Source of the DNA: Chitinophaga agri
GTDB lineage: Bacteria; Bacteroidota; Bacteroidia; Chitinophagales; Chitinophagaceae
Direction: 5' to 3'
Assembly: GCF_010093065.1 (NCBI RefSeq)
Contig: NZ_CP048113.1
Location: 558,001 to 622,000 of the forward strand
Length of the DNA: 64,000 nt
Both the position numbers and the translations under genes were made by a program. The notes beneath the pieces are model-generated. The model did no database searches and had not been told where the DNA came from. It was given only the letters and a program-made list of their open reading frames with translations. Position 1 is the first letter of the stretch; every line of letters starts with the position of its first letter. Positions 1 to 64,000 of this stretch are shown piece by piece.

Positions 1-2
1 TA

Positions 3-137
3 AAGACCGGTGAACTGGTTCATGACGGCCTGTTGCCGGAACGTATATACTACACTGGTCTAAGGAGTGGAGATACCATCCCTGTCACGTTCAGAAAAGG
101 ATTGCTGGGAATCGTATTACCACCTGTTGCAAAATAA
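3..137 (+). CDS. C-terminal fragment of a CDS cut by the window edge
   Basis: An open frame enters from the left edge and stops at 135-137, giving 44 residues ending in L-P-P-V-A-K. The peptide contains alternating hydrophobic and polar stretches and could be the final beta-strand region of a secreted enzyme or receptor, but I do not recognise the family from so short a tail. It lies upstream of, and in the same direction as, the alpha/beta hydrolase at 247, with about 110 bases between. Confidence 0.5.
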   Translation, partial: KTGELVHDGLLPERIYYTGLRSGDTIPVTFRKGLLGIVLPPVAK

Positions 138-246
138 CGCGTTGACTCCTTTCCGCTTTGTATTGTCAAAATCCTCAGTTGAGGGTCACTGCGTTTTGCA
201 ACCAGCTCTTTTTAAAATAATTTAGTCGCCATAATTCAGTCTTTAG

Positions 247-1176
247 ATGAAATCCTCCATACTCACGCTGATCCTGCTATTTTCGATCAGTATTACCTAT
301 GCACAGCTACCTTACACAAAAGTATTTGGTGACAGTACCAGTAAACCGCTGATCTTTCTGCACGGCGGTCCGGGCAGCAACGCTGGCTCCTTTGAGCTCA
401 CCACCGCACAGGAGATCGCAGATATGGGGTATTTTGTCATCCTGTATGACCGGAGGGGAGAAGGCCGCTCGGCTGACCTGAAAGCGAAGTACACCTTCCG
501 TCAGACCTTCGACGATCTCAATGACCTCTATAAGCGTTTCGGTATAAAAAGGGCCACCCTGATCGGGTACAGTTTCGGTGGATTACTGGCGACCCTGTAT
601 GCAGAGAAGTATAGTGATAAAGTATCCTCACTGGTATTGGTGAGTTCACTGCTTTCCCTGCAGGACACGTATGCGGCCATCCTGGATAGATCAGGTGTTG
701 TTTTCAGGGAGAAGCATGATACTGCCGGACTACAGCAATTACAACAGGTGGCGGGAATGGACAGGAGTTCCATAGCTTTCAGGACGAACTGCTTTGCGCT
801 GGCCACGAAAAACGCCTTCTTTGATACCCCGCATCCTAATGAACGGGCTGTTGTATTAAACAAAAAGGTAAAAGAGGACGCTGTACTGACAAGCCTCCGG
901 GCTGATACCAGTACAGCGCCCGGCAGAGGATTCTGGCGGAATGAACATTATACCACCATTGATATTACACCTAAAATAGAAAAGCTCAGAGATAGTCATA
1001 TCAACATCTTCGCTTTCTATGGAAAGGATGACGGATTATTCGCTGCTACGCAGATAGACCGGCTGAAAACATTGATCGGTAGTGATCATGTATGGTACCT
1101 GGACGATTGCGCACATGCTGCGTTCATCGATCAGCAGACCCTCTTTATGGAAGCGATCGCTTCCTGGATCAGGTAA
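247..1176 (+). CDS. Secreted alpha/beta hydrolase (proline iminopeptidase-like, S33 type)
   Basis: A 309-residue protein with a signal peptide at about 1-19 (cut after T-Y-A-Q). The alpha/beta-hydrolase fold is shown by the oxyanion motif H-G-G-P-G-S-N near residue 40, the nucleophile elbow G-Y-S-F-G-G near 108, a late acid in Y-G-K-D-D-G and a C-terminal catalytic His in D-D-C-A-H-A-A. The H-G-G-P-G motif is typical of prolyl aminopeptidases and related S33 peptidases, but the substrate cannot be read from sequence. It is probably periplasmic. Its stop lies three bases from the end of the convergent gene at 1180. A plain esterase is an equally possible function. Confidence 0.85.
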   Translation: MKSSILTLILLFSISITYAQLPYTKVFGDSTSKPLIFLHGGPGSNAGSFELTTAQEIADMGYFVILYDRRGEGRSADLKAKYTFRQTFDDLNDLYKRFGIKRATLIGYSFGGLLATLYAEKYSDKVSSLVLVSSLLSLQDTYAAILDRSGVVFREKHDTAGLQQLQQVAGMDRSSIAFRTNCFALATKNAFFDTPHPNERAVVLNKKVKEDAVLTSLRADTSTAPGRGFWRNEHYTTIDITPKIEKLRDSHINIFAFYGKDDGLFAATQIDRLKTLIGSDHVWYLDDCAHAAFIDQQTLFMEAIASWIR

Positions 1177-1179
1177 GAC

Positions 1180-1734
1180 CTATTTACAGAATATCTTCTC
1201 CAGCAGCGTGTTGTTGTAATCCAGGTTATTGTGGAATACATTGTACAGTTCAGCTGCAATGGCCAGTGTCCGGTCTGCTGAACTATCTGCAGGGATCTCC
1301 TGCTGGTTTTCCAGGTAACGGATGATCTTACCATTTTTCACATAGATACGGTGCTCAATTCTGGAATCTTGTCCGTCGGCTGAACTACCTACGATCACTT
1401 CATAACTGAAGAAAAATTTACCCTCCCGGAAATAGTATTCTGTTGTCCAGCTGCCGTCACCTGCAGCGCCGGCATCAACGATCTTGAGGATGTCCTGCCC
1501 CTGGGTGAAACACTGGATACGTCCTTCCGGCGCACAGGAAAGTCCCTCATAGTTTATTTCCTCCTTCGCTAACTTTAAGGTGTTGATCTTTTGAAACTCA
1601 GCGCGGATAGATTTGATGTCTGCCTCACTGGCTGTGGGTATTTTAACGGATGTCTTCTGTTGCCCGCTAACTGTTATAGACGGCCAGCTCCATGCTAATA
1701 CGACCAATGCGGGGATAAGCAGTTTTTTCTTCAT
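1180..1734 (-). CDS. Secreted hypothetical protein
   Basis: A 184-residue protein with an N-terminal Lys-rich signal peptide (about 1-24). The mature part starts with a short helical segment (residues about 35-60), followed by a beta-rich region with many aromatic residues (E-Y-Y-F-R-E-G-K-F-F-F-S-Y) and an alternating strand pattern. It has three cysteines: two are only about eight residues apart near residues 67-75, and one is at the C-terminus. I do not recognise a family. It may be a small periplasmic protein. It converges with the hydrolase at 247-1176 and follows the acyltransferase at 1783 in the same direction with a 48-base gap, so the two could share a transcript. Confidence 0.7.
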   Translation of the reverse strand: MKKKLLIPALVVLAWSWPSITVSGQQKTSVKIPTASEADIKSIRAEFQKINTLKLAKEEINYEGLSCAPEGRIQCFTQGQDILKIVDAGAAGDGSWTTEYYFREGKFFFSYEVIVGSSADGQDSRIEHRIYVKNGKIIRYLENQQEIPADSSADRTLAIAAELYNVFHNNLDYNNTLLEKIFCK

Positions 1735-1782
1735 TTCAGTTTAAGGATAGTTAAAATATGAAGATAGGGGAATCCCGGCTAA

Positions 1783-2895
1783 TTATTGTGCCCGGTTTCC
1801 CTTCCTCTTAGCTGTCAGATACTTACGTACCGGTGTGTCATACGCCACCATCGCGATGTAGGCCAGACCCACCAATACCAGCAGACCTATGCAGATGATA
1901 CCGGTCAATTGTGCAGTACCGGGTTTGTACTGGGTATAGTAACCGGCAAATGCCCACATTACCGCATAATGTACCATGTAGAGCGGATAGGAGATCTTAC
2001 CGAAGAAATGACAGATGCCCTGTACCAGTTTGCCGGGTTGTGCGCCGGCGCCGAGTGCCAGCAGGAAAGGAAAATACAGGGTAACGATCACCAGTTCCAC
2101 CAGCCAGTTCTGTCGGAAGACTGGTATCAGCAATGCCAGCAGCAGTAAAACTGTCAGGCCGGAAAAACCCAGTTTATTCTTAATGATCATGTTATAACGA
2201 TAGACCAGCATCCCCGCGAGGAAAGAGAAGGCAATACGCGCGCCACCATGCCACCAGTTGTCACTGCTCCAGCCACCCATCAGGTTTTGTGCTGTGTAGG
2301 CAATATAGCCTAACCAGCCAGCGGCCAGTATCACCAGGATCAGTAATACACGTCTGTGAAGTTTCCATAGGATCACTCCATAAACAATATTGGCCACATA
2401 CTCCCAGAAAAGTGACCAGCACGGTGCATTCAGGCCGAACAGGTTGAAGGCTCTTTCTCCCATCACCGGAAAAGGCGCCATCAGGATAGACGCCAGGAAG
2501 ATGAGTGCCAGTTTCCCGAAGTTATAGCTTTCAGGTACGGATGCGAACGGGTCAAACAGAAAGGCCAGTAAACCCAGTACAGACCCGAGTACGACCAGCG
2601 GATGTAAACGAATGATACGGGAGATAAAGAACTCGCCAAGACCGATCTTCTCAATACGGTTATCATACGCATACGCAATCACAAAACCACTCAGGCAAAA
2701 GAAAAAGTCTACCGCCAGAAATCCGTGTCCGGCAAAGTTTGTCTTAGGATCGGTATATACTATTTCCAGAAAATGAAAGGCCACTACGACGATGGCCGCT
2801 ACACCACGTAGCCCGTCCAGTATCTCGAAATGTTGTTTTGTTTGCAGTAGATTCTTCCGCTCCGGCGGTGCTGTGATGGTCCCCGTAGTTATCAT
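1783..2895 (-). CDS. Acyltransferase 3 family membrane protein (OafA/YrhL type)
   Basis: A 370-residue polytopic inner-membrane protein with about ten hydrophobic segments. The N-terminus I-L-D-G-L-R-G-V-A-A, the conserved His in the first membrane segment (V-V-V-A-F-H-F), the stretch D-F-F-F-C-L-S-G-F and the R-I-I-R-L-H-P loop are characteristic of acyltransferase 3 enzymes. These move acetyl or other acyl groups onto extracytoplasmic sugars, such as O-antigen, exopolysaccharide or peptidoglycan. No partner glycan gene lies next to it, so the acceptor is unknown. The gene diverges from the hybrid sensor gene at 3027 with about 130 bases between. Confidence 0.9.
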   Translation of the reverse strand: MITTGTITAPPERKNLLQTKQHFEILDGLRGVAAIVVVAFHFLEIVYTDPKTNFAGHGFLAVDFFFCLSGFVIAYAYDNRIEKIGLGEFFISRIIRLHPLVVLGSVLGLLAFLFDPFASVPESYNFGKLALIFLASILMAPFPVMGERAFNLFGLNAPCWSLFWEYVANIVYGVILWKLHRRVLLILVILAAGWLGYIAYTAQNLMGGWSSDNWWHGGARIAFSFLAGMLVYRYNMIIKNKLGFSGLTVLLLLALLIPVFRQNWLVELVIVTLYFPFLLALGAGAQPGKLVQGICHFFGKISYPLYMVHYAVMWAFAGYYTQYKPGTAQLTGIICIGLLVLVGLAYIAMVAYDTPVRKYLTAKRKGNRAQ

Positions 2896-3026
2896 GATTC
2901 GATTAAAGTAAGTGCGGAAGATAGAAAAATAATTTCCAATTCCTGCTTCTATAATAAGTGTACATTAAACAATAAAACCGCTGAATAAATAAATTTCCTT
3001 ATTTTAACCGCAAAGAATACAGTATA

Positions 3027-6000
3027 ATGCGGTGGACAATGATGTTATGGCTATGCCTTGCAGCGAAATCTCTATTTGCTGCGGGTGAGCCGCCCAGAAA
3101 TCTAAGTATAGAAAATGGCCTATCCAACAACGCTGTATTAAACGTATACCAGGACTATAAAGGTTTCATGTGGTTCGGTACTTATGATGGTTTGAATCGT
3201 TATGATGGCTACAAATTCAAGATCTACAGAAATAAGATAGGCGATTCCACGTCCCTTATCGATAACGGGATATATACTATGGACGGCGACTCTGACCACC
3301 GGTTATGGATCGGCGGCAGAAAAGGTATCAGCGTGTTTGATCCGGTAACTGAACAGTTCTCCGTGGCCAGATTTGCTACCGGCAAACTGGTGCAGGGGAA
3401 CATTCATATTATAAAGGCCGGTAACGGCGGACTGGTACTCGTTGGTTCCGAGAATAATGGTCTGATACAGTTCAGCCAGTGGCCCGGCACCGGTAAACAG
3501 ATACCCCTGGAAAATAACATCAGCTATGAAGTCACCGCTATCGAATTCACACCTGATAAATCAGCCGCCTTTGTTTTCGTACAGCATGTAGGTCTTTGCA
3601 GATACGATTGCCGCAAAGGGACCATGACTGTGCTCAACCGTACTATCACACTTGGTAACTGCCTGAAGGCAGATAAGAAAGGGATGCTCTGGCTGGGTAC
3701 AGAGCAGGGCATTTTCAGTTATAATGATGGCTGGTCTGCCAACTATCTGAAAGAGAACTGCAATATCGTGAACCTTTGCGCCGATCAGGGGGGCGCTATA
3801 TGGGCCGGATCAGATGGTCATGGGATCTTTATCGCCAAAGATGGTCACGCAGCGCACAGTCAGCAGACACTGACCAGCAACGCGGTCTATTCTATCTGTG
3901 AAGACCGGGAAGGCCGTAAATGGATCGGTACCTTACGTGGCGGGGTCAATATCATTGACGCCCGCAAACACCTCTTTGAGCAGCATGCATTTACCGGCAC
4001 TGTAGAGAACTTTATCCTTTCCTTCTGTGAAGGTGCGGGCAGGCATGTCTGGATCGGTACAGATGGTGGTGGACTGAAATACTGGGACCGCGAAGCCAAT
4101 ACCTTTAAGATCTACAAATACAGCCCTGCCGTACCAGGTGCGCTCAGCAGCAACTTTATCACCAGCATGGTGCAGGACGGACAGGGCGATCTCTGGATCG
4201 CCACCTGGTTTGGTGGGCTGAACCGCTATAACCGCCAGCAGGATGCCTTTGAACAGTTTCACTGCTTCAATCCGTTCACAAAGGCAGAAGAAAATAACGT
4301 ATGGGTGGTCTATGAAGATGCCAGAAAACAGCTATGGGCCAGTACCACCAACAATGGTACACTGTACCTTTTCAATCGTGCAAAGAATAACTTCGAACTC
4401 TTTGATAAAACCCTCGTCAATATCCAGTGCCTTGCGGAAGATCGCAAAGGCAATATGTGGGGCGGTAATTATTCTGGTCTTATCAGAATAGACCGCGACA
4501 ACCGGCAGCACCACACCTTCCCCCTGGGATATACCGTTCGTTCCATCCATGAGGACAAACGCGGGAACCTCTGGGTGGGTACAGAAGGAGGAGGTTTACT
4601 ACTCGTAGATGGTGCGACCGGGAAATTCACCCGCTTCACGGAAGCAAATGGACTGCCCAGTAACACCATCCTGCGCCTGCTCGAAGATAATAAAGGCTTC
4701 CTCTGGCTCACCACTTTCAACGGACTGGCGAAGTTCGACCCGGTGCTGCATACTTCCCGTAACTTCTCCCGTTCTGATGGTCTGCAAAGCAACCAGTTTG
4801 CCTACAATGCCGCCCTGAGACTACGCTCCGGTGAGTTCCTGTTCGGAGGTATCAACGGGTTCAATGTCTTCTATCCGGATAGTATCTATGAACGGAGCAG
4901 CTTCGCCCCGGTATTCCTGACCGGTATCCGGATCAATAACAGCCCGGTACAGCAGCAGACCGACCTCGTGTCCGCACGCTCCCTGGAGAATATTGAAGAG
5001 GTGACCATTCCGTATAATAAGGCGGCCATTTCCCTGGATTTTGTCTCACTGGAATACACATCTCCCGATAAGATCAGCTATGCCTATTTACTGGATGGCT
5101 GGGACAAGAACTGGAATGATGCGGGGGAAGCCCGGTCAGCTAACTATACCCGTTTGCAGGAGGGCCGGTACACCTTTAGGGTCCGGGCGACCAACGCGGA
5201 TGGTAAATGGGGGGAGGAACTACCATTACTGAAAGTCATTGTCCTGCCGCCCTGGTACAGAACGGCCTGGGCATACCTGGCTTATCTCGTACTTATCTCC
5301 CTGGTGATCTATGGTTATATAAAATATAAGTCCCGCCAGGAAAGATTGAAGTATGAGATCAAGCTTGCACACCTGGAAAGCGAAAAGGAAAAAGAGATCA
5401 ATGAAAAGAAACTCTCCTTCTTCACCAATATTTCACACGAGTTCAGAACGCCGCTGACACTGATCATCAATCCGCTCAAAGAGCTGAAAGATAATGAGAA
5501 ACTGGGTGTTGTTTACCGAAATGCCAGAAGACTACTCAGTCTCGTGGATCAGCTGCTGTTATTCCGTAAGGCAGGTAACGACGAACTGAAAGTCGCCCGC
5601 TTCGACATCGTGGCGCTCTGTAATGAAGTGTTCCTCTGTTTCACCCAGCAGGCAGAAACCCGGCATATCAGTTACCAGTTCGTGACGGCCGATGCGGCAG
5701 CCGATGTATATGCCAACTATGAACAGATTGAGATCGCATTATTTAACCTGCTCTCCAACGCCTTCAAGTTTACGCCGGATGGCGGGCAGATCTCCTGCGA
5801 GGTGACTGGTACCGCCAGTGAGGTAAAGATCACGGTCACTGATTCGGGATCGGGCATCCCAGCGCATATGCAAAGCCGCATCTTCGACAAGTTCCAGCAG
5901 GCCGACAGTACACAGACTGGTTTCGGGATCGGTTTATACCTCGTGAAGCAATTCATTGAAAACCATCATGGTAAAGTGACTTTCAATAGTACGGTGGGGC

Positions 6001-6962
6001 AGGGGACTGTGTTCTCCCTCCACCTGCTGACCGGCTCCGCTCACTTTGAAGCAGCCCAACTGATCACCGAACCGGTAAAGAAGTCCCCTATCCTGGATGA
6101 ACTGATAGAGGATGTCTACAGTAAGCCGGCCAAACCTGCCGTTTCGGAAGCACTGATCACAGAAAAGAAATCCATGCTGCTGATAGATGACAATGCCGAG
6201 ATCCGGGGCTACCTGCGGCAGCTGTTTGCCGATAAATATATCATTTATGAGGCGGAGAATGGCACCGACGGATTTGCTGCTGTAGAGAAATATGTGCCCG
6301 ACCTGGTCATCAGCGATATCCAGATGGAAGGCATGGACGGGCTGGCACTCTGCCGGAAAATAAAGGAAACGGAAGCCTTCTGCCATATCCCGGTCATCCT
6401 GCTGACGGCGGCGTCTTCCCAGGAGGTCCGGCTGGAAGGGATCGAAGGCGGGGCGGACGATTATATTACCAAACCATTTGATAATGAACTGTTAATGGTG
6501 AAGGTGCAGACGATCCTGAAGAACCGGAACCTGCTCAGAGAGTATTTCCTGGAAAGGATCACCCTGAAACGCAGTGACCTGAAAGTACCTGCTGAATACC
6601 AGGACTTCCTGAAAAAATGTATCGAGATCGTAGAAACCAACATCGGCAACGAGGATTTTTCTATTAAGACCTTCACCCAGGCTATCGGTATGAGCCATTC
6701 AAGCCTGTATAAAAAAGTGAAGTCCATATCCGGTCAAACCATCAACGCCTTTATCCGCTCTATCCGTTTGCGGAAAGCAGCAGTATTGATGCTGAAAGAG
6801 AACTATACGGTCAACCAGGCTGCCTTTCAGGTGGGGATCGGGGACATTAAATACTTCAGGGAGCAGTTTTTTAAGTTGTTCGGAATGAATCCTTCCGAGT
6901 ACGTGAAGAAATACCGGCACTCTTTTACAGAAGACCTGACAGTGGTCAGATCAGATGCCTGA
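3027..6962 (+). CDS. Hybrid two-component system regulator (HTCS) of the galactan PUL
   Basis: A 1311-residue one-protein signalling system. It has a signal peptide at 1-18, then a long series of two-component-regulator propeller repeats (W-x-G-T-x-x-G-L-x-x-Y motifs, about 25-640) forming the periplasmic sensor, then a Y_Y_Y domain (about 670-740) and one membrane span near 745-765. The cytoplasmic part has a HisKA domain with His804 in S-H-E-F-R-T-P, a HATPase domain (about 895-1010), a receiver domain with phospho-acceptor Asp1097 in I-S-D-I-Q-M, and a C-terminal AraC-type DNA-binding domain (about 1195-1300). Proteins of this class bind an oligosaccharide from the target glycan and switch on the adjacent PUL. 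It is directly upstream of SusC, SusD, GH30 and GH35, which it probably controls. Confidence 0.96.
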   Translation: MRWTMMLWLCLAAKSLFAAGEPPRNLSIENGLSNNAVLNVYQDYKGFMWFGTYDGLNRYDGYKFKIYRNKIGDSTSLIDNGIYTMDGDSDHRLWIGGRKGISVFDPVTEQFSVARFATGKLVQGNIHIIKAGNGGLVLVGSENNGLIQFSQWPGTGKQIPLENNISYEVTAIEFTPDKSAAFVFVQHVGLCRYDCRKGTMTVLNRTITLGNCLKADKKGMLWLGTEQGIFSYNDGWSANYLKENCNIVNLCADQGGAIWAGSDGHGIFIAKDGHAAHSQQTLTSNAVYSICEDREGRKWIGTLRGGVNIIDARKHLFEQHAFTGTVENFILSFCEGAGRHVWIGTDGGGLKYWDREANTFKIYKYSPAVPGALSSNFITSMVQDGQGDLWIATWFGGLNRYNRQQDAFEQFHCFNPFTKAEENNVWVVYEDARKQLWASTTNNGTLYLFNRAKNNFELFDKTLVNIQCLAEDRKGNMWGGNYSGLIRIDRDNRQHHTFPLGYTVRSIHEDKRGNLWVGTEGGGLLLVDGATGKFTRFTEANGLPSNTILRLLEDNKGFLWLTTFNGLAKFDPVLHTSRNFSRSDGLQSNQFAYNAALRLRSGEFLFGGINGFNVFYPDSIYERSSFAPVFLTGIRINNSPVQQQTDLVSARSLENIEEVTIPYNKAAISLDFVSLEYTSPDKISYAYLLDGWDKNWNDAGEARSANYTRLQEGRYTFRVRATNADGKWGEELPLLKVIVLPPWYRTAWAYLAYLVLISLVIYGYIKYKSRQERLKYEIKLAHLESEKEKEINEKKLSFFTNISHEFRTPLTLIINPLKELKDNEKLGVVYRNARRLLSLVDQLLLFRKAGNDELKVARFDIVALCNEVFLCFTQQAETRHISYQFVTADAAADVYANYEQIEIALFNLLSNAFKFTPDGGQISCEVTGTASEVKITVTDSGSGIPAHMQSRIFDKFQQADSTQTGFGIGLYLVKQFIENHHGKVTFNSTVGQGTVFSLHLLTGSAHFEAAQLITEPVKKSPILDELIEDVYSKPAKPAVSEALITEKKSMLLIDDNAEIRGYLRQLFADKYIIYEAENGTDGFAAVEKYVPDLVISDIQMEGMDGLALCRKIKETEAFCHIPVILLTAASSQEVRLEGIEGGADDYITKPFDNELLMVKVQTILKNRNLLREYFLERITLKRSDLKVPAEYQDFLKKCIEIVETNIGNEDFSIKTFTQAIGMSHSSLYKKVKSISGQTINAFIRSIRLRKAAVLMLKENYTVNQAAFQVGIGDIKYFREQFFKLFGMNPSEYVKKYRHSFTEDLTVVRSDA

Positions 6963-6998
6963 AAAAAGGGGGTAAAATATGAATCTACCCCCTTTTTT
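6962..6998 (+). terminator. Hairpin terminator after the HTCS gene
   Basis: A perfect 13-bp inverted repeat (A6-G5-T-A at 6962-6974 against T-A-C5-T6 at 6986-6998) with an 11-base loop. The right arm ends in a run of six T. It overlaps the HTCS stop codon region and separates the regulator from the SusC-led operon. The left arm starts with six A, so it could also act on the minus strand. Confidence 0.8.
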
Positions 6999-7108
6999 AA
7001 GTGATTTACCCCCTCTGTCAGTCACTTTTATCCTCCTAATTTGGGCTCATAAATACCACGTAAACATAGTACAACCAACTATCAGTCAATTTTAAAGGAA
7101 AGTACGTT

Positions 7109-10100
7109 ATGAAAAAATGCTTATCTATGATAGTGAAGTCAGCTTCACTACGGCAATGGCTCCTTATCCTCCTTTTTTTGCTCTCACTGGCACCTGGGCT
7201 TTATGCGCAGAAGCAGTCCGTTGCAGGAAGGGTTACTGAGGGAAAGGATGCATTACCAGGGGTAAGTGTCCGGGTTAAGGGGACTAACCAGGGAACACTT
7301 ACAAATGAACAGGGCCGCTTTACACTGTCCGTGGCCAACGGTGATACCCTGATCTTCAATCACATGGGCTATACTCCACAGGAAGTTATTGTAAAAGGAG
7401 GGGCGCCGATCAATATCACCCTCTCCACTAACACACAGAATGTCAATGAGGTGGTCGTTGTTGGTTACGGTACCCAGAAAAAGGCAACCCTGACCGGTTC
7501 TATATCTGTGGTGAAAGGTTCCGACATCGTTAAAAGCCCGCAGCCTAACGTATCCAATGCACTGGCGGGACGCTTTTCCGGTGTGATCACCAATAACAGG
7601 TCCGGTGAGCCGGGTTATGACGGCTCCAGCGTGACAGTCCGTGGGCTGGCGACGCCGGGTAACAATGATGTACTGATCGTGGTAGATGGTGTACCCGGAC
7701 AGATCGGTGGTCTGGACAGGCTGGACCCGAATGATATCGAGAGTATCAGCGTACTGAAAGATGCATCCGCTGCTGTTTATGGTAGCCGTGCAGCGAACGG
7801 AGTGATCCTGGTAACCACCAAACGTGGTAAGACCGGTAAACCAGCTATCAGCTACAGCTTCAACCAGGGTTTTTCTTCTCCTACCAGACTGCCTAAAATG
7901 GCAGATGCAGCTACCTATGCGGAGATCGTGAATGAGATCCGTTATTATGGTACGCCGGCTGGTGGTATGAACCAGGTATATTCCGCCGATGAGATCCGGA
8001 AATTCAGAGATGGTTCCGATCCGCTGAACTATCCCAATACCGACTGGCAGAAAGAAACGCTGAGGAAAGTGGCGTTGCAGAATCAGCACAACCTTTCTGT
8101 AAGTGGTGGTACTGACAACGTAAGGTATTACGCTTCCCTGGGTATGATCAAACAGAATGGTATTTATAAGCAGGGGGTTACTGAATACAATCAGTACAAC
8201 TTCCGCTCAAATATCGATGCAGATGTGACCAAGAGACTGAAAGTGGGTATTTACCTTTCCGGCCGTCAGGAAGACCGTCTGTATCCTCAAACGGGTGCCG
8301 GTGATATCTTCCGCTCCATCTATCGCGCTTATCCGACTGTAGCGCCACGTTATCCGAACGGACTGCCAACCGCTGGTATCGAAAATAATAACCCTGTGTT
8401 GCAGGTGACGGATATCGGTGGTGTGAACAGGAACCCTACACAGGTATTCAATGGTATCCTCAAAGGTAGCTATCTGATCCCGGGTGTAGATGGACTGTCA
8501 ATGGACGGTTTCTTCTCCGTGGATAAATCCTGGAGCTTCTCCAAATCATTCAGCAAACCTTACTCAGTATATCAGTACAATAAAACTACTGATACCTATA
8601 ATAAAAATATCATCGGAGGTTCTGCCGGTGCAGCGTCGCTTACACAGGGACAGCTGAACCGCTCACAGGTGACTTCCAACATCAAACTGAACTATGTTAA
8701 GAAGTTTGGTCCGCATGATATCAGTGCGTTCGTAGCCTATGAACAGAGCAGGATCGCGCAGGATAGTATGGGTGCCTACAGAATTAACTTCCCGACACCC
8801 GCTACACCTGAACTGTCTCAGGGTGGTGCCGCTGCCGGCGACAGGGGCAACTCAGGTAACAGCTACAATTTCACCAGAAAAAGTTACTTCGGCCGGCTGG
8901 CTTACAACTACCAGGAGAAATACCTGCTGGAAGCACAGGCGCGTATAGATGGTTCTTCTACCTTCCCTAAAGGCAATCAGTATGGTTTCTTCCCATCTGT
9001 ATCTGCAGGATGGAGAGTGTCTCAGGAAGACTGGTTCAAGTCGGTGAGCTTTATCGATGACCTGAAACTAAGAGGTTCCTATGGTACCCTGGGTAATGAC
9101 AACGTGGGACTGTTCCAGTATTATGACAACTACTCTTTCAATAACCAGTATGTACTCGGTGGTGCTATACAGCCCGGTATTGACCTGATCAAACTGGGTA
9201 ATGCCGGTATTACCTGGGAAACAGCTAAGAAACTGGACGTCGGTATCAATGCACAGTTCCTGAAGCATTTCAACTTTGAGTTCATCTATTTCCAGCAGAA
9301 ACGTTCCAACATCCTGGCACTGAGAAATGCTTCTATCCCCCAGATGACCGGTATCGTGAATCCGAATGGTAGCCAGTCACTGGTGCCTTTTGAGAACATC
9401 GGTAAAGTGAACAGCAAAGGTCTGGAAGCAACCCTGGGGTATAACAATCAAACCAAAGGTGGTCTGCACTACAGCATCAATGGTAACATCACCTATGCAA
9501 AGAGCAAGATCATCTTCCTGGATGAACCAGCTGGTGCACTGGATTACCAGCGCATCACCGGCAGACCGCTCAACACCTATCTGCTGTATAACGCCATCGG
9601 TATCTTCCAGTCACAGGAAGAGATCAATAAGACACCTCACATCACCGGTGCGAAGCCTGGTGACCTGATCTATGAGGACTATAACAAAGATGGCAAGATC
9701 GATGGTAATGACCCTGTAAGATCCAAGTATGGCAATATTCCGGAAATCACCTACGGTGTGGTAATGAGCGCTGACTATAAAGGTGTGGACCTGTCTATCG
9801 TTGTATCAGGACAAACACGCGTAAGCCAGTATGTATTACCTGAATCCGGTACTATCGGTAACTTCTATAGCAGCTGGGCTGACAACCGCTGGAGCCCCAC
9901 CAACATGGGTGGTAACTATCCAAGAGTGGATGAAAGAGCTTCTTCTTCTGTGAACGGTGGCCTGTATCAGAACAACTTCTGGCTGAATGATGCGTCCTTC
10001 GTACGTCTGAAGAACGTGGAACTGGGCTACACCCTGAACAGCAACCTGCTTTCCAGAATGAAACTTGCTGGCGTGCGGATTTACGCCAACGCATTTAACC

Positions 10101-10210
10101 TGTTCACCATTACCAAAGTGAAAGATTATGATCCGGAAGGTAACAGCGGCAGCGGCCAGTTCTATCCGCAGCAGCGTATCGTGAATGCAGGCGTGAACGT
10201 TAAATTTTAA
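7109..10210 (+). CDS. SusC/RagA-type TonB-dependent outer-membrane transporter (galactan PUL)
   Basis: A 1033-residue protein with a signal peptide ending near L-Y-A-Q, then a carboxypeptidase-D-like regulatory domain (about 37-115), a TonB-box-like segment ending V-V-V-G-Y-G-T-Q, the plug domain with R-G-x-x-T-P-G-N-N-D-V-L-I-V-V-D-G and G-S-R-A-A-N-G-V-I, and a large 22-strand-type barrel ending in an aromatic-poor V-N-V-K-F. There is no STN domain, which fits control by an HTCS rather than by a sigma/anti-sigma pair. With the next gene it should form the SusCD pedal-bin complex that imports oligosaccharides. The SusD gene starts 18 bases after its stop. Confidence 0.97.
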   Translation: MKKCLSMIVKSASLRQWLLILLFLLSLAPGLYAQKQSVAGRVTEGKDALPGVSVRVKGTNQGTLTNEQGRFTLSVANGDTLIFNHMGYTPQEVIVKGGAPINITLSTNTQNVNEVVVVGYGTQKKATLTGSISVVKGSDIVKSPQPNVSNALAGRFSGVITNNRSGEPGYDGSSVTVRGLATPGNNDVLIVVDGVPGQIGGLDRLDPNDIESISVLKDASAAVYGSRAANGVILVTTKRGKTGKPAISYSFNQGFSSPTRLPKMADAATYAEIVNEIRYYGTPAGGMNQVYSADEIRKFRDGSDPLNYPNTDWQKETLRKVALQNQHNLSVSGGTDNVRYYASLGMIKQNGIYKQGVTEYNQYNFRSNIDADVTKRLKVGIYLSGRQEDRLYPQTGAGDIFRSIYRAYPTVAPRYPNGLPTAGIENNNPVLQVTDIGGVNRNPTQVFNGILKGSYLIPGVDGLSMDGFFSVDKSWSFSKSFSKPYSVYQYNKTTDTYNKNIIGGSAGAASLTQGQLNRSQVTSNIKLNYVKKFGPHDISAFVAYEQSRIAQDSMGAYRINFPTPATPELSQGGAAAGDRGNSGNSYNFTRKSYFGRLAYNYQEKYLLEAQARIDGSSTFPKGNQYGFFPSVSAGWRVSQEDWFKSVSFIDDLKLRGSYGTLGNDNVGLFQYYDNYSFNNQYVLGGAIQPGIDLIKLGNAGITWETAKKLDVGINAQFLKHFNFEFIYFQQKRSNILALRNASIPQMTGIVNPNGSQSLVPFENIGKVNSKGLEATLGYNNQTKGGLHYSINGNITYAKSKIIFLDEPAGALDYQRITGRPLNTYLLYNAIGIFQSQEEINKTPHITGAKPGDLIYEDYNKDGKIDGNDPVRSKYGNIPEITYGVVMSADYKGVDLSIVVSGQTRVSQYVLPESGTIGNFYSSWADNRWSPTNMGGNYPRVDERASSSVNGGLYQNNFWLNDASFVRLKNVELGYTLNSNLLSRMKLAGVRIYANAFNLFTITKVKDYDPEGNSGSGQFYPQQRIVNAGVNVKF

Positions 10211-10228
10211 TCCGTAAAAATTCCATCG

Positions 10229-11896
10229 ATGAAAACTAAGCACTTTATTTATTCTTTAATAGCCTTCGCAGGCGTCACTTTTACCTCCTGTAAGAAAGAT
10301 TACCTGGACATCGTACCGACGGACAGGGTATCTGACGCAGCGATCCTGGCGGATTCTTCTCTCTTCAATGATTTCGTATTGAACCGTTACCTGAGCATCA
10401 AACTGCAGGACAAGGAAGGGGAAGGTACCAATCCGGGTTTCGGCAGGGGATTCGAATATGCCATGTGGGCTTCCGTGAGCGACGAAGCAATTTACAATAA
10501 CGATGATAACACCTGGCTGATCCAGCGTGGTTTGCTGGCGCCTGAGAACACCGGCATCGCTGGTACACTGTGGGGCAGAAGCTACCGCAGTATCAGGGAA
10601 GTGAACTGGGGACTGGCCAATATCATGCAGGTGCAGATGGGCGAAGGACTGAGAACCAGACTGAGAGGAGAACTGCACTTCATCCGTGCATTCCGCTATC
10701 ATGACCTGATCAGGAACTATGGTAAAGTGATCCTGGTAGGTGATAAGGTATATGAGCTGAACGATAAACCAACAGAAGCGGATTACACCCGCTCTTCGCT
10801 GAAAGAATGTATGGACTATGCAGTTGCTGAACTGGATTCTGCTATTGCACAACTGCCGGCAGCGAACGATGGTTCCTGGGAGTCAGGCAGAGCGATCAAG
10901 GGCGCTGCTATGGCGTTGAAAGCAAGACTGCTGCTGTACGCAGCAAGTCCGCTGTATAATGTGGGTTCCTGGGCAGATGCCGCTGCTGCTGCCAAAGCAG
11001 TAATGGATCTCAATCAATATTCAATCGCACCGGACTATGCTAAGTTGTTCCTGGATGTGAACAATAATGAGATCATTTTCGCCCGTCAGTATGCGATCGG
11101 TGCACGCCACGTGTGCCTTGAAATTGCGAATGGTGCAAATGGTTATAACGGATGGGCAGGCAATACACCGCTGCAGAACATGGTGGATGCCTATGAAATG
11201 AACAATGGTAAACCCATCACGGATGCTACTTCCGGTTATGATGCGGCGAATCCATATGTGAACAGGGACGCCCGTTTCTATGCCAGCATTCTGTATAACG
11301 GTGCTACCTACAGGAACTCAACCGTACAGACCTACACACCGGGTGGAAAGGATAGTAAAGATGGTCCTTCCAACTGGAATACGTCTAAAACGGGTTACTA
11401 CCTGCGTAAGTTCATGGATGACAGGAACCCGATCGATAACCCATGGGATGTGGCAGGTTTACAGCCATGGATCTACATGCGCTATGCAGAGATCCTGCTG
11501 AGCTATGCAGAAGCACAGAATGAAGCAGTCGGTCCGGATGCTACCGTATACGATGCTGTTAATCAGGTAAGACAACGCCAGAGCGTGAAACAGCCCGTAC
11601 TTACAGCAGGGCTGACCAAAGAGCAGATGCGTACAGTGATACGGAGAGAACGTCAGGTAGAACTGGCATTCGAAGAGCATCGTTACTATGATGTACGTCG
11701 CTGGAACATTGCAATGCAGACGGAGAACGTACCTGCGTATGGGATCGATGTGACTGTCTCAAATGGTCAGTTGGTGTATACCAGAAAAGAAGCCCTCAGC
11801 GGACGCCTGTTCGCAGAAAAGAACAACTGGTTACCTATCCCAAGATCAGAGATCTTAGCAACTAATAACAAACTGGAACAAACCACCGGATATTAA
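10229..11896 (+). CDS. SusD/RagB-type glycan-binding surface lipoprotein (galactan PUL)
   Basis: A 555-residue lipoprotein: the signal peptide ends in T-F-T-S-C with Cys at about residue 21, followed by K-K-D-Y-L-D typical of SusD proteins. The body contains the TPR-like helices of the family (E-L-H-F-I-R-A-F-R-Y-H-D-L-I-R-N-Y-G-K-V) and the C-terminal RagB/SusD block (R-R-E-R-Q-V-E-L-A-F-E-E-H-R-Y-Y-D-V-R-R-W). It caps the SusC transporter and binds the oligosaccharide. It is translated just after SusC, and two bases separate it from the GH30 gene. Confidence 0.97.
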   Translation: MKTKHFIYSLIAFAGVTFTSCKKDYLDIVPTDRVSDAAILADSSLFNDFVLNRYLSIKLQDKEGEGTNPGFGRGFEYAMWASVSDEAIYNNDDNTWLIQRGLLAPENTGIAGTLWGRSYRSIREVNWGLANIMQVQMGEGLRTRLRGELHFIRAFRYHDLIRNYGKVILVGDKVYELNDKPTEADYTRSSLKECMDYAVAELDSAIAQLPAANDGSWESGRAIKGAAMALKARLLLYAASPLYNVGSWADAAAAAKAVMDLNQYSIAPDYAKLFLDVNNNEIIFARQYAIGARHVCLEIANGANGYNGWAGNTPLQNMVDAYEMNNGKPITDATSGYDAANPYVNRDARFYASILYNGATYRNSTVQTYTPGGKDSKDGPSNWNTSKTGYYLRKFMDDRNPIDNPWDVAGLQPWIYMRYAEILLSYAEAQNEAVGPDATVYDAVNQVRQRQSVKQPVLTAGLTKEQMRTVIRRERQVELAFEEHRYYDVRRWNIAMQTENVPAYGIDVTVSNGQLVYTRKEALSGRLFAEKNNWLPIPRSEILATNNKLEQTTGY

Positions 11897-11898
11897 GC

Positions 11899-13380
11899 AT
11901 GAGAAGACTCTTTATACCGGTGTTGATGGTGTTTACATGTAAGACTGCGGTGGCTCAGACCACCGCAGTTCATATCAGCATCGACCCGGGTACGACTTAC
12001 CAGACGATTGATAATTTCAGTGCGTCTGATGCCTGGTCTGTGCAGTTTGCAGGCAACTGGCCTGAGCAGAAGAAAAATACCATGGCTGACTGGCTATTCA
12101 GCACAGATACCAGTACTACCGGGTCGCCCATTGGTATCGGCCTGTCGATGTGGCGCTATAATATTGGCGCCGGCAGTGCGGAACAGGGAGACAGCAGTGC
12201 CATACGGGATGAATGGAGAAGGACCACTGACTGGCAGCAGCAATCCGGACAACTGTGGTTCCTGCAGGCCGCACACAAAAGGAACGTCCGTCAGTTCCTG
12301 GGCTTTCTGAATAGTCCGCCGGTACACCTGACCCTCAATGGTAAAGCATTTGCCTTTAACGGGAAGAGTAATATCACTGCGGATAAATACGGCGCACTGG
12401 CTGAATATATAGCTACCGCTATCAGGGGTATCCATCAACTTACAGGTGTACAGTTTGATGTGATCAGCCCGATCAATGAACCGCAGTGGGACTGGAGTGA
12501 TGGCGGACAGGAAGGATGTCCGTATGACAATGAGCAGATCAGCGGTGTTACAAAGAGCCTAAGCAGGACATTAACGTCGAAGAAGATCAAAACAAAAATA
12601 TTAGTAGGGGAAGCCGGTAAACTGGACTATCTGTTCAGCGAGGCAGATAAACCCGGAAAAGGTACACAGGTCTCAGCTTTTTTTGATAAATCTTCGCCTT
12701 ATTATGTCGGGCATCTTTCTAACGTAAGCCGTAACATTGCTGCGCATAGTTATTTCACCACTTCTCCCGCAGCCCTGGCTGTCAGTACAAGAGAAGCCGT
12801 AGCGAAGGCCGTTGCCGCCGTGCCCGGACTGGGTTTCTGGCAGTCCGAATATTGTATCCTCGGCGATAACGCCGGTGAGATCAACGGTAACAAAAGGGAC
12901 TATGGCATGGATGCCGCATTGTACCTGGCCACCGTGATCCACCGCGATCTGACCATAGCGAATGCCAGGGCCTGGCAATACTGGCTGGCGATCTCTCCGT
13001 ACGATTATAAGGATGGACTGATCTACATTGATAAGAACAAGACGGATGGTGAATACCGTGATAGCAAGATGTTGTGGGCGATGGGTAACTACAGCCGGTT
13101 TATCAGACCAGGTGCACAACGTATCAGAACAGGTATCCAGGGAGATAGCACCCTGCTGGTATCTGCGTATAGGAACACAGATAAAACGGTGTGTCTTGTG
13201 ATCGTGAATAATTCACAGCGGGAGATGAAGATCGCTGCCGCCAGTGAAAAAGGTACGTTCACCCATACACGCGCTTATATCACTTCCGCTGCCGGGAACC
13301 TCCGACCCTTACCGGCAGACAATAACATTATTATACCTGCACGTGCGGTGGTAACAGTGACAGGTAGTATCAAATCATAA
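11899..13380 (+). CDS. Glycoside hydrolase family 30 (probable endo-beta-1,6-galactanase)
   Basis: A 493-residue secreted enzyme with a signal peptide cut after V-A-Q. The (beta/alpha)8 barrel opens with Q-T-I-D-N-F-S-A-S-D-A-W. The proposed acid/base Glu sits in S-P-I-N-E-P-Q-W-D-W near residue 194 and the nucleophile Glu in W-Q-S-E-Y-C near 318. A beta-sandwich domain follows at the C-terminus. The N-E-P-Q-W motif with Q-E-G-C downstream resembles the GH30 endo-beta-1,6-galactanase branch, and the GH35 gene next to it supports a galactan substrate, but subfamily assignment is my inference. Its SusD neighbour is two bases upstream and the GH35 gene starts 10 bases downstream, so the four genes form one operon. 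Confidence 0.88.
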   Translation: MRRLFIPVLMVFTCKTAVAQTTAVHISIDPGTTYQTIDNFSASDAWSVQFAGNWPEQKKNTMADWLFSTDTSTTGSPIGIGLSMWRYNIGAGSAEQGDSSAIRDEWRRTTDWQQQSGQLWFLQAAHKRNVRQFLGFLNSPPVHLTLNGKAFAFNGKSNITADKYGALAEYIATAIRGIHQLTGVQFDVISPINEPQWDWSDGGQEGCPYDNEQISGVTKSLSRTLTSKKIKTKILVGEAGKLDYLFSEADKPGKGTQVSAFFDKSSPYYVGHLSNVSRNIAAHSYFTTSPAALAVSTREAVAKAVAAVPGLGFWQSEYCILGDNAGEINGNKRDYGMDAALYLATVIHRDLTIANARAWQYWLAISPYDYKDGLIYIDKNKTDGEYRDSKMLWAMGNYSRFIRPGAQRIRTGIQGDSTLLVSAYRNTDKTVCLVIVNNSQREMKIAAASEKGTFTHTRAYITSAAGNLRPLPADNNIIIPARAVVTVTGSIKS

Positions 13381-13390
13381 AAGAACCGGC

Positions 13391-15217
13391 ATGAAAAAGA
13401 CTGGCTTTATTACACTCCTCATTGTTTTTTCCCATTTATTTTCATTCGCACAACAGCATACATTCGCCCTCGGTGATACAGCCTTTCTGCTGGATGGTAA
13501 ACCTTTCCTGATGATCTCGGGAGAGATCCATTATCCGCGTGTGCCGAAGGAATGCTGGCGCGACAGAATGAAAATGGCCAAGGCAATGGGACTGAACACT
13601 ATTGGTACCTATGTTTTCTGGAATGTACATGAACCGGAGCAGGGCAGGTATGAATTCTCAGGCAATAATGATATTGCCGCTTTCGTGAAGATGGCCAAAG
13701 AAGAAGGATTGTGGGTGGTGTTAAGACCCAGTCCCTATGTATGTGCGGAATGGGAGTTTGGTGGCTATCCATACTGGTTGCAGGAGATCAGGGGACTGAA
13801 GGTACGTAGCAAGGAGCCACAGTACCTGGCGGCTTACAAAAATTATATCAATGCCGTGGGAAAACAGCTGTCGCCTTTACTGGTCACACATGGTGGCAAC
13901 ATCCTGATGGTGCAGATAGAGAACGAGTACGGCTCTTACTCCGATGATAAAGACTACCTGGATGTGAACCGCAGGATGTTCATAGAGGCGGGCTTTGATG
14001 GACTGTTATATACCTGTGATCCGAAGGCTGCGATTAAAAACGGCCATTTACCAGGCTTATTGCCCGCTATTAATGGTGTCGATGATCCCATACAGGTAAA
14101 ACAGCTGATCAACGAAAATCACGGCGGAAAAGGGCCTTACTACATAGCAGAATGGTATCCTGCCTGGTTTGACTGGTGGGGTACGAAACATCATACTGTT
14201 CCGTATCAGCAATACCTGGGTAAACTGGACAGCGTACTGGCGGCAGGCATCTCTATCAATATGTATATGTTCCATGGCGGCACAACCCGTGGTTTCATGA
14301 ACGGGGCGAATGCCAATGACAAAGATCCGTATGAACCACAGATCAGCAGTTACGATTACGACGCGCCACTGGATGAAGCGGGTAATGCCACAGAGAAGTT
14401 CATGCAGTTCAGGCAGGTAATAGCACGACACCTGCCTGCAGGTACCGTGTTACCGGAAGTGCCGGCAAAGCGCCCCGTGATCACCATCCCTGAGATCAGA
14501 CTGACGGCTGCCAACAGTGTATTTGATCTACTGCCTAAGCCGGTGAGCAGCGTAACACCGCGTACATTCGAAGACCTCCACCAGGCTTACGGATGGGTGT
14601 TGTACAGCACCACGCTCCAGGGCGGCAGAAAAGGCTTGTTACAATTAAAAGAGCTCCGCGACTATTGCATCGTGATGGTCAATGGAAAACGTGTAGGCGT
14701 TTTGGACAGACGCTCCAAACTGGATAGTATCGAGTTGCAGTTGCCCGCCGGAAAGGTGAAGCTTGACCTGCTGGTAGAGAACCTGGGACGTATCAACTTC
14801 GGCCCTTACCTGTTGTCTAACCGCAAGGGTATCACAGAGAAGGTACTCTTCGATCATAAAGCGTTGAAAGGCTGGCGACAGTACGGGCTGCCGTTTGATC
14901 ACCTGCCGCAGGTGAAGACGGGAGTGGTGAAAGCAGGTGCGAACGTTCCGGTATACAGAACGGGTACCTTCACGCTGGAGAAAACCGGCGATACCTGGCT
15001 GGATCTCAGTAACTGGGGTAAAGGCGCTGTATGGATCAACGGTCATCACCTGGGAAGGTATTGGCAGGTCGGTCCGCAACAGACGATCTACGTGCCTGCG
15101 GAATGGCTGAAAGCCGGGAAGAATGATATTGCCGTAATGGAGCTGACGAAACCGGAGCAGGAGACCTTACAGGGCATAGATCATCCTATACTGGATGTAT
15201 TGAACCCAGGTATGTAG
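13391..15217 (+). CDS. Glycoside hydrolase family 35 beta-galactosidase
   Basis: A 608-residue secreted enzyme (signal peptide cut after S-F-A-Q). The GH35 barrel is shown by S-G-E-I-H-Y-P-R, W-N-V-H-E-P, the acid/base Glu in Q-I-E-N-E-Y-G-S-Y and the nucleophile Glu in A-E-W-Y-P-A-W-F-D-W-W-G. Two small jelly-roll domains follow, the second containing W-L-D-L-S-N-W-G-K-G-A-V-W-I-N-G-H-H-L-G-R-Y-W. It would remove terminal beta-galactose from the oligosaccharides made by the GH30 enzyme, on the cell surface or in the periplasm. It is the last gene of the operon and is followed by a strong terminator. Confidence 0.95.
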   Translation: MKKTGFITLLIVFSHLFSFAQQHTFALGDTAFLLDGKPFLMISGEIHYPRVPKECWRDRMKMAKAMGLNTIGTYVFWNVHEPEQGRYEFSGNNDIAAFVKMAKEEGLWVVLRPSPYVCAEWEFGGYPYWLQEIRGLKVRSKEPQYLAAYKNYINAVGKQLSPLLVTHGGNILMVQIENEYGSYSDDKDYLDVNRRMFIEAGFDGLLYTCDPKAAIKNGHLPGLLPAINGVDDPIQVKQLINENHGGKGPYYIAEWYPAWFDWWGTKHHTVPYQQYLGKLDSVLAAGISINMYMFHGGTTRGFMNGANANDKDPYEPQISSYDYDAPLDEAGNATEKFMQFRQVIARHLPAGTVLPEVPAKRPVITIPEIRLTAANSVFDLLPKPVSSVTPRTFEDLHQAYGWVLYSTTLQGGRKGLLQLKELRDYCIVMVNGKRVGVLDRRSKLDSIELQLPAGKVKLDLLVENLGRINFGPYLLSNRKGITEKVLFDHKALKGWRQYGLPFDHLPQVKTGVVKAGANVPVYRTGTFTLEKTGDTWLDLSNWGKGAVWINGHHLGRYWQVGPQQTIYVPAEWLKAGKNDIAVMELTKPEQETLQGIDHPILDVLNPGM

Positions 15218-15246
15218 CTATTGGAAAGAACAATGAATAATTATAC

Positions 15247-15279
15247 AGAGCGTTCCGCTTCGGCGGGCGCTCTTTTTTT
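15247..15279 (+). terminator. Rho-independent terminator of the galactan PUL operon
   Basis: A GC-rich hairpin with arms A-G-A-G-C-G and C-G-C-T-C-T, an inner C-G-C/G-C-G pairing around a T-T-C-G tetraloop, and a run of seven or more T at 15272-15279. It begins 29 bases after the GH35 stop. Confidence 0.88.
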
Positions 15280-15307
15280 ATGCACTGTATAATTTGCCGG
15301 CTATTTT

Positions 15308-15847
15308 TCAGACGAGCAGCAATTCCCTCACCGTACCCCTGCCCGGCAGGTCGGACGCGGTAACAATGATCCTGCCTCCGGCAGGCAATGCCCTGGCTTT
15401 ATAATGCCAGTCTATTCCATTCCAGCCTAATGCTGCACGGCCGCTTTCCGTCACCACACCTTCTGCATCTACGACCTTTATTTCCACTGCCGCAACGCGG
15501 AATTCATCTTTCGCTGTGACGATCACCTCCGTTTCTTCCAACCGGATGTTCTGTACTTCAGGAGAGCGGTAGGCATCTTTCACGGCCATATTATAGGCAT
15601 TTTGCCCTGGTCCCGCCATGGATGCATAATAGGCCTTCACCGCAGGATCTGCTATCATTGACTGGGCTAACGCTGCCGCAATGATCATTTTATGTCTTGC
15701 TTCCAGCTGTTTTTGCGTGGGTTTCTTCCTGGATGGGCCGCGTTTTTTCGCCATAATGATCTGCCCATTCCTTTCGTAGATGGTGAGTTGTCTGCCGATA
15801 GTCCCCCGGACGAACTGCATGAGGATGTTATCCTTGATAATTGCCAT
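15308..15847 (-). CDS. Conserved hypothetical protein (DUF6266-like)
   Basis: A 179-residue soluble protein without a signal peptide. The N-terminus has a short Gly-containing strand pair (V-R-G-T-I-G-R-Q-L-T-I-Y-E-R-N-G), a basic stretch K-K-R-G-P-S-R-K-K-P-T and a helix Q-L-E-A-R-H-K-M. The second half is beta-rich (V-I-V-T-A-K-D-E-F-R-V), like a small Ig-type fold. The plan of a G-x-x-G strand, then basic segment, then Q-L-x-x-R helix, resembles the widespread Bacteroidota family annotated as DUF6266. The match is from memory and not proven. The function is unknown. Confidence 0.65.
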   Translation of the reverse strand: MAIIKDNILMQFVRGTIGRQLTIYERNGQIIMAKKRGPSRKKPTQKQLEARHKMIIAAALAQSMIADPAVKAYYASMAGPGQNAYNMAVKDAYRSPEVQNIRLEETEVIVTAKDEFRVAAVEIKVVDAEGVVTESGRAALGWNGIDWHYKARALPAGGRIIVTASDLPGRGTVRELLLV

Positions 15848-16209
15848 AATAGGTTGTTTTGAGGTCTGACAAAGGTAGCAGATGGTAACGAAGTATGTAT
15901 GCAGTCGTGTATAAAAACGGGATTTACAGGGTACTTCAATATCAGAGGGATATTGAAGTGTGCTTTATCTGATAGTTTGGTGACGGAACAGATACGGACT
16001 CAAAACGGCGGTCGGACGGCGGAGAGAGGATGGTGGAGAGCGACGGTTTCAATTAAATGAGCACCTTCATAAGGCACACATTGAAGTTGTAACGAAAAAT
16101 CCTAATATTACGATGCCTTATTCGGCGACAGGTAGGGTACTATTTGTATACCGTGATTTTACAGGAGAAAGATGGCCGAAAAAGGCGGGATAGTTGAAAA
16201 ACAAATGAA
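15848..16209. other. Intergenic region with one perfect hairpin
   Basis: About 360 bases between divergent small genes. It holds an 11-bp perfect inverted repeat (15933-15943 against 15949-15959, five-base loop) on the upstream side of the gene at 15308-15847. No T-tract follows on either strand, so it may be an operator or an RNA structure rather than a terminator. The rest has no open frame that I can support and no clear promoter consensus. Confidence 0.45.
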
Positions 16210-16656
16210 ATGGAAGGATTTAAGTATGTCATGGCGACATTAGGCAGTTTTATTGTTGTCGTATTTTTACTCGCGCTTTTGTTCATTCCGGGACAAGATG
16301 ATCTCACCACACATAATATCATTGAGATTAACTCGCCGGTAGACGGTGGAAAGGCTTTTATTCACTTCAAAAATTGGGGTATCAGCGCAGATCATCAGCG
16401 CGTATTTATCAGCGGGAAGAAAAATGAGAAGTTTGTTCCGGACGAATCCGCTGATTATATCTATAATGGACTTGATGCGGTGTATTATAAGCAACGAAAG
16501 GATACGCTGTTTATTTATTGCGCAATAGTGTCCGCTGTTCCCGTACATTATTCGGGCGGTATTACAGTCGTTCAGACAGGTTTAGGGGATGCAGAAATGA
16601 TGGATTTGTATAAGGATAATAATTATCTGAAGAAGGGGCTTCGGGTAAGTCAATAG
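16210..16656 (+). CDS. Small membrane-anchored hypothetical protein
   Basis: A 148-residue protein with one hydrophobic segment at about 8-27, likely a single N-terminal membrane anchor, followed by a periplasmic domain of alternating beta-strands rich in Tyr and Gly. I do not recognise the family. The ATG at 16205 is in another frame and soon meets a stop, so the start at 16210 is preferred. It stands alone, with no operon partner. Confidence 0.5.
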   Translation: MEGFKYVMATLGSFIVVVFLLALLFIPGQDDLTTHNIIEINSPVDGGKAFIHFKNWGISADHQRVFISGKKNEKFVPDESADYIYNGLDAVYYKQRKDTLFIYCAIVSAVPVHYSGGITVVQTGLGDAEMMDLYKDNNYLKKGLRVSQ

Positions 16657-16760
16657 GATAGAAGGCGAATTTTTGTTGATCGTATAAACGTTGTATAGAT
16701 AAGCGTACTATTTCACAAAGCGGCAATTGGGAGAATTGAGGCTTGTAGTTAAAGCTATAT

Positions 16761-17066
16761 TCACCCGCATGATTTGCTATCGTAATGAATGATCGATCGA
16801 ATTAACTGAATATTGATCAAAGCGGACTCTTTTACACCGGCCATACTTTCATCGGATTGCATGGTCTTTACTGAGAGGTAGAGGTTAAACGTTTTCATAT
16901 ACTGCTGGCTTAATGCCCTGGTCTCATGTGTTGGTGATCTGGGTCTGATGTGTGTCGCAATGAATTCGCATAAGTCCAGTAACAACAGACGTAGCGATAA
17001 CTTGTCGACAGGCGTAGGGTAATACGCAGTAAGTTTGTTTTCGATGGTATCAAGCGCACTTATCAT
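16761..17066 (-). CDS. Small hypothetical helical protein
   Basis: A 101-residue open frame predicted to be mostly helical (repeated Leu/Ile spacing), with no signal peptide. It has no recognisable domain and no clear ribosome-binding site. It is kept because no competing frame occupies the interval and its composition is protein-like. It could still be a chance frame. Confidence 0.35.
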   Translation of the reverse strand: MISALDTIENKLTAYYPTPVDKLSLRLLLLDLCEFIATHIRPRSPTHETRALSQQYMKTFNLYLSVKTMQSDESMAGVKESALINIQLIRSIIHYDSKSCG

Positions 17067-17173
17067 CCCGCAGAATTTAGTTGTAGGTATAGGTATGCTA
17101 AGTTACTGGTTTTATTTTAGCTTTTTGTAATACTAAAGTATTGTTTTCCTGGCGTGCTGTAGTGTAAAACAAA

Positions 17174-17200
17174 CCCCCGCAACTATCACTGTTGCGGGGG
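17174..17200 (-). terminator. Terminator of the DUF4836-like gene
   Basis: A perfect 10-bp GC-rich stem (C5-G-C-A-A-C against G-T-T-G-C-G5) with a seven-base loop. Read on the minus strand it is followed by T-T-T-G-T-T-T-T. It lies 30 bases past the stop of the gene ending at 17230. Confidence 0.88.
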
Positions 17201-17229
17201 TATAACCATAAAAATATCAGCAGATAGGA

Positions 17230-19140
17230 CTATTTCAATCCGTTCATCTCTTCCATCATCTCCATGAAATATTTCAGGGCATTTTCCTTTTCTTTAGGTA
17301 CATCCGCAGTCATATCGACACCGATATAACCATCTTTGATACCTGTCGATGTCATGTACACATTACCTGCTCCATTCATCAGCTTACGCAGTCTTTCTGC
17401 CGTTTCACCCACTTCGCTGGTCGGTATTACCTGCCCCATGTTCCTGGGATTGAAGAACAGGGAGAAATTATTTTTGGTCAGCAGTTGTCTCTGCTCTTTG
17501 GTAACATTTGCCTTAAAGGTGCCATTTTGTATCCGGGTAAGTTCGTCTCTGGAAGTACCCATGAATACGATACCATCTTTGATCAGCAGGTGTAAGCTTA
17601 AAGGCATTTTTCTCGTTTGTTCAAAACTGTAGATGCCGTCCTGGAGGACCGCCTTCTCTTTTCTGATGGCGTATTGCAGTAATCTTTCTATCATGGAAGC
17701 ATCATCAGAAGAGAACATAAGCAGGAAGTCAGGCAGTGTTTCCGTTTTTGTTCTGACGGTATCCTTATATTCAAAAGTCTCCTGGTCGTAAACGTAGCTG
17801 CTGTAAGTGACCTGTTTTTCACTGATGCCGGATAACAGGAACAGCGCATCACCTTTAATCACTTTGGCTACCGCTTTCTCATCAAGCAGCAGGGAGATCA
17901 TATCGCCGGCGATCATCATTTCCTCATCGTAACGTGCATATATGCCAGTGAACATCTTCGGTATTTCATTCAGGTAGGCCTCGGTGTTGTATGCGTAGCT
18001 CATGAAGCCCACCAGGCTGTCACTGTTGATGTATTTGAAGAATTTCTTGTTCAGCTGATGGTTGCAGATCTTGTTATAGATAGCTGATTTATTTTCATCC
18101 AGCCCTATTTCAGTGGTCATCCGCATGTGTTCTTTGTCCATATACAGTCTGGCGTTGACAGTACCGTATCCTTTCATGCCGTAGCCATATTTCATTAGGG
18201 AGTACGGCAGGAAGGAAGCATACATGCGCTGGATGTCGGTCATCCAGAAGGAGGCCACCGCCTCGGGATCGTTAGCTCGTTTAAAGCCGGGAACGTTCAG
18301 GATAGATGAGCTGCCTTCTTTTTTATCAAACACTAGTCTGGAGTAGTCAACGAGCCACGCCTGAGAGAGGCTGTCTTTTCTTTTGTCTTGTTGCTTATAG
18401 TGTTCCATTTGTTCCTCCGTGTCTTCCTGGTAACTGTCAGGAAGCATCGGTGGAGGAGGTGCATCATCCGGTACCGCCGTTGGTACGTCCATTATATCTG
18501 GTACCGCGTAAGCAGTGTCGATGAGCGCAACCGCGCTATCAACGAGCACCTCATCACTATCTTCATAAGGCGCTGTGACAGCTGCAGTATCCGCTTCTAC
18601 ATACACCGGACGAACATCCGGGTCAATACCATACCTTGCAGCGGTAGCAGAATCAGAAAAGAAAGATGCTTTTGCATGACCTGAGGTGAGAACAAGCATT
18701 TCATTATTCCAGGATTTTATTGTCTTATCACCATCCTGGTCATCCATCATTGTTTTGACACCGTTCACTTCACTGACAGGAGCAAGGTATTTCAGCAGGA
18801 GCTTTTCCACCTTGTTTTTATCCGCAATGGGTATGATTAAGGTCGTGTAATCTATACTATCTGTCATGTGATAGTAGAAATAGGTATTCGCGGAGAGGTT
18901 GAAGCCAAGTTCTTCCAGACCGGTATAGGCTGCGGGATGTCCTTTTGAAAGTTTCGCCAGCAGCTTTTGGCCGGGTACAGAGTTGCTGATCTCTTTTACT
19001 GATGCAAGCCGGAATAACTGATTTCCTTTTATGGCGCCTACACTGAATGCTTTCTCGGGGATCTTATAGGCCAGATCCTGTGCCATGGCGGTCAGACCAG
19101 TACAGGAGGTCAGGGCTATCAATGACAATAGTCGTTTCAT
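17230..19140 (-). CDS. DUF4836-like secreted protein
   Basis: A protein of about 636 residues when started at M-K-R-L-L-S-L-I (19140). An upstream in-frame ATG at 19197 would add 19 residues inside the preceding gene and is rejected because the internal start gives a normal signal peptide cut after A-M-A-Q and sits one base after the upstream stop. The body has the features of the Bacteroidota DUF4836 family: I-P-x-x-A near the mature N-terminus, L-L-x-K-L and Y-F-Y-Y-H-M-T-D-S, plus a low-complexity acidic Pro-rich insert in the middle (P-P-P-P-M near residue 245). Its biochemical role is unknown. It is co-transcribed with the lipoprotein gene upstream and ended by the hairpin at 17174-17200. 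Confidence 0.8.
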   Translation of the reverse strand: MKRLLSLIALTSCTGLTAMAQDLAYKIPEKAFSVGAIKGNQLFRLASVKEISNSVPGQKLLAKLSKGHPAAYTGLEELGFNLSANTYFYYHMTDSIDYTTLIIPIADKNKVEKLLLKYLAPVSEVNGVKTMMDDQDGDKTIKSWNNEMLVLTSGHAKASFFSDSATAARYGIDPDVRPVYVEADTAAVTAPYEDSDEVLVDSAVALIDTAYAVPDIMDVPTAVPDDAPPPPMLPDSYQEDTEEQMEHYKQQDKRKDSLSQAWLVDYSRLVFDKKEGSSSILNVPGFKRANDPEAVASFWMTDIQRMYASFLPYSLMKYGYGMKGYGTVNARLYMDKEHMRMTTEIGLDENKSAIYNKICNHQLNKKFFKYINSDSLVGFMSYAYNTEAYLNEIPKMFTGIYARYDEEMMIAGDMISLLLDEKAVAKVIKGDALFLLSGISEKQVTYSSYVYDQETFEYKDTVRTKTETLPDFLLMFSSDDASMIERLLQYAIRKEKAVLQDGIYSFEQTRKMPLSLHLLIKDGIVFMGTSRDELTRIQNGTFKANVTKEQRQLLTKNNFSLFFNPRNMGQVIPTSEVGETAERLRKLMNGAGNVYMTSTGIKDGYIGVDMTADVPKEKENALKYFMEMMEEMNGLK

Positions 19141-19141
19141 G

Positions 19142-19819
19142 CTATTTGGATAATTGAATTTGATTGGAAATATCCGCTTTACCGCTCGCCAGATCATACA
19201 AGGGGATACGTTGCATTACCGCCTGCTGATTCTTCGATAATTTGGCAGCCGGGTTGCTGAAGCTGGCGACAGTATTGTCAAAACGGAATATGCTGATATA
19301 GGAGGCGGAGCGTAAGATTTCTTTGTCCCTTTCTTTTAATTTACTGAATTGCTCTTTTACTTCGCTGGAGTTCTTATAGATCCTGCTGAAAGTGGCTTTC
19401 TCCTGGCTGTAAGTGTAAGAGGCGGCCAGATTGCTGTTCACTTCATATTCTTCCAGTAGTTTCTTCGTGAGGTTATTGATATCAGCGGTGTTTCTGAACG
19501 CAAAGCTGATCGTGGCAACGAAGTTATTGAAGTCTGTTTGCTGTGTCACGTTGGAGATGCCTTTCATCATCTTTAGCTTGTCAACAGCTTCCTGCATTCT
19601 CTCTTCTATCTCATTGCGTCCGGGAACTTTATGTCCCCGTATACTGTCCATCATCATGATGGCTGCGATCTTCGTTTTGCTCTGACTAAAATTCAGGGTT
19701 AATTTCATATTGCCGGAACCATCTTTCTTTACACTGACATCTTCAATCACCTCAAAGCAGGAGGTACAGAAAATAGCGAGGAGTAACAGACAGACCATGA
19801 AAGGTATTCTCATAAACAT
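19142..19819 (-). CDS. Lipoprotein partner of the DUF4836-like protein
   Basis: A 225-residue lipoprotein with lipobox I-F-C-T-S-C (Cys at about residue 21). Start M-F-M-R or the second Met (M-R-I-P-F) are both possible. The mature part begins with a strand V-S-V-K-K-D-G-S-G-N-M-K-L-T-L-N-F, then two long amphipathic helices (E-E-R-M-Q-E-A-V-D-K-L and L-T-K-K-L-L-E-E-Y). I do not recognise a named domain. It is tightly coupled to the next gene (one base between stop and start), so the two products probably act together at the envelope. Confidence 0.75.
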   Translation of the reverse strand: MFMRIPFMVCLLLLAIFCTSCFEVIEDVSVKKDGSGNMKLTLNFSQSKTKIAAIMMMDSIRGHKVPGRNEIEERMQEAVDKLKMMKGISNVTQQTDFNNFVATISFAFRNTADINNLTKKLLEEYEVNSNLAASYTYSQEKATFSRIYKNSSEVKEQFSKLKERDKEILRSASYISIFRFDNTVASFSNPAAKLSKNQQAVMQRIPLYDLASGKADISNQIQLSK

Positions 19820-19846
19820 ATGGCAAAATTACAACATAACGGATGA

Positions 19847-19877
19847 ATTAAAATACCCGGATACCGGTATTTTAATT
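19847..19877. repeat. Perfect 12-bp inverted repeat
   Basis: Arms at 19847-19858 and 19866-19877 are exact reverse complements with a seven-base spacer. The repeat lies about 28 bases upstream of the lipoprotein start (minus strand) and directly before the LuxR-type relic (plus strand). The A/T-rich outer stem would work as a weak terminator in both directions or as an operator for the minus-strand operon. Confidence 0.6.
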
Positions 19878-19881
19878 GCCT

Positions 19882-20022
19882 GAGTCATGTAAGTGAATTG
19901 CAGAAAAGCTATTTATAAGCCCATATACGGTCGAAAATCACCGGAAGGTCCTGATGGAAAAATTCGGGGTGAACCGCGTTGCAGCGGCTATTAAACTGGC
20001 AGGACAATACGGTTTTCTGTAG
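19882..20022 (+). pseudogene. Relic of a LuxR-type response regulator (C-terminal HTH only)
   Basis: The plus strand here reads, up to an in-frame stop at 20020-20022, a well-preserved LuxR/NarL helix-turn-helix: I-A-E-K-L-F-I-S-P-Y-T-V-E-N-H-R-K, then the recognition-helix end and the closing helix A-A-A-I-K-L-A-G-Q-Y-G-F-L. A stop (TGA at 19894-19896) interrupts it where the family has K-E-I-A. Before about 19882 no receiver domain can be found in any frame. Intact family members have about 200 residues. It is therefore a decayed remnant, not a working gene. The preserved frame suggests fairly recent loss. Confidence 0.75.
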
Positions 20023-20034
20023 GTCAGCCGGGTG

Positions 20035-20088
20035 TAAATGAAAAGACGGGGTATCCGCTCATCAGCAGACACCCCGTCTTTTCATTTA
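20035..20088 (-). terminator. Terminator of the TlpA-like gene
   Basis: A perfect 18-bp inverted repeat (20035-20052 against 20071-20088) with an 18-base loop. The outer arms are A/T-rich and the inner arms G/C-rich, so the stem can end transcription on either strand. It lies 12 bases past the stop of the thioredoxin-like gene. Confidence 0.85.
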
Positions 20089-20099
20089 TGGCCTGACGA

Positions 20100-21560
20100 T
20101 TATTTATTCGCCAGGTTGATCATGGCGGCCACTTCACCTACTGCTGCATCCTCGCCAGCTGTGAATCCGGTAAAGCGGAAGCGGATATTACCGTTCCTGT
20201 CAATGACGAACTTGGTCGGAATACCTTTCACCTCGTAACTGCTCACTACTTTGTTTTCACCTGTTTTAGGGTCTTTCAGGTCCATCAGCACCTGGAAAGG
20301 GTAGTTGTTCTGGGTGATATATTTCTTCGCATTCGCGGTTGCATTTTCTTCTTTCTCCCATGTATGTACAAAGAGGAACTTCACGTTGGGATCGTCCTTG
20401 TATTTTTCCATCGCCTTTTTCATGGAAGGGAAGGATGCTTTACATGGTCCACACCAGGTAGCCCAGAAGTCCAGTACGATGGTCTTGCCTTTGAAATCGG
20501 CCAGGGACACGGTGTTGCCGTCTACATCTTTCAGCGTAAAGCCGGGAGCAGGTATGTTGATGATCTGCTTCGCCATTTCTTCTTCTATAGCCGTATTCAT
20601 GTGCCCTTTCAGGGAATCCAGGTAAGACTGGAAGTTACCGCCTCTTACCTTGCCAAAGGCTTCTTCGAGCTGGCCTTTGGTGGTTGGGTTCAGCAGACCA
20701 CGGGCAGCGATGCCGCTCAGCTTTTCGTAGGCAGCAGCGTAGTCGCCTTTATTCAGCAGGATCTTCGCGTACATTTCTATTACGGAAGCTCTTACCGGAT
20801 CTTCTGCTTTCTCTGCCAGTTTGATGTATACCAGTGCGGAGTCATACTGTTTTTCCTGGAACAGGCAGGCGACGTAGGAACTCAGGTAGCCCGGGTAGCC
20901 TGTGGCGGCAAATTTGGCACCGAATTCATCTTTGCGGGTGGTCCTGAATGCAGCCGCATCATCTACAGCTTTTTTCAGCAGGACCTTCGCCTCTGCATAA
21001 TGCCCCTGTTTCATCAGGCGCTCGGCGGTACCTGCCCAACCCTGTCCTTTCCAGAAAGGGGACTCTATGCTGTTGGCATATTCAAGGGCTTTAGGAATAT
21101 TACCTGCGTCTGTATATGCGGTACCCACGGCGTTGCGGGCATAATCATAAATAATCCTCTCGGAGCCGAACTTTTTAGGTGGATACTTCCTGATCCATAC
21201 CTGGAACAGTTCTTCTTTCTTCACCGCATCTTTTTCGTCGTAGACGACCTGCAGGGCTTTACCACGTGCTACGATACCGCCAGGGAAGCGTTTCTCAGCT
21301 GCCACCTGTACAGAGTCAGCCACATCCGCTTTTTTCAGCTGATAGAAGTTATTGGCGGCCGTGATCCAGTTCTCTTCTTTTTTAGTTTTCAGCAATGCGT
21401 ATAGCTCATTGGTCAGTATAGCCTTGTCAGCATCGCTGCCTTTCAGGAGTGCCTGGTAATGTTTGGCCAGTGTATCGGCTGCGGGTTTTTTCTGGGCAGT
21501 AGCCGTCTGTATGCCTGCAGCCAGTACAGCGCCTAATAATACCGGAATTGTTTTTCTCAT
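20100..21560 (-). CDS. TlpA-like thioredoxin-domain protein with helical N-terminal region
   Basis: A 486-residue secreted protein (signal peptide cut after A-T-A-Q). Residues about 25-320 are helical and TPR-like, with paired helices containing A-L-E-Y-A-N, G-H-Y-A-E-A-K-V-L-L-K-K-A and Y-D-S-A-L-V-Y-I-K-L-A. The C-terminal thioredoxin domain (about 335-486) has an intact redox site W-A-T-W-C-G-P-C-K and the cis-Pro in G-I-P-T-K-F-V-I-D. It would reduce or exchange disulfides in the periplasm. It is the last gene of the sigma/FecR/SusCD operon, 26 bases after SusD, an arrangement common in Bacteroidota, and a strong hairpin follows it. Confidence 0.93.
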   Translation of the reverse strand: MRKTIPVLLGAVLAAGIQTATAQKKPAADTLAKHYQALLKGSDADKAILTNELYALLKTKKEENWITAANNFYQLKKADVADSVQVAAEKRFPGGIVARGKALQVVYDEKDAVKKEELFQVWIRKYPPKKFGSERIIYDYARNAVGTAYTDAGNIPKALEYANSIESPFWKGQGWAGTAERLMKQGHYAEAKVLLKKAVDDAAAFRTTRKDEFGAKFAATGYPGYLSSYVACLFQEKQYDSALVYIKLAEKAEDPVRASVIEMYAKILLNKGDYAAAYEKLSGIAARGLLNPTTKGQLEEAFGKVRGGNFQSYLDSLKGHMNTAIEEEMAKQIINIPAPGFTLKDVDGNTVSLADFKGKTIVLDFWATWCGPCKASFPSMKKAMEKYKDDPNVKFLFVHTWEKEENATANAKKYITQNNYPFQVLMDLKDPKTGENKVVSSYEVKGIPTKFVIDRNGNIRFRFTGFTAGEDAAVGEVAAMINLANK

Positions 21561-21586
21561 GGGTTGATCCGTTTTAATGGTCAGAT

Positions 21587-23014
21587 TTAATATCCGAGAT
21601 TTTGTGTTAATGCAGGGTTAGCGACACGTTGTGCATCCGGAATAGGATAGAGGATGTCTGTACTATTCCAGGTCGCAGGTCGCATAGCGCCTACAACATC
21701 GTCCGCACGGGTTTTATCCGCAGGGCTCACGGTGCTGGGTTTACGCTTCAGGTCAAACCATCTGTGGCCCCATTCGCCGAAGAGTTCTGCTTTCCGTTCA
21801 TTTTCTATCGCCAGCAGGACGTTCGGTCTGGACAGGTTGTTATCCAGCATCGGCAGGCCTGCTCTTCTGCGTATGGAATCCGCGTCGGCGATCGCACCGG
21901 CGAGGTTATCCTGTTCTGCACGTGCTTCCGCCCGGATGAGGTATTGTTCTGCCAGTCGTAATACCACGTTGTATTCGTTACCGGTGGTGGTACCGGAGGG
22001 GAGTACACGTATCTTGTACTTGGAGATCAGTTTATAGTTGGTGCCGGAAATAGTAGCCGGTGTTACCCAGTTGGCTTTACGCAGGTCACCTTCTTCCATG
22101 CTATTGTACAGTGTATCAGTCAGCGTTACACCCGGCACCGTACCGGTGGCTGCGGCAAAGCTGCCACCCCGGTTATCGGTGTTGGTGGTGAACATGGATA
22201 CACCGGTCAGCGTAGCGAATTGCCAGATGATCTCATTGCTGGTGTTAACAAATGTGGTGTTCACATCACCGAGGCTATAGATACCCGATCCGATCACCAG
22301 GCTGGCAGTGGCTTCTGCGTTCTTCCAGTCTTTGGTATACAGGTAGGCCCTTGCCAGTAATGCGTTGGCGGTCTGGCGGTTCACCCTGCTCCTTAAAACG
22401 CTGGGATAGGTATCACTCAGCAATGCGACGGCATCTTTCAGGTCGGTGATGATTCGGGCCCATACCTGTGAAGCTGGTGTTCTGGCTAAGGTGGAGTTGC
22501 CGATAGGATCGTCGGTGAGTGGCAACGGCACATCGCCGAAGTAGTTCACCAGGTGGAATAAATGGAAGGCTCTCCATGTTTTGGTCTCACCGAGCAACTG
22601 GTTCTTTACACCCGTTGACAGTGTCGTGCTTCTTTCAATACCGGCCATCATCGCATTGATCTGTGCGATATTGTAGTACTGGTTGTACCACAACCAGCTG
22701 GCGATATTGTTATTGGTAATGGTGATGGCATTCGTCCTGAACTCATCAAAAGCAGGAGAAGCAATATTGTTCTGCAGCTCATTTGCTGAGAGGCCCGGCA
22801 TTTCCGTCATAGCAAACATGGCTTCACGCAGGGAAGTGGAGTTATAGATACCCAGTATCGCACTGCTGGCAGTCGCATCGGATTCGAAACTCTGGTCAAG
22901 GCCGACCTGGTTGACCGGCGGACCTATTTCCACCAGTTTACGGCAGGAGGTGAATGTGCATCCGGTCAGTAAAAGACCGGCGATTATTTTTTTATGGATA
23001 GTGAGATTTCTCAT
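21587..23014 (-). CDS. SusD/RagB-type surface lipoprotein
   Basis: A 475-residue lipoprotein with lipobox T-F-T-S-C and a following R-K-L-V-E-I-G-P-P. It carries the SusD-like N-terminal helices and the C-terminal RagB block (E-N-E-R-K-A-E-L-F-G-E-W-G-H-R-W-F-D-L-K-R). It is shorter than the polysaccharide-type SusD proteins in the other two loci (555 and 614 residues). It pairs with the SusC gene 12 bases upstream. No carbohydrate-active enzyme is found in this locus, so the ligand may not be a glycan. Confidence 0.95.
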   Translation of the reverse strand: MRNLTIHKKIIAGLLLTGCTFTSCRKLVEIGPPVNQVGLDQSFESDATASSAILGIYNSTSLREAMFAMTEMPGLSANELQNNIASPAFDEFRTNAITITNNNIASWLWYNQYYNIAQINAMMAGIERSTTLSTGVKNQLLGETKTWRAFHLFHLVNYFGDVPLPLTDDPIGNSTLARTPASQVWARIITDLKDAVALLSDTYPSVLRSRVNRQTANALLARAYLYTKDWKNAEATASLVIGSGIYSLGDVNTTFVNTSNEIIWQFATLTGVSMFTTNTDNRGGSFAAATGTVPGVTLTDTLYNSMEEGDLRKANWVTPATISGTNYKLISKYKIRVLPSGTTTGNEYNVVLRLAEQYLIRAEARAEQDNLAGAIADADSIRRRAGLPMLDNNLSRPNVLLAIENERKAELFGEWGHRWFDLKRKPSTVSPADKTRADDVVGAMRPATWNSTDILYPIPDAQRVANPALTQNLGY

Positions 23015-23026
23015 GAATGATACATT

Positions 23027-26000
23027 TTAGAATGAACAGTTAACACCAAAGACGATCGTGCGCAGCGGCGGCATGGCGATCAGACCGGTACCTAAGCCCG
23101 GAGGGCCGCCAGGTACGCTTGTTTCAGGATCGAAGATGTATTTGTTCTTCGTCCAGGTGAACAGGTTCTGTGCTTCCGCATATACCTTGAAACCGGAAGC
23201 TTTCATTTTCTTCAGCCATTCGGAAGGTAGTGTATAGGCCAGGCTGGCGGAACGCAGTTTCAGGTAGCCGGCATCTCCCCACAGGGCAGTGGAGCTGCCG
23301 TACTGGGTGTAAGCCGCATAGGCGGGCGTGCCGGAAGTAGTGGTAGCGACAGGATAGGCTGCTACATCACCCGGATGTCTCCATCTGTCCAGCACAGAAG
23401 TGTTCTGGTTGCTCCGGCTGCTGCCGATAGGCGTGCTGAAACCGTTAGTAGCGCCGTTCCTGTGGTTGAACTGCAGGAAGAAGGAGAAATCAAAATGACG
23501 GTAGCTGAAGGTGTTGTTCAAACCACCAAAGAAAGGTGTACCCGGATGGATGATCTTTCTGTCGTTGTTGAAGTCAATGGCGCCATCCTTGTTCTGGTCA
23601 GCGTACTGCGGAATGCCCGTCTGCGGATCATAACCCGTGTATACGTATCTCCTTACCAGGTCTATCGGTTCACCTACCAGGTAGCTGCTGGCATAGAAAG
23701 ACTTCTCGATACCCGGGAAGGACAGGAGTTTGTTCTTCGGCAAGGTCACGTTCAGGGAGGTGGTCCAGCTGAAGTTCCTGGTTTTGAAATTGGTGCTGTT
23801 GATCTCAATCTCAAAGCCACTGTTCTGGATCACTGCCGGCAGGTTCACGGTATAACTGTTGTAACCGGATTGGGTAGGCAGTGCGGCGGCCAACAGCTGG
23901 TCGCTGGAGCGGTTGCGGTAATAGTCAGCCGTCAGCATGATCCTGTCTTTCAGGAAACCCAGTTCGATAGCGATGTCCAGTTTTTGGGTAGTTTCCCATT
24001 TTACACCAGGGTTAGGCAGCGTGGCACGTAGCAGGGCAGATTGTCCCTGGTAGGTACCTGCAGACGATAGCAATGGCAGATAGATGTAGTTCACGATCTG
24101 GTCATTACCGGTGGTACCATAGGAAGCCCGGAGCTTACCGAAGCTCAGCCAGTCCAGGTTGTCAGCAATGAAGTCTTCCTGTGAGAATAGCCATCCTGCA
24201 CCGATCGCACCGAAGTTGGCGATCGCATTATCAGGACCGAACCGGGAGGAGGCATCCCGACGGAAGGTGGCATTCAGCAGGTATTTTTTCCTGTAGTCGT
24301 AATTGATACGACCGAAAAAAGAAGCATATTTATAATCGAAGTAGTTATTGTAGTTCACCGTTACGAGTCCGGCGCCTATGATAGATTTCAGCAAGGCTTC
24401 ACTGCTGTAGTTATTACCCGTAAGATAGGTACCGTTGGACAGGCTTCTTTGTAATGTTCCACCTACCAGCACATTCAGTTTGCCTTCTCCCAGATCGCGG
24501 GTATAGTCAAGCGTAGGTTCTACGATGTAGTTCTGTGACTTGTTGTTCGTGAAGTAAGCGAAACTAACCGGGTTGTTCACCGGATTGTAGGAAGACGCAG
24601 GATTTGCGGCCACCTGTTCCAGCTGGGTGGTAGTGTAACCCAGGTTTACTTTGAAGTTCAGGTCTTTGATGATGGTGTAGCGCAGGTTAGCGTTGGTGAT
24701 GAAGTTAGTGGTATTGCCATTGTACTTCCTCAGCAATAATGCCAGCGGGTTGTTAAAGCCTGAAGACCATGCCAGTTTGCCATCTGCAGTGTACAGCGGC
24801 ATATTAGGTGGCAGGTTATACAGGGAAGTGATATCACTGACAGGCAGGACAGTTTTATCATAGGAGTAGTTACCCGTAATGGCAGCGTAGAAGCGGTTAT
24901 CAGCAGAAGTATGGTCGGCAGAGAGGCGACCGGTAAGACGGGTGCTGTTGAAATCACCGTCATATACCGTTGTTTCCCTATGATAGCCACCGCTGAACAT
25001 GAAATGTGTTTTTGTATCACCACCCGACACAGCGGCTTCAGCGTTGGTGCTGCGGGCCGTACCGCCCAGCAGTAGCTTCTGCCAGTCAGTATAGGCGTTC
25101 TGGTCCCATACGGTCAGCTCAGGCGCGTTGGCTGTAGTAGGCGTAGCACCGTCATTGCTGAATGCTTCCTTACGCAGGTCGAGGTACTGTTCAGTGTTCA
25201 TCATCGGTATGAAGCGGCCTACTTTACCCGTGCCGGTGTATACGTTTGCATTGAACCTTGTTTTGCCGGATTTTCCTTTTTTGGTAGTGATCAGAATAAC
25301 ACCGTTGGCGCCGCGGGCACCGTAGATGGCCGTAGCGTCGGCATCTTTGAGGATGTCCATACGTTCGATGTCATCAGGGTTGATCATACTGAACGGGCTG
25401 ATACCACCATTCGCACCACTGGTACCCCAGGAGTTGAGGTTGTCGGTAACGGGCTGTCCGCCGCTGAAGTTGGTGAACGGCACGCCGTCTATTACATACA
25501 ACGGCAGTGTACCGTAACCGAGCGAGCCTTGTCCGCGGATCTGTACGATAGCCGCGCTACCAGGCAGACCATTCTGCTGGGTGATCTGTACACCAGGGAT
25601 ACGGCCCGGCAAAGCCGCCAGCGGGTTCGCTACCGGCTGGATACCGATCTCTTTGGCAGTGATGCTGCTAACCGCACCCGTATTCATTTTCTTGGTAGTG
25701 GTACCATAGCCGATGATCACTGCTTCGTCCAGGGCCCTTACCTGTTCCAGCAGCACCGCATTGATGGTGGTCCTGCCTTTCACAGCTACCTGCTGCGGCT
25801 GGTAAGATACATAGGAGAACAGCAGGTAGGCGCTGGCGGGAACGCGGGGAATGGCGTATTCGCCGTTGTCGTTGGTCATCGCACCGAAGGGAGTACCCGG
25901 TACGACTACAGAAACAGACGGAAGCGGTCTGCCGTTAGCATCTCTGACAACACCACTTACCATAATGTCGTTGACAGGAGCGGCATTGGCTTCCGCCTGT

Positions 26001-26359
26001 GTTTCTTTAGCGCGTACGGCAATGAAGTTGCCCGAGCGGGAATAATTGAATGGTTGGTTATTGAAAAGTGTTTTTAATACCTGGTCGAGTTCCTGGCCTT
26101 TCACACTGAGTGTGACCGGGGCGGCCTGTTTCAGCTGACTTTTGGTATAGATAAAGCTTTGTCCGGTTTGTTTCTCAATTTCCCGGAAGGCTTGTTCCAG
26201 TGAGCCGGATCTGATATTCATACTTACTTTCTGGGCATAGGTTTGTCCCACGAGTAACAGGCATCCAAACAGGACACCGAGGTGTAAACATTTCTTACGA
26301 ACGTGTCTGACGGCTGGCGCGTGCAGACAAAGCTGTTTCCATGACTTTTTTTCAGGCAT
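23027..26359 (-). CDS. SusC/RagA-type TonB-dependent transporter with STN signalling domain
   Basis: A 1110-residue outer-membrane protein. After the signal peptide (T-Y-A-Q near 43) comes an STN (secretin/TonB N-terminal) domain at about 45-115 (L-E-Q-A-F-R-E-I-E-K-Q-T-G and L-D-Q-V-L-K-T-L-F). Then follow a carboxypeptidase-D-like domain (about 130-210), the TonB-box region A-V-I-I-G-Y-G-T-T-T, the plug and the barrel. The STN domain is the part that contacts a FecR anti-sigma factor, and the FecR and sigma genes lie directly upstream. Ligand import therefore probably triggers transcription of this operon. Two Met near the start are possible. The first is used because it precedes a long N-region before the signal peptide. 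Confidence 0.96.
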   Translation of the reverse strand: MPEKKSWKQLCLHAPAVRHVRKKCLHLGVLFGCLLLVGQTYAQKVSMNIRSGSLEQAFREIEKQTGQSFIYTKSQLKQAAPVTLSVKGQELDQVLKTLFNNQPFNYSRSGNFIAVRAKETQAEANAAPVNDIMVSGVVRDANGRPLPSVSVVVPGTPFGAMTNDNGEYAIPRVPASAYLLFSYVSYQPQQVAVKGRTTINAVLLEQVRALDEAVIIGYGTTTKKMNTGAVSSITAKEIGIQPVANPLAALPGRIPGVQITQQNGLPGSAAIVQIRGQGSLGYGTLPLYVIDGVPFTNFSGGQPVTDNLNSWGTSGANGGISPFSMINPDDIERMDILKDADATAIYGARGANGVILITTKKGKSGKTRFNANVYTGTGKVGRFIPMMNTEQYLDLRKEAFSNDGATPTTANAPELTVWDQNAYTDWQKLLLGGTARSTNAEAAVSGGDTKTHFMFSGGYHRETTVYDGDFNSTRLTGRLSADHTSADNRFYAAITGNYSYDKTVLPVSDITSLYNLPPNMPLYTADGKLAWSSGFNNPLALLLRKYNGNTTNFITNANLRYTIIKDLNFKVNLGYTTTQLEQVAANPASSYNPVNNPVSFAYFTNNKSQNYIVEPTLDYTRDLGEGKLNVLVGGTLQRSLSNGTYLTGNNYSSEALLKSIIGAGLVTVNYNNYFDYKYASFFGRINYDYRKKYLLNATFRRDASSRFGPDNAIANFGAIGAGWLFSQEDFIADNLDWLSFGKLRASYGTTGNDQIVNYIYLPLLSSAGTYQGQSALLRATLPNPGVKWETTQKLDIAIELGFLKDRIMLTADYYRNRSSDQLLAAALPTQSGYNSYTVNLPAVIQNSGFEIEINSTNFKTRNFSWTTSLNVTLPKNKLLSFPGIEKSFYASSYLVGEPIDLVRRYVYTGYDPQTGIPQYADQNKDGAIDFNNDRKIIHPGTPFFGGLNNTFSYRHFDFSFFLQFNHRNGATNGFSTPIGSSRSNQNTSVLDRWRHPGDVAAYPVATTTSGTPAYAAYTQYGSSTALWGDAGYLKLRSASLAYTLPSEWLKKMKASGFKVYAEAQNLFTWTKNKYIFDPETSVPGGPPGLGTGLIAMPPLRTIVFGVNCSF

Positions 26360-26426
26360 AGACTCTGGTTGATTGATTGATAAATATCCACCGTCAGGTG
26401 GTTGATAATAGACAAAGCTTTCCCTG

Positions 26427-26453
26427 CTTATAAGCGCACATAGCGCTTATAAG
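26427..26453 (-). repeat. Hairpin between FecR and SusC genes
   Basis: A perfect 11-bp inverted repeat with a five-base loop, 26 bases after the FecR stop. No T-run follows on the minus strand, so it is unlikely to be a full terminator. It could lower read-through into SusC, mark an RNA-processing site or protect the downstream mRNA. Confidence 0.55.
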
Positions 26454-26478
26454 GATAATATCGTAGTGGTGTATGACC

Positions 26479-27639
26479 CTACTTAATGACGATAACCTTT
26501 CGGCCTTCGATCCTGAAGTGCACGAGATTGGTCATCTCGAGCAGGTTCAGTAGCTGAGACACCGGGACGTCTCTTGGAATTCTGGCGACGAATTCATCGT
26601 TTACGTTTGCCTCGTATACAACGGTTATATCATAATAGCGTTGCAGTTCGGCCATGATAGTCGGAATATTGGTTCCATTGAAATAGAACACGCCTTCCTT
26701 CCATGCCAGTACTTCTTTCAGATCTGCTCCAGTCGTGACCTGTATAGTCCCCTCTTTGTTGACGACTGCCTGTTCGCCCGGATGGAGCTGTTGCCTTGCA
26801 TTGGTGGTGGAGATAGCAACGGCTCCATCGAACAGGGTTGTTTTAATTTGTTTGTCCGGCCCGAAGGCTTTCACGTTAAAGCTGGTACCCAGTACCTGTA
26901 TAGTGGACTGATCTATTCCGTTCTTTACTATAAATGGCTTTGCACTGCTGGCTGCCACTTCGAAATAGGCCTGTCCGGTTATTGTCACTGTTCTTTCGTT
27001 CCCTGTAAATGCAGTCGGATAGGTCAGGGCCGACGCCGCATCTATCCATACTTTCGTACCATCTGCGAGCACGATGGCCACGGGCTGGCTACCGGCTGGT
27101 ACTGCTATCGTGTTGATGGCACTTGTTTTATCAGCTCCTTTATATACTACCTGTCCGTTGGCATTCAGACTGACGTGCACATTTCCCTGCATGGCCAGCG
27201 TGCCGTTGCCGGCGCTGTCCAGTAAGATCTGCTCGCCATTGCTCAGTGTAAGTACGGCATGATTGGACCTCGGTGGAGGTACGTCATTCTGAAATCTTTC
27301 TGCCTGTGGCGCCAGTACAGCATGCTGTACCGCCCTGTAGTAGAGGTAGCCTGTGCTCAGGAGTACCGCCATACTGGCGGCAATGGCCCATTTACGCCAT
27401 GGGGCAGGCACGACACGGGCAGCAGGTGGCGCGGTGTTTATCCTGGCCTGGATCCTTTCCCGGATCGTTTTGCCGATCATCTGCTGATCACCAAGGACAT
27501 GCTCATCCCATGCTGTTTGTTGCCCCGAGGCATTAAACAGCCGGTTATACTGGATCAGTTCCGCGTCAGTGGCGGTACCTGATACAATTTTTTCCGTTAG
27601 CAATAAGAGTTCCTCTTTGGTCATGACAAATGCATTCAC
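26479..27639 (-). CDS. FecR-family anti-sigma factor
   Basis: A 386-residue inner-membrane protein. It has a cytoplasmic helical N-terminus (about 1-80, L-L-L-L-T-E-K-I-V-S-G), one membrane span near 86-103 (I-A-A-S-M-A-V-L-L-S), then the periplasmic FecR domain (V-P-A-G-S-Q...L-A-D-G-T-K-V-W-I-D-A and G-Q-A-Y-F-E-V) and a C-terminal DUF4974 domain (E-V-L-A-W-K-E-G-V-F-Y-F). The true start may be the second Met (27624), giving M-T-K-E-E-L. It would hold the sigma factor encoded upstream inactive until the STN domain of the SusC protein signals. The sigma-to-FecR gap is 70 bases. Confidence 0.95.
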   Translation of the reverse strand: MNAFVMTKEELLLLTEKIVSGTATDAELIQYNRLFNASGQQTAWDEHVLGDQQMIGKTIRERIQARINTAPPAARVVPAPWRKWAIAASMAVLLSTGYLYYRAVQHAVLAPQAERFQNDVPPPRSNHAVLTLSNGEQILLDSAGNGTLAMQGNVHVSLNANGQVVYKGADKTSAINTIAVPAGSQPVAIVLADGTKVWIDAASALTYPTAFTGNERTVTITGQAYFEVAASSAKPFIVKNGIDQSTIQVLGTSFNVKAFGPDKQIKTTLFDGAVAISTTNARQQLHPGEQAVVNKEGTIQVTTGADLKEVLAWKEGVFYFNGTNIPTIMAELQRYYDITVVYEANVNDEFVARIPRDVPVSQLLNLLEMTNLVHFRIEGRKVIVIK

Positions 27640-27709
27640 ATAACTAGGCAGTTGAAAATGCCTATACCCCTAAAGCAGGGAAAAATATTTTTTAAAAAAG
27701 TTTTCTCAG

Positions 27710-28309
27710 TTAATGGTAACTGGTCACAAAGGGAATAATAAGCAGGGCCAGCAAGTGTGGTTCAACTGCTGCGCGGATGCGCTTCATGGCGATAGTCTTC
27801 TGTGCTTCTACAGTTTTGAGCGAGATGTCCAGTAAATCAGCTATCTGTTGATTGGTTAGTTGTCCGTCGCGGCTGAGCAGGAAGATCTCCCTGCATTTCT
27901 CAGGCAGGCCGTTCACCGCCTCCTGGATGATCGTTTTCAGGTCATTGAGTTCCAGTAGTTCCTGCGGACCTGACCCGGCGGATATAGTTAGTTTCGACAG
28001 TTCTTCGTAAAAGTCCTCTCTGATCTTTCCGGCCTGGATGTAATTGGCCACCTTAAACCTGACCGCGGTGCGCAGATAGGCGGGCACCGTCTGTATATCC
28101 AGTTGTTCACGCTTTTCCCATAGCCAGGTAAAAATGTCCTGTACTATGTCCATACATACACTCTCATCGCGTAGGAGATACCAGGCAGTCTGATACATGG
28201 CAGACCAATGACGGGCGTACAGCACATCAAATGCATTCATATCGCCTCTCTTTAGCATCATGATGAGCTCAAGGTCACTATAAGTATTATTGCCTCTCAA
28301 GTTTCCCAC
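27710..28309 (-). CDS. ECF-type RNA polymerase sigma factor (SusCD locus)
   Basis: A 199-residue sigma-70 family protein. Region 2 holds D-M-N-A-F-D-V-L-Y-A-R-H-W and D-I-V-Q-D-I-F-T-W-L-W-E-K-R. Region 4 holds L-P-E-K-C-R-E-I-F-L-L-S-R and L-T-N-Q-Q-I-A-D-L-L-D-I-S-L-K-T-V-E. The frame opens with GTG at 28309. No ATG lies between it and the conserved start of region 2, so GTG is the likely start. It should direct RNA polymerase to the downstream SusCD operon under FecR control. The C-terminus is hydrophobic (L-L-A-L-L-I-I-P-F), as in many family members. Confidence 0.92.
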   Translation of the reverse strand: MGNLRGNNTYSDLELIMMLKRGDMNAFDVLYARHWSAMYQTAWYLLRDESVCMDIVQDIFTWLWEKREQLDIQTVPAYLRTAVRFKVANYIQAGKIREDFYEELSKLTISAGSGPQELLELNDLKTIIQEAVNGLPEKCREIFLLSRDGQLTNQQIADLLDISLKTVEAQKTIAMKRIRAAVEPHLLALLIIPFVTSYH

Positions 28310-28638
28310 TTTCTGCTGCTAAAATATATAAAGCGCAGAAGAAACCGAAAATATATATGATTCCCGTTTTTACAAAAGAGATCGTTTCAGATAAAATGCT
28401 ATCCTAAGTGGTTAAAATCCTGACACTGGTTCAGGCAAAGACATCCTAGATTTACACCGTTGATGCTTTTTTTGTGTGTAAGATTGACACTTTAAACCCA
28501 AACGGATATTATCCTATATCTCTTATGTAAAACCTGTTGCGTAATTCTATGTTGTGAGCTTTCAGCCGGGCTTTCCTGTCTGTAGGTAGTTACTGTATGC
28601 TAATTTTTATTCTCTCAAATAATCAAAACCATCATCGT
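28310..28638. other. Divergent intergenic region
   Basis: About 330 bases between the sigma factor (minus) and the T9SS-exported protein (plus). It is AT-rich with several T-runs. The element T-A-G-A-T-T-T-A near 28449 differs in one base from the Bacteroidota -7 consensus TAnnTTTG on the plus strand, too weak to call. No gene or strong hairpin was found. Confidence 0.35.
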
Positions 28639-30954
28639 ATGCTCAAATTTACATGGACATCTGTCCTGTCGCTGTTCGCTGCGCTTACCGCATTTGCGCA
28701 GACGAACATTGCTCCGCAGGCAACGGCAAGTACGTCTTATGTTTCCTCCTGGGAAACGATCACAGCCCTCAATGACAACTATACGCCCGCCAATTCAAAC
28801 GACAAGAGTCATGGTGCGTATGGTAACTGGAACAACCCTAATTCCCTGCAATGGGTACAGTATGACTGGTCACAGGCATTTTCCGTCACTTCTGTACAGG
28901 TCTACTGGTTTGATGATGCAGGTGGTGTGCTGACGCCTACCACCGCTTACCTGCAATCCTGGAATGGTTCCGCATGGGTGAATCTGGGTAATGTTCCCCT
29001 GGTGAAGAATGCGTTCAACACACTCAGCTTTACAGCAGTATCTACATCAAGACTGCGTGTTACGATGCGGAATACAACACAATCCACCGGTATGCTGGAA
29101 TGGCGGGTGACCGGTACGCCTGTATCTACCGGTGGCAACGGTAATGCATATACATGGCCGGCCTATTCGCCAACGATCAGTTATGATTTCAGAAGTGAAT
29201 ATCCGAGTTTGCCCATGCCGACCCAGGTACTGAATGATTGTCCGCAGGTAGTTGGAACACAGTCGTCCGACTGGTGGACATTCCGCTGGGGACCTAAGAA
29301 AAAATCCGTCGTTACCTCCGCAGCGATCACGCCTATGCTGGCCCGTCTGAATCAGGACTTCAGATACTTCCGTGATACGATGGGATGGCCTCCTGATCTG
29401 CGTGTAAGAAACGGTTACAAAAGCGCCGTGTACCTGTATGGTTCTGGTCTGTGTACCGATAATGCAGATAGCACCGCATTAGGTGGCTGGCAGAGTGCTG
29501 TGTATTATAACGGACAAAACTGGCCGATCATCCTGGCTTCTTATTATCCCGTGTATGCATTCGATCCTAAGTATACCGGCAGTGATGCAGCTTATCAGCA
29601 GAGCGCTATGACACACGAAGGTATTCATGCTATGCTGGCCGATCTGCCAGGTGTGAAGAACGCCGCATGGTTCCATGAAGGAGGCAATGTATGGTTTCAG
29701 CAAACAGCAGATGCCCGTCGTTCCAATAATTATAGTTCGATGGGTTTCCTGAACGGAACGGACTTCATCGCACCGTTCATGCCAATAGAATGTTATTCCG
29801 GCTGGTTACAGGACGGTAGCTTCGGGGGGCCGGCAGCAGAAGGGGTAAATATGTTCAATGGCAGTCAGCAGATCTGTACCTGGAAAACTTACCTGGGAGG
29901 TCATCAGTACAGCTCTTCTTTCCCGACATTCATTGGTAATACCCTGGGTGATAATGCAGTACCCTGGATATGGAGATATGCGCCTACCCGTGTACTGGAA
30001 GGTATTGCCAGTGGTATCGGAGAGGCACAGACACGCCGCCTGATCACTGAGTACAGGTCTAAACAGGCGCTGGTTGATTTTGGTAAATGGAAAGGTGCCT
30101 GCGTGGCATTACTGAATAGTGTGTTCGGTAATTCGATCGGGGCTGAATGGCAGCCTTCCTGGCTGAATCCTGCTCCATGGATCGCTACGCCTTATGTGAA
30201 GACAACCAACAGTAATGGTACACTGACACCCGATACGACGACATTACCAGGATGGTCTGGTGCAAACCAGATCCCGCTGACAGTGAACGGTTCGACTGTT
30301 ACTGTGAACTTCCAGCCTATTGGTGCTAATATGACCTGTCAGCTGGTATACTGGACCACAAACGGTACGCCTGTATACAGCCAGTATGTATCCTCCGGTA
30401 ACTGTACATTGACACTGCCATCACCGGCAGCAAATAATATCGTTATTGCCGTTATCACCAATACGAATTATCTGTATCAGGGAGAGAATACCCGGAAAAC
30501 TAAATATGATTACAGGTTACAGCTGGTAGCCGGTATCGCTGGTGCTGCGAATGTGAATACAAAATGGTACGAAGCAGCGTTGCTGTCTTCCGCCAGAACG
30601 AGTGATGCGGGACTTGCCGCCTCACAGCCAGGTATAGACTGGTCTGAATACTGTAGCCATCCGTTTACCGGTCATCCAAGACCAGAGGAATATAAACCGG
30701 TCACATCACAGCCACAGTTCCAGTTATTCCCTAACCCAGCCGTGTCGCAGGAAAATGTGCAGGTCCGCTTCAAGAATCCCAAAGCAGAAAAGAGCGTCGT
30801 GACGATCTATACGCTGTCCGGCAAGGTGGTACTGCAGCGGGTTACAGCGGCTGCGCAACTGACACTGGAGAGTAAGACACTGCATCCCGGTATTTACCTG
30901 GTGAAGATCGACAACTCAATATTGAATGCCACACAGAAACTGGTAGTGAATTGA
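28639..30954 (+). CDS. T9SS-exported protein with discoidin-like domain and HExxH metalloprotease-like domain
   Basis: About 771 residues when started at the ATG 28639, which gives a normal signal peptide (cut after A-F-A-Q). An upstream ATG at 28597 adds 14 unlikely residues. Residues about 22-165 form an F5/8-type-C (discoidin-like) sugar-binding domain. A central domain has H-E-G-I-H at 326-330, followed about 18 residues later by W-F-H-E-G-G-N, which fits a gluzincin zinc site (HExxH plus downstream Glu). A beta-sandwich lies near 510-620. The last 75 residues are a type IX secretion sorting domain (F-P-N-P-A...Y-L-V-K-I, ending K-L-V-V-N). It is probably a cell-surface or secreted peptidase acting on a glycoprotein. 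The zinc-protease reading is inference. Confidence 0.8.
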   Translation: MLKFTWTSVLSLFAALTAFAQTNIAPQATASTSYVSSWETITALNDNYTPANSNDKSHGAYGNWNNPNSLQWVQYDWSQAFSVTSVQVYWFDDAGGVLTPTTAYLQSWNGSAWVNLGNVPLVKNAFNTLSFTAVSTSRLRVTMRNTTQSTGMLEWRVTGTPVSTGGNGNAYTWPAYSPTISYDFRSEYPSLPMPTQVLNDCPQVVGTQSSDWWTFRWGPKKKSVVTSAAITPMLARLNQDFRYFRDTMGWPPDLRVRNGYKSAVYLYGSGLCTDNADSTALGGWQSAVYYNGQNWPIILASYYPVYAFDPKYTGSDAAYQQSAMTHEGIHAMLADLPGVKNAAWFHEGGNVWFQQTADARRSNNYSSMGFLNGTDFIAPFMPIECYSGWLQDGSFGGPAAEGVNMFNGSQQICTWKTYLGGHQYSSSFPTFIGNTLGDNAVPWIWRYAPTRVLEGIASGIGEAQTRRLITEYRSKQALVDFGKWKGACVALLNSVFGNSIGAEWQPSWLNPAPWIATPYVKTTNSNGTLTPDTTTLPGWSGANQIPLTVNGSTVTVNFQPIGANMTCQLVYWTTNGTPVYSQYVSSGNCTLTLPSPAANNIVIAVITNTNYLYQGENTRKTKYDYRLQLVAGIAGAANVNTKWYEAALLSSARTSDAGLAASQPGIDWSEYCSHPFTGHPRPEEYKPVTSQPQFQLFPNPAVSQENVQVRFKNPKAEKSVVTIYTLSGKVVLQRVTAAAQLTLESKTLHPGIYLVKIDNSILNATQKLVVN

Positions 30955-30980
30955 TCTTACAGTTATTGTGGTTTCATAGA

Positions 30981-31025
30981 AGAGGGCGGTAGTGAAGAGC
31001 AGGATCTTCATTACCGCCCTCTTTA
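30981..31025 (+). terminator. Terminator after the T9SS protein gene
   Basis: An 18-bp stem with one G-T pair (30981-30998 against 31005-31022) and a six-base loop, followed by T-T-T-A-T. It begins 26 bases after the stop. Confidence 0.85.
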
Positions 31026-31225
31026 TCATGATGAAAAGTGCATGTTCAGCCCGGGACAATATACTAGCCGGAAGTTTTTTGTTGTAGGAATTTTATCTAT
31101 TTTAATGATCTCAAATAACCACAAGCAGCTAAACCCATAGTTCAACATTAACCCATAGAGAAAAATACTATCAAGGCCTACACCCTTACAGGTAGTGAGG
31201 TTCATCCAACACAAAATCAAACATC

Positions 31226-31711
31226 ATGATGCTACGTAATCAATCGGGCGAGCCTGTTCAACTGGTATTATTGCACTTTGCAGGTGGGAGTGCCTATTCT
31301 TTCCGCCAACTGGAGCCATATCTGAAAGGTTTTGAACTGGTCACTCCGGAGTTACCGGGAAGAGGCCGCAGGATAGGGGAACCCCTCATCTGTGACTTTG
31401 AAGCGGCAGCAGCTGATATTTGTCAGCAGATCCTGCAAAGCTGGCGTACCCCTGCCTATCTCATCTATGGCCATAGCATGGGTGCGATCCTTGCGCTGCG
31501 GGTAACGCAGTTGCTGGAGGGAATGGGGAAACCACCGTTGTATCTGATCGTAAGTGGCACTGCGGGTCCTGGTACGCAGGCGTCCGGGAAGCGTTATTTA
31601 CTGGGGAAGGAACAGTTTATTGAAGAGGTGTACAGACTGGGAGGATTGCCGGAGGAACTACGGGAATATCCTGAGATGATGGAGTTCTTTGAACCAATAC
31701 TCAGTATATAG
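31226..31711 (+). pseudogene. Truncated type II thioesterase (NRPS/PKS editing type)
   Basis: A 161-residue frame with the N-terminal two thirds of a type II thioesterase: L-L-H-F-A-G-G-S-A-Y-S-F, P-E-L-P-G-R-G-R-R and the nucleophile motif Y-G-H-S-M-G-A with Ser at residue 84. Intact enzymes have about 230-250 residues and continue past F-F-E-P-I-L to the catalytic Asp and His. Here the frame stops immediately after that motif (L-S-I-stop), and the next gene's end is only 36 bases away. The catalytic triad is thus incomplete and the gene is probably a remnant. No NRPS or PKS gene is in the window. A functional short form cannot be fully excluded. Confidence 0.75.
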
Positions 31712-31715
31712 GAGC

Positions 31716-31746
31716 ACAGCCATTAACGCTTTGCATTGATGGCTGT
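31716..31746. terminator. Hairpin between convergent genes
   Basis: An 8-bp inverted repeat (A-C-A-G-C-C-A-T against A-T-G-G-C-T-G-T) with a 15-base loop and a T-rich tail (T-T-T-A-T-T-T) on the plus side. It sits between the truncated thioesterase and the end of the minus-strand gene, so it may serve both. Confidence 0.55.
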
Positions 31747-33501
31747 TTATTTAAAACTTATCAGTCTTCGTCTGATCAGTAATTCTACCCGTACAGGAGT
31801 CTTCGGATTCCATCCATTGCCGGGATTGATATTCAACGGCAGAATGGTTTTAACCCCTGCCTGCCATTTGCCCAGGATATAATATAGTTCTATGACACCA
31901 TTCAGTCGTGTAGTGGCCAGCTCCTCCAGTTCCCGTTTGTCCGCAGCCCGCAGTTTTGCCGGCCCATATACCCACATAGAGTCGCTGATGGTTTGTTTTA
32001 TCAATGCCTGATTGAAAACGGACAGTTGCAGGCCGCCGCTTACGGCAAAATGTTCCGTCAGGAAATGCTGATACTGGAAGGCAGCCCCGTAACCAAACCG
32101 TTTCTGTACTGACCAGGCAGTGTCTAACATTGGAGAACCAGTGCCAATGTTCGTGTAGTGACGTAAGGAATCGTTTGTCGCAGTAGCGGTCAGTGGCATC
32201 AGATCGAGCGACAAAGCACTTTTATATAGTTTCCGCTCTATGCGTATGATCGGTATCAGGGAACGGACATACTGGTCATTGCCGTTGGGGGCTGATAAGT
32301 AGTAACTGCCAGTCCGTATCGGAGCAGCAATATTTAGCTGCGCATAAATACGATAGGACCCTGGCTGCTCCCTGGTTTTTTTGATCGCATTCTTTGCCCT
32401 GAAGCTGCTGCCCGCCCGATCGTTGTGGAGCAACCTATTGCTGCCACGCTGGTCAGTTAGCGGTATCGGCTCAAGTACCCATGTAAGATCAGCCACGCCG
32501 CGTGCTGCCGGCAAGGCACCCTGTACGGGCAGTTGCGGCGCGATTGCTGGTTGACCGGCCCCTGATAGAACAGGCGTGTTTTGGGGTATTCCTGACGGCC
32601 GGGCAATATCTTCCGGAGCATCGGCGGAAAGTGGTGCTACCTGCGAAGGGTCGGTTGATGCCTGTTGTCCGGCATCCGGGAGAGCGGGAGCAATCCCCAT
32701 AATGGCAGCGTATCCTTTTGATCCTTTTGATCTGCCAGCCTGCTGTCGTGTATCTTTTGACCGGTCAGCCGCTGAGGGCTGACGGGTTGTACCTTTATCA
32801 GTATTGGCAGTAACAGCCGGATTGCTTGCTGTTTTATTGGCAGCGCTGCCAGCGGTTATTTTTGTATGTTCTTTTGCATCTCCGGCAACCGCTTTATTGG
32901 CAGATCCTGCTGGACGCAACAGGGTGGCAGGAGTCCCTTTCGCCGTACCGGAATTATTTTCGGGTCCATTGGTTTCCCGGGGACTAACAGATGCCGGATG
33001 AGGCGGCGTAATGGATCCATGGGTAGATGCCACAACCGGCTTGTTCGCATTGGTATAAGAATGATCAGACGCTGTTTTGTCTGTTGGTTGTTCCTGGATG
33101 TTGAGATCAGCATTCACCTGATGACTGCTGTTTTCTTCCAGGACAGCGCCAATGGCCGTAAGGGAGCTGTCCACATGAGCGGAAATGCTGTCGGTAGCGG
33201 GACTGGTCACCGGTTTTACAATGGCGGGCGGAGTATTTGTCGTCCGTCCGTACTGCTGGAAGGTCCAGAAAGCAGTAGCGCCGATAGTTGCCGCAGTACC
33301 GGAAATGAGCGCGCCTTTCAGCAATGTTTTGATCACCGACGAAGCGCCTGGCTTAGGCTTAGCAGGAGTGGACGGCGCCTGCACAGGCATTGCCTTATCC
33401 AGCATTTGCTGCATAGCCATCCATCCCTTGTCCGCAGGCGGAACAGGGATGCCGCTTTCTTCGTTATTGAAAAACTTGTCGCTCAAATTTTGCTCAGACA
33501 C
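31747..33501 (-). CDS. Anti-sigma-like / outer-membrane-barrel-like fusion protein
   Basis: About 584 residues from a GTG at 33501, which has A-G-G-A-A eight bases upstream and follows the sigma-factor stop by eight bases. A longer frame from GTG 33573 overlaps the sigma gene by 64 bases and is less likely. Numbering from 33501: the N-terminus (about 1-60) has the L-S-D-K-F-F-N-N...P-A-D-K-G-W-M-A-M-Q pattern of Bacteroidota anti-sigma domains, then one membrane span near 65-85 (G-A-L-I-S-G-T-A-A-T-I-G-A-T). A low-complexity Thr/Ala/Pro/Gly spacer follows to about 340. The last 190 residues alternate polar and hydrophobic with aromatic girdles, like outer-membrane barrel strands. The protein may span the whole envelope and control the sigma factor encoded upstream. 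Confidence 0.7.
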   Translation of the reverse strand: MSEQNLSDKFFNNEESGIPVPPADKGWMAMQQMLDKAMPVQAPSTPAKPKPGASSVIKTLLKGALISGTAATIGATAFWTFQQYGRTTNTPPAIVKPVTSPATDSISAHVDSSLTAIGAVLEENSSHQVNADLNIQEQPTDKTASDHSYTNANKPVVASTHGSITPPHPASVSPRETNGPENNSGTAKGTPATLLRPAGSANKAVAGDAKEHTKITAGSAANKTASNPAVTANTDKGTTRQPSAADRSKDTRQQAGRSKGSKGYAAIMGIAPALPDAGQQASTDPSQVAPLSADAPEDIARPSGIPQNTPVLSGAGQPAIAPQLPVQGALPAARGVADLTWVLEPIPLTDQRGSNRLLHNDRAGSSFRAKNAIKKTREQPGSYRIYAQLNIAAPIRTGSYYLSAPNGNDQYVRSLIPIIRIERKLYKSALSLDLMPLTATATNDSLRHYTNIGTGSPMLDTAWSVQKRFGYGAAFQYQHFLTEHFAVSGGLQLSVFNQALIKQTISDSMWVYGPAKLRAADKRELEELATTRLNGVIELYYILGKWQAGVKTILPLNINPGNGWNPKTPVRVELLIRRRLISFK

Positions 33502-33509
33502 TTTTATTC

Positions 33510-34055
33510 CTAATTTTTGTAATGCTGTAATAAAACTGGTTTCATCCGCTTTCTGACCTCGCTCAAGTGCCACTTGATAGTACCTGCACTTATGTCCAGC
33601 TGCTCTCCGATCTGCGGTATCGAGAATCCTTCCAGATAAAACAGGATACAGATCGCCCTTGTCGCAGGGGGAAGTACATCCAGTAGCTTATAGATATCCG
33701 CTGATTCCAAAGCTTTTAGTGGATTGTCATTGTCCGGAATGATCATGTCATCTACCTCCATATATCCCGGCTGACTGACATTTCTGAGTTTGTCCAGTGC
33801 CGTGTTACGTACGATTGTGTATACCCAGTTAAAAAATTCTCCTTTTTCGTCACTGTATTTTTCAATGTTCTTAAAAACCTTCAGCATCCCGTCATTTAAT
33901 GCCTCTAACGCATCTTCCTGCAGCGGAAAGAACTTCCTGCATAATAAGAATAGCGCAGGATAAAACTTACGGTAAAGTTTCTCCTGGCCCAGGCGGTCGT
34001 TAGCAGCACACAATTTTATCAGTTCCTTAATATCTTCCAACTGAAGGACGCTCAA
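33510..34055 (-). CDS. ECF-type RNA polymerase sigma factor
   Basis: A 181-residue sigma-70 family protein. Region 2 holds Q-E-K-L-Y-R-K-F-Y-P-A-L-F-L-L and V-F-K-N-I-E-K-Y...F-F-N-W-V-Y-T-I-V-R-N. Region 4 holds L-P-P-A-T-R-A-I-C-I-L-F-Y-L-E-G-F-S-I and I-G-E-Q-L-D-I-S-A-G-T-I-K-W-H-L. It differs clearly from the SusCD-linked sigma factor at 27710 and belongs to the type paired with anti-sigma proteins that carry a C-terminal barrel. The gene for such a protein follows directly (8 bases). Targets are unknown. Confidence 0.93.
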   Translation of the reverse strand: MSVLQLEDIKELIKLCAANDRLGQEKLYRKFYPALFLLCRKFFPLQEDALEALNDGMLKVFKNIEKYSDEKGEFFNWVYTIVRNTALDKLRNVSQPGYMEVDDMIIPDNDNPLKALESADIYKLLDVLPPATRAICILFYLEGFSIPQIGEQLDISAGTIKWHLSEVRKRMKPVLLQHYKN

Positions 34056-34236
34056 ATAGGTTTTATCAAAATGATTTCATTTCCGCACGTTGTGCGAGTT
34101 ACCTGGACCACCATCAGGTGATCCAGGTGTGAGACAAACTGGCTACAGTATCTTTGCAACGGTATAAGTGAATACTGGAACGATCATTTGTATGATTTCT
34201 GACAGACACAAATGAATTTTGTGCTGCAAGATTACT

Positions 34237-34749
34237 TTATTTCAGGGAAATACCACTCGCCTTCAGCCTGTTAACAGGTGAATGACGGTCCGCTACGGTT
34301 CTGTATACACTATCCACCGGTGGTTGACCGGGACGGGTAGTGTCGGGATAGTGTGGCGGATTGTGCGGACGTGTGGTATCCGGGTGATGGGGTGGATTGT
34401 GTGGATGAGTCGGACGCGTCGTGTCCGGATGGTGCGGATGATGCGGCGGATGGTTAGGTGTATCCGGGTGTTGTGGCGGATACGGTGGATACGGCGGGAA
34501 AGTGGTATCCGGGTAATGCGGCGGATTCACCGTGGTATCCGGAGGAAATGGTACCGTATCATGCGGGATCGTATCATGCGGAATGCTGTCATGAGGGATG
34601 GTATCATGCGGGATGCTGTCGTGTGGGATAGAATCCTGTGCCGCTAAAACATTCCTGCCCTGCAATTTGAGAGCTTCTTCTTTGGTACACGCGGTATGCA
34701 CCAGTGCAATTCCACCGATGAACAGTACGTAGACGCCGAGTTTTTTCAT
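34237..34749 (-). CDS. Secreted His/Pro-rich repeat protein
   Basis: A 170-residue protein with a signal peptide and possible lipobox (V-H-T-A-C, Cys at about 21). The Leu normally at -3 is His, so lipidation is uncertain. The mature part has two repeat zones: five or six units of [ST]-I-P-H-D, and then longer units of the form N-P-P-H-H-P-D-T-T-R-P. His and Asp recur regularly, which could bind metal ions or act as an extended spacer. The C-terminus is ordinary (V-N-R-L-K-A-S-G-I-S-L-K). It is a single gene just upstream of the sigma gene in the same direction (181 bases between). The function is unknown. Confidence 0.65.
   Translation of the reverse strand: MKKLGVYVLFIGGIALVHTACTKEEALKLQGRNVLAAQDSIPHDSIPHDTIPHDSIPHDTIPHDTVPFPPDTTVNPPHYPDTTFPPYPPYPPQHPDTPNHPPHHPHHPDTTRPTHPHNPPHHPDTTRPHNPPHYPDTTRPGQPPVDSVYRTVADRHSPVNRLKASGISLK
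34556..34636 (-). repeat. 15-bp tandem repeat encoding [ST]IPHD
   Basis: Five near-identical 15-base units from 34556 to 34630, plus a partial sixth, within the His/Pro-rich gene. Units differ mostly in third codon positions or in Ser/Thr choice, so the array is kept at protein level and can gain or lose units in frame. Confidence 0.8.
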
Positions 34750-34797
34750 GGTTTTCGTTTTATCTACTAGAGTAAACGGTATTCAATTAGTGAAAGG

Positions 34798-34830
34798 TTG
34801 GGTCGTCCGGAAATTTTTTTTCTATCTTTG
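34798..34830 (+). promoter_or_regulatory. Probable Bacteroidota promoter for the AsmA-like gene
   Basis: T-A-T-C-T-T-T-G at 34823-34830 matches the Bacteroidota -7 consensus TAnnTTTG exactly. T-T-G at 34798-34800 sits at about the -33 position. The likely start of transcription is a few bases downstream, about 55 bases before the AsmA-like start codon. Confidence 0.5.
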
Positions 34831-34892
34831 CGCCCGCAAGTGCAGTGAACTAAATAAATACTGCTATCCTATACCTTATGCTTAATGGAAGA

Positions 34893-37800
34893 ATGAAGAG
34901 AATCGCGTGGAAATCACTGAAAATCACTTCAGTGTCCCTCCTCGGAATACTGGTGTTGCTTTTTTTATTACCATTATTATTTCCCGGTGCGGTCTCAAAG
35001 AAAATAAAGACCTGGGCCAATAATAGTATTACTACAGAACTTGATTTTTCCCGTGCAAGGCTGTCTTTCTTTAAACATTTCCCTTCACTGACACTGACGT
35101 TATATGATGTTAGCCTCAAAGGGTCGGCTCCTTTCGAGCAGGATACCCTGGTAACGGCCGCCGAAGTATCGCTCGGAGTAGATCTGGGCAGTGTGTTCTC
35201 CAAGACATTGAAAATCGATGAGATATATCTCACAGCGGGCAACATTCACGTATTGGCGGATGCAGATGGCCGCCCAAATTACAATATTTATCAATCGGCT
35301 GCCCCGACTAAGGAGACGACTGACAGTAGCGGAGCTTCCATTAAGATAGACCGTATACAGCTGGACCATTGTGGTATTGTTTATCATGACAAGTCACTGG
35401 GATTGTACGTGCGTGCCCGTGATGTCAACTACGTGGGTAAAGGTGACCTGGAGTCGGCAAAATTTGACCTGTACTCAAAAATTAATATCACTTCCCTGGA
35501 CCTGACCTATGGGGAGGTTCCATATATACAGTCTAAAAAGCTCCACGGTGACCTGGTCACCAGGATCAATACCAAATCCCTCAATTTCACTTTTGAGCGG
35601 AATGATCTGAAAATTAATCAGTTACCTGTAAGGCTACATGGCGCATTCAGCTTTCTGCGTAATGGATACGACATGGACTTCACACTGAGTTCCGGTGCGT
35701 CTACGCTGGAAGCGTTATTCAGCGCGCTGCCGGCAGACTATATCTCCTGGATGGAACATACGGACGTGAAAGGGGCGGCTGAGCTAAATGCATCGCTCAC
35801 AGGTAAGTACATTGCCAGAACCAACAAGATGCCTGACTTTACCTTCAATATAAAGGTGAGGGATGGCGAGATAGCACATTCCGGCGCTTCCAGTAAGGTT
35901 AAAGACCTGCGTCTGGACTTTCAGACCAGGTTACCCCAGATGAATACAGAGAAATTCTACGTGAGTCTTGATTCTCTGTTCTTTACACTGGATAAAGGCT
36001 ATTTCCGTTCATCCATTAATATGACGGGATTATATCGTCCCGAGATACATGCCCGTATGGATGCAGACATTGATATGCAGCAATGGGGTGAGGCGATGGG
36101 ATGGGACAGGTTCGACCTGAAAGGTCACTTTCTGTCTCACCTGAAGGCAGATGGACGCTATATACAATACGCAGTCAATAATGGTCCGGGACATGAGGCA
36201 GATAGGGTGATCAGCAGCATACCTTCATTCGAGTTTGTATCTACCCTCAGTAACGGGTATATTAAATTTGATGGTGTACGTGAGCCGGTGCATAGCATTG
36301 CTTTTGATATGCAGGCTTCCTGTCCGGATAACAATTATGCCAATGTCCGTGTCAATGTCAGCAAGCTGAATGCAGAAGTGCTGAACAACTATATTAAAGG
36401 TTACCTGCAACTCAGCAACGGGCAGGAGCCACATGTGGATGCCAGTCTGAAAGCGGTCTTACACATGACCGATGTAGAGAAATTTTATCCGCTGGACGGT
36501 ATTGATCTGGGCGGCGATCTGAATATCAATATCTTAAGTAAGGGTACTTATAAACCTGCTGCAAGCCTGTTCCCGGTTACAACGGCGATGCTAAGCATGC
36601 ATAATGGTAGTCTGCAGACCAAATACTATAAACATCCGATTGAAAAGATCAATGTGAATGCAGTATTGACGGATGCAGCAGGTAGCTTGCAGGCGCTGAA
36701 GGTAGACATTAAGCCTGTCTCTTTCCAGTTTGAAGGACAGCCCTTTACATTGAAAGCAGCGCTGGAGAACTTTGACAACCTGTGTTATAATATCCTGGCC
36801 AGTGGTGTGATTGACCTGGGGCGTATTTATAAGGTGCTGGGTAAAGAGGGGTATGATGTGCAGGGGCTGATCAAAACAGAACTTTCGCTGCAGGGCACAC
36901 AGGCGGATGCCATGAGCGGACAATATGCAAATCTCAATAACAGGGGATCGTTGACAGTAAGAGATGTAACTGTTACGGCGCCACATTTCCCACTGCCATT
37001 TCATATAGAGAACGGCGTTTTTCGTTTTGAAGAAGACAAGATGTGGTTTGATCAGTTTGACCTGCGCTATGGGAAGTCAGACATTCACCTGAATGGTCAT
37101 CTGTATAACCTGATCGGCTATGCTACGCAGAAGAGCCAGCCGTTACAGGGAGCTTTCACATTGAAAAGCAATTACCTGCTCGCAGATGAGTTAAAGTCCT
37201 ACGAAATGGAGGAATCTGACGGTACACCGGAACCACCTCACGTAGTGGTCATTCCGGGTAATCTGTCTCTCGCGCTGACAGCCCATGCCGAAAAAGTGCG
37301 CTTCAGTGGTATTGACATCAGTAAGTTCCATGGGCAGTTACAAGTGGCCAATGGTAGTCTGCAACTGATGAGAACCGGGTTCAGTATTATCGATGCACCG
37401 GTAACGATGGATGCACAGTATACACCACTGAGTGAACAGTCTGCCGCCTTTGATTACCGGATTAACGCCCGCCAGTTTGATATCAAGCGTGCCTATAACG
37501 AGATCAGGCTATTCCATGATATGGCTACTTCCGCCGCATCTGCCAGTGGAACTGTAGGTCTGGATTATCACGTTAGTGGCCGGCTGGATGGCAATATGCA
37601 TATTGTGTATTCATCACTGAAAGGAGAAGGTGTGTTGTCGTTAAAGAAGATCAAACTCAAGGGTTTCAGGATGTTGAATGCGGTGGGTAATACGACCGGC
37701 AGAAAAGATATTAAAGACCCTGGCTTGTCGGAGGTGGATATTCGTTCTTCAATCGCTAATAATATTATTACCATTGAAAGAACTAAGCTGCGCATTGCAG

Positions 37801-37988
37801 GTTTCCGCCCGCGTTTTGAAGGACAGGTGAGTTTTGATGGCAGATTGAATATGAGAGGCCGGGTAGGACTACCGCCTTTCGGGATACTGGGTATACCATT
37901 CAATGTAACGGGTACGCAGAAGAATCCTGTTGTGAAGCTGAAACGCGGGAATGCGAAAGATTCACTTGATAGAGAAGATGCTGAATAA
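34893..37988 (+). CDS. AsmA-family envelope protein
   Basis: About 1031 residues from M-K-R-I-A-W-K (34893). An ATG at 34878 adds five residues. There is one N-terminal membrane anchor near 12-32 (L-L-G-I-L-V-L-L-F-L-L-P). The AsmA N-terminal pattern follows: K-I-K-T-W-A-N-N-S-I-T-T-E-L-D-F, then L-S-F-F-K-H-F-P-S-L-T-L-T-L-Y-D-V-S-L-K. A very long beta-rich region continues to an AsmA-like C-terminal part (L-S-L-K-K-I-K-L-K-G-F-R-M-L-N-A, F-E-G-Q-V-S-F-D-G-R). AsmA-like proteins are thought to bridge the periplasm and move phospholipids or help outer-membrane assembly. The gene overlaps or abuts the small membrane protein that follows. Confidence 0.92.
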   Translation: MKRIAWKSLKITSVSLLGILVLLFLLPLLFPGAVSKKIKTWANNSITTELDFSRARLSFFKHFPSLTLTLYDVSLKGSAPFEQDTLVTAAEVSLGVDLGSVFSKTLKIDEIYLTAGNIHVLADADGRPNYNIYQSAAPTKETTDSSGASIKIDRIQLDHCGIVYHDKSLGLYVRARDVNYVGKGDLESAKFDLYSKINITSLDLTYGEVPYIQSKKLHGDLVTRINTKSLNFTFERNDLKINQLPVRLHGAFSFLRNGYDMDFTLSSGASTLEALFSALPADYISWMEHTDVKGAAELNASLTGKYIARTNKMPDFTFNIKVRDGEIAHSGASSKVKDLRLDFQTRLPQMNTEKFYVSLDSLFFTLDKGYFRSSINMTGLYRPEIHARMDADIDMQQWGEAMGWDRFDLKGHFLSHLKADGRYIQYAVNNGPGHEADRVISSIPSFEFVSTLSNGYIKFDGVREPVHSIAFDMQASCPDNNYANVRVNVSKLNAEVLNNYIKGYLQLSNGQEPHVDASLKAVLHMTDVEKFYPLDGIDLGGDLNINILSKGTYKPAASLFPVTTAMLSMHNGSLQTKYYKHPIEKINVNAVLTDAAGSLQALKVDIKPVSFQFEGQPFTLKAALENFDNLCYNILASGVIDLGRIYKVLGKEGYDVQGLIKTELSLQGTQADAMSGQYANLNNRGSLTVRDVTVTAPHFPLPFHIENGVFRFEEDKMWFDQFDLRYGKSDIHLNGHLYNLIGYATQKSQPLQGAFTLKSNYLLADELKSYEMEESDGTPEPPHVVVIPGNLSLALTAHAEKVRFSGIDISKFHGQLQVANGSLQLMRTGFSIIDAPVTMDAQYTPLSEQSAAFDYRINARQFDIKRAYNEIRLFHDMATSAASASGTVGLDYHVSGRLDGNMHIVYSSLKGEGVLSLKKIKLKGFRMLNAVGNTTGRKDIKDPGLSEVDIRSSIANNIITIERTKLRIAGFRPRFEGQVSFDGRLNMRGRVGLPPFGILGIPFNVTGTQKNPVVKLKRGNAKDSLDREDAE

Positions 37989-38523
37989 GATGAATAGTTT
38001 CACTAAGATATATATCACCTTCACGGTCCTGGTCATTTTGGTCAGGACCGTTGATTATACTGCCGGTTTCAGTTTCCGCGGGTATTGGACAGATGCGATC
38101 ATATTGCTGATATGGGTGATCGCCTCTCTGGTGTTGTTCTGCTATCAGCGGCAGTTGAAATGGGTAAGGATCTATACCTCGATATTGGGCATTGGCGCCC
38201 TTTTATTTCTGCCAATGGCCGGTTTTCTGCTGCTGATGGGACAGGTGGGAATGCCGGGTTATCGTTTTGACTTTTACCGGGAAGTGCCAAATGGGCATAA
38301 TTTCGTGGTGACCAGGGAAATGGATACACCCCGGATAACGCTGTATAAGGTATGTGGACCATTTGAGCGAAGGCTGGCAGTCTTTTATCTGGAGGATTAT
38401 GAATATAGAAGTGTTGGGGCCCTCAGAAGGGCCGTTTCGGTGCAGGTCACGGAAACTGCGCGACATGTGGAAGCCACTTTTCTGTCACCGGATAGTGGTT
38501 CGACCTTTAGTACGGCATATTAG
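37978..38523 (+). CDS. Small membrane protein coupled to the AsmA-like gene
   Basis: About 181 residues with three hydrophobic segments (near 8-25, 33-52 and 60-85) followed by a soluble C-terminal domain of about 90 residues. An ATG at 37978 overlaps the AsmA stop by 11 bases. The ATG at 37990 starts one base after that stop and is an equal choice, while the longer frame from 37951 is unlikely. I do not recognise the domain. Tight coupling suggests translation together with the AsmA-like protein. Confidence 0.65.
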   Translation: MLNKMNSFTKIYITFTVLVILVRTVDYTAGFSFRGYWTDAIILLIWVIASLVLFCYQRQLKWVRIYTSILGIGALLFLPMAGFLLLMGQVGMPGYRFDFYREVPNGHNFVVTREMDTPRITLYKVCGPFERRLAVFYLEDYEYRSVGALRRAVSVQVTETARHVEATFLSPDSGSTFSTAY

Positions 38524-38546
38524 GCTGGAGCGGTACGTGCCGTGAG

Positions 38547-38570
38547 CTGCATCGCCGGTTTCAGATGCAG
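38547..38570. terminator. Weak hairpin between convergent genes
   Basis: A 7-bp perfect stem (C-T-G-C-A-T-C against G-A-T-G-C-A-G) with a 10-base loop between the small membrane protein and the convergent hydrolase. There is no clear T-run on either side, so its role as terminator is tentative. Confidence 0.35.
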
Positions 38571-38579
38571 GTTGTGGTA

Positions 38580-39422
38580 TTAGTGTTTGCTGAGGAAGTT
38601 TTCGATTATTGCCGTTGTTATGGCGGGTAATTGACTTGCTTTATCGGGTGCACAGATCTCTCCTATGTAATCACCGTGTCCGCCGGGTAGGATCACGAGT
38701 TGGGCATGTGGTAATGTACGTGATAGCAGAAGGGCATGTTCAGGCAGAATAACGTCTTTATCTGCACTAACTACCAGGGCAGGGGCCTGGATACTTTTGA
38801 CAGCTGCATCCGGAATATCTTTAAAAGCCACCATACGGCTGGCATCCCTGTTGAACATGGCCTGTAATCCTTTAGGGTCCGGATTGATCCTGCGATAGGC
38901 ATCTGCCAGTGGCGCCGGCATTTGTTCCAGCGTCGCGTGTTCCATTCCTTCAAAGAAGCCCGGTAGCATACCATCTCTTCTATAAAGTGCGGAAGCCAGT
39001 ATGAGTTTTCCAACCAGTTCCGGGTGACGGATCGCTATCTGCAGACAGGTAGTAGCGCCATTGCTAAAACCCATTATGTCTGCTTTAGTAATATGCAATT
39101 GTTGTAATAAGGCTGCTACATCGTCCGCATCCTGTTCGAAGGTCATGGCACGGTCTATATCAGCCGTATGGCCATGCGCCTGTAGTTCAATGGCGATGAC
39201 CTTGTGGTGTGCAGCCAGGCCGGGTAATATGCGTCCATAGGTGGTTTCAATGGTTGATCCTCCGCCATGCAGTAATACCAGTGGCATACCATTGCCATGT
39301 ATTTCATAATACAGTTTTAATCCGTTTACATCGGCATAGTGTCCGGTGTTGGTGGTCTGTGCGTTCATAGTCAGGTTTGTCATTGTCAGGAGTATCAGCA
39401 GGTACACTGTTTTTCTCAGCAT
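38580..39422 (-). CDS. Secreted alpha/beta hydrolase
   Basis: A 280-residue secreted protein (signal peptide cut near M-N-A-Q). The fold is shown by L-L-H-G-G-G-S, the nucleophile elbow G-F-S-N-G-A near residue 120, the acid in S-A-D-K-D-V-I and the His in G-G-H-G-D-Y. The Asn in the elbow (G-x-S-N-G) occurs in haloperoxidase and ester-hydrolase branches of the superfamily. The substrate is unknown. It follows the carboxylesterase gene in the same direction with about 100 bases between, so they may be co-transcribed. Confidence 0.88.
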   Translation of the reverse strand: MLRKTVYLLILLTMTNLTMNAQTTNTGHYADVNGLKLYYEIHGNGMPLVLLHGGGSTIETTYGRILPGLAAHHKVIAIELQAHGHTADIDRAMTFEQDADDVAALLQQLHITKADIMGFSNGATTCLQIAIRHPELVGKLILASALYRRDGMLPGFFEGMEHATLEQMPAPLADAYRRINPDPKGLQAMFNRDASRMVAFKDIPDAAVKSIQAPALVVSADKDVILPEHALLLSRTLPHAQLVILPGGHGDYIGEICAPDKASQLPAITTAIIENFLSKH

Positions 39423-39524
39423 GGGAGAATGTTTATGTGTGATGCAAACTTACATGCTACCATGCAATTACAGGCGGGCCGGATACGCCAAAATAGCGGG
39501 GCGCTCTGGTCATATCTGCAAAGA

Positions 39525-41012
39525 TCATCTGCCGTGTAAGATGAAACCCATTGTCGGGTGGTCAGCATCTTCATAGTCGTCCAGCACCGTTTCCCGGCTG
39601 TTATTGTCAAACAACATCCCCCGTTTATTTTCATCATACGGAGTCCATAACTGGTAACCTTTGATGAAGTTTGTCCACTGCTGATGCATGAAGGTCGCGA
39701 GCGCCGGATTGGGCGGAGGCGTACCTTCACCGGGCACATACCAGATGTAGGCCAGCTCGTCCGCATGTGTTGCGGGAGCGCCGTTTTTAGGTTGTTCGAA
39801 TGAATACAGCCAGACCTTTTCACTGCCGGCGGCCAGTGCTTTTGCGAGGCGGAAGGTATGTAGCTGATACATGTATCTGCTTAGTGTGATGATAGCGGCC
39901 GTGTCAACGGGTTTGTCCTGGATCCGTTGCCAGGCGCGATAGGCATAAGGATGATTATCGCCGAACCAGTCCCTTAATGCAATGGAATCAGGCGTATACA
40001 GCCTACGGTCTATATTCATAAACAATATAGCCTCTGCCTTGTTGGTACCGAGCAATACCCTTATCCTTTTATCCGGATGTTCTCTTACATATGCGAGCGC
40101 ATCTTTTTTAATAAGAACACCGTCTGTCACCGGACCAAAATAATTCGTCCCTTTGGGGCCTCCCAGTACTTTAGCCTGGGCGGCGATCAGTGTAGCTGCC
40201 GGTAATTCAACCAGTGCTGCCGGACTATTCACTCCCAGTGTATCCATTACACGCTGGCGGATGGCTCTTGCCGTTTGTATATCCCGGATACAATTTACGG
40301 CACCGCTTTCGAGGATCAGCTGCTGGAACTTCCCTTTTGCAGCCGGTGCCACCAGGAGTGCGGAGATCAGCTTCGCGCCTGCAGATTCTCCCATGACTGT
40401 CACCCGGGAGGGGTCTCCTCCAAAGGCACGGATATTTTTTTGGATCCACTGGAGTGCCATGATACAGTCCAGCAGGCCGTTATTGCCTGATGCCCTATAA
40501 CCTGGCACATCATCCATATACAGGAACCCGAATACCCCTAACCGGTAGTTGATGGTTATGCAGATAATACTATCCCTGTCCGAAAAGGCTTGTCCGTTCA
40601 TACCGATGCCGCTGCCTCCTGTCATACCGCCACCATGTACCCACACGACAACCGGCATCTTTCTAACTGGCTTAACTGTCGGCGTATACAGATTTAGGGT
40701 GAGGCAGTTTTCATCACCCGTCATACTCCTGCTTTCTCCGTTATACTGCGGCGCGATATTGCCGAACGCTGTGCATGACAATGTATCCTTCCAGGCGGGC
40801 ATTGGCACTGGTGGTTTAAAACGCTGGTTGCCGGCAGGAGGGGCTGCGTACGGGATACCTTTAAAGACGAGGCTTCCTTTCTCCGTGGTGCCACGGATGT
40901 AACCCCGGGATGTCTTCACAACGGTACCGGTTTGGGCTGACAGTGTCAATGCCGGTAGCAGGCATACAAGGAGCGTAAGTGTCGTACGTAACGAGGAAAG
41001 GATCATGGTCAT
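39525..41012 (-). CDS. Type B carboxylesterase
   Basis: A 495-residue secreted enzyme with a signal peptide (L-T-L-S-A-Q). It has the family motifs: oxyanion hole V-W-V-H-G-G-G, nucleophile elbow G-E-S-A-G-A, acid in the G-T-N-K-A-E-A region and catalytic His in A-T-H-A-D-E-L-A-Y-I-W. It hydrolyses carboxylic esters and may remove acyl groups from plant material, but nothing in the neighbourhood fixes the substrate. It lies downstream of the RiPP operon in the same direction (72 bases after its last gene) but its signal peptide and family give no reason to place it in that pathway. Confidence 0.92.
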   Translation of the reverse strand: MTMILSSLRTTLTLLVCLLPALTLSAQTGTVVKTSRGYIRGTTEKGSLVFKGIPYAAPPAGNQRFKPPVPMPAWKDTLSCTAFGNIAPQYNGESRSMTGDENCLTLNLYTPTVKPVRKMPVVVWVHGGGMTGGSGIGMNGQAFSDRDSIICITINYRLGVFGFLYMDDVPGYRASGNNGLLDCIMALQWIQKNIRAFGGDPSRVTVMGESAGAKLISALLVAPAAKGKFQQLILESGAVNCIRDIQTARAIRQRVMDTLGVNSPAALVELPAATLIAAQAKVLGGPKGTNYFGPVTDGVLIKKDALAYVREHPDKRIRVLLGTNKAEAILFMNIDRRLYTPDSIALRDWFGDNHPYAYRAWQRIQDKPVDTAAIITLSRYMYQLHTFRLAKALAAGSEKVWLYSFEQPKNGAPATHADELAYIWYVPGEGTPPPNPALATFMHQQWTNFIKGYQLWTPYDENKRGMLFDNNSRETVLDDYEDADHPTMGFILHGR

Positions 41013-41084
41013 AACGGCGGTTAGTGGGGCCCAAAATAATAATTTTGTTTGGGGAATGGGAAAGAATTAGTTAATATCATCTCA

Positions 41085-42233
41085 TCAGGCCGTCAGTTTA
41101 TTTATTTCCGCAAAGACTTTACTATTAAAATCATACGGTTGTCCTGTCAGGTTATACAGAGGTAACAGGTCAGTATACTGTTGCTCAAAAGCTTCGTACT
41201 GCGCAAGGAACAGCGCATACCACCCGGCCCCTTCCTCCTGGAATATATTGAGCTCTGCAAACATATCCAGCGACAGCTTAAACCGCTGCATATGGAAGAT
41301 AAACCGGCCCTTGATATCATCCTGCTGCAAACGTGTGAATCCGGGCTTGTCAATACAGCCCTGTAAGGTTTTGGTGATCTCCATGAAGGTGAACATGCCG
41401 TGGAAGAACAGGTATACACTGGGGTAATGACCAGGATTGCCAACCAAATCTCCCAGGGGAGTGTTATGGCTGATGGTGAACAGGTGTTGTTTTGTTTCGT
41501 AGGTGAGCGTGAAGTAAGTGACATGCGCACCTTCGTGAGAGATGTGGTCAGCGAAGAAAATTTCATCGTCCCATGGATTGACATGCAGGAAGATCATGTT
41601 GTGGGCCGATAGTACAGCGAAGGAATTCTGGTGGGTGGCAGTGAAGAGCATCGCCTTCTTCAGATTTTTGAGCAGCAGTCCGAAGTGATCCGGGTTTAGC
41701 TGCCGGATAAGTTCCATGCCTTTATTGAACGATGTCAGGTGTTGCTGATGTAAGCCTGCCACATGGACGTCTTCAGGAGGGTTGCCCTGTTCGGTGAATA
41801 CATTCATGAGCAGCGGGTGATGGTCAGTAACGATCTCTATGCCATGATCACTGTAGAGTAGGGGTTCGAACGTAAAGGGGATCTCGTTTTCTCCATCGAG
41901 TAACGTCATAGTATCGCCGGTTGTACGAAGCAGGAGAGCGCTGCCGGTGAACGAGGTGCGAAGGTAACCGGTATTAGGTAGGTAGATGAGCCCATTGCAG
42001 TTTGGAAACACAGTGATGAGTGGTTTCCTGGATCGCTCATAACCATAAATGATGCAGTCCAGCCATTTGTTGTCCTGCTGTTGCAGATAGGTGTATAGCA
42101 AGGGCTCCAGGTAAATGTTGTCATTGTAAAAATCAATGCGCTGGAAGATATCTTTATGTCTGGCATAGAGTAGTTTCTTTACGGAGTCAACAACGGCGCC
42201 CAGATGATCTTCAAAGTTCTCATAGTAGTTCAT
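41085..42233 (-). CDS. HExxH-motif putative peptide maturation protein (RiPP cluster)
   Basis: A 382-residue cytoplasmic protein with no signal peptide or membrane span. It carries H-E-G-A-H at residues 233-237 in the context F-F-A-D-H-I-S-H-E-G-A-H-V-T-Y-F, a zinc-metallohydrolase signature. The region is preceded by a strand with I-F-L-H-V-N-P-W-D-D-E. HExxH proteins of this general kind occur beside ribosomal peptide natural-product genes, where they are thought to act on the peptide. I place it there by context and motif, not by a confirmed family match. It starts one base after the HlyD stop and is the last gene of the run gwsG, small ORF, gwsS, ABC, HlyD, HExxH. Confidence 0.7.
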   Translation of the reverse strand: MNYYENFEDHLGAVVDSVKKLLYARHKDIFQRIDFYNDNIYLEPLLYTYLQQQDNKWLDCIIYGYERSRKPLITVFPNCNGLIYLPNTGYLRTSFTGSALLLRTTGDTMTLLDGENEIPFTFEPLLYSDHGIEIVTDHHPLLMNVFTEQGNPPEDVHVAGLHQQHLTSFNKGMELIRQLNPDHFGLLLKNLKKAMLFTATHQNSFAVLSAHNMIFLHVNPWDDEIFFADHISHEGAHVTYFTLTYETKQHLFTISHNTPLGDLVGNPGHYPSVYLFFHGMFTFMEITKTLQGCIDKPGFTRLQQDDIKGRFIFHMQRFKLSLDMFAELNIFQEEGAGWYALFLAQYEAFEQQYTDLLPLYNLTGQPYDFNSKVFAEINKLTA

Positions 42234-42234
42234 A

Positions 42235-43536
42235 TCAATAGGTATTTTTATTAATGATGGAATTAAATAGTCTGTCGTACAAGGTGAGATCCTCTACGAT
42301 GATATCCGCCTGACCGGTGAGTTCACTTTTGTTGTCCAGGGGTTTGTGTAATGTGGTCACCAGGTGGTTGGGGAGCTGTACTTTCACACTGTAGAAGCCT
42401 TCTTTGACAGCAGCAGATATGGCAGTGACAGTGCCTTTTAACATGCCGTATTCAGTATACGGATAGTTGTTCAGCCGGATATTACATTTTAGTCCTACCC
42501 TTACTTTACCCGAGTTGGTGACCGGTAGTTTGGCAATAGCAAAATATTCCTCTCCGGATACTGGCGTGACGGTAAAGACCTTCTGTTCATTACTCAGGAA
42601 CTGATCAGCCGTTCTGATATCGTAAAAGTTCAATACGCCGCTTACCGGTGCGTCGAGTACATATTTATTTTGCCATTCAGTAAGCTGGAAGGTAAGGTCA
42701 CTATAGGACTGAAAGATGTTTTTACGCAGGGTGAACAAGGTGTTGTCATAGTCAGCGGCAAGGGTAACATTCTCTTTGTTGAGTGCCTGTTCCTGCAGCT
42801 GATTGTTAATCCGGCTGTTGTTGAGTTCTTCGAGGATGTTCTGTGTATTGAGATAGCTGATCTCTTTCTGTTCCACTTCTGTTTTGGCAATCACGCGCAT
42901 GCTATCCAGCAGTTTGTTCCTGTCGAAGTCCGATTTGGATAACAGACTCTGACGTTGCAGGATGGTCAGTTTATTTTGTAGCTGTTTGTTAAGCGCGTTC
43001 ATGCTTTTCGCCCTGTCCGCATTGATGGTGAGCTGCCGGTGCTGGATATTCAGACGGTTAAACAGGCGGAGTTCTTCCACGCTTTTGTAAAAGCGGGCAT
43101 ATCCTGACTGCATATCACCAAGAGCGGTCAGCTCCTCGAATTTCACCGTATCTATTTTTTCCCAGAATGCAGGGCCTTTTACATTTTTAAGGATGTCGCG
43201 CAGCCGCAGGACTTCCTGGTAGCTGGCACTGTTGTATAATACCATGACCCATTCACCAGCGGTGACGGTGTCCTGGTCGGCCTTTAGCAGACTTACAATC
43301 CGGCTGCTGACACGGTTGTGTACGGTCACGGGTGGCGTATTGGTTGTCACCACTGCTTCAGTTGTGATGACATCCGGATAGCGTACGATCTTCATCCCGA
43401 TGATGATGATGAGCAGTATCACCAGCATGCCGGTGCTGCCATAGGTAATGATCCGGGAGGGAACCTTGTCCAGTATATCCTGGAAGTATTCGCTGCGGAC
43501 ATTGATCCTGCTTATTTTTTGTTCGTCAATTGGCAA
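42235..43536 (-). CDS. HlyD-family membrane fusion protein (RiPP exporter)
   Basis: A 433-residue periplasmic adaptor. A short cytoplasmic N-terminus is followed by one membrane span near 33-52 (G-M-L-V-I-L-L-I-I-I-I-G), a lipoyl-like half-motif (V-H-N-R-V-S-S-R-I-V-S-L-L), a long coiled coil (about 140-260, repeated Leu/Gln/Asn), the second lipoyl half (D-A-P-V-S-G-V-L-N-F) and a beta-barrel region. It should link the C39-ABC transporter to the outer membrane. Its start overlaps the ABC gene by 11 bases, which indicates coupled translation. Confidence 0.9.
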   Translation of the reverse strand: MPIDEQKISRINVRSEYFQDILDKVPSRIITYGSTGMLVILLIIIIGMKIVRYPDVITTEAVVTTNTPPVTVHNRVSSRIVSLLKADQDTVTAGEWVMVLYNSASYQEVLRLRDILKNVKGPAFWEKIDTVKFEELTALGDMQSGYARFYKSVEELRLFNRLNIQHRQLTINADRAKSMNALNKQLQNKLTILQRQSLLSKSDFDRNKLLDSMRVIAKTEVEQKEISYLNTQNILEELNNSRINNQLQEQALNKENVTLAADYDNTLFTLRKNIFQSYSDLTFQLTEWQNKYVLDAPVSGVLNFYDIRTADQFLSNEQKVFTVTPVSGEEYFAIAKLPVTNSGKVRVGLKCNIRLNNYPYTEYGMLKGTVTAISAAVKEGFYSVKVQLPNHLVTTLHKPLDNKSELTGQADIIVEDLTLYDRLFNSIINKNTY

Positions 43537-45748
43537 TTTCTAACTGATTTTTGATTAATGTATGATAGTAGCCCCTGCGCTCTACGAGTTCTTCATGGCG
43601 GCCTATTTCCCTGATCTCACCTTTGTCCAGCACGATGATCTGGTCAGCCCGTCGAACAGTACTGAGGCGGTGTGCAATGATGATCACGGTTTTGCCTTCG
43701 AAGAAGGTGTCCAGGTTTTCTACGATCTTTCTTTCATTATTGGCGTCGAGCGCACTTGTAGCTTCATCGAAGAAGAGGAATTCGGGATTTTTGTAAACGG
43801 CCCTGGCGATCAGGATACGCTGTCGTTGTCCGCCACTCAGTGTTCTGCCACTGGACCCCGCCGCGCCAATGATGGAGTTGAACCCGGCAGGCAAAGCATT
43901 GATCAGTTCCTCTATGTTGGCTATTCTGGCGGCGTTCAGCAGTTTGTTAATGTCGACGTTTTCATCGCTTGCCGATTCGGTGATGTTCTGTGTGATCGTA
44001 TCGGAGAAGATGTATCCATCCTGCATCACGGTGCCGCAGAGGGAACGCCAGTTGTCGGAGTCAATATGCCGCAGATTGTAATTGCCTACCATGATGTCGC
44101 CGGCGGTGGGCAGGTAGAGTTTGAGGAGTAGCTTAAGCAGTGTTGTCTTACCGCTGCCGCTGTCTCCCACGATGGCAGTTATTTTACCGCGCGGAATGGT
44201 CAGGTTCAGGTTCTTCAATACAGGCGCATTCAGATCTTTCACATAGGAGAATGTGAGGTCTTTGATATGTATATCATAGTTCTGAGCGGGGATCTTCATA
44301 AGCGAGTGATCGTTCAGCTGTTCCTGCTCGGGCGTAATATGGTCGATATCAGCGAACCTGTCCATGCTGAGGCGTGCGTCCTGTACGGAACGGAAGAAGC
44401 TCACCAGGCCGAGCATGGGACCGTTGATCTGGCCTACGATGTATTGGATAGCCAGCATGACGCCCAGGCTGATCTGTCCGTCCATTACCAGCAGGGCAGA
44501 GGAAAAGGTGATGAGGATATTTTTCACCTCATTGATGACGTTACCACCAATGCTTTGAAACTGCGTCAGCTTAAGAGAGGATACAGATGTTTTGAAGTAA
44601 TCGACCCTTACCCGTTCCCAGTCGCGTATATGTTTTCTTTCAGAGCCGTTCACCTTTACTTCCTGTATGCCCCCGACGATCTGTATGAGCTTACTGTTCA
44701 TGCCGGATGAGGAGTCAAACCGGCGGAAGTCCAGCTCCGCGCGTTTCTTCATGAATGCCCATACCCAGGTTGTATACAAGGCGATACCCACAATGAAGAT
44801 TAAGAAGATGCTCCAGCTGTAGTAGGCCAGCACTCCCAGGAAGATAGTGGCATTGAGATAGGAAAAAAAGGCATCAGGAGCTGTAGACAGAAAGGCGTCC
44901 AGCCGGGAAGATTCATTGATGCGCTGTACGATGTCACCAGGTGTTTTGGAGTCGAAGAACGAGACCGTTTTGCTGAGCAGCTTGACAAGGTAGTCCGAAG
45001 AGATGAGCATGTTGATACGGGCGGCTACATACAGCAACAGCCAGCTCCGGATAGCCGCTATGAACGACATACTGAAGAAGAGCATCAGCTGTGCGAGGAG
45101 CAGCACGTAGACGAAGTTCAGGTTATTGAGATTAATGCCCTTGTCTACCAGCTTTTGTGTGAGGAAGGGGAGTACGAGTTGCAGGATACTACCCAGGAAT
45201 AATCCGAGGAAGATCTGCAGGATATATCGGCTGTAATTTTTTATATAGGGGAAAAGTCCCAGCAGTCCTTTTGCCGCTTCGGTATTCTTTTGCTCAAAGA
45301 ACCGGGAAGAAGGCTCCATCAGTAACACGATGCCTTTTGTCGTCTCATCGGCCAGCGCATTGTTCTGCCAGGCTTCGATGAACTCTTTTTTGCTGTAGGT
45401 CAGCAAACCATGAGAGGGGTCGGCTACTTTGATCATTCCTTTCTCAAAGGCGTATACAATGAGGAAGTGGCGGTCGCGCCAGTAGGTAACACAGGGCAGG
45501 GGCGCTTTTTGTTCCAGTACTTCATAGGAGATGGAAGCAGGAACAGTTTTGAATCCCAGTGTTTCAGCACCTTTCATCAGTGATTTGATGGTGATACCAT
45601 CCGGCGTGATGTTACAGATGTCGCGCAGGTGTTCGGAGCTGAAATTCCGTCCGTAGAATTTGGAGATGATCTTCAGACAGGCGGGTCCGCAGTCAAACTG
45701 ATCTATCTGTTTGAAAAACGGGAATTTCTTTTTCTTGAATAGATTCAT
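43526..45748 (-). CDS. Peptidase-containing ABC transporter (C39 type) for peptide export
   Basis: A 740-residue protein with three parts. An N-terminal C39 cysteine peptidase (about 1-140) has catalytic Cys in Q-F-D-C-G-P-A-C, His in W-R-D-R-H-F-L-I-V-Y and Asp in V-A-D-P-S-H-G. Six membrane spans occupy about 160-440. An ATP-binding domain has Walker A G-D-S-G-S-G-K-T-T, signature L-S-G-G-Q-R-Q-R and Walker B F-L-F-F-D-E-A-T. Such transporters cut the leader of a peptide at a double-Gly-type site while exporting the core. The gene follows gwsS with 41 bases between and should handle the precursors encoded upstream. Confidence 0.96.
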   Translation of the reverse strand: MNLFKKKKFPFFKQIDQFDCGPACLKIISKFYGRNFSSEHLRDICNITPDGITIKSLMKGAETLGFKTVPASISYEVLEQKAPLPCVTYWRDRHFLIVYAFEKGMIKVADPSHGLLTYSKKEFIEAWQNNALADETTKGIVLLMEPSSRFFEQKNTEAAKGLLGLFPYIKNYSRYILQIFLGLFLGSILQLVLPFLTQKLVDKGINLNNLNFVYVLLLAQLMLFFSMSFIAAIRSWLLLYVAARINMLISSDYLVKLLSKTVSFFDSKTPGDIVQRINESSRLDAFLSTAPDAFFSYLNATIFLGVLAYYSWSIFLIFIVGIALYTTWVWAFMKKRAELDFRRFDSSSGMNSKLIQIVGGIQEVKVNGSERKHIRDWERVRVDYFKTSVSSLKLTQFQSIGGNVINEVKNILITFSSALLVMDGQISLGVMLAIQYIVGQINGPMLGLVSFFRSVQDARLSMDRFADIDHITPEQEQLNDHSLMKIPAQNYDIHIKDLTFSYVKDLNAPVLKNLNLTIPRGKITAIVGDSGSGKTTLLKLLLKLYLPTAGDIMVGNYNLRHIDSDNWRSLCGTVMQDGYIFSDTITQNITESASDENVDINKLLNAARIANIEELINALPAGFNSIIGAAGSSGRTLSGGQRQRILIARAVYKNPEFLFFDEATSALDANNERKIVENLDTFFEGKTVIIIAHRLSTVRRADQIIVLDKGEIREIGRHEELVERRGYYHTLIKNQLEIAN

Positions 45749-45789
45749 AGCACTTGGCTCTTATGGTAAACAATTGCACAGGATCTCTT

Positions 45790-46791
45790 TTACCAGGTGT
45801 TTTCCTGCTGATTGAACGTGCACATATCTGTTTTGTAATACTTGTCGTTTTCCTGCCTGATATCACTGTTACTGACGCAGGCATAACGGTATTGACAATT
45901 TTTACAGTCTTCGATCTGGTCATTGGAAAGCAGCCATTTTTCGCGGAATGCAGGGAGGTTGATGACGGTCTCCAGTTTTTGTTCATTCGCGTGGCCAAAA
46001 CTCCGGGCATGGGATATATAATTCCGGATGTTCCCATTACTGTCTATGGCTACTTTCCGGTTCAGGCCCAGGTTGTGCGACTGGGCTTCCGTAAAGCTGA
46101 TAATGTTGGGAGAGAACCTTTCCGGCCGGATCTTTTCACGGGTTTCCTGCCTGATGTCTTTTTTGAAGGCGACCACTTTTCTGCCAAAACGGTCGTTGTC
46201 ATTATAAAGAATGGCATCTGCTGCCGCAGCATATACGAATACCCTGCGCAGGCGGGGTTGCAGATCCATGAGGGACACCCATTGTGTTGCATCAGTCTCG
46301 CCGGCAGGGGCCATGATCTCACAATAGCTGATCTGTGTACCGGAAAGCGCCTTCAGTATCACCTGCGTTATCTGAGCGGTACTGAAGCAACGAAGGAGCC
46401 GTATCTGTATTGCCTGGCAATTCAGTTCATTGAGTTGTGCAATGACTGCAGAAAATGAATAGCTATCAGTATCGTCCAGTTCCAGGATCGCATTGGTGAT
46501 ATGACGGGGCATCTCCCAGGAAAGATCGATATCGGGGAAGCGTTCGGGTTCTGTAGTATAGAACGCAATTTCTTTTTCTACGAACTTGTTCATGAACTGT
46601 TTGATCTGGGGATAGCGGGTCTCGCCATAAACCTCCGGTAGTTGTCCGACAGGCGTTGATGTTGCTTCCCGGAGAATATCGAGGAAGGCATTGGGGAGAT
46701 CGTAAATAACGGAGCGGTCCAGGTCATAAATGGCACTGCTGTGTTGACCAGCCACAATCCGGCAGGATGCGAAGAATCTAAACCATTCCAT
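45790..46791 (-). CDS. gwsS: SPASM-domain peptide maturase of a grasp-with-spasm system
   Basis: A 333-residue protein. The N-terminus has the family pattern F-R-F-F-A-S-C-R-I-V-A-G with S-A-I-Y-D-L-D-R-S-V-I-Y-D-L-P. The middle has D-L-S-W-E-M-P-R-H-I-T-N-A-I-L-E-L-D. The C-terminal SPASM region has cysteines in C-K-N-C-Q-Y-R-Y-A-C and a later Cys in T-D-M-C-T-F. There is no C-x-x-x-C-x-x-C, so a normal radical-SAM cluster site is absent, as in this family. It works with the ATP-grasp enzyme on a precursor peptide. It starts directly after a small ORF that fills the gap to gwsG. Confidence 0.85.
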   Translation of the reverse strand: MEWFRFFASCRIVAGQHSSAIYDLDRSVIYDLPNAFLDILREATSTPVGQLPEVYGETRYPQIKQFMNKFVEKEIAFYTTEPERFPDIDLSWEMPRHITNAILELDDTDSYSFSAVIAQLNELNCQAIQIRLLRCFSTAQITQVILKALSGTQISYCEIMAPAGETDATQWVSLMDLQPRLRRVFVYAAAADAILYNDNDRFGRKVVAFKKDIRQETREKIRPERFSPNIISFTEAQSHNLGLNRKVAIDSNGNIRNYISHARSFGHANEQKLETVINLPAFREKWLLSNDQIEDCKNCQYRYACVSNSDIRQENDKYYKTDMCTFNQQENTW

Positions 46792-46793
46792 CG

Positions 46794-47000
46794 TTACAGA
46801 ATATTGGAGATCGCTTTATAAAAAGGCAAAATCACATAGGACGATGTGTGATGCAGATGGCTGTGCACGGTAGTGGGTGCGGAGGTGACCTTCTCACTGA
46901 TGCTCCTGACGAAGAGGTAATAGTTGACAGGTAGTGCAGTGGCCAGTTCCGGTGGAAATGGCTGCAGGGGAACAGGGGGGTGCTGAGGGTAATTATGCAT
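46794..47000 (-). CDS. Small ORF between gwsG and gwsS
   Basis: A 68-residue open frame whose ATG overlaps the gwsG stop by eight bases and whose stop is two bases before the gwsS start, so it fills the gap exactly. The sequence starts M-H-N-Y-P-Q-H-P-P-V-P and is Pro-rich, then becomes more hydrophobic (N-Y-Y-L-F-V-R-S-I, S-S-Y-V-I-L-P-F-Y-K-A-I). I do not recognise it. It may be a short chaperone, a precursor-like peptide or just a translational coupler. The tight overlap is the main evidence that it is expressed. Confidence 0.5.
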   Translation of the reverse strand: MHNYPQHPPVPLQPFPPELATALPVNYYLFVRSISEKVTSAPTTVHSHLHHTSSYVILPFYKAISNIL

Positions 47001-47979
47001 GGTGTGAAAGGTATTGTGCGATTTTTTTATCCAGTTGATAGTTACAGGGAACGGAGGTCATATCATATTGTCCTACAGGATTCACCTCGAGGAAAACATA
47101 ACGGCCACTGCGCGTCTTTACAAAGTCCAGTGAGCCGGTATTCAGCTGCATGAGCTGCATGAGCTGTATGATCAGTAGCCGGACATTCTCTGGGAGGAGA
47201 TAGGGCACATTTCTGTTATTGGTGTATTTTCTGAAGTCGACTTTCGTTTGCTGGTCCATTTGAGAGAAGATCGCCATGGCGTAGCAGGCCCCATTGAGAT
47301 AGAAGACACGTAAGTCCAGTTCTTTCTCCAGTTTTTCCTGGAAGAGCGAATAGAAGAATGTTTCGGGAATGTCAGCAAGGACGTCCGGCGTGATCTCTTC
47401 CGTATAACTGGTGTAGTGGATCGTCTTCTCCTGTTTAATGGTGATTCCGGGGCTTTCCCAGAGCGCTTTGGTGATTACTGGGCCATGTGTATCAAAAAAC
47501 GCCTGCAGCTCCTTTTTGGAGCGCGTAATGAGCGTTGCGGGGACATCCAGTCCCAGTCGCTGAGCTGTGATGAGTACCTCGATCTTGTTGACACTCGATC
47601 TATTGAAATTTCCCAGTATCCGGGTGTTCGTGGCTAACAGTGCGAACAGGGCTTTTTTAGCAATAGCGTTCTCCTGACTCAGATGGTGGACGATGTCGGC
47701 GTAGTAGCCAGTTGTCTGCAATGAGGCAATAGGCCGTGTGTCTGGCGCTTTCGTACCATCTCTCCGGTACCATACCGCCGTAATATCCGACAGTGCATCC
47801 GGTAATTCACCGTTGAAATGCATGTCTGTCTGACTACCGCTTACCTGGATGGTAGGAGCATGTGCGGCATCCAGGAGGTCGGAACCATTCATACGGCGGA
47901 AGGGTGTTCCCATATAACGCAGCCAGTCGATCACTTTATCGGTGGAGGGTTCCAGGTCTTTGGAAATTAGAAGGACCAT
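46993..47979 (-). CDS. gwsG: ATP-grasp peptide maturase of a grasp-with-spasm system
   Basis: A 328-residue cytoplasmic ATP-grasp ligase. The N-terminal part is a pre-ATP-grasp domain (V-I-D-W-L-R-Y-M-G-T-P-F-R-R, V-W-Y-R-R-D-G). The ATP-grasp core has V-I-T-K-A-L-W, F-Q-E-K-L-E-K-E-L-D-L-R-V-F-Y-L and the catalytic-site block S-L-D-F-V-K-T...F-L-E-V-N-P-V-G-Q-Y-D. Relatives of the MvdC/MvdD group join side-chain carboxylates of Asp or Glu to Ser, Thr or Lys in the core peptide, giving esters or amides (graspetides). The precursor gene ends 79 bases upstream. Confidence 0.9.
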   Translation of the reverse strand: MVLLISKDLEPSTDKVIDWLRYMGTPFRRMNGSDLLDAAHAPTIQVSGSQTDMHFNGELPDALSDITAVWYRRDGTKAPDTRPIASLQTTGYYADIVHHLSQENAIAKKALFALLATNTRILGNFNRSSVNKIEVLITAQRLGLDVPATLITRSKKELQAFFDTHGPVITKALWESPGITIKQEKTIHYTSYTEEITPDVLADIPETFFYSLFQEKLEKELDLRVFYLNGACYAMAIFSQMDQQTKVDFRKYTNNRNVPYLLPENVRLLIIQLMQLMQLNTGSLDFVKTRSGRYVFLEVNPVGQYDMTSVPCNYQLDKKIAQYLSHHA

Positions 47980-48058
47980 AGGTGATAAACAGGTTTAAAC
48001 AGGTATAGTGATGTCAAGCAAATGCTGACATCACTATGATCAATTAAATCAGTACATG

Positions 48059-48259
48059 TTATGGACGCAGTGTCAATGATGAATCGAATTCAACCAGCTG
48101 TTGAAGTTCTGCTTCATGATCAACCCAGTCAACAACACCATTAGGATCAGGATTACAGGTGGTATGGCATGCGGCAGCAGCCAGACCGAGCATCTTTTCG
48201 ATCTCATTGTCCGTGTTGATCTCATTAATGGCAAAATCATCCAGCGATAATCTGTTCAT
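48059..48259 (-). CDS. RiPP precursor peptide 1
   Basis: A 66-residue peptide with the leader M-N-R-L-S-L-D-D-F, then E-I-E-K-M-L-G-L-A-A-A-A-C-H near 19-32, and a core starting T-T-C-N-P-D-P and ending in D/E- and L-rich sequence. It closely resembles the precursors at 48361 and 50885 in leader and junction. The core has two Cys, four Thr/Ser residues and many Asp/Glu, which suits ester or amide cross-linking by the ATP-grasp enzyme. It is directly upstream of gwsG (79 bases), separated from precursor 2 by 101 bases. The leader end has G-L-A-A-A rather than a plain double Gly, so the C39 cleavage site is not certain. Confidence 0.85.
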   Translation of the reverse strand: MNRLSLDDFAINEINTDNEIEKMLGLAAAACHTTCNPDPNGVVDWVDHEAELQQLVEFDSSLTLRP

Positions 48260-48360
48260 GGGGAAGATTTTAGTGTGGTAAAACGATGGGTAACAGGGCT
48301 ATGCTACAAACATGTCCGACAGGTTACATTTTGAGGTGTGTACTAGTGGGAATTGCCTTA

Positions 48361-48576
48361 TCAGCGCATCAGGGGGCTAAGCGTAAGCTCCTCTCTTTCC
48401 ACTGCTGCCAGCTCGGCTGTATAGTCTACAAAATCGATGTAAGTAGCATCGGGCTGAGGATTACAGGTCTTGTGGCATGCAGCAGCAGCGAGACCCATGA
48501 GCTTTTCGATTTCGCTGTTGCTGTCAGCAACATCCAGTTGGAAATCGTCTAATGACAAACGTGTTGTTTGTTTCAT
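48361..48576 (-). CDS. RiPP precursor peptide 2
   Basis: A 71-residue peptide with leader R-L-S-L-D-D-F, then E-I-E-K-L-M-G-L-A-A-A-A-C-H and a core K-T-C-N-P-Q-P-D that again has Cys-x-x-x-Cys (C-H-K-T-C) and a D-F-V-D-Y-T-A-E-L segment. Leader and Ala-Ala-Ala-Cys-His block are nearly identical to precursor 1, while the core differs, so the same enzymes probably process several products. It is the first gene of the gwsG/gwsS side. It has its own upstream region divergent from the aldo/keto reductase (48577-48791). Confidence 0.85.
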   Translation of the reverse strand: MKQTTRLSLDDFQLDVADSNSEIEKLMGLAAAACHKTCNPQPDATYIDFVDYTAELAAVEREELTLSPLMR

Positions 48577-48791
48577 AACCTATATGTTTTTGTTGTTAAG
48601 AATAAATAAATTTATATTTAAATCCAGAGATATCCAATAGGGAAAGGTATTTGAATAGCATTATTTTTTGTCCCTGTATAACAGGCAGGAAGTAATAATA
48701 GGTATTCTTTTACGTTAGTATATCCGGCTGTTGGAAAATTGTAAAATACCCACTTCAAAACCCTTATCAGACCTCACAAAAATCACTTTTC

Positions 48792-50093
48792 ATGATACAA
48801 CTGCACGAACTGAGCAAGATCGGATTTGGTATGTACCGGACGTCCGAGAGTAACCAGGAACATCTTGAAGCCTTATTGCACGCTGTAAGCAACGGATGCA
48901 ACCTGCTGGACACCGCATCCAATTATGAAAATGGCGCGTCGGAAATGCTTGTTGCCAAACTGCTGGAAGTTGTTCCGCGTGCGCAGTTATTTATTGTGAC
49001 CAAGGCAGGATACATCAGCGGTGATAATTTAGTGGCCTTCAGAAAACTGCAGGAATCAGGTAAGGGCTTAAGCGATGTCGTAACGATCAGCGACACCTTC
49101 CTTCATTCCATGCATCCTGAATATCTCCGTTTGCAGATCGACACTTCATTGCGCCGCATGGGTACGACCTGGCTCGATGGTTTCCTGCTGCATTCTCCCG
49201 AATACTTCTTTGAACAACCGGCCGCAATGGCGAGTCAGGAAGAATACTACCGCCGTTTTGAACAGGCTTTTGCTTTCCTGGAGTCAGAGGTGGCAGCTGG
49301 CAGGATCCGCTATTATGGTGTCAGTTCGAACACACTGAGTATAACAGATGGACCGAAAGCGACTGACTTGTCAAAGCTGATAGCTGTTGCTACACGGGTG
49401 ACTACAGCCAATCATTTTAAACTGATACAATTTCCTTTTAACATCATCGAGCACCAGGCGGATGTACATGTACCAGCGAGCGAAATGAGTTTGCTGGAGC
49501 TGGCTGCCCGGCATGGTATCCGTACATTTGGTAACCGTCCGCTGAATGCGAATGCGGCCAATGGCATGTTGCGTATGGTGATCTACAATGTGCAGCAGTT
49601 TTCCGTTGATCCTGCAGCTGACGAAGCCCTGCACGCTGACTGTTTTGCCTTGCTGGAACGACAGTTGCAGCAGAAGAAGCCGGGTAGTAGTCTGAATGAT
49701 TTTGCATTACTGGCCTTTCTGAGAGACAACTGGAAAGTCATTCCGCATGAGGAGGCATTCAATAAGCTGTTCTATGGTACATTATATCCCATTGCGCGTT
49801 TGCTATATGATAATAGTATACCGGCAGAGGCGTTGCAGCTGTTACGTTCCTTTCAGCAGGTTTGCTGGCAGTATTGCCTGCAAACATCTACGGGAAGGGT
49901 GATCAGCTGGCTTCGGGAGAACGGTCATGAACGACTGATCCCAACGACGCCCGGTGATACGCTTCCGTTGTTACTTTGCAGGGAGTACCTGCATCGTGGT
50001 CTGGATCATGTACTGGTAGGCATGCGTCGTATGCCGTACGTAGATGAACTGAAGCCGGTATTTCAGCCGGTATCACCTGTAGATACCATTTAA
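48792..50093 (+). CDS. Aldo/keto reductase embedded in the RiPP cluster
   Basis: A 433-residue protein. The AKR fold and catalytic set are visible: I-G-F-G-M-Y-R, Asp and Tyr in L-L-D-T-A-S-N-Y-E-N-G, Lys in V-T-K-A-G-Y and His in F-L-L-H-S-P-E-Y. Family members usually have about 300-330 residues. The extra 100 or so are C-terminal (from about residue 300) and helical, with a final region V-L-V-G-M-R-R-M-P-Y-V like the cofactor-binding end of AKRs. It would reduce a carbonyl with NADPH. It runs against the other genes of the cluster, between precursor 2 and the DUF6624 gene, and converges with the latter with a 4-base overlap of stop codons. A role in peptide tailoring is only inferred from position. 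Confidence 0.85.
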   Translation: MIQLHELSKIGFGMYRTSESNQEHLEALLHAVSNGCNLLDTASNYENGASEMLVAKLLEVVPRAQLFIVTKAGYISGDNLVAFRKLQESGKGLSDVVTISDTFLHSMHPEYLRLQIDTSLRRMGTTWLDGFLLHSPEYFFEQPAAMASQEEYYRRFEQAFAFLESEVAAGRIRYYGVSSNTLSITDGPKATDLSKLIAVATRVTTANHFKLIQFPFNIIEHQADVHVPASEMSLLELAARHGIRTFGNRPLNANAANGMLRMVIYNVQQFSVDPAADEALHADCFALLERQLQQKKPGSSLNDFALLAFLRDNWKVIPHEEAFNKLFYGTLYPIARLLYDNSIPAEALQLLRSFQQVCWQYCLQTSTGRVISWLRENGHERLIPTTPGDTLPLLLCREYLHRGLDHVLVGMRRMPYVDELKPVFQPVSPVDTI

Positions 50094-50773
50094 TTTTTTA
50101 CCTGCTTTTTAAAGAAGTCTGCTTCTATGGCCGGCAGTTCCTTTGCATATTGTGCAGCATCCCATTTCATGTCAAAGGGAGAAAGGTACTCCGCCATGGA
50201 AGGCAGTCCCATGGTGGCTCGCCGCTTGTCTACCTGTTCAGGATCTTCGAGTGGAGCAACCTGGTAGTGATTGGTGCGCATGTCCCATATTACCTGACTT
50301 CCGTACAGTTGACGTTTGCCGTGATGCAGGGCCACACGGTCTTCCAGCAGTGCCAGGCTTTTAAGTGCTGCTTTCCCGTTGGCAGCAGCGGCACGCATGA
50401 CCGGCAGGTATTTATCCTGGGCCTGAATGCCTGCATGCTGTATGACCATGAATAATGTTGTGTTACCTTCCCTGCCTATTTCATCTGCACCGAGCCAGCC
50501 AAACTGGTCAATGATAGCGGCTACCTTCAGCAGGTTCAGGGAATCGGCAACCGCCATTTTTCTGAACAGCGTTTTCATTTCAGGGGAGTCTCCACCGTAC
50601 TTGCTTTGCACGCTTTCCAGCTGTGAACGATATTGCTGATCTGTAGAGGCGGTTGTCGTCAGTATCTGTATGATAGAGTCTTTTTGCACAGGCGTTAAAA
50701 CCTTTTGCTGGCCAAAGACAGTATTAACCAGGCAAAGCATCAGCAATATTATATATGCGGGATAATATTTCAT
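50090..50773 (-). CDS. DUF6624-like secreted protein
   Basis: A 227-residue protein with a signal peptide (V-N-T-V-F-G-Q). It contains the block I-D-Q-F-G-W-L-G-A-D-E-I-G and F-M-V-I-Q-H-A-G...K-Y-L-P-V-M-R-A-A, and the closing region L-A-L-L-E-D-R-V-A...G-K-R-Q-L-Y-G-S-Q-V. This W-x-G...Q-H-A...R...Q-x-Y-G-T/S-Q pattern is what I know of DUF6624. The function is unknown. It is found here just after precursor 3 in the same direction (111 bases), so it may belong to a second small transcript of the cluster. Confidence 0.75.
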   Translation of the reverse strand: MKYYPAYIILLMLCLVNTVFGQQKVLTPVQKDSIIQILTTTASTDQQYRSQLESVQSKYGGDSPEMKTLFRKMAVADSLNLLKVAAIIDQFGWLGADEIGREGNTTLFMVIQHAGIQAQDKYLPVMRAAAANGKAALKSLALLEDRVALHHGKRQLYGSQVIWDMRTNHYQVAPLEDPEQVDKRRATMGLPSMAEYLSPFDMKWDAAQYAKELPAIEADFFKKQVKN

Positions 50774-50884
50774 TGGGACTGTTTACCGGTTCAACGAAAG
50801 CGTATAATACGTCATGAAATGACAGGCAGAAGGCTGTACAGTACCTCCTGCCTGCACTTTAACTCAATGCGTTTGCGTTACTGA

Positions 50885-51106
50885 TCATGGAAATGCGACA
50901 AAATCTCTTTCCAGGCTCAGTTCAGGAGCTGCTTCAGCGAGACCCCATTCGTAGTCGATCAGGGTAACACTGCCATCATCATTTTTGTGTGGTCCGGTAA
51001 CGTGGCAACCAGCTGCTGCCAGTCCAAGCATTTTTTCTACTTCGTTACCTGAGTTAACTGCTTCCATCTGGAAGTCTTCAAGGGTTAAACGTTTTTCGCT
51101 TTTCAT
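50885..51106 (-). CDS. RiPP precursor peptide 3 (orphan copy)
   Basis: A 73-residue peptide with leader M-K-S-E-K-R-L-T-L-E-D-F and E-V-E-K-M-L-G-L-A-A-A-G-C-H, matching precursors 1 and 2. The core differs: V-T-G-P-H-K-N-D-D-G-S-V-T, so the second Cys of the C-H-x-T-C pair is replaced by Gly and the following N-P-x-P is lost. It is separated from the other precursors by the reductase and the DUF6624 gene, about 2.3 kb from precursor 2. The product would be processed by the same enzymes in trans. Confidence 0.8.
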   Translation of the reverse strand: MKSEKRLTLEDFQMEAVNSGNEVEKMLGLAAAGCHVTGPHKNDDGSVTLIDYEWGLAEAAPELSLERDFVAFP

Positions 51107-51428
51107 AAAAAACCGGATTTTGAGGATGATAAATTATATATAGAGATGGAAGCAAGGTAAATTATATTCTGCCGGGTTTACCTGAATTTTCCATTGTAAG
51201 TAAGTTTTATTTCCTGTTCTGTGCGGTACGTGTATACATAAGTGCAGCGTGTAAAAATAAGGAGATGTTGCATGATGGCCTCGTTACAGTAGAATGGCTG
51301 CTGCCGGGAGTACATGCGGCAGATAGAAAAAAAATAAGACAACTTATCAAGCACAGTAAGTACATATACTCTTTTGCGTTACTGTTGTTTTAACGAGTGT
51401 CTGATGCTGTGTGTTATTTGCATTACAA
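51107..51428. other. Intergenic region upstream of precursor 3
   Basis: About 320 bases between the TPR gene end and precursor 3. It is AT-rich near the precursor start (several T-A runs), as expected for a Bacteroidota promoter, but no clear TAnnTTTG was found on the minus strand. A 6-bp hairpin at 51301-51322 lacks a T-run in a useful place. No gene is supported. Confidence 0.35.
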
Positions 51429-52244
51429 CTATCGTATATAATAGTTATACATCCATTCTTTGACCTGGTACGGGTAGGGTTCATACACGGCGTTGTCTTC
51501 CGGAATGGAGTAGCCTTCTTTAAAATTCTTCCTGGAAGAAGTGAATGATTCGCGTGCTGCTGTTCCCTGGTGCAGGCGTATCAGACAAAGACCTTTGTAG
51601 TATCCCGCATCAGCAAAACGGGGATATTGGGTCAGGGATTTGTTGAAGAAATCGAGGGCCGTGTTATAGTCCGCCGTTTCATAGCTGATAATGCCCAGAT
51701 AGAAGTAATAGAGAAAATGTACCGGAGCACTAGGGGTATTTTCCTCCACAGATCTGATAGTTTCTAATAATGCTGCTTTAGCGGCGACATAGTCATTTAG
51801 CTGCAGATAGCTCAGTGCAAGGTAAAAATCGTACCGGTGGTCCATGACCCCCTGATGATATCCCGCTTTCTTGGCAAGGTTAAAATCAGCAATGGCACCC
51901 TGGTAGTTTTTTTGAAAGATGCATTTGATGAATGCCCTGTAATCGAGGTATTCCGCCGCATCAAGTGCGACAGCTTTGTCCAGGTAGACCATTCCGGCTT
52001 CATATTTACGCTGCTTGAAAAGCGGCATGGCTTTCTGTTGCCAGAAAGAGGCTTCATCAGGCAGTACTGCCAGCGCACTGTCTAGGTAGATCTGCCATTC
52101 CCGTGCGAAATAATGGTGGCGGTAGGCGCCGTTGGAAAGAAACCTTCTTTCTACGGAATCTTTATCCGGTGGGGGCTGAGCGGAAGCGATGTAGCTGGCC
52201 AGCAGAAGAGGGAGGAGCAATAGGCTAACGATGATGGTTTTCAT
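51429..52244 (-). CDS. TPR-repeat secreted protein
   Basis: A 271-residue protein with a signal peptide (I-A-S-A-Q). It has four to five tetratricopeptide-like helix pairs with family spacing: F-K-Q-R-K-Y-E-A-G-M-V-Y-L-D-K-A-V-A-L-D, Y-Q-G-A-I-A-D-F-N-L-A-K-K-A-G, L-A-L-S-Y-L-Q-L-N-D-Y-V-A-A-K-A and Y-N-T-A-L-D-F-F-N-K-S-L-T-Q-Y-P. TPR proteins act as protein-protein scaffolds. It lies upstream of precursor 3 in the same direction. A link to the RiPP genes is possible but not shown. Confidence 0.8.
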   Translation of the reverse strand: MKTIIVSLLLLPLLLASYIASAQPPPDKDSVERRFLSNGAYRHHYFAREWQIYLDSALAVLPDEASFWQQKAMPLFKQRKYEAGMVYLDKAVALDAAEYLDYRAFIKCIFQKNYQGAIADFNLAKKAGYHQGVMDHRYDFYLALSYLQLNDYVAAKAALLETIRSVEENTPSAPVHFLYYFYLGIISYETADYNTALDFFNKSLTQYPRFADAGYYKGLCLIRLHQGTAARESFTSSRKNFKEGYSIPEDNAVYEPYPYQVKEWMYNYYIR

Positions 52245-52478
52245 GTATACAGGGTTTACGGAAGTAAATATACGTATTTAGCATAGCAGATGGCCGGCGT
52301 GTGTATATTGAACAGTTGCCGTATCTGAGACGTTCATGTTTGTACGTACATTTGTGCGCTCTCAGGCATGCGTTTAAAAGCTGAGCATTCAGAAAACAGG
52401 GGATTGTCATACAATCGTTTACGCGTTCTGAAAAAAAATCCCGGGGACTAGTATGTAATTATGAAATCAATTTAATAA

Positions 52479-52516
52479 CTTTAAATGCAATCGATTGTCG
52501 TTTATTGCATTTAAAG
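52479..52516. promoter_or_regulatory. 13-bp inverted repeat, candidate operator
   Basis: A perfect inverted repeat (C-T-T-T-A-A-A-T-G-C-A-A-T at 52479-52491 against its complement at 52504-52516) with a 12-base spacer, about 220 bases before the SusC start. The length and spacing suit a dimeric DNA-binding protein or an RNA hairpin. There is no T-run, so it is not a plain terminator. Confidence 0.55.
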
Positions 52517-52639
52517 ACAGACGAATCATTATATTCTGTAGAAGAGCTATACCCTGGACCAAATCTAGATCGAAACAAAATATTCCACGTATCATGACCA
52601 ATTCAACAAATACAACGAGCATTAACAGCAGCTCCTAAT

Positions 52640-52655
52640 ATGCAAACGTTTGCAT
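52640..52655. promoter_or_regulatory. Perfect 16-bp LacI-type palindrome, candidate operator
   Basis: The bases ATGCAAACGTTTGCAT form an exact palindrome with a central C-G, as expected of LacI/GalR-family operators. It lies 79 bases upstream of the SusC start. LacI-type regulators often control uronic-acid use, which fits the lyase genes downstream. The regulator itself is not in the window. Confidence 0.65.
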
Positions 52656-52734
52656 TCCCGGGACGGAATGTCTTTGCACTATGCCGGTGAACAGCCGGCA
52701 CAGGCCATTTATTGCCTTCACCTAAACATTTATA

Positions 52735-55700
52735 GTGATGATTACTCATTTACCTCCTCCAAAGGGAACGGGGGTACGCTGGCTGCATGCCAGATGTATC
52801 CTGCATGCCCTTGTCCTCTCAGCAGGATCCATTACAACCGCTACGGCAAACACTGCTCCTGAATCAGGCTACCTGTACTTCCAGGAGGGTGCGGCACAAC
52901 AACAACAAACCGTTAGTGGAACAATCACCGATGCCGCCGGACAACCTTTACCCGGCGTCAGCGTTTCTTTAAAAGGATCATCAACCGGTACTGTCACCGA
53001 TGCCAATGGCCGCTACACGCTCAAAGTGAACACTTCAAAAGGTACATTGGTCTTATCTTCCATGGGCTATGTAAAAAAAGAAGCCGCCTTCTCCGGCGCT
53101 GCTCCACTTACCATTACGCTTGAATCAGATCAGAAGGCCCTGGGGGAAGTGGTGGTGGTCGGCTACGGCACCCAGAAAAAGGTCAAACTCGTTGGCGCTG
53201 TTTCTGCTGTGAAGGTAGATGAGAAGATCACCAGCCGTTCTTTGCCTAATACTTCTTCTGCCTTGTCAGGACTTGTACCTGGTCTGTCAGTGACACAGAA
53301 CTCCGGTATGGCGGGCAACAACTCCTCCAGCCTCATCATCCGCGGTCTTGGTACTGTGAATAACAGTAGTCCGCTGGTAGTCGTAGACGGTATGCCGGAT
53401 GTGGACATCAACCGTGTCAATATGAACGACATTGAAAGTATCTCTGTCCTGAAAGATGCTACCTCCGCATCTGTATACGGTTCCAGGGCTGCTAACGGTG
53501 TAATATTGATCACCACCAAATCGGGTAAGGGACAAAAGAGAACAACGATCAATTTCTCCGGCACCTATGGAGTAGAACAGCCCACCAGGTCGTATCAGTT
53601 CATGGCTGACTATGCCCGTGCGCTGACCGTCCACCAGCGTGCCGCGGCCGTTAACACCCTGCGCTCTAATTATAACTTTAAAGATGGTACCATTGATCAG
53701 TGGATGGCAATGGGCATGATAGACCCATTACGGTACCCAAACACCGACTGGTGGGACGTGATCATGCGGGAGGGTGTCTTACAGAATTACAATCTGTCCG
53801 CTTCCGGTGGTACTGATAACGCTAACTTCTTTATCTCGCTGGGTGTGATGAACGAGAGGGGGTTGCAGATCAATAATGATTACAAACGTTATAACGCCCG
53901 CTTCAACTACGATAATAAACTACGCAAGAATATGAATGCCGGTCTGCGTTTCGCCGGTAACTGGTCTAAATACCAGTATGCGCTGACGGACGGCTACACC
54001 GACGACGATGCGTCTAATACGGCTGGTATGGACCTGCAATACGCTATCGCAGGTATTACTCCCTATGACCCCGTTACCGGCTATTATGGGGGCGTAATGG
54101 CGTATAACGAGGATCCGCAGGCTTACAACCCATATACAGTGTATCAGAACATGCTGAACCGGCAGAACCGTCAGGAGGCAAACGCTACTGCGTACATTGA
54201 CTGGGAGCCTATTAAAGGACTGACCGGCCGCGTGGACTATACGCTGAACTATTACAACCAGTTCCGCTGGAATGCCAATATCCCGAACCGGGCCTATAAT
54301 TTCCAGACGGTGAACTTTGGTAGCCGCGTATATGTAGGTGAGAATGCAGGTATCGGTAACTTTACCAATACCGGATACAAGACCATGCTCAACGGTCGTA
54401 TCAACTATCATAAGACGATCGGTATTAACCATGATCTTTCCCTGCTCGGCGTATATAGTGAAGAGTTCTGGTATGACCGCTATCAGGGTACCTCCCGTAA
54501 TGATCGTTTATACCCTACTTTGCATGAGGTAGATGCGGCGCTGACAGATATTCAGTCCACGGGTGGTAATTCAAGTACGGAAGGGTTACGCTCCTATATC
54601 GGTCGCGTTAACTATACCGCTTTTAATAAATACCTGTTCGAAGCCAACTTCCGCTATGACGGTTCTTCCCGTTTTCTGCCCGGAAAGCAATACGGCTTCT
54701 TTCCATCTGTTGCCCTGGGATGGCGTTTCACGGAAGAGAAATTCCTCCACCGCTTCACCCGTCGTGTGCTAAGTAACGGTAAGTTCCGCGCGTCTTACGG
54801 CGGATTGGGTAACAACAGTGGCGTCGGTCGTACGGAGCAACAGGCGACGCTGGCCGCCAGTCATTACATGATCGATGGTACGATCGCCAAGGGATTTGTG
54901 AATCAGAAGATGGTCAACAAGGACCTTTCCTGGGAATCGACCCGTGTGCTAAACCTCGGTCTGGACCTTGGCTTTGTGGATAATCACCTGACCGCCGAAA
55001 TCGACTATTACAACCGGGTGACCACCGGCATGAACCGTCCGTCTGAAATGTCCGTATTGCTGACAGGTGCTTACAGTGCTCCCCGTAAGAATATTGGTGA
55101 TCTGAGGAACCAGGGGATTGAATTAAATCTCACCTGGACTGACAGGGTCGGACAACTTAACTATGCTGTAAATCTGAATGGTTCCTATAATATTACCACG
55201 CTGGAGAAATGGAATGAATTCCTCAGCCGGGGATGGACCTTCCTGAATATGCCTTACCACTTCCTGTATACGTATGAAGATAAGGGCATTGCCCAGACAT
55301 GGCAGGACGTGTATAATAACACGCCACAGGGCGCTTCCCCCGGTGATCTGATCCGTAAAGACCTGAACGGTGACGGCCGTATAGACGGTAATGACATGCG
55401 TGCATATCCTAATGTACAGCGTGACCGGCCTACCACTGTGCTCGCGTTGAATACTAATTTCTCCTGGAAGGGCATTGACCTGGGATTCCTGATCACCGGG
55501 GCTACTGGTCGTAAGGATTACTGGCTCAATAACTATAACAATATCAACTTTGGCGCACAACGTTATGCCTCCACCTGGGAGCACTGGAACAACCCCTGGT
55601 CAGTAGAGAACCGCGATGGTGCATGGCCGAGACTGAGTGGCAGTAACAACCGGGTGGAAACCACCTTCTGGCTGGATGACCTGAGCTATATCCGCTTTAA

Positions 55701-55899
55701 GAATATACAGCTGGGATATACACTGCCTAAAGCGCTGCTGAACAGAATAGGGCTAAGCAGCTTCCGCATCTATTGCTCTTCCGAAAACATCTTCACCATT
55801 ACTTCTTTCCGCGGACTGGACCCTGAGCTGACAGGCAACAGGAGTAATGCCTATCCTCTGAACAGGACCTATGGAGCAGGATTGAACATAGGTTTATAA
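52735..55899 (+). CDS. SusC/RagA-type TonB-dependent transporter (uronan PUL)
   Basis: A 1054-residue outer-membrane protein. The N-terminus is long before the carboxypeptidase-D-like domain (T-V-S-G-T-I-T-D-A-A-G-Q-P-L-P-G-V-S at about 60-135), followed by V-V-V-V-G-Y-G-T-Q-K-K, the plug with V-V-V-D-G-M-P and G-S-R-A-A-N-G-V-I, and the barrel. The first ATG gives an unusual N-region (M-M-I-T-H-L-P-P-P) with a weak signal, but no better in-frame ATG precedes the conserved part. There is no STN domain. It pairs with the SusD gene 11 bases downstream. Confidence 0.95.
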   Translation: MMITHLPPPKGTGVRWLHARCILHALVLSAGSITTATANTAPESGYLYFQEGAAQQQQTVSGTITDAAGQPLPGVSVSLKGSSTGTVTDANGRYTLKVNTSKGTLVLSSMGYVKKEAAFSGAAPLTITLESDQKALGEVVVVGYGTQKKVKLVGAVSAVKVDEKITSRSLPNTSSALSGLVPGLSVTQNSGMAGNNSSSLIIRGLGTVNNSSPLVVVDGMPDVDINRVNMNDIESISVLKDATSASVYGSRAANGVILITTKSGKGQKRTTINFSGTYGVEQPTRSYQFMADYARALTVHQRAAAVNTLRSNYNFKDGTIDQWMAMGMIDPLRYPNTDWWDVIMREGVLQNYNLSASGGTDNANFFISLGVMNERGLQINNDYKRYNARFNYDNKLRKNMNAGLRFAGNWSKYQYALTDGYTDDDASNTAGMDLQYAIAGITPYDPVTGYYGGVMAYNEDPQAYNPYTVYQNMLNRQNRQEANATAYIDWEPIKGLTGRVDYTLNYYNQFRWNANIPNRAYNFQTVNFGSRVYVGENAGIGNFTNTGYKTMLNGRINYHKTIGINHDLSLLGVYSEEFWYDRYQGTSRNDRLYPTLHEVDAALTDIQSTGGNSSTEGLRSYIGRVNYTAFNKYLFEANFRYDGSSRFLPGKQYGFFPSVALGWRFTEEKFLHRFTRRVLSNGKFRASYGGLGNNSGVGRTEQQATLAASHYMIDGTIAKGFVNQKMVNKDLSWESTRVLNLGLDLGFVDNHLTAEIDYYNRVTTGMNRPSEMSVLLTGAYSAPRKNIGDLRNQGIELNLTWTDRVGQLNYAVNLNGSYNITTLEKWNEFLSRGWTFLNMPYHFLYTYEDKGIAQTWQDVYNNTPQGASPGDLIRKDLNGDGRIDGNDMRAYPNVQRDRPTTVLALNTNFSWKGIDLGFLITGATGRKDYWLNNYNNINFGAQRYASTWEHWNNPWSVENRDGAWPRLSGSNNRVETTFWLDDLSYIRFKNIQLGYTLPKALLNRIGLSSFRIYCSSENIFTITSFRGLDPELTGNRSNAYPLNRTYGAGLNIGL

Positions 55900-55910
55900 A
55901 TGATACGATC

Positions 55911-57755
55911 ATGAAACAAAAGACTGTTACATCATATATCGCAGCCTTACTGTTGCTGGGTGTTTTACTGACCACCGGCTGTGTAAAGGACCTGCTGGAG
56001 AGAGAACCTTCCACAGAACTGGGCACTGGCGCTTTCTGGAGATCAGAGGCGGATGCCACTTTCGCCCTGATGGGTGCTTACGCGGATATTCGTCCGCTTT
56101 TCGACCGCGATTATTATTTCGACGGACAGGCAGAATACCTGCGCGTGCGAGGTACAAGTACCGCCAGTGGGAACCTGCAGAAAGGAGATGCTTATAACGG
56201 TGGGGATTATAGTCCGTCGGGATATGGCGACAACTTCGACAAAATGTACGAACGCCTCTATGGTGGCGTACATCGTGCGAACTATGTTATAGAGAACGTG
56301 CGTAAGATGCTGCCTGCCGCCAGCGGTAATTCATTGGTACAGCTGGAGCGCATCGTAGGTGAAGCCCGCTTACTGCGTGCAATGGTCTATTTCAGACTCA
56401 TCTCCATGTGGGGCGATGTGCCTTATATAGATCATGTCGTCTTCGACAATGCGGAAGTGGCTGGTCTGACGCGTACGCCTATTACACAGGTAAAAGATTC
56501 TATCATAGCTGACCTGACCTATGCTTTTGAAAAACTCCCGGTGAAGGCCCCCGAGATTGGCCGTGCCTCCAAACCGGCGGCACTGGCCTTCCGGGGCAAA
56601 GTACAGCTGTACTGGGCTTCCTGGAACACATTCGGCTGGCCTGAACTGGATACCTTTATGCCTGACCTGGCAGCAGGTACGAACGCTTATAAAGCGGCTG
56701 CGGAAGACTTTAAAAAAGTGATCAGCGATTATGGCCTGAACCTGTTCCGGGGTGGAGAGCCGGGAGAGTGTGACGTGCTAGGGAAAGCGGATAAACTGCC
56801 GAACTATTATTACCTGTTCACCCCTGTTGCCAACGGTGACCCGGAAATGATCATGGCCTTTTCTCATGGTGGTACCGGCACCAATCAGGGCGAAGAACTG
56901 ATGCGTGATGTAGCCGGCCGTTCCCACGAGGGCTCACAGTGCTGGGTCTCTCCGCGCTATGAAATAGCAGACCGCTATCAGTCCACGATCACGGGCGATT
57001 TTGCAGATAAACTCATCCCCATGAATCCAGCGAACAATCCCGCTGCAAGAACAACGCTTAACTCAGCTGTCAATCCGCAGAGTTATACCAACCGTGACTA
57101 CAGGATGAAGTCGTCTATCATGTGGGACTATGAGGTCAGCGTGGGGATGATCTCTCTGAAATCTACCGGTTGGGTACCATTTATCTATCGTACCTGGAAC
57201 CAGCCGGTCACCATTGACGGCAATAGTTTCATCACCTATAATACCGATGGTTGTAACTCGGGATTTGTCCTGCGTAAGTTCCTCCGTAATACCGCCGGGC
57301 TGGGACGCAGCGACGGCACCTATAACTACCCTGTGATGCGGCTCGCAGATGTATACCTGATGTATGCGGAGGCAACCAATGCCGTGGATGGTCCGCAGGC
57401 GGATGCTATTCAGCTGGTGAACAGGGTGCGTCACAGAGGTAATCTGCCGCCACTGGCAGCGGAGAAAACCGCGAATAAAGAAGCCTTCTTTCAGGCGATC
57501 GAACAGGAGCGTATCGTCGAGTTGTTTGGCGAAGGACAACGGTCTTTTGACCTCCGTCGCTGGAGAGCCATCGAACGCGTATGGAACCCTCCCTATGGCA
57601 ATGGTGTATGGCGTATAGATACCTATGGTGCACAGATGACCCGCTATTTCCAGAACCAGTCAGAAAGAGAATATCAGCAGAACTACATCTTCCGTATCCC
57701 ACCGGGAGAAAGGAACAGGAATCCTAACCTGACGCAGAATACACCTTGGCTATAA
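55911..57755 (+). CDS. SusD/RagB-type surface lipoprotein (uronan PUL)
   Basis: A 614-residue lipoprotein with lipobox L-T-T-G-C followed by V-K-D-L-L-E-R-E-P. It contains the SusD helices (E-A-R-L-L-R-A-M-V-Y-F-R-L-I-S-M-W-G-D-V-P-Y) and the C-terminal RagB block (E-Q-E-R-I-V-E-L-F-G-E-G-Q-R-S-F-D-L-R-R-W). It is longer than the other two SusD proteins here, which fits polysaccharide binding. It lies between SusC and the small lipoprotein genes, with 17 bases to the likely start of the next gene. Confidence 0.96.
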   Translation: MKQKTVTSYIAALLLLGVLLTTGCVKDLLEREPSTELGTGAFWRSEADATFALMGAYADIRPLFDRDYYFDGQAEYLRVRGTSTASGNLQKGDAYNGGDYSPSGYGDNFDKMYERLYGGVHRANYVIENVRKMLPAASGNSLVQLERIVGEARLLRAMVYFRLISMWGDVPYIDHVVFDNAEVAGLTRTPITQVKDSIIADLTYAFEKLPVKAPEIGRASKPAALAFRGKVQLYWASWNTFGWPELDTFMPDLAAGTNAYKAAAEDFKKVISDYGLNLFRGGEPGECDVLGKADKLPNYYYLFTPVANGDPEMIMAFSHGGTGTNQGEELMRDVAGRSHEGSQCWVSPRYEIADRYQSTITGDFADKLIPMNPANNPAARTTLNSAVNPQSYTNRDYRMKSSIMWDYEVSVGMISLKSTGWVPFIYRTWNQPVTIDGNSFITYNTDGCNSGFVLRKFLRNTAGLGRSDGTYNYPVMRLADVYLMYAEATNAVDGPQADAIQLVNRVRHRGNLPPLAAEKTANKEAFFQAIEQERIVELFGEGQRSFDLRRWRAIERVWNPPYGNGVWRIDTYGAQMTRYFQNQSEREYQQNYIFRIPPGERNRNPNLTQNTPWL

Positions 57756-57772
57756 TTTCAAAACCTTTCACA

Positions 57773-58174
57773 ATGAAACACTTTATCACCATCATATCAC
57801 TGCTTGCCGCATTAAGCTGGATGGGCTGCCGCAAGGAAACACCTATCGACGAAGACGGGTTGCTGATCACTACGCGTGCAGAATGTTATGTCAGCAATTT
57901 TGAACTACTGGGAGCTGATTTCCAGACGGTGCGTACCAAGAACGCCGTCATAGATACGGTAGCCTGTACGGTAGACGTGACCGTGTTCTATGGTACTGAT
58001 CTGACACATCTCTATCCACAGTTTACATTGGTGACAGATGCAAAACTGGATCCGAAGATCACCGGGTTTACTGACTTTTCTGATCTGACCAATCCCAGAA
58101 CATATACCGTTATATCGGGCAACAGACAGGTGAGAAAGACCTATAAGGTACTGGTGACCGTACAGTCCAGATAG
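57773..58174 (+). CDS. Small DUF5018-like lipoprotein of the uronan PUL
   Basis: About 133 residues from M-K-H-F-I-T-I-I-S (57773). A frame from 57746 overlaps the SusD stop and adds an unlikely N-terminus. The lipobox is A-L-S-W-M-G-C. The rest is one beta-sandwich domain with I-T-T-R-A-E-C-Y-V-S-N-F-E-L-L-G and ending in Y-T-V-I-S-G-N-R-Q-V-R-K-T-Y-K-V. It looks like DUF5018-type accessory proteins next to SusCD pairs. It is probably exposed on the cell surface and may help bind the glycan. Confidence 0.75.
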   Translation: MKHFITIISLLAALSWMGCRKETPIDEDGLLITTRAECYVSNFELLGADFQTVRTKNAVIDTVACTVDVTVFYGTDLTHLYPQFTLVTDAKLDPKITGFTDFSDLTNPRTYTVISGNRQVRKTYKVLVTVQSR

Positions 58175-58197
58175 TATTTACAATTAAACATTACATT

Positions 58198-59187
58198 ATG
58201 AGAACAATTGCTGTTCGTTATATCATACCGCTGTTCTGCCTGGGCTTACTGCTCACGGGGTGCAAGGATAAGGAATATGCTATTCCAGCGCCGGAGAACG
58301 CGTTTCAGAACGACTGTATTAAAAGAACACTTGGTCCTAATGTGGCAGGGCTGAATATTGAATTTGCCTATGCCATTGCCTTACCTGCCACACGCGGTAA
58401 GATCGTGTCCGCACAGGTGGAAGCGTCTATCGCAGGTGAGGCAGCCACTTACCTGGAACACAGGTCTTATTATACTAATGGCAGTGGTGAAGATGTCGGC
58501 ATTGCTATCGGAGATCCTTCTTCCAATGAAGGGAATGTGACCAGGGTGAATTTCATTAAAGATACGAATGCTGTGACCTTACGTTATTTCTATGCGATCC
58601 CCAGATCAGCGCAGGGTAAGGAAGTGCGGTTTACTTTTTCTGCGAAAAGCAGCACCGGTGAGACGGTTTCCTATTCCATGGGACCGTATGCTGTTTCCCG
58701 TATGGACATGGTGCTGGACCTGCCGGTGAAGAACGGGGATGCCTGTTTTATTTCTGTGGCTGACATGGCCGTCTATACAGAAAAAGAAGCCAGTGCAAAT
58801 CCTGACAAGATCGACCTGGTATACCTGCACCGTGCTATTACCGGTGTTACATTCGGACACGCATTAGTGTCACCGGGAGCGAATGCTGAGTACCTGCCGG
58901 ATGTGGTGCTACCTCCAGGCGTCAATAAGATCACTAAGGTGCGAAAGACGTGGAACCTCCGTGATTTCCATCTGGCGCGCCTGCAGTACGGTATCTATAT
59001 TGACGACCTTGATTTTGAGCAACTGGACATGAACGGTTCACCGGATTATGTACTCAATCTGAAATCAGAGGCGGGCACCTGGGTAGAGACAGCTGATGGG
59101 AAGTACCGCGCCTACATCTACATGAATAAAGTGGACGACGCAAAGAAGAGCGCTACTATCAGTATGAAACGTTACACGCTTAAATAA
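58198..59187 (+). CDS. DUF4466-like surface lipoprotein of the uronan PUL
   Basis: A 329-residue lipoprotein (lipobox L-L-T-G-C). It has the family-like stretch I-K-R-T-L-G-P-N-V-A-G-L-N-I-E-F-A-Y-A and S-I-A-G-E-A-A-T-Y-L-E-H-R-S-Y-Y-T-N-G-S-G, which I recall from DUF4466 proteins of Bacteroides PULs for acidic glycans. There are two beta-sandwich halves. The stop overlaps the start of the lyase gene by one base. It probably binds the polysaccharide outside the cell. Confidence 0.8.
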   Translation: MRTIAVRYIIPLFCLGLLLTGCKDKEYAIPAPENAFQNDCIKRTLGPNVAGLNIEFAYAIALPATRGKIVSAQVEASIAGEAATYLEHRSYYTNGSGEDVGIAIGDPSSNEGNVTRVNFIKDTNAVTLRYFYAIPRSAQGKEVRFTFSAKSSTGETVSYSMGPYAVSRMDMVLDLPVKNGDACFISVADMAVYTEKEASANPDKIDLVYLHRAITGVTFGHALVSPGANAEYLPDVVLPPGVNKITKVRKTWNLRDFHLARLQYGIYIDDLDFEQLDMNGSPDYVLNLKSEAGTWVETADGKYRAYIYMNKVDDAKKSATISMKRYTLK

Positions 59188-60407
59188 TGAATATCACTAT
59201 GAAGATGCCTGCATTTTGTGCCGGAATGATAATGACCTTACTGAGCTGCCTGTATACCCGGGCAGCTCAGACGCCGCCACAGACTTTTCTGCTCAAACCA
59301 GAACAGCTGATAGCGGGGAAAAGGCAACTGGAAAAGAAGGACCCGGCGACGCAGCAGGCATTGACCACGCTGCTGAAGATCGCAGATCAGTCGCTGCAGA
59401 ACGGGCCTTATTCGGTGGTCTATAAATCGAAAGTGCCACCAAGTGGCAACAAGCATGACTACATGAGTGTAGGCCCATACTGGTGGCCGGATTCAACGAA
59501 AGTCAACGGGTTACCCTATATCCGGAAGGACGGACAGGTAAATCCGGAGCGATACGCTATCAAAGATGATGAATACCAGAACGCTATTTCCAGGGATGTC
59601 TATTATCTGGGTCTCGCCTGGTTTTACACTGGTAAAAAGCAATACGCAGCACATGCCGCCGGACTGCTACGTACCTGGTTCCTGGACACCGCTACACGTA
59701 TGAACCCCCACCTGAATTACAGTCAGGCGATCCCGGGAATTACGGATGGCAGGGGCATCGGATTGATAGATACGCATAACGTGCCGATGCTTATCGACGG
59801 TATACAGCTGTTAAAGGATGCCCATGTGCTTAGTGATCAGGAGTATAAAGGTATACAGGACTGGTACACGCAGTTCCTGCAATGGATGCGTACCAGTCCG
59901 ATCGGACTGGACGAAGCCGATGAGTTGAATAACCACGGTACCTGGTATGATGTACAGCAGGTAGTCATCGCTTTGTTCACGGAACAACCGGAGCTGGCCA
60001 GGCAGATGCTGGAACGGCAGACGAAGAAGCGCATAGACGAACAACTCGATGTGGATGGCAGGCAACCAAAAGAACTGGCGAGAACATTATCATGGAATTA
60101 CTCATTGTTCAATCTGCGGGCCTTCTTTGAACTGGCGTTGCTGGCTGAGAATGTGCAGGTAGACCTCTGGCACTATGAAACCCCCGGAGGTAAAAGTCTG
60201 CAGAAAGCCTATGGCTGGTTATTGCCCTACGCAACGGGTACCCGTACCTGGACACATAAGCAGATCAAGCCGAAGCATGATGAAGCGTTCCTGGAGTTGT
60301 CGGCCGTTGCTGCCCGTAAGTACCCGGCCATTGACCTGAGCGCCTTAAAGGCACAACATAAAGACTATCACAATGACCTGTTATTGCTGACGCATTGGGC
60401 GTACTAA
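59187..60407 (+). CDS. Alginate-lyase-family polysaccharide lyase
   Basis: A 406-residue secreted enzyme of the alginate_lyase (alpha/alpha-barrel) family, with an N-terminal signal peptide cut near T-R-A-A-Q. Conserved points are V-G-P-Y-W-W-P-D, R-T-W-F-L-D-T-A-T-R-M-N-P-H-L-N-Y, the catalytic-looking N-N-H-G-T-W-Y-D and R-T-L-S-W-N-Y-S-L-F-N-L-R-A. Relatives cut uronic-acid chains by beta-elimination, including alginate and glucuronan (PL5 and PL38). The exact polymer cannot be told from sequence. It follows the DUF4466 gene with a one-base overlap, and the heparinase-type gene starts 12 bases downstream. Confidence 0.9.
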   Translation: MNITMKMPAFCAGMIMTLLSCLYTRAAQTPPQTFLLKPEQLIAGKRQLEKKDPATQQALTTLLKIADQSLQNGPYSVVYKSKVPPSGNKHDYMSVGPYWWPDSTKVNGLPYIRKDGQVNPERYAIKDDEYQNAISRDVYYLGLAWFYTGKKQYAAHAAGLLRTWFLDTATRMNPHLNYSQAIPGITDGRGIGLIDTHNVPMLIDGIQLLKDAHVLSDQEYKGIQDWYTQFLQWMRTSPIGLDEADELNNHGTWYDVQQVVIALFTEQPELARQMLERQTKKRIDEQLDVDGRQPKELARTLSWNYSLFNLRAFFELALLAENVQVDLWHYETPGGKSLQKAYGWLLPYATGTRTWTHKQIKPKHDEAFLELSAVAARKYPAIDLSALKAQHKDYHNDLLLLTHWAY

Positions 60408-60419
60408 AAATGAAGCGTT

Positions 60420-62360
60420 ATGAAAAGATGGATCGTTTTAACCGGCATACTGATCGTAAATAGTATCGGCCTGCGCGCGCAGGATTTGCTGAGCGGTCAT
60501 TATACGAAAGCCGAACTGGCCGCGAAGCTGATACCGCAGGCCACATGGACGCCTTTCCCGCGTACGTCGGACCGGGAGGGCTGGAAACATGCAGATGCCG
60601 ACATCGGGGCTGCCATTATACAGAAAGCGGAAGGCTACCTGGATTATGACTGGCCGGGTATACCTGCCACAAAATCATTACTGATCATCCGGACCGGAAA
60701 CCGTACACAATACCAGGCTATAGCCGGTAAACGAAGAGAGGTGCTGGGTACGCTGTTACTGGCAGAAGTATATGAGAACAAGGGCCGTTTCATAGACCCT
60801 ATCATTAATGGAGTATGGTCAGTTTGTGAAGAGTCTTTCTGGGGCGTACCAGCTCACCTGCCATCATCGTTTAAGGGATTGATGGATGTGTCGCAACCTT
60901 TTGTAGAATTGTTTTCAGCAGAGACAGCGACTTTGCTGGCGTGGGTGGATTATTTTCTTGGTCCGCAGCTGGATGCCGCGTCTCCCCAGATACGTAAAAG
61001 GATCTATTATGAAACCAACAGGCGCATCTTTGAGCCCCTGATGACCAAGCATCACGGCTGGATGGCAACTGGCGCCAATGGTAGGAGACCCAATAACTGG
61101 AATCCCTGGATCTGTTCCAACTGGCTGAATGCCGTATTGCTGCTGGAGCGGGATGATGATAAACGAACTGCGGCCGTGGCCAGGGTGCTGGGCGTACTGG
61201 ATGCCTTTCTGAACCCTTATCCCGCAGATGGCGGTTGTGATGAAGGACCTGGTTACTGGGGTGCTGCGGCAGCTTCCCTATATGATAACATCGCCATGCT
61301 GAACCTGGCTACCAACAATGCATTTGAGTATGTATATGATGATAGGAAATTCGCCGAGATGGGTAAATTCATTTACAGGGCACAGATCAGCGAGCGTTAT
61401 TTCCTGGACTTTGCGGATGCTGATCCGCAGCCCGGTATGGCGGCAGGCATGATCTATCGTTTCGGGAAAGACATCAAAGACGAGGAGATGATGCGCTTCG
61501 GCGCCTGGTACCTGAAAGGAGAGAACCAGTCGGCAGTTGGCGGGTATCACTTTTTCAGACGCCTGTTTGCCATTTTTATGCAGGACGAATTCAGAAAGGC
61601 GGAGAAAGGGCTATCCTTACCGGGAGATGTATGGTGGCCTGATCTGCAGGTGATGGTGGCCAGGGATAAGGAAGGCACTACGGATGGCTTTTTTGTAGCT
61701 GCGAAGGGCGGGCATAATGATGAAAGTCACAATCATAATGATATAGGCAACTACGTAGTGTACTATGACGGGCTGCCGGTACTGATCGATATTGGTCGTG
61801 GTACGTACACCGCAAAGACCTTCAGCAGCAAACGGTATGACATCTGGTACAACCGCTCCGATCATCATAATGTACCCACTGTAAATGGTTATCCGCAGTC
61901 GGCAGGTGCGCAGTTTAAGGCGCATAACGTGCTGTACAGGCATAACAGTAGTTCGGCGAGTCTGACGATGGATATCGGTCCATCTTATCCGGTGGCCGCT
62001 GGTATTGAAAGCTGGCAGCGGAGTATCCGGCTGACAAGGGGGAAGCAGGTGAACATCGATGATGTATTACAGCTGACAGCAGACGGAAAAGTGACAGAAC
62101 ACCTGATGACCTGCTATCCGGTGGAGGTCGTAAAGCCGGGGATGCTGGTCATTCACAGGCAGGAAGGTGGTACGTCGAAGGATTTTTATCTGCGTTATCC
62201 ATCCGACCTGCTGGAGGCCAGTATTGAACAGATCCCGCTGGTGACAGAAGAGGATGGGGGCGTAAAGCAGAAGTGGGGCGATCATATTTACAGGATCAAC
62301 CTGACTGGCGCCAATATAAAGGCAAAGAGTAAACTGGGTTTCACAGTAGGACTAAGGTAA
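60420..62360 (+). CDS. Heparinase II/III-family polysaccharide lyase
   Basis: A 646-residue secreted enzyme with signal peptide (L-R-A-Q). An N-terminal alpha/alpha toroid has N-N-W-N-P-W-I-C-S-N-W and G-Y-W-G-A-A-A-A-S-L-Y-D-N. A C-terminal heparinase II/III beta-domain starts at about 425 with G-G-H-N-D-E-S-H-N-H-N-D-I-G-N-Y and V-L-I-D-I-G-R-G. Family members cleave uronic-acid polysaccharides, mostly exolytically. It is likely to finish the oligomers made by the alginate-lyase-type enzyme. Which CAZy family it falls in (PL12, 15, 17, 21, 33 or another) needs a database search. It is the last gene before a strong terminator. Confidence 0.9.
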   Translation: MKRWIVLTGILIVNSIGLRAQDLLSGHYTKAELAAKLIPQATWTPFPRTSDREGWKHADADIGAAIIQKAEGYLDYDWPGIPATKSLLIIRTGNRTQYQAIAGKRREVLGTLLLAEVYENKGRFIDPIINGVWSVCEESFWGVPAHLPSSFKGLMDVSQPFVELFSAETATLLAWVDYFLGPQLDAASPQIRKRIYYETNRRIFEPLMTKHHGWMATGANGRRPNNWNPWICSNWLNAVLLLERDDDKRTAAVARVLGVLDAFLNPYPADGGCDEGPGYWGAAAASLYDNIAMLNLATNNAFEYVYDDRKFAEMGKFIYRAQISERYFLDFADADPQPGMAAGMIYRFGKDIKDEEMMRFGAWYLKGENQSAVGGYHFFRRLFAIFMQDEFRKAEKGLSLPGDVWWPDLQVMVARDKEGTTDGFFVAAKGGHNDESHNHNDIGNYVVYYDGLPVLIDIGRGTYTAKTFSSKRYDIWYNRSDHHNVPTVNGYPQSAGAQFKAHNVLYRHNSSSASLTMDIGPSYPVAAGIESWQRSIRLTRGKQVNIDDVLQLTADGKVTEHLMTCYPVEVVKPGMLVIHRQEGGTSKDFYLRYPSDLLEASIEQIPLVTEEDGGVKQKWGDHIYRINLTGANIKAKSKLGFTVGLR

Positions 62361-62366
62361 TAGGAT

Positions 62367-62419
62367 ATATATAAGTAAATAGCCCGTGCAGGTCCTGCAC
62401 GGGCTATTTACTTATATAT
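62367..62419 (+). terminator. Terminator of the uronan PUL
   Basis: A perfect 24-bp inverted repeat (62367-62390 against 62396-62419) with a five-base loop, starting six bases after the lyase stop. The A/T-rich outer and G/C-rich inner pairs would stop transcription on both strands. Confidence 0.85.
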
Positions 62420-62437
62420 TGTGGGAATAGTTATAAA

Positions 62438-62496
62438 CAAAAAAAGCCGGCAGGTTTTTGTGATATATAGAGATATCTCACGTGCCCCGCCGGGTT
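62438..62496 (-). terminator. Terminator after the TlpA-like gene
   Basis: Read on the minus strand, a GC stem (C-C-G-G-C/G-C-C-G-G arms) with an inner G-T-G-A/T-C-A-C pairing ends in a run of seven T. It lies about 50 bases past the stop of the gene ending at 62544. Confidence 0.65.
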
Positions 62497-62543
62497 GCAT
62501 TAATTCACTATGACTACTTGTTATGATTACACTCTTTACTTAT

Positions 62544-63677
62544 TTATTTACCAAATATTCCGTTCAATTTTTCTGACAACTGAGTCCCTTTAACATTTCT
62601 TCCGATAATTTTGCCTGATGCGTCGATTAATACGTTCTGCGGAACTGCGTTAATATTATAAAGTTCAGCTACTTCGTTCTTCAGGAATCTCAGGTCGGAT
62701 ACATTGATACCGCTCATTTTATCATCAGCGATGGCCTGTAACCACTGTTCTTTGCGCTCATCCAGGGAAACGTTGATCACCACCAGATTCTTAGGATCGT
62801 ATGCTTTGATGATCTGTTTCAGTTCCTGGTTCTCCATCCTGGAAGTAGCAGACCAGCTAGCCCAGAAGTTCAGCAACACCACTTTTCCTTTGTAAGAAGA
62901 CAACATTATTTTGTTACCTTCTGTATCTTTCTGTCCGAACTCCGGTGCCTGTGCGCCGATAGCCGTATTTTTAGAGGTCTGAATTTTTTTAGCGTAGGCT
63001 TTACCTCTTACGGAGTTTCTCGTCTTTTCATTCAGTGCGTTGAACATCGGTTCAATTTCGCGGTAGTCGATAAAGTTACCGGCGTATTCTTCCAGGATGT
63101 CCAGGCTGATATACATATCGGTGTTCTTCTGAATGAATTCTTTCATGTGCTGTTTCCTGTAAGCCATTGCTGCGCGGAAATGCTCCATGTAGTCTCTTTT
63201 TGCAGCCAGTCCTTTATCCGATACATCATTCTGCAAGGTGTTGGACGATTCTGCGGTCAGCAGGGAGAGTTTCTCTTCTGCATCTTCCATGTGCTTCAGA
63301 TAAACATCATAATCATCCTGTGATTTTGATCCGTTAGAGCTGAAGTTAGCTATATCTTCATCTGAAGTCAGCCACACGATCGCACCTGGTTCAACATAGA
63401 GGTGTGCGATATCCCTTGCATTAAAAAATGTCTGATGTTCTCCATCTCTGCTCACTGTCAGCAATACGTTGGTAGGGTAGGATACTGGTTTGTCGAAAGA
63501 GAAGTTACCATTGTCAACATCTGCTGAATCATATACACTCTTGCCATCGTAGTTATAACCGATATACACTTTGGCAGGCGCTTTCATTCTTCCGAGCTTT
63601 CCCTTTATCTGAAATGATTGTGACATTGCCGGCATCGCCATGCAGCAAGCCACTAGAACCGCTAAACCCTTATTCAT
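62544..63677 (-). CDS. TlpA-like thioredoxin-fold protein with both redox cysteines replaced
   Basis: About 377 residues from M-N-K-G-L-A-V (63677). An ATG at 63695 adds six residues. Signal peptide is cut near M-S-Q. Residues 20-110 are a DUF4369-like beta-domain (F-Q-I-K-G-K-L...V-Y-D-S-A-D-V-D-N-G-N-F-S-F), then a helical linker. The thioredoxin domain (about 235-377) has L-L-N-F-W-A-S-W-S-A-T-S-R, where the family has W-C-x-x-C, so both Cys are Ser (first at residue 276). The cis-Pro (A-V-P-Q-N-V-L-I-D) is kept. It cannot be a normal thiol-disulfide reductase and may be a binding or chaperone-like protein. No partner gene is seen. Confidence 0.88.
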   Translation of the reverse strand: MNKGLAVLVACCMAMPAMSQSFQIKGKLGRMKAPAKVYIGYNYDGKSVYDSADVDNGNFSFDKPVSYPTNVLLTVSRDGEHQTFFNARDIAHLYVEPGAIVWLTSDEDIANFSSNGSKSQDDYDVYLKHMEDAEEKLSLLTAESSNTLQNDVSDKGLAAKRDYMEHFRAAMAYRKQHMKEFIQKNTDMYISLDILEEYAGNFIDYREIEPMFNALNEKTRNSVRGKAYAKKIQTSKNTAIGAQAPEFGQKDTEGNKIMLSSYKGKVVLLNFWASWSATSRMENQELKQIIKAYDPKNLVVINVSLDERKEQWLQAIADDKMSGINVSDLRFLKNEVAELYNINAVPQNVLIDASGKIIGRNVKGTQLSEKLNGIFGK

Positions 63678-63695
63678 CTGTTTTACCTTTATCAT

Positions 63696-64000
63696 TGGTT
63701 ACACGAAATATCTAAAGTATATCCAAAATTTAAACGCGCACTATTTTGAACCCTTTGCCTATAAGACAACATTTAAATCCCGATATGCGTACAAGGGTTT
63801 AAAATATTTTTTAAAGTATATGGATTTGGTATTTTTCTTTTCAGGCATTAGAAATATCAGATATGTTGTACGTTTACATGTGTAACTGATTTATTATATG
63901 TATGTTACGTGATTGTGAAGTGGCGGCAGATATCTAAAAACAGGGATTTCTCAGGCAATAAAGATTTTTATTAAGTATGTGATAGTCAGTATTTTATTTT
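63696..64000. other. AT-rich region to the window end
   Basis: About 300 AT-rich bases upstream of the TlpA-like gene. I found no open frame with protein-like composition and no exact promoter consensus. It probably holds the promoter of the minus-strand gene. Confidence 0.4.

Follow-up and report, generated by a model that had tools for sequence, protein, structure and literature searches.

The locus examined here raises the question of why a grasp-with-spasm (gws) graspetide cluster should also carry a protein with an HExxH motif, an aldo/keto reductase (AKR), and several precursors with one and the same Cys-His pair. Our preferred answer, to which we give a probability of about 0.55, is that the graspetide cluster has acquired an independent tailoring module aimed at this invariant pair.

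Gene content and organisation of the cluster

The cluster lies in a window of 64,000 nucleotides, which is the whole stretch of DNA analysed; its host, Chitinophaga agri, is a soil bacterium. The ORFs reported by the first-pass annotation were all found where it had placed them, and two that it had overlooked, a DUF6624 protein and a 68-aa ORF before gwsS, can be added. The minus strand encodes the HExxH protein, a predicted α-ketoglutarate (αKG)/Fe peptide oxygenase (41085..42233), an HlyD-type adaptor (42235..43536), a C39-peptidase ABC exporter (43526..45748), the SPASM protein GwsS (45790..46791), the 68-aa ORF just upstream of gwsS (46794..47000), the ATP-grasp ligase GwsG, a graspetide synthetase (46993..47979), precursors B (48059..48259) and A (48361..48576), the DUF6624 protein (50090..50773; PF20329, 78 bits), and precursor C (50885..51106). 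Only the AKR (48792..50093) is on the plus strand. The spacing had been described as mostly overlaps or 1-80 bases, which is loose, the successive gaps being 1, -11, 41, 2, -8, 79, 101, 215, -4, and 111. Promoter and terminator scans stayed near expectation (20 against 14.9 expected and 12 against 9.5 expected, respectively).

The gws identity is firm: GwsG scores 293 bits against TIGR04192 (cut-off 230) and GwsS 206 bits against TIGR04193 (cut-off 175), and the solved structures nearest to GwsG are AMdnB (7m4s), CdnC (7mgv), and 5ig9. The exporter has the domains PF03412, PF00664, and PF00005, from which it would be expected to remove the leader and export the product. The likeness of the adaptor to HlyD holds (TIGR01843, E 7e-20), at a score below the cut-off of that family. 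The 68-aa ORF has counterparts in the same place elsewhere (75 aa in L046 and L047, 66 aa in L029) and may correspond, by its position, to the auxiliary protein "LPL"; a small protein before the SPASM gene is what PMC8939145 describes for LPL.

Several traits proved less distinctive than they might seem. The absence of a radical-SAM Cys motif from GwsS had been singled out, yet CX3CX2C is missing from all 30 loci of the genus that we examined as well, i.e., it is normal in the family and marks nothing. What does set the GwsS subgroup of the window apart is the lack of several Cys common in the SPASM family, as seen by comparing Cys columns, and the tree groups the GwsS of window-type loci with that of Aureispira (support 100/98). 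DUF6624 was rejected as special to the cluster because homologs occur beside or near gwsG in 3/11 control gws loci (L055, L061, L064) and because PMC13097080 reports it as frequent in several graspetide groups. TonB-type receptors, found in 8/32 locus rows with the HExxH protein, are weakened as a class mark by their presence in 3/11 controls.

Precursors with an invariant Cys-His pair

The three precursors share, as had been noticed, a leader RL[ST]L[DE]DF and a junction G-L-A-A-A-[AG]-C-H, which reads GLAAAACHKT in A, GLAAAACHTT in B, and GLAAAGCHVT in C. They are not chance ORFs, since the strict precursor pattern matched no ORF elsewhere in the window and one in 1.8 Mb of shuffled sequence; one match in an orthologous locus (3915-4151 in L046) is a false positive. 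The core has a conserved Thr (T37, 12/12 precursors), two residues after the His, and a conserved Asp (D51, 11/12) within a [VILF]D[YH] motif. Both Cys and His are kept in 44/44 distinct precursors and in 120/120 inspected profile matches (the best 120 of 357), an invariance that is partly built in, as the first set was chosen by a C-H pattern and the profile includes C-H. In the same best 120 of 357 matches, the residue preceding the Cys is A (73), D (32), G (7), S (6), N (1), or T (1). The TIGR04149/pinensin-type leader profile did not match the three window precursors, and of ten C-H precursors taken from elsewhere it reached one, at chance level only (E 0.59 and 0.73). Literature searches for the motif strings, "grasp-with-spasm", and SjiH returned nothing relevant.

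A divergent predicted oxygenase and a private reductase

The HExxH protein has its motif, HEGAH, at residues 233-237 of 382, as previously noted. Its fold is that of ChlB-H, an oxygenase fold that includes a zincin-like part; its closest structural matches, HExxH oxygenases, score much higher in Z than zincins do, and on this ground a plain peptidase was set aside as unlikely. The motif Glu is kept in 21/21 proteins made up of the window protein and 20 aligned closer relatives, and is replaced by Gln (HQxxH) in 25/33 family members of the fetched loci. Zincin chemistry would not tolerate such a change. The same replacement means that all family members have to be assumed to catalyse alike, which counts against our explanation. 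So does the profile evidence: the window protein matched no NCBIfam profile, including TIGR04267 (cut-off 40 bits), and none of the 79 genus genomes exceeded the cut-off of the latter, which 14/64 family members matched at E<=0.01. Sequence searches of the PDB with HExxH profiles gave no match in one case and chance matches only in another.

The AKR matches PF00248 with 85 bits (cut-off 24). The catalytic tetrad of AKRs is Asp-Tyr-Lys-His, and the corresponding D40, Y45, K71, and H134 are invariant in 11/11 sequences and in a 59-row alignment. The protein is of a private subfamily and, to judge by a structural model, probably has a helical insert; the database search with the AKR scored the 7995 candidates that had most words in common with it. 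Full-length matches occur in 7/79 genus genomes, every one of which also has the HExxH protein.

Co-occurrence across genomes

The first-pass annotation had asked whether precursors, HExxH protein, and AKR recur in related genomes. All three are present in the orthologous loci L045-L047, so the HExxH and AKR genes are conserved in 4/4 orthologous loci including the window, and Aureispira has HExxH, AKR, and gwsG/gwsS together (L075; G374, which is L083 plus L094). As partners of gws systems in general they fare worse: other gws loci of the genus have the HExxH protein in 0/11 and a partial AKR in 1/11 cases, which makes the combination rare among gws loci. The proposal of a modified peptide type not described before thus gains from the co-occurrence and is tempered by this rarity.

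Across Bacteroidota the HExxH protein is instead linked to the C-H motif, and together they are a module mostly found without grasp-with-spasm rather than a gws decoration. A C-H precursor by the strict pattern is present in 29/32 HExxH locus rows, or 28/31 distinct loci (L082 being the same locus as L075), among which near-copies remain (L075/L083, L052/L053/L054, and the four Chitinophaga orthologs); Fisher values take no account of relatedness. The loci that first revealed the motif were the window cluster, L045-L047, L068-L070, and L073-L075, and L078, L082-L084, L091, and L092 were also viewed before the pattern was written; among the HExxH loci unseen until then, 13/16 carry it. The misses, L051, L087, and L088, count against our explanation, the last two having only partial HExxH matches. 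Further difficulties are an orphan, degenerate C-H ORF without HExxH (G028) and a gws site with a C-H precursor and no HExxH in the fetched stretch (G759). Outside the 32 rows are L065 (= L047), L066 (= L046), three contigs of 3-4.2 kb, of which L081 has the C-H motif and L077 and L067 do not, and L089 and L093, which have no full HExxH ORF; the G618 precursor match falls in the L093 stretch. L067 is a 3-kb contig of Pedobacter cryoconitis with a piece of gwsS, HExxH, and DUF6624. Partners were counted by tblastn within fetched stretches of 12.9-21.2 kb. By this count a C39-ABC-like exporter is present in 27/32 rows, and the AKR is absent from 15/31 distinct loci, which implies that the core reaction can proceed without it and also counts against our explanation.

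A proposed pathway and its alternatives

Gene content, conservation, the families of GwsG and GwsS, the oxygenase fold, the AKR tetrad, and the co-occurrences of HExxH with C-H and of AKR with HExxH were computed directly. From them we infer a pathway, including the residue that is oxidised, the chemistry, where the rings and the cut lie, the sequence of the steps, and any biological activity. GwsG, partnered by GwsS and the small ORF, would recognise the shared leader and join residues of the tail by omega-ester (or amide) links, the likeliest ring joining the invariant Thr to the near-invariant Asp. The HExxH protein would act as an Fe(II)/αKG oxygenase on the Cys-His pair that follows the Gly-X site by four residues, with beta-hydroxylation of the His as the likeliest outcome; the AKR would then reduce or re-oxidise the new oxygen function using NAD(P)H. 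Finally, the exporter would cleave the leader near G-L, and the product would leave together with HlyD.

One finding fits this pathway poorly: the Cys is as invariant as the His, which plain His hydroxylation does not by itself require. It would be accounted for if the HExxH protein cross-linked the pair, through a thioether between the Cys sulphur and the His ring or another bond, or linked it to another core residue, to give a small macrocycle or metal site while the AKR acts elsewhere. PMC12636437 mentions an αKG enzyme that joins Cys and Tyr within a RiPP. Still, we consider this unlikely, since no αKG-HExxH enzyme in the literature consulted makes a cross-link, beta-hydroxylation being the usual result, and since the invariance was partly selected for. 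The small residue or Asp before the Cys in all 120 inspected matches (the best 120 of 357) recalls another enzyme discussed in PMC12636437, PflC, which cuts at a small residue. Alpha-hydroxylation of that residue, followed by oxidative backbone cleavage, would leave an alpha-keto acyl group on Cys-His and so hand the AKR an exact substrate, to be turned into a hydroxy-acyl cap. This is quite improbable, given that an exporter like that of the window is present in 27/32 rows, that the Gly-X site four residues upstream would be redundant, and that the cuts reported for PflC all lay towards the C-terminus of its substrate.

Two further accounts do no better. If the HExxH protein were a leader or immunity metallopeptidase, the C-H pair would be merely a recognition motif. 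The motif kept by the window protein and 20 closer relatives, the zincin-like part of the fold, and the hydrolysis of a truncated substrate by PflC agree with this, but the fold matches, the Gln in most family members, and the C39 peptidase already encoded in the cluster make it very improbable. Alternatively, the cluster could be an ordinary graspetide cluster with HExxH and AKR as mere passengers; gws loci are indeed common in the genus (28/79 genomes exceed the TIGR04193 cut-off), and their accessory genes differ. We regard this as improbable too, because both genes are conserved in all orthologous loci, the association of HExxH with the C-H motif spans Bacteroidota, and GwsS clusters with that of Aureispira.

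Significance and comparison with known systems

If the tailoring module is real, one precursor may be the target of two separate RiPP systems, each with conserved residues of its own, and either enzyme could then be tested by removing it. It would also extend αKG-HExxH chemistry to a sequence-divergent branch where the motif Glu seems dispensable, and provide a private reductase that may act on the oxidised Cys-His pair. The motif G-[GQL]-x4-C-H next to an HExxH/HQxxH gene gives a sequence handle on many unnamed precursors and indicates where the modification should be sought. More tentatively, and at somewhat less than even odds, the C-H precursors could form a distinct RiPP class spread over Bacteroidota, with an LxLxxF/L leader, G-[GQL]-x4-Cys-His, and a hypervariable tail, defined by HExxH/HQxxH Fe/αKG oxidation of the pair and followed by exchangeable partners: the private AKR, a CARME-like His methyltransferase, a metallo-beta-lactamase, an amidohydrolase, or, as here, the gws ring maker. 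It is thinkable that the TonB-type outer-membrane receptors of some loci, which control gws loci also have, reflect a metal-binding or uptake-related product. The travelling of the Cys-His pair with a predicted iron-dependent oxidising enzyme in many related bacteria points to a little-explored modified peptide type, probably cross-linked.

The gws graspetides presumably correspond to group 14 in PMC13097080 and to branch 5 in PMC8939145, in whose main texts neither "HExxH" nor "Chitinophaga" occurs. Corallotide (PMC13097080) is comparable, being a graspetide that an Fe/2OG enzyme hydroxylates in a further step, but it has another precursor type and organism, and its enzyme is called a divergent 2OG oxygenase. 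The TIGR04149/pinensin-type leaders of Bacteroidota are alike in being short, with a hydrophobic LxL start and a GG end, whereas profile matches stay at chance level. The αKG-HExxH peptide beta-hydroxylases (ChlB-H, BpmH, PflC/PosC, PesO) share the ChlB-H fold, the motif, and the RiPP setting; the window protein differs in having no significant direct sequence match to them, in being linked to C-H precursors, and in having relatives that mostly carry HQxxH. With the gws graspetides the cluster shares the ATP-grasp ligase, the SPASM maturase, the C39 exporter, HlyD, DUF6624, and the small protein before the SPASM gene, to which it adds the HExxH oxygenase, a private AKR, Cys-His precursors, and a GwsS without several of the Cys usual in its family.

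Conservation of the cluster within Chitinophaga

The cluster occupies positions 41085-51106 of the window, in a genome of 7.97 Mb assembled as one contig. Read from the right, it comprises precursor C (small ORF, 50885-51106, minus strand), a DUF6624 protein (50090-50773, minus), the aldo/keto reductase (AKR; 48792-50093, plus), precursors A and B (small ORFs, 48361-48576 and 48059-48259, both minus), the ATP-grasp ligase GwsG (46993-47979, minus), a 68-aa ORF (46794-47000, minus) and the SPASM protein GwsS (45790-46791, minus), followed by the C39-ABC exporter, the HlyD-type adaptor and the HExxH protein. GwsG exceeds the curated cut-off of TIGR04192, and GwsS that of TIGR04193. A profile search of the genome places all three of its precursors with an invariant Cys-His pair (C-H precursors) inside this cluster. 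Neither these three nor ten C-H precursors from other loci have an NCBIfam match above chance.

Grasp-with-spasm (gws) systems are common in the genus, with TIGR04193 over cut-off in 28 of 79 genomes. Besides the own genome, close orthologs of the HExxH protein (66-89% identity) occur in only three of the 79 (G017, G041, G067). The corresponding loci (L045, L046, L047) contain the whole set in unchanged order: precursors, gwsG, gwsS, ABC exporter, HlyD, HExxH, AKR and DUF6624. Eleven further gws loci from Chitinophaga (L048, L055-L064) served as controls: HExxH is absent from all of them, and AKR has one match (L056; partial, 176 residues, 29%). The first-pass annotation had described a gws cluster with three precursors, an HExxH protein and an embedded AKR. 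As evidence against its reading it had named precursors that lack conservation in relatives, or HExxH and AKR missing from all other gws loci. Its observation holds and leads beyond what it wrote. Each of the three orthologous loci has three precursors, and both enzymes are present there and in Aureispira (G374).

The Cys-His motif accompanies the HExxH protein

We took HExxH-homolog loci from a species collection (17 loci) and, by searching genomes, from 9 of 79 in the genus, 10 of 396 in the order and 6 of 395 in the phylum. Small ORFs close to the HExxH gene have a common leader, which begins LxLxxF/L and is followed by G-[GQLM]-x4-Cys-His. With the strict pattern, 29 of 32 HExxH rows (28 of 31 distinct loci; 619 kb over all rows) yield a total of 48 ORFs, of which one is a false positive; the control gws loci (189 kb) and the window outside the cluster yield none, and 1.8 Mb of shuffled sequence yields one. 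Among HExxH loci unseen before the pattern was fixed, 13 of 16 carry it. The misses are two partial HExxH matches (L087, L088) and L051, a second copy in the own genome that lacks the other cluster genes. This copy (G000:C1:5478318-5479484; L051 8259-9497) has the motif HQWSH and is ~23% identical to that of the window, with no AKR, exporter or C-H precursor in the surrounding 18 kb; its neighbours resemble those of the G034, G036 and G068 loci, judged by gene size alone.

Across the 395 phylum genomes, strong precursor matches (E<1e-9) are confined to five, and these same five are the ones with a convincing HExxH match; the HExxH match of G618 consists of two short pieces. With weak matches included, the sets number 6 and 7 genomes with 5 in common (Fisher 1.6e-9, relatedness ignored). 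In the genus, strong precursor matches (E<1e-10) occur in 10 of 79 genomes, nine of which are all nine HExxH genomes; two further genomes (G050, G013) have weak matches. The tenth, G028, lacks HExxH and has an orphan, degenerate ORF (L116 9570-9692) whose core resembles that of precursor C (AAAGCHVTGPHKNDDGSVT); in the tree its gwsS (L033) is placed beside the C-H subgroup, though the branches there are long and uncertain. In G759, a C-H precursor ORF (L117 9506-9736) has gwsG, gwsS and a gene for a DUF6624 protein in its vicinity; HExxH is absent from the stretch fetched and occurs elsewhere in the genome.

Searching 5.8 billion proteins with the precursor profile gave 357 matches. The best 120 of these all have G-[GQL]-x4-C-H (the profile itself includes C-H), none has a Pfam domain, and their source names, where given, are only hypothetical or uncharacterised.

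Partner genes and the spread of the combination

HExxH loci differ in their partners, counted here in the stretches fetched. The CARME-like methyltransferases score above the cut-off of Pfam carnosine N-methyltransferase wherever this was tested, and one bears a PqqD domain. They occur in 15 of 32 rows, or 14 of the 31 distinct loci, and in none of the 11 control gws loci; gwsG occurs in 7 of 32 (6 of 31). The window cluster and its orthologs lack CARME but have gwsG, gwsS and DUF6624. An amidohydrolase and a metallo-beta-lactamase each occur in 3 of 32 rows; in L076, L080 and L086 the amidohydrolase adjoins or lies near HExxH, and the stretch fetched contains neither AKR nor CARME. TonB-type outer-membrane proteins lie near HExxH and C-H precursors in L050, L052-L054, L075, L083 and L084. 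Such receptors possibly hint at product uptake or metal binding; they are present in 8 of 32 HExxH rows, but 3 of the 11 control gws loci have them as well.

Both partner kinds, gws and CARME, occur in Aureispira, of the same order as Chitinophaga and another family. G374 (L083 and L094) has gwsG, gwsS, AKR, HExxH, CARME and six C-H precursors; G448 (L084, L095) has AKR, HExxH, CARME and four precursors, with no gws genes in the stretches fetched. The Aureispira gwsS exceeds the TIGR04193 cut-off (187 > 175); the gwsG of L075 falls below that of TIGR04192 (205 < 230), though this is its best family. The gwsG frame is broken in L094 (2034-3029) and intact in L075. A 3 kb contig of Pedobacter cryoconitis (L067), too short for precursors, carries a gwsS piece, an HExxH gene and a DUF6624 gene next to one another, another sign of the combination beyond Chitinophaga.

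The GwsS of the window, its three orthologs and L094 lack Cys at window positions 218, 242, 258 and 308, where 24-26 of 26 other genus members have it, and keep C10, C296, C299, C305 and C324; we take these Cys positions to be those of the SPASM clusters. These five proteins form one branch (support 100/98, near-copies included; L094 on a long branch), so the combination may be a long-standing lineage whose SPASM protein has changed.

Proposed maturation and comparison with known systems

The 12 Chitinophaga precursors have a second set of fixed residues after C-H, T37 (12 of 12) and D51 (11 of 12, the remaining one truncated), which likely form the graspetide linkage. Both GwsG and the HExxH protein would recognise the leader; the ligase would form the Thr-Asp ester(s), the HExxH protein would oxidise the Cys-His pair, the AKR would adjust the oxidation state, and C39 would cleave near G-L before export. 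We infer oxygenation at the Cys-His pair from the fold of the HExxH protein and the co-occurrence of gene and motif. Beta-hydroxylation is the commonest precedent, ChlB-H acting on Asp and His according to PMC12636437, and further substrates appear in PMC13060819. Less probably, the same enzyme could cross-link Cys and His, or cleave the backbone in the manner of PflC, with the AKR then reducing the alpha-keto end.

In the literature searched, whose coverage mostly leaves out subscription journals, so that a description may exist there, we found none of six precursor motif strings, no use of the term grasp-with-spasm, and no aldo-keto reductase together with RiPP and HExxH. HExxH does occur together with graspetide in two papers. 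Among graspetide groups, PMC13097080 lists SPASM in group 14 and DUF6624 in groups 18, 20, 23 and 42. Taken as a graspetide cluster, the window cluster is a new variant form, and the underlying C-H/HExxH module possibly represents a RiPP class not yet described.
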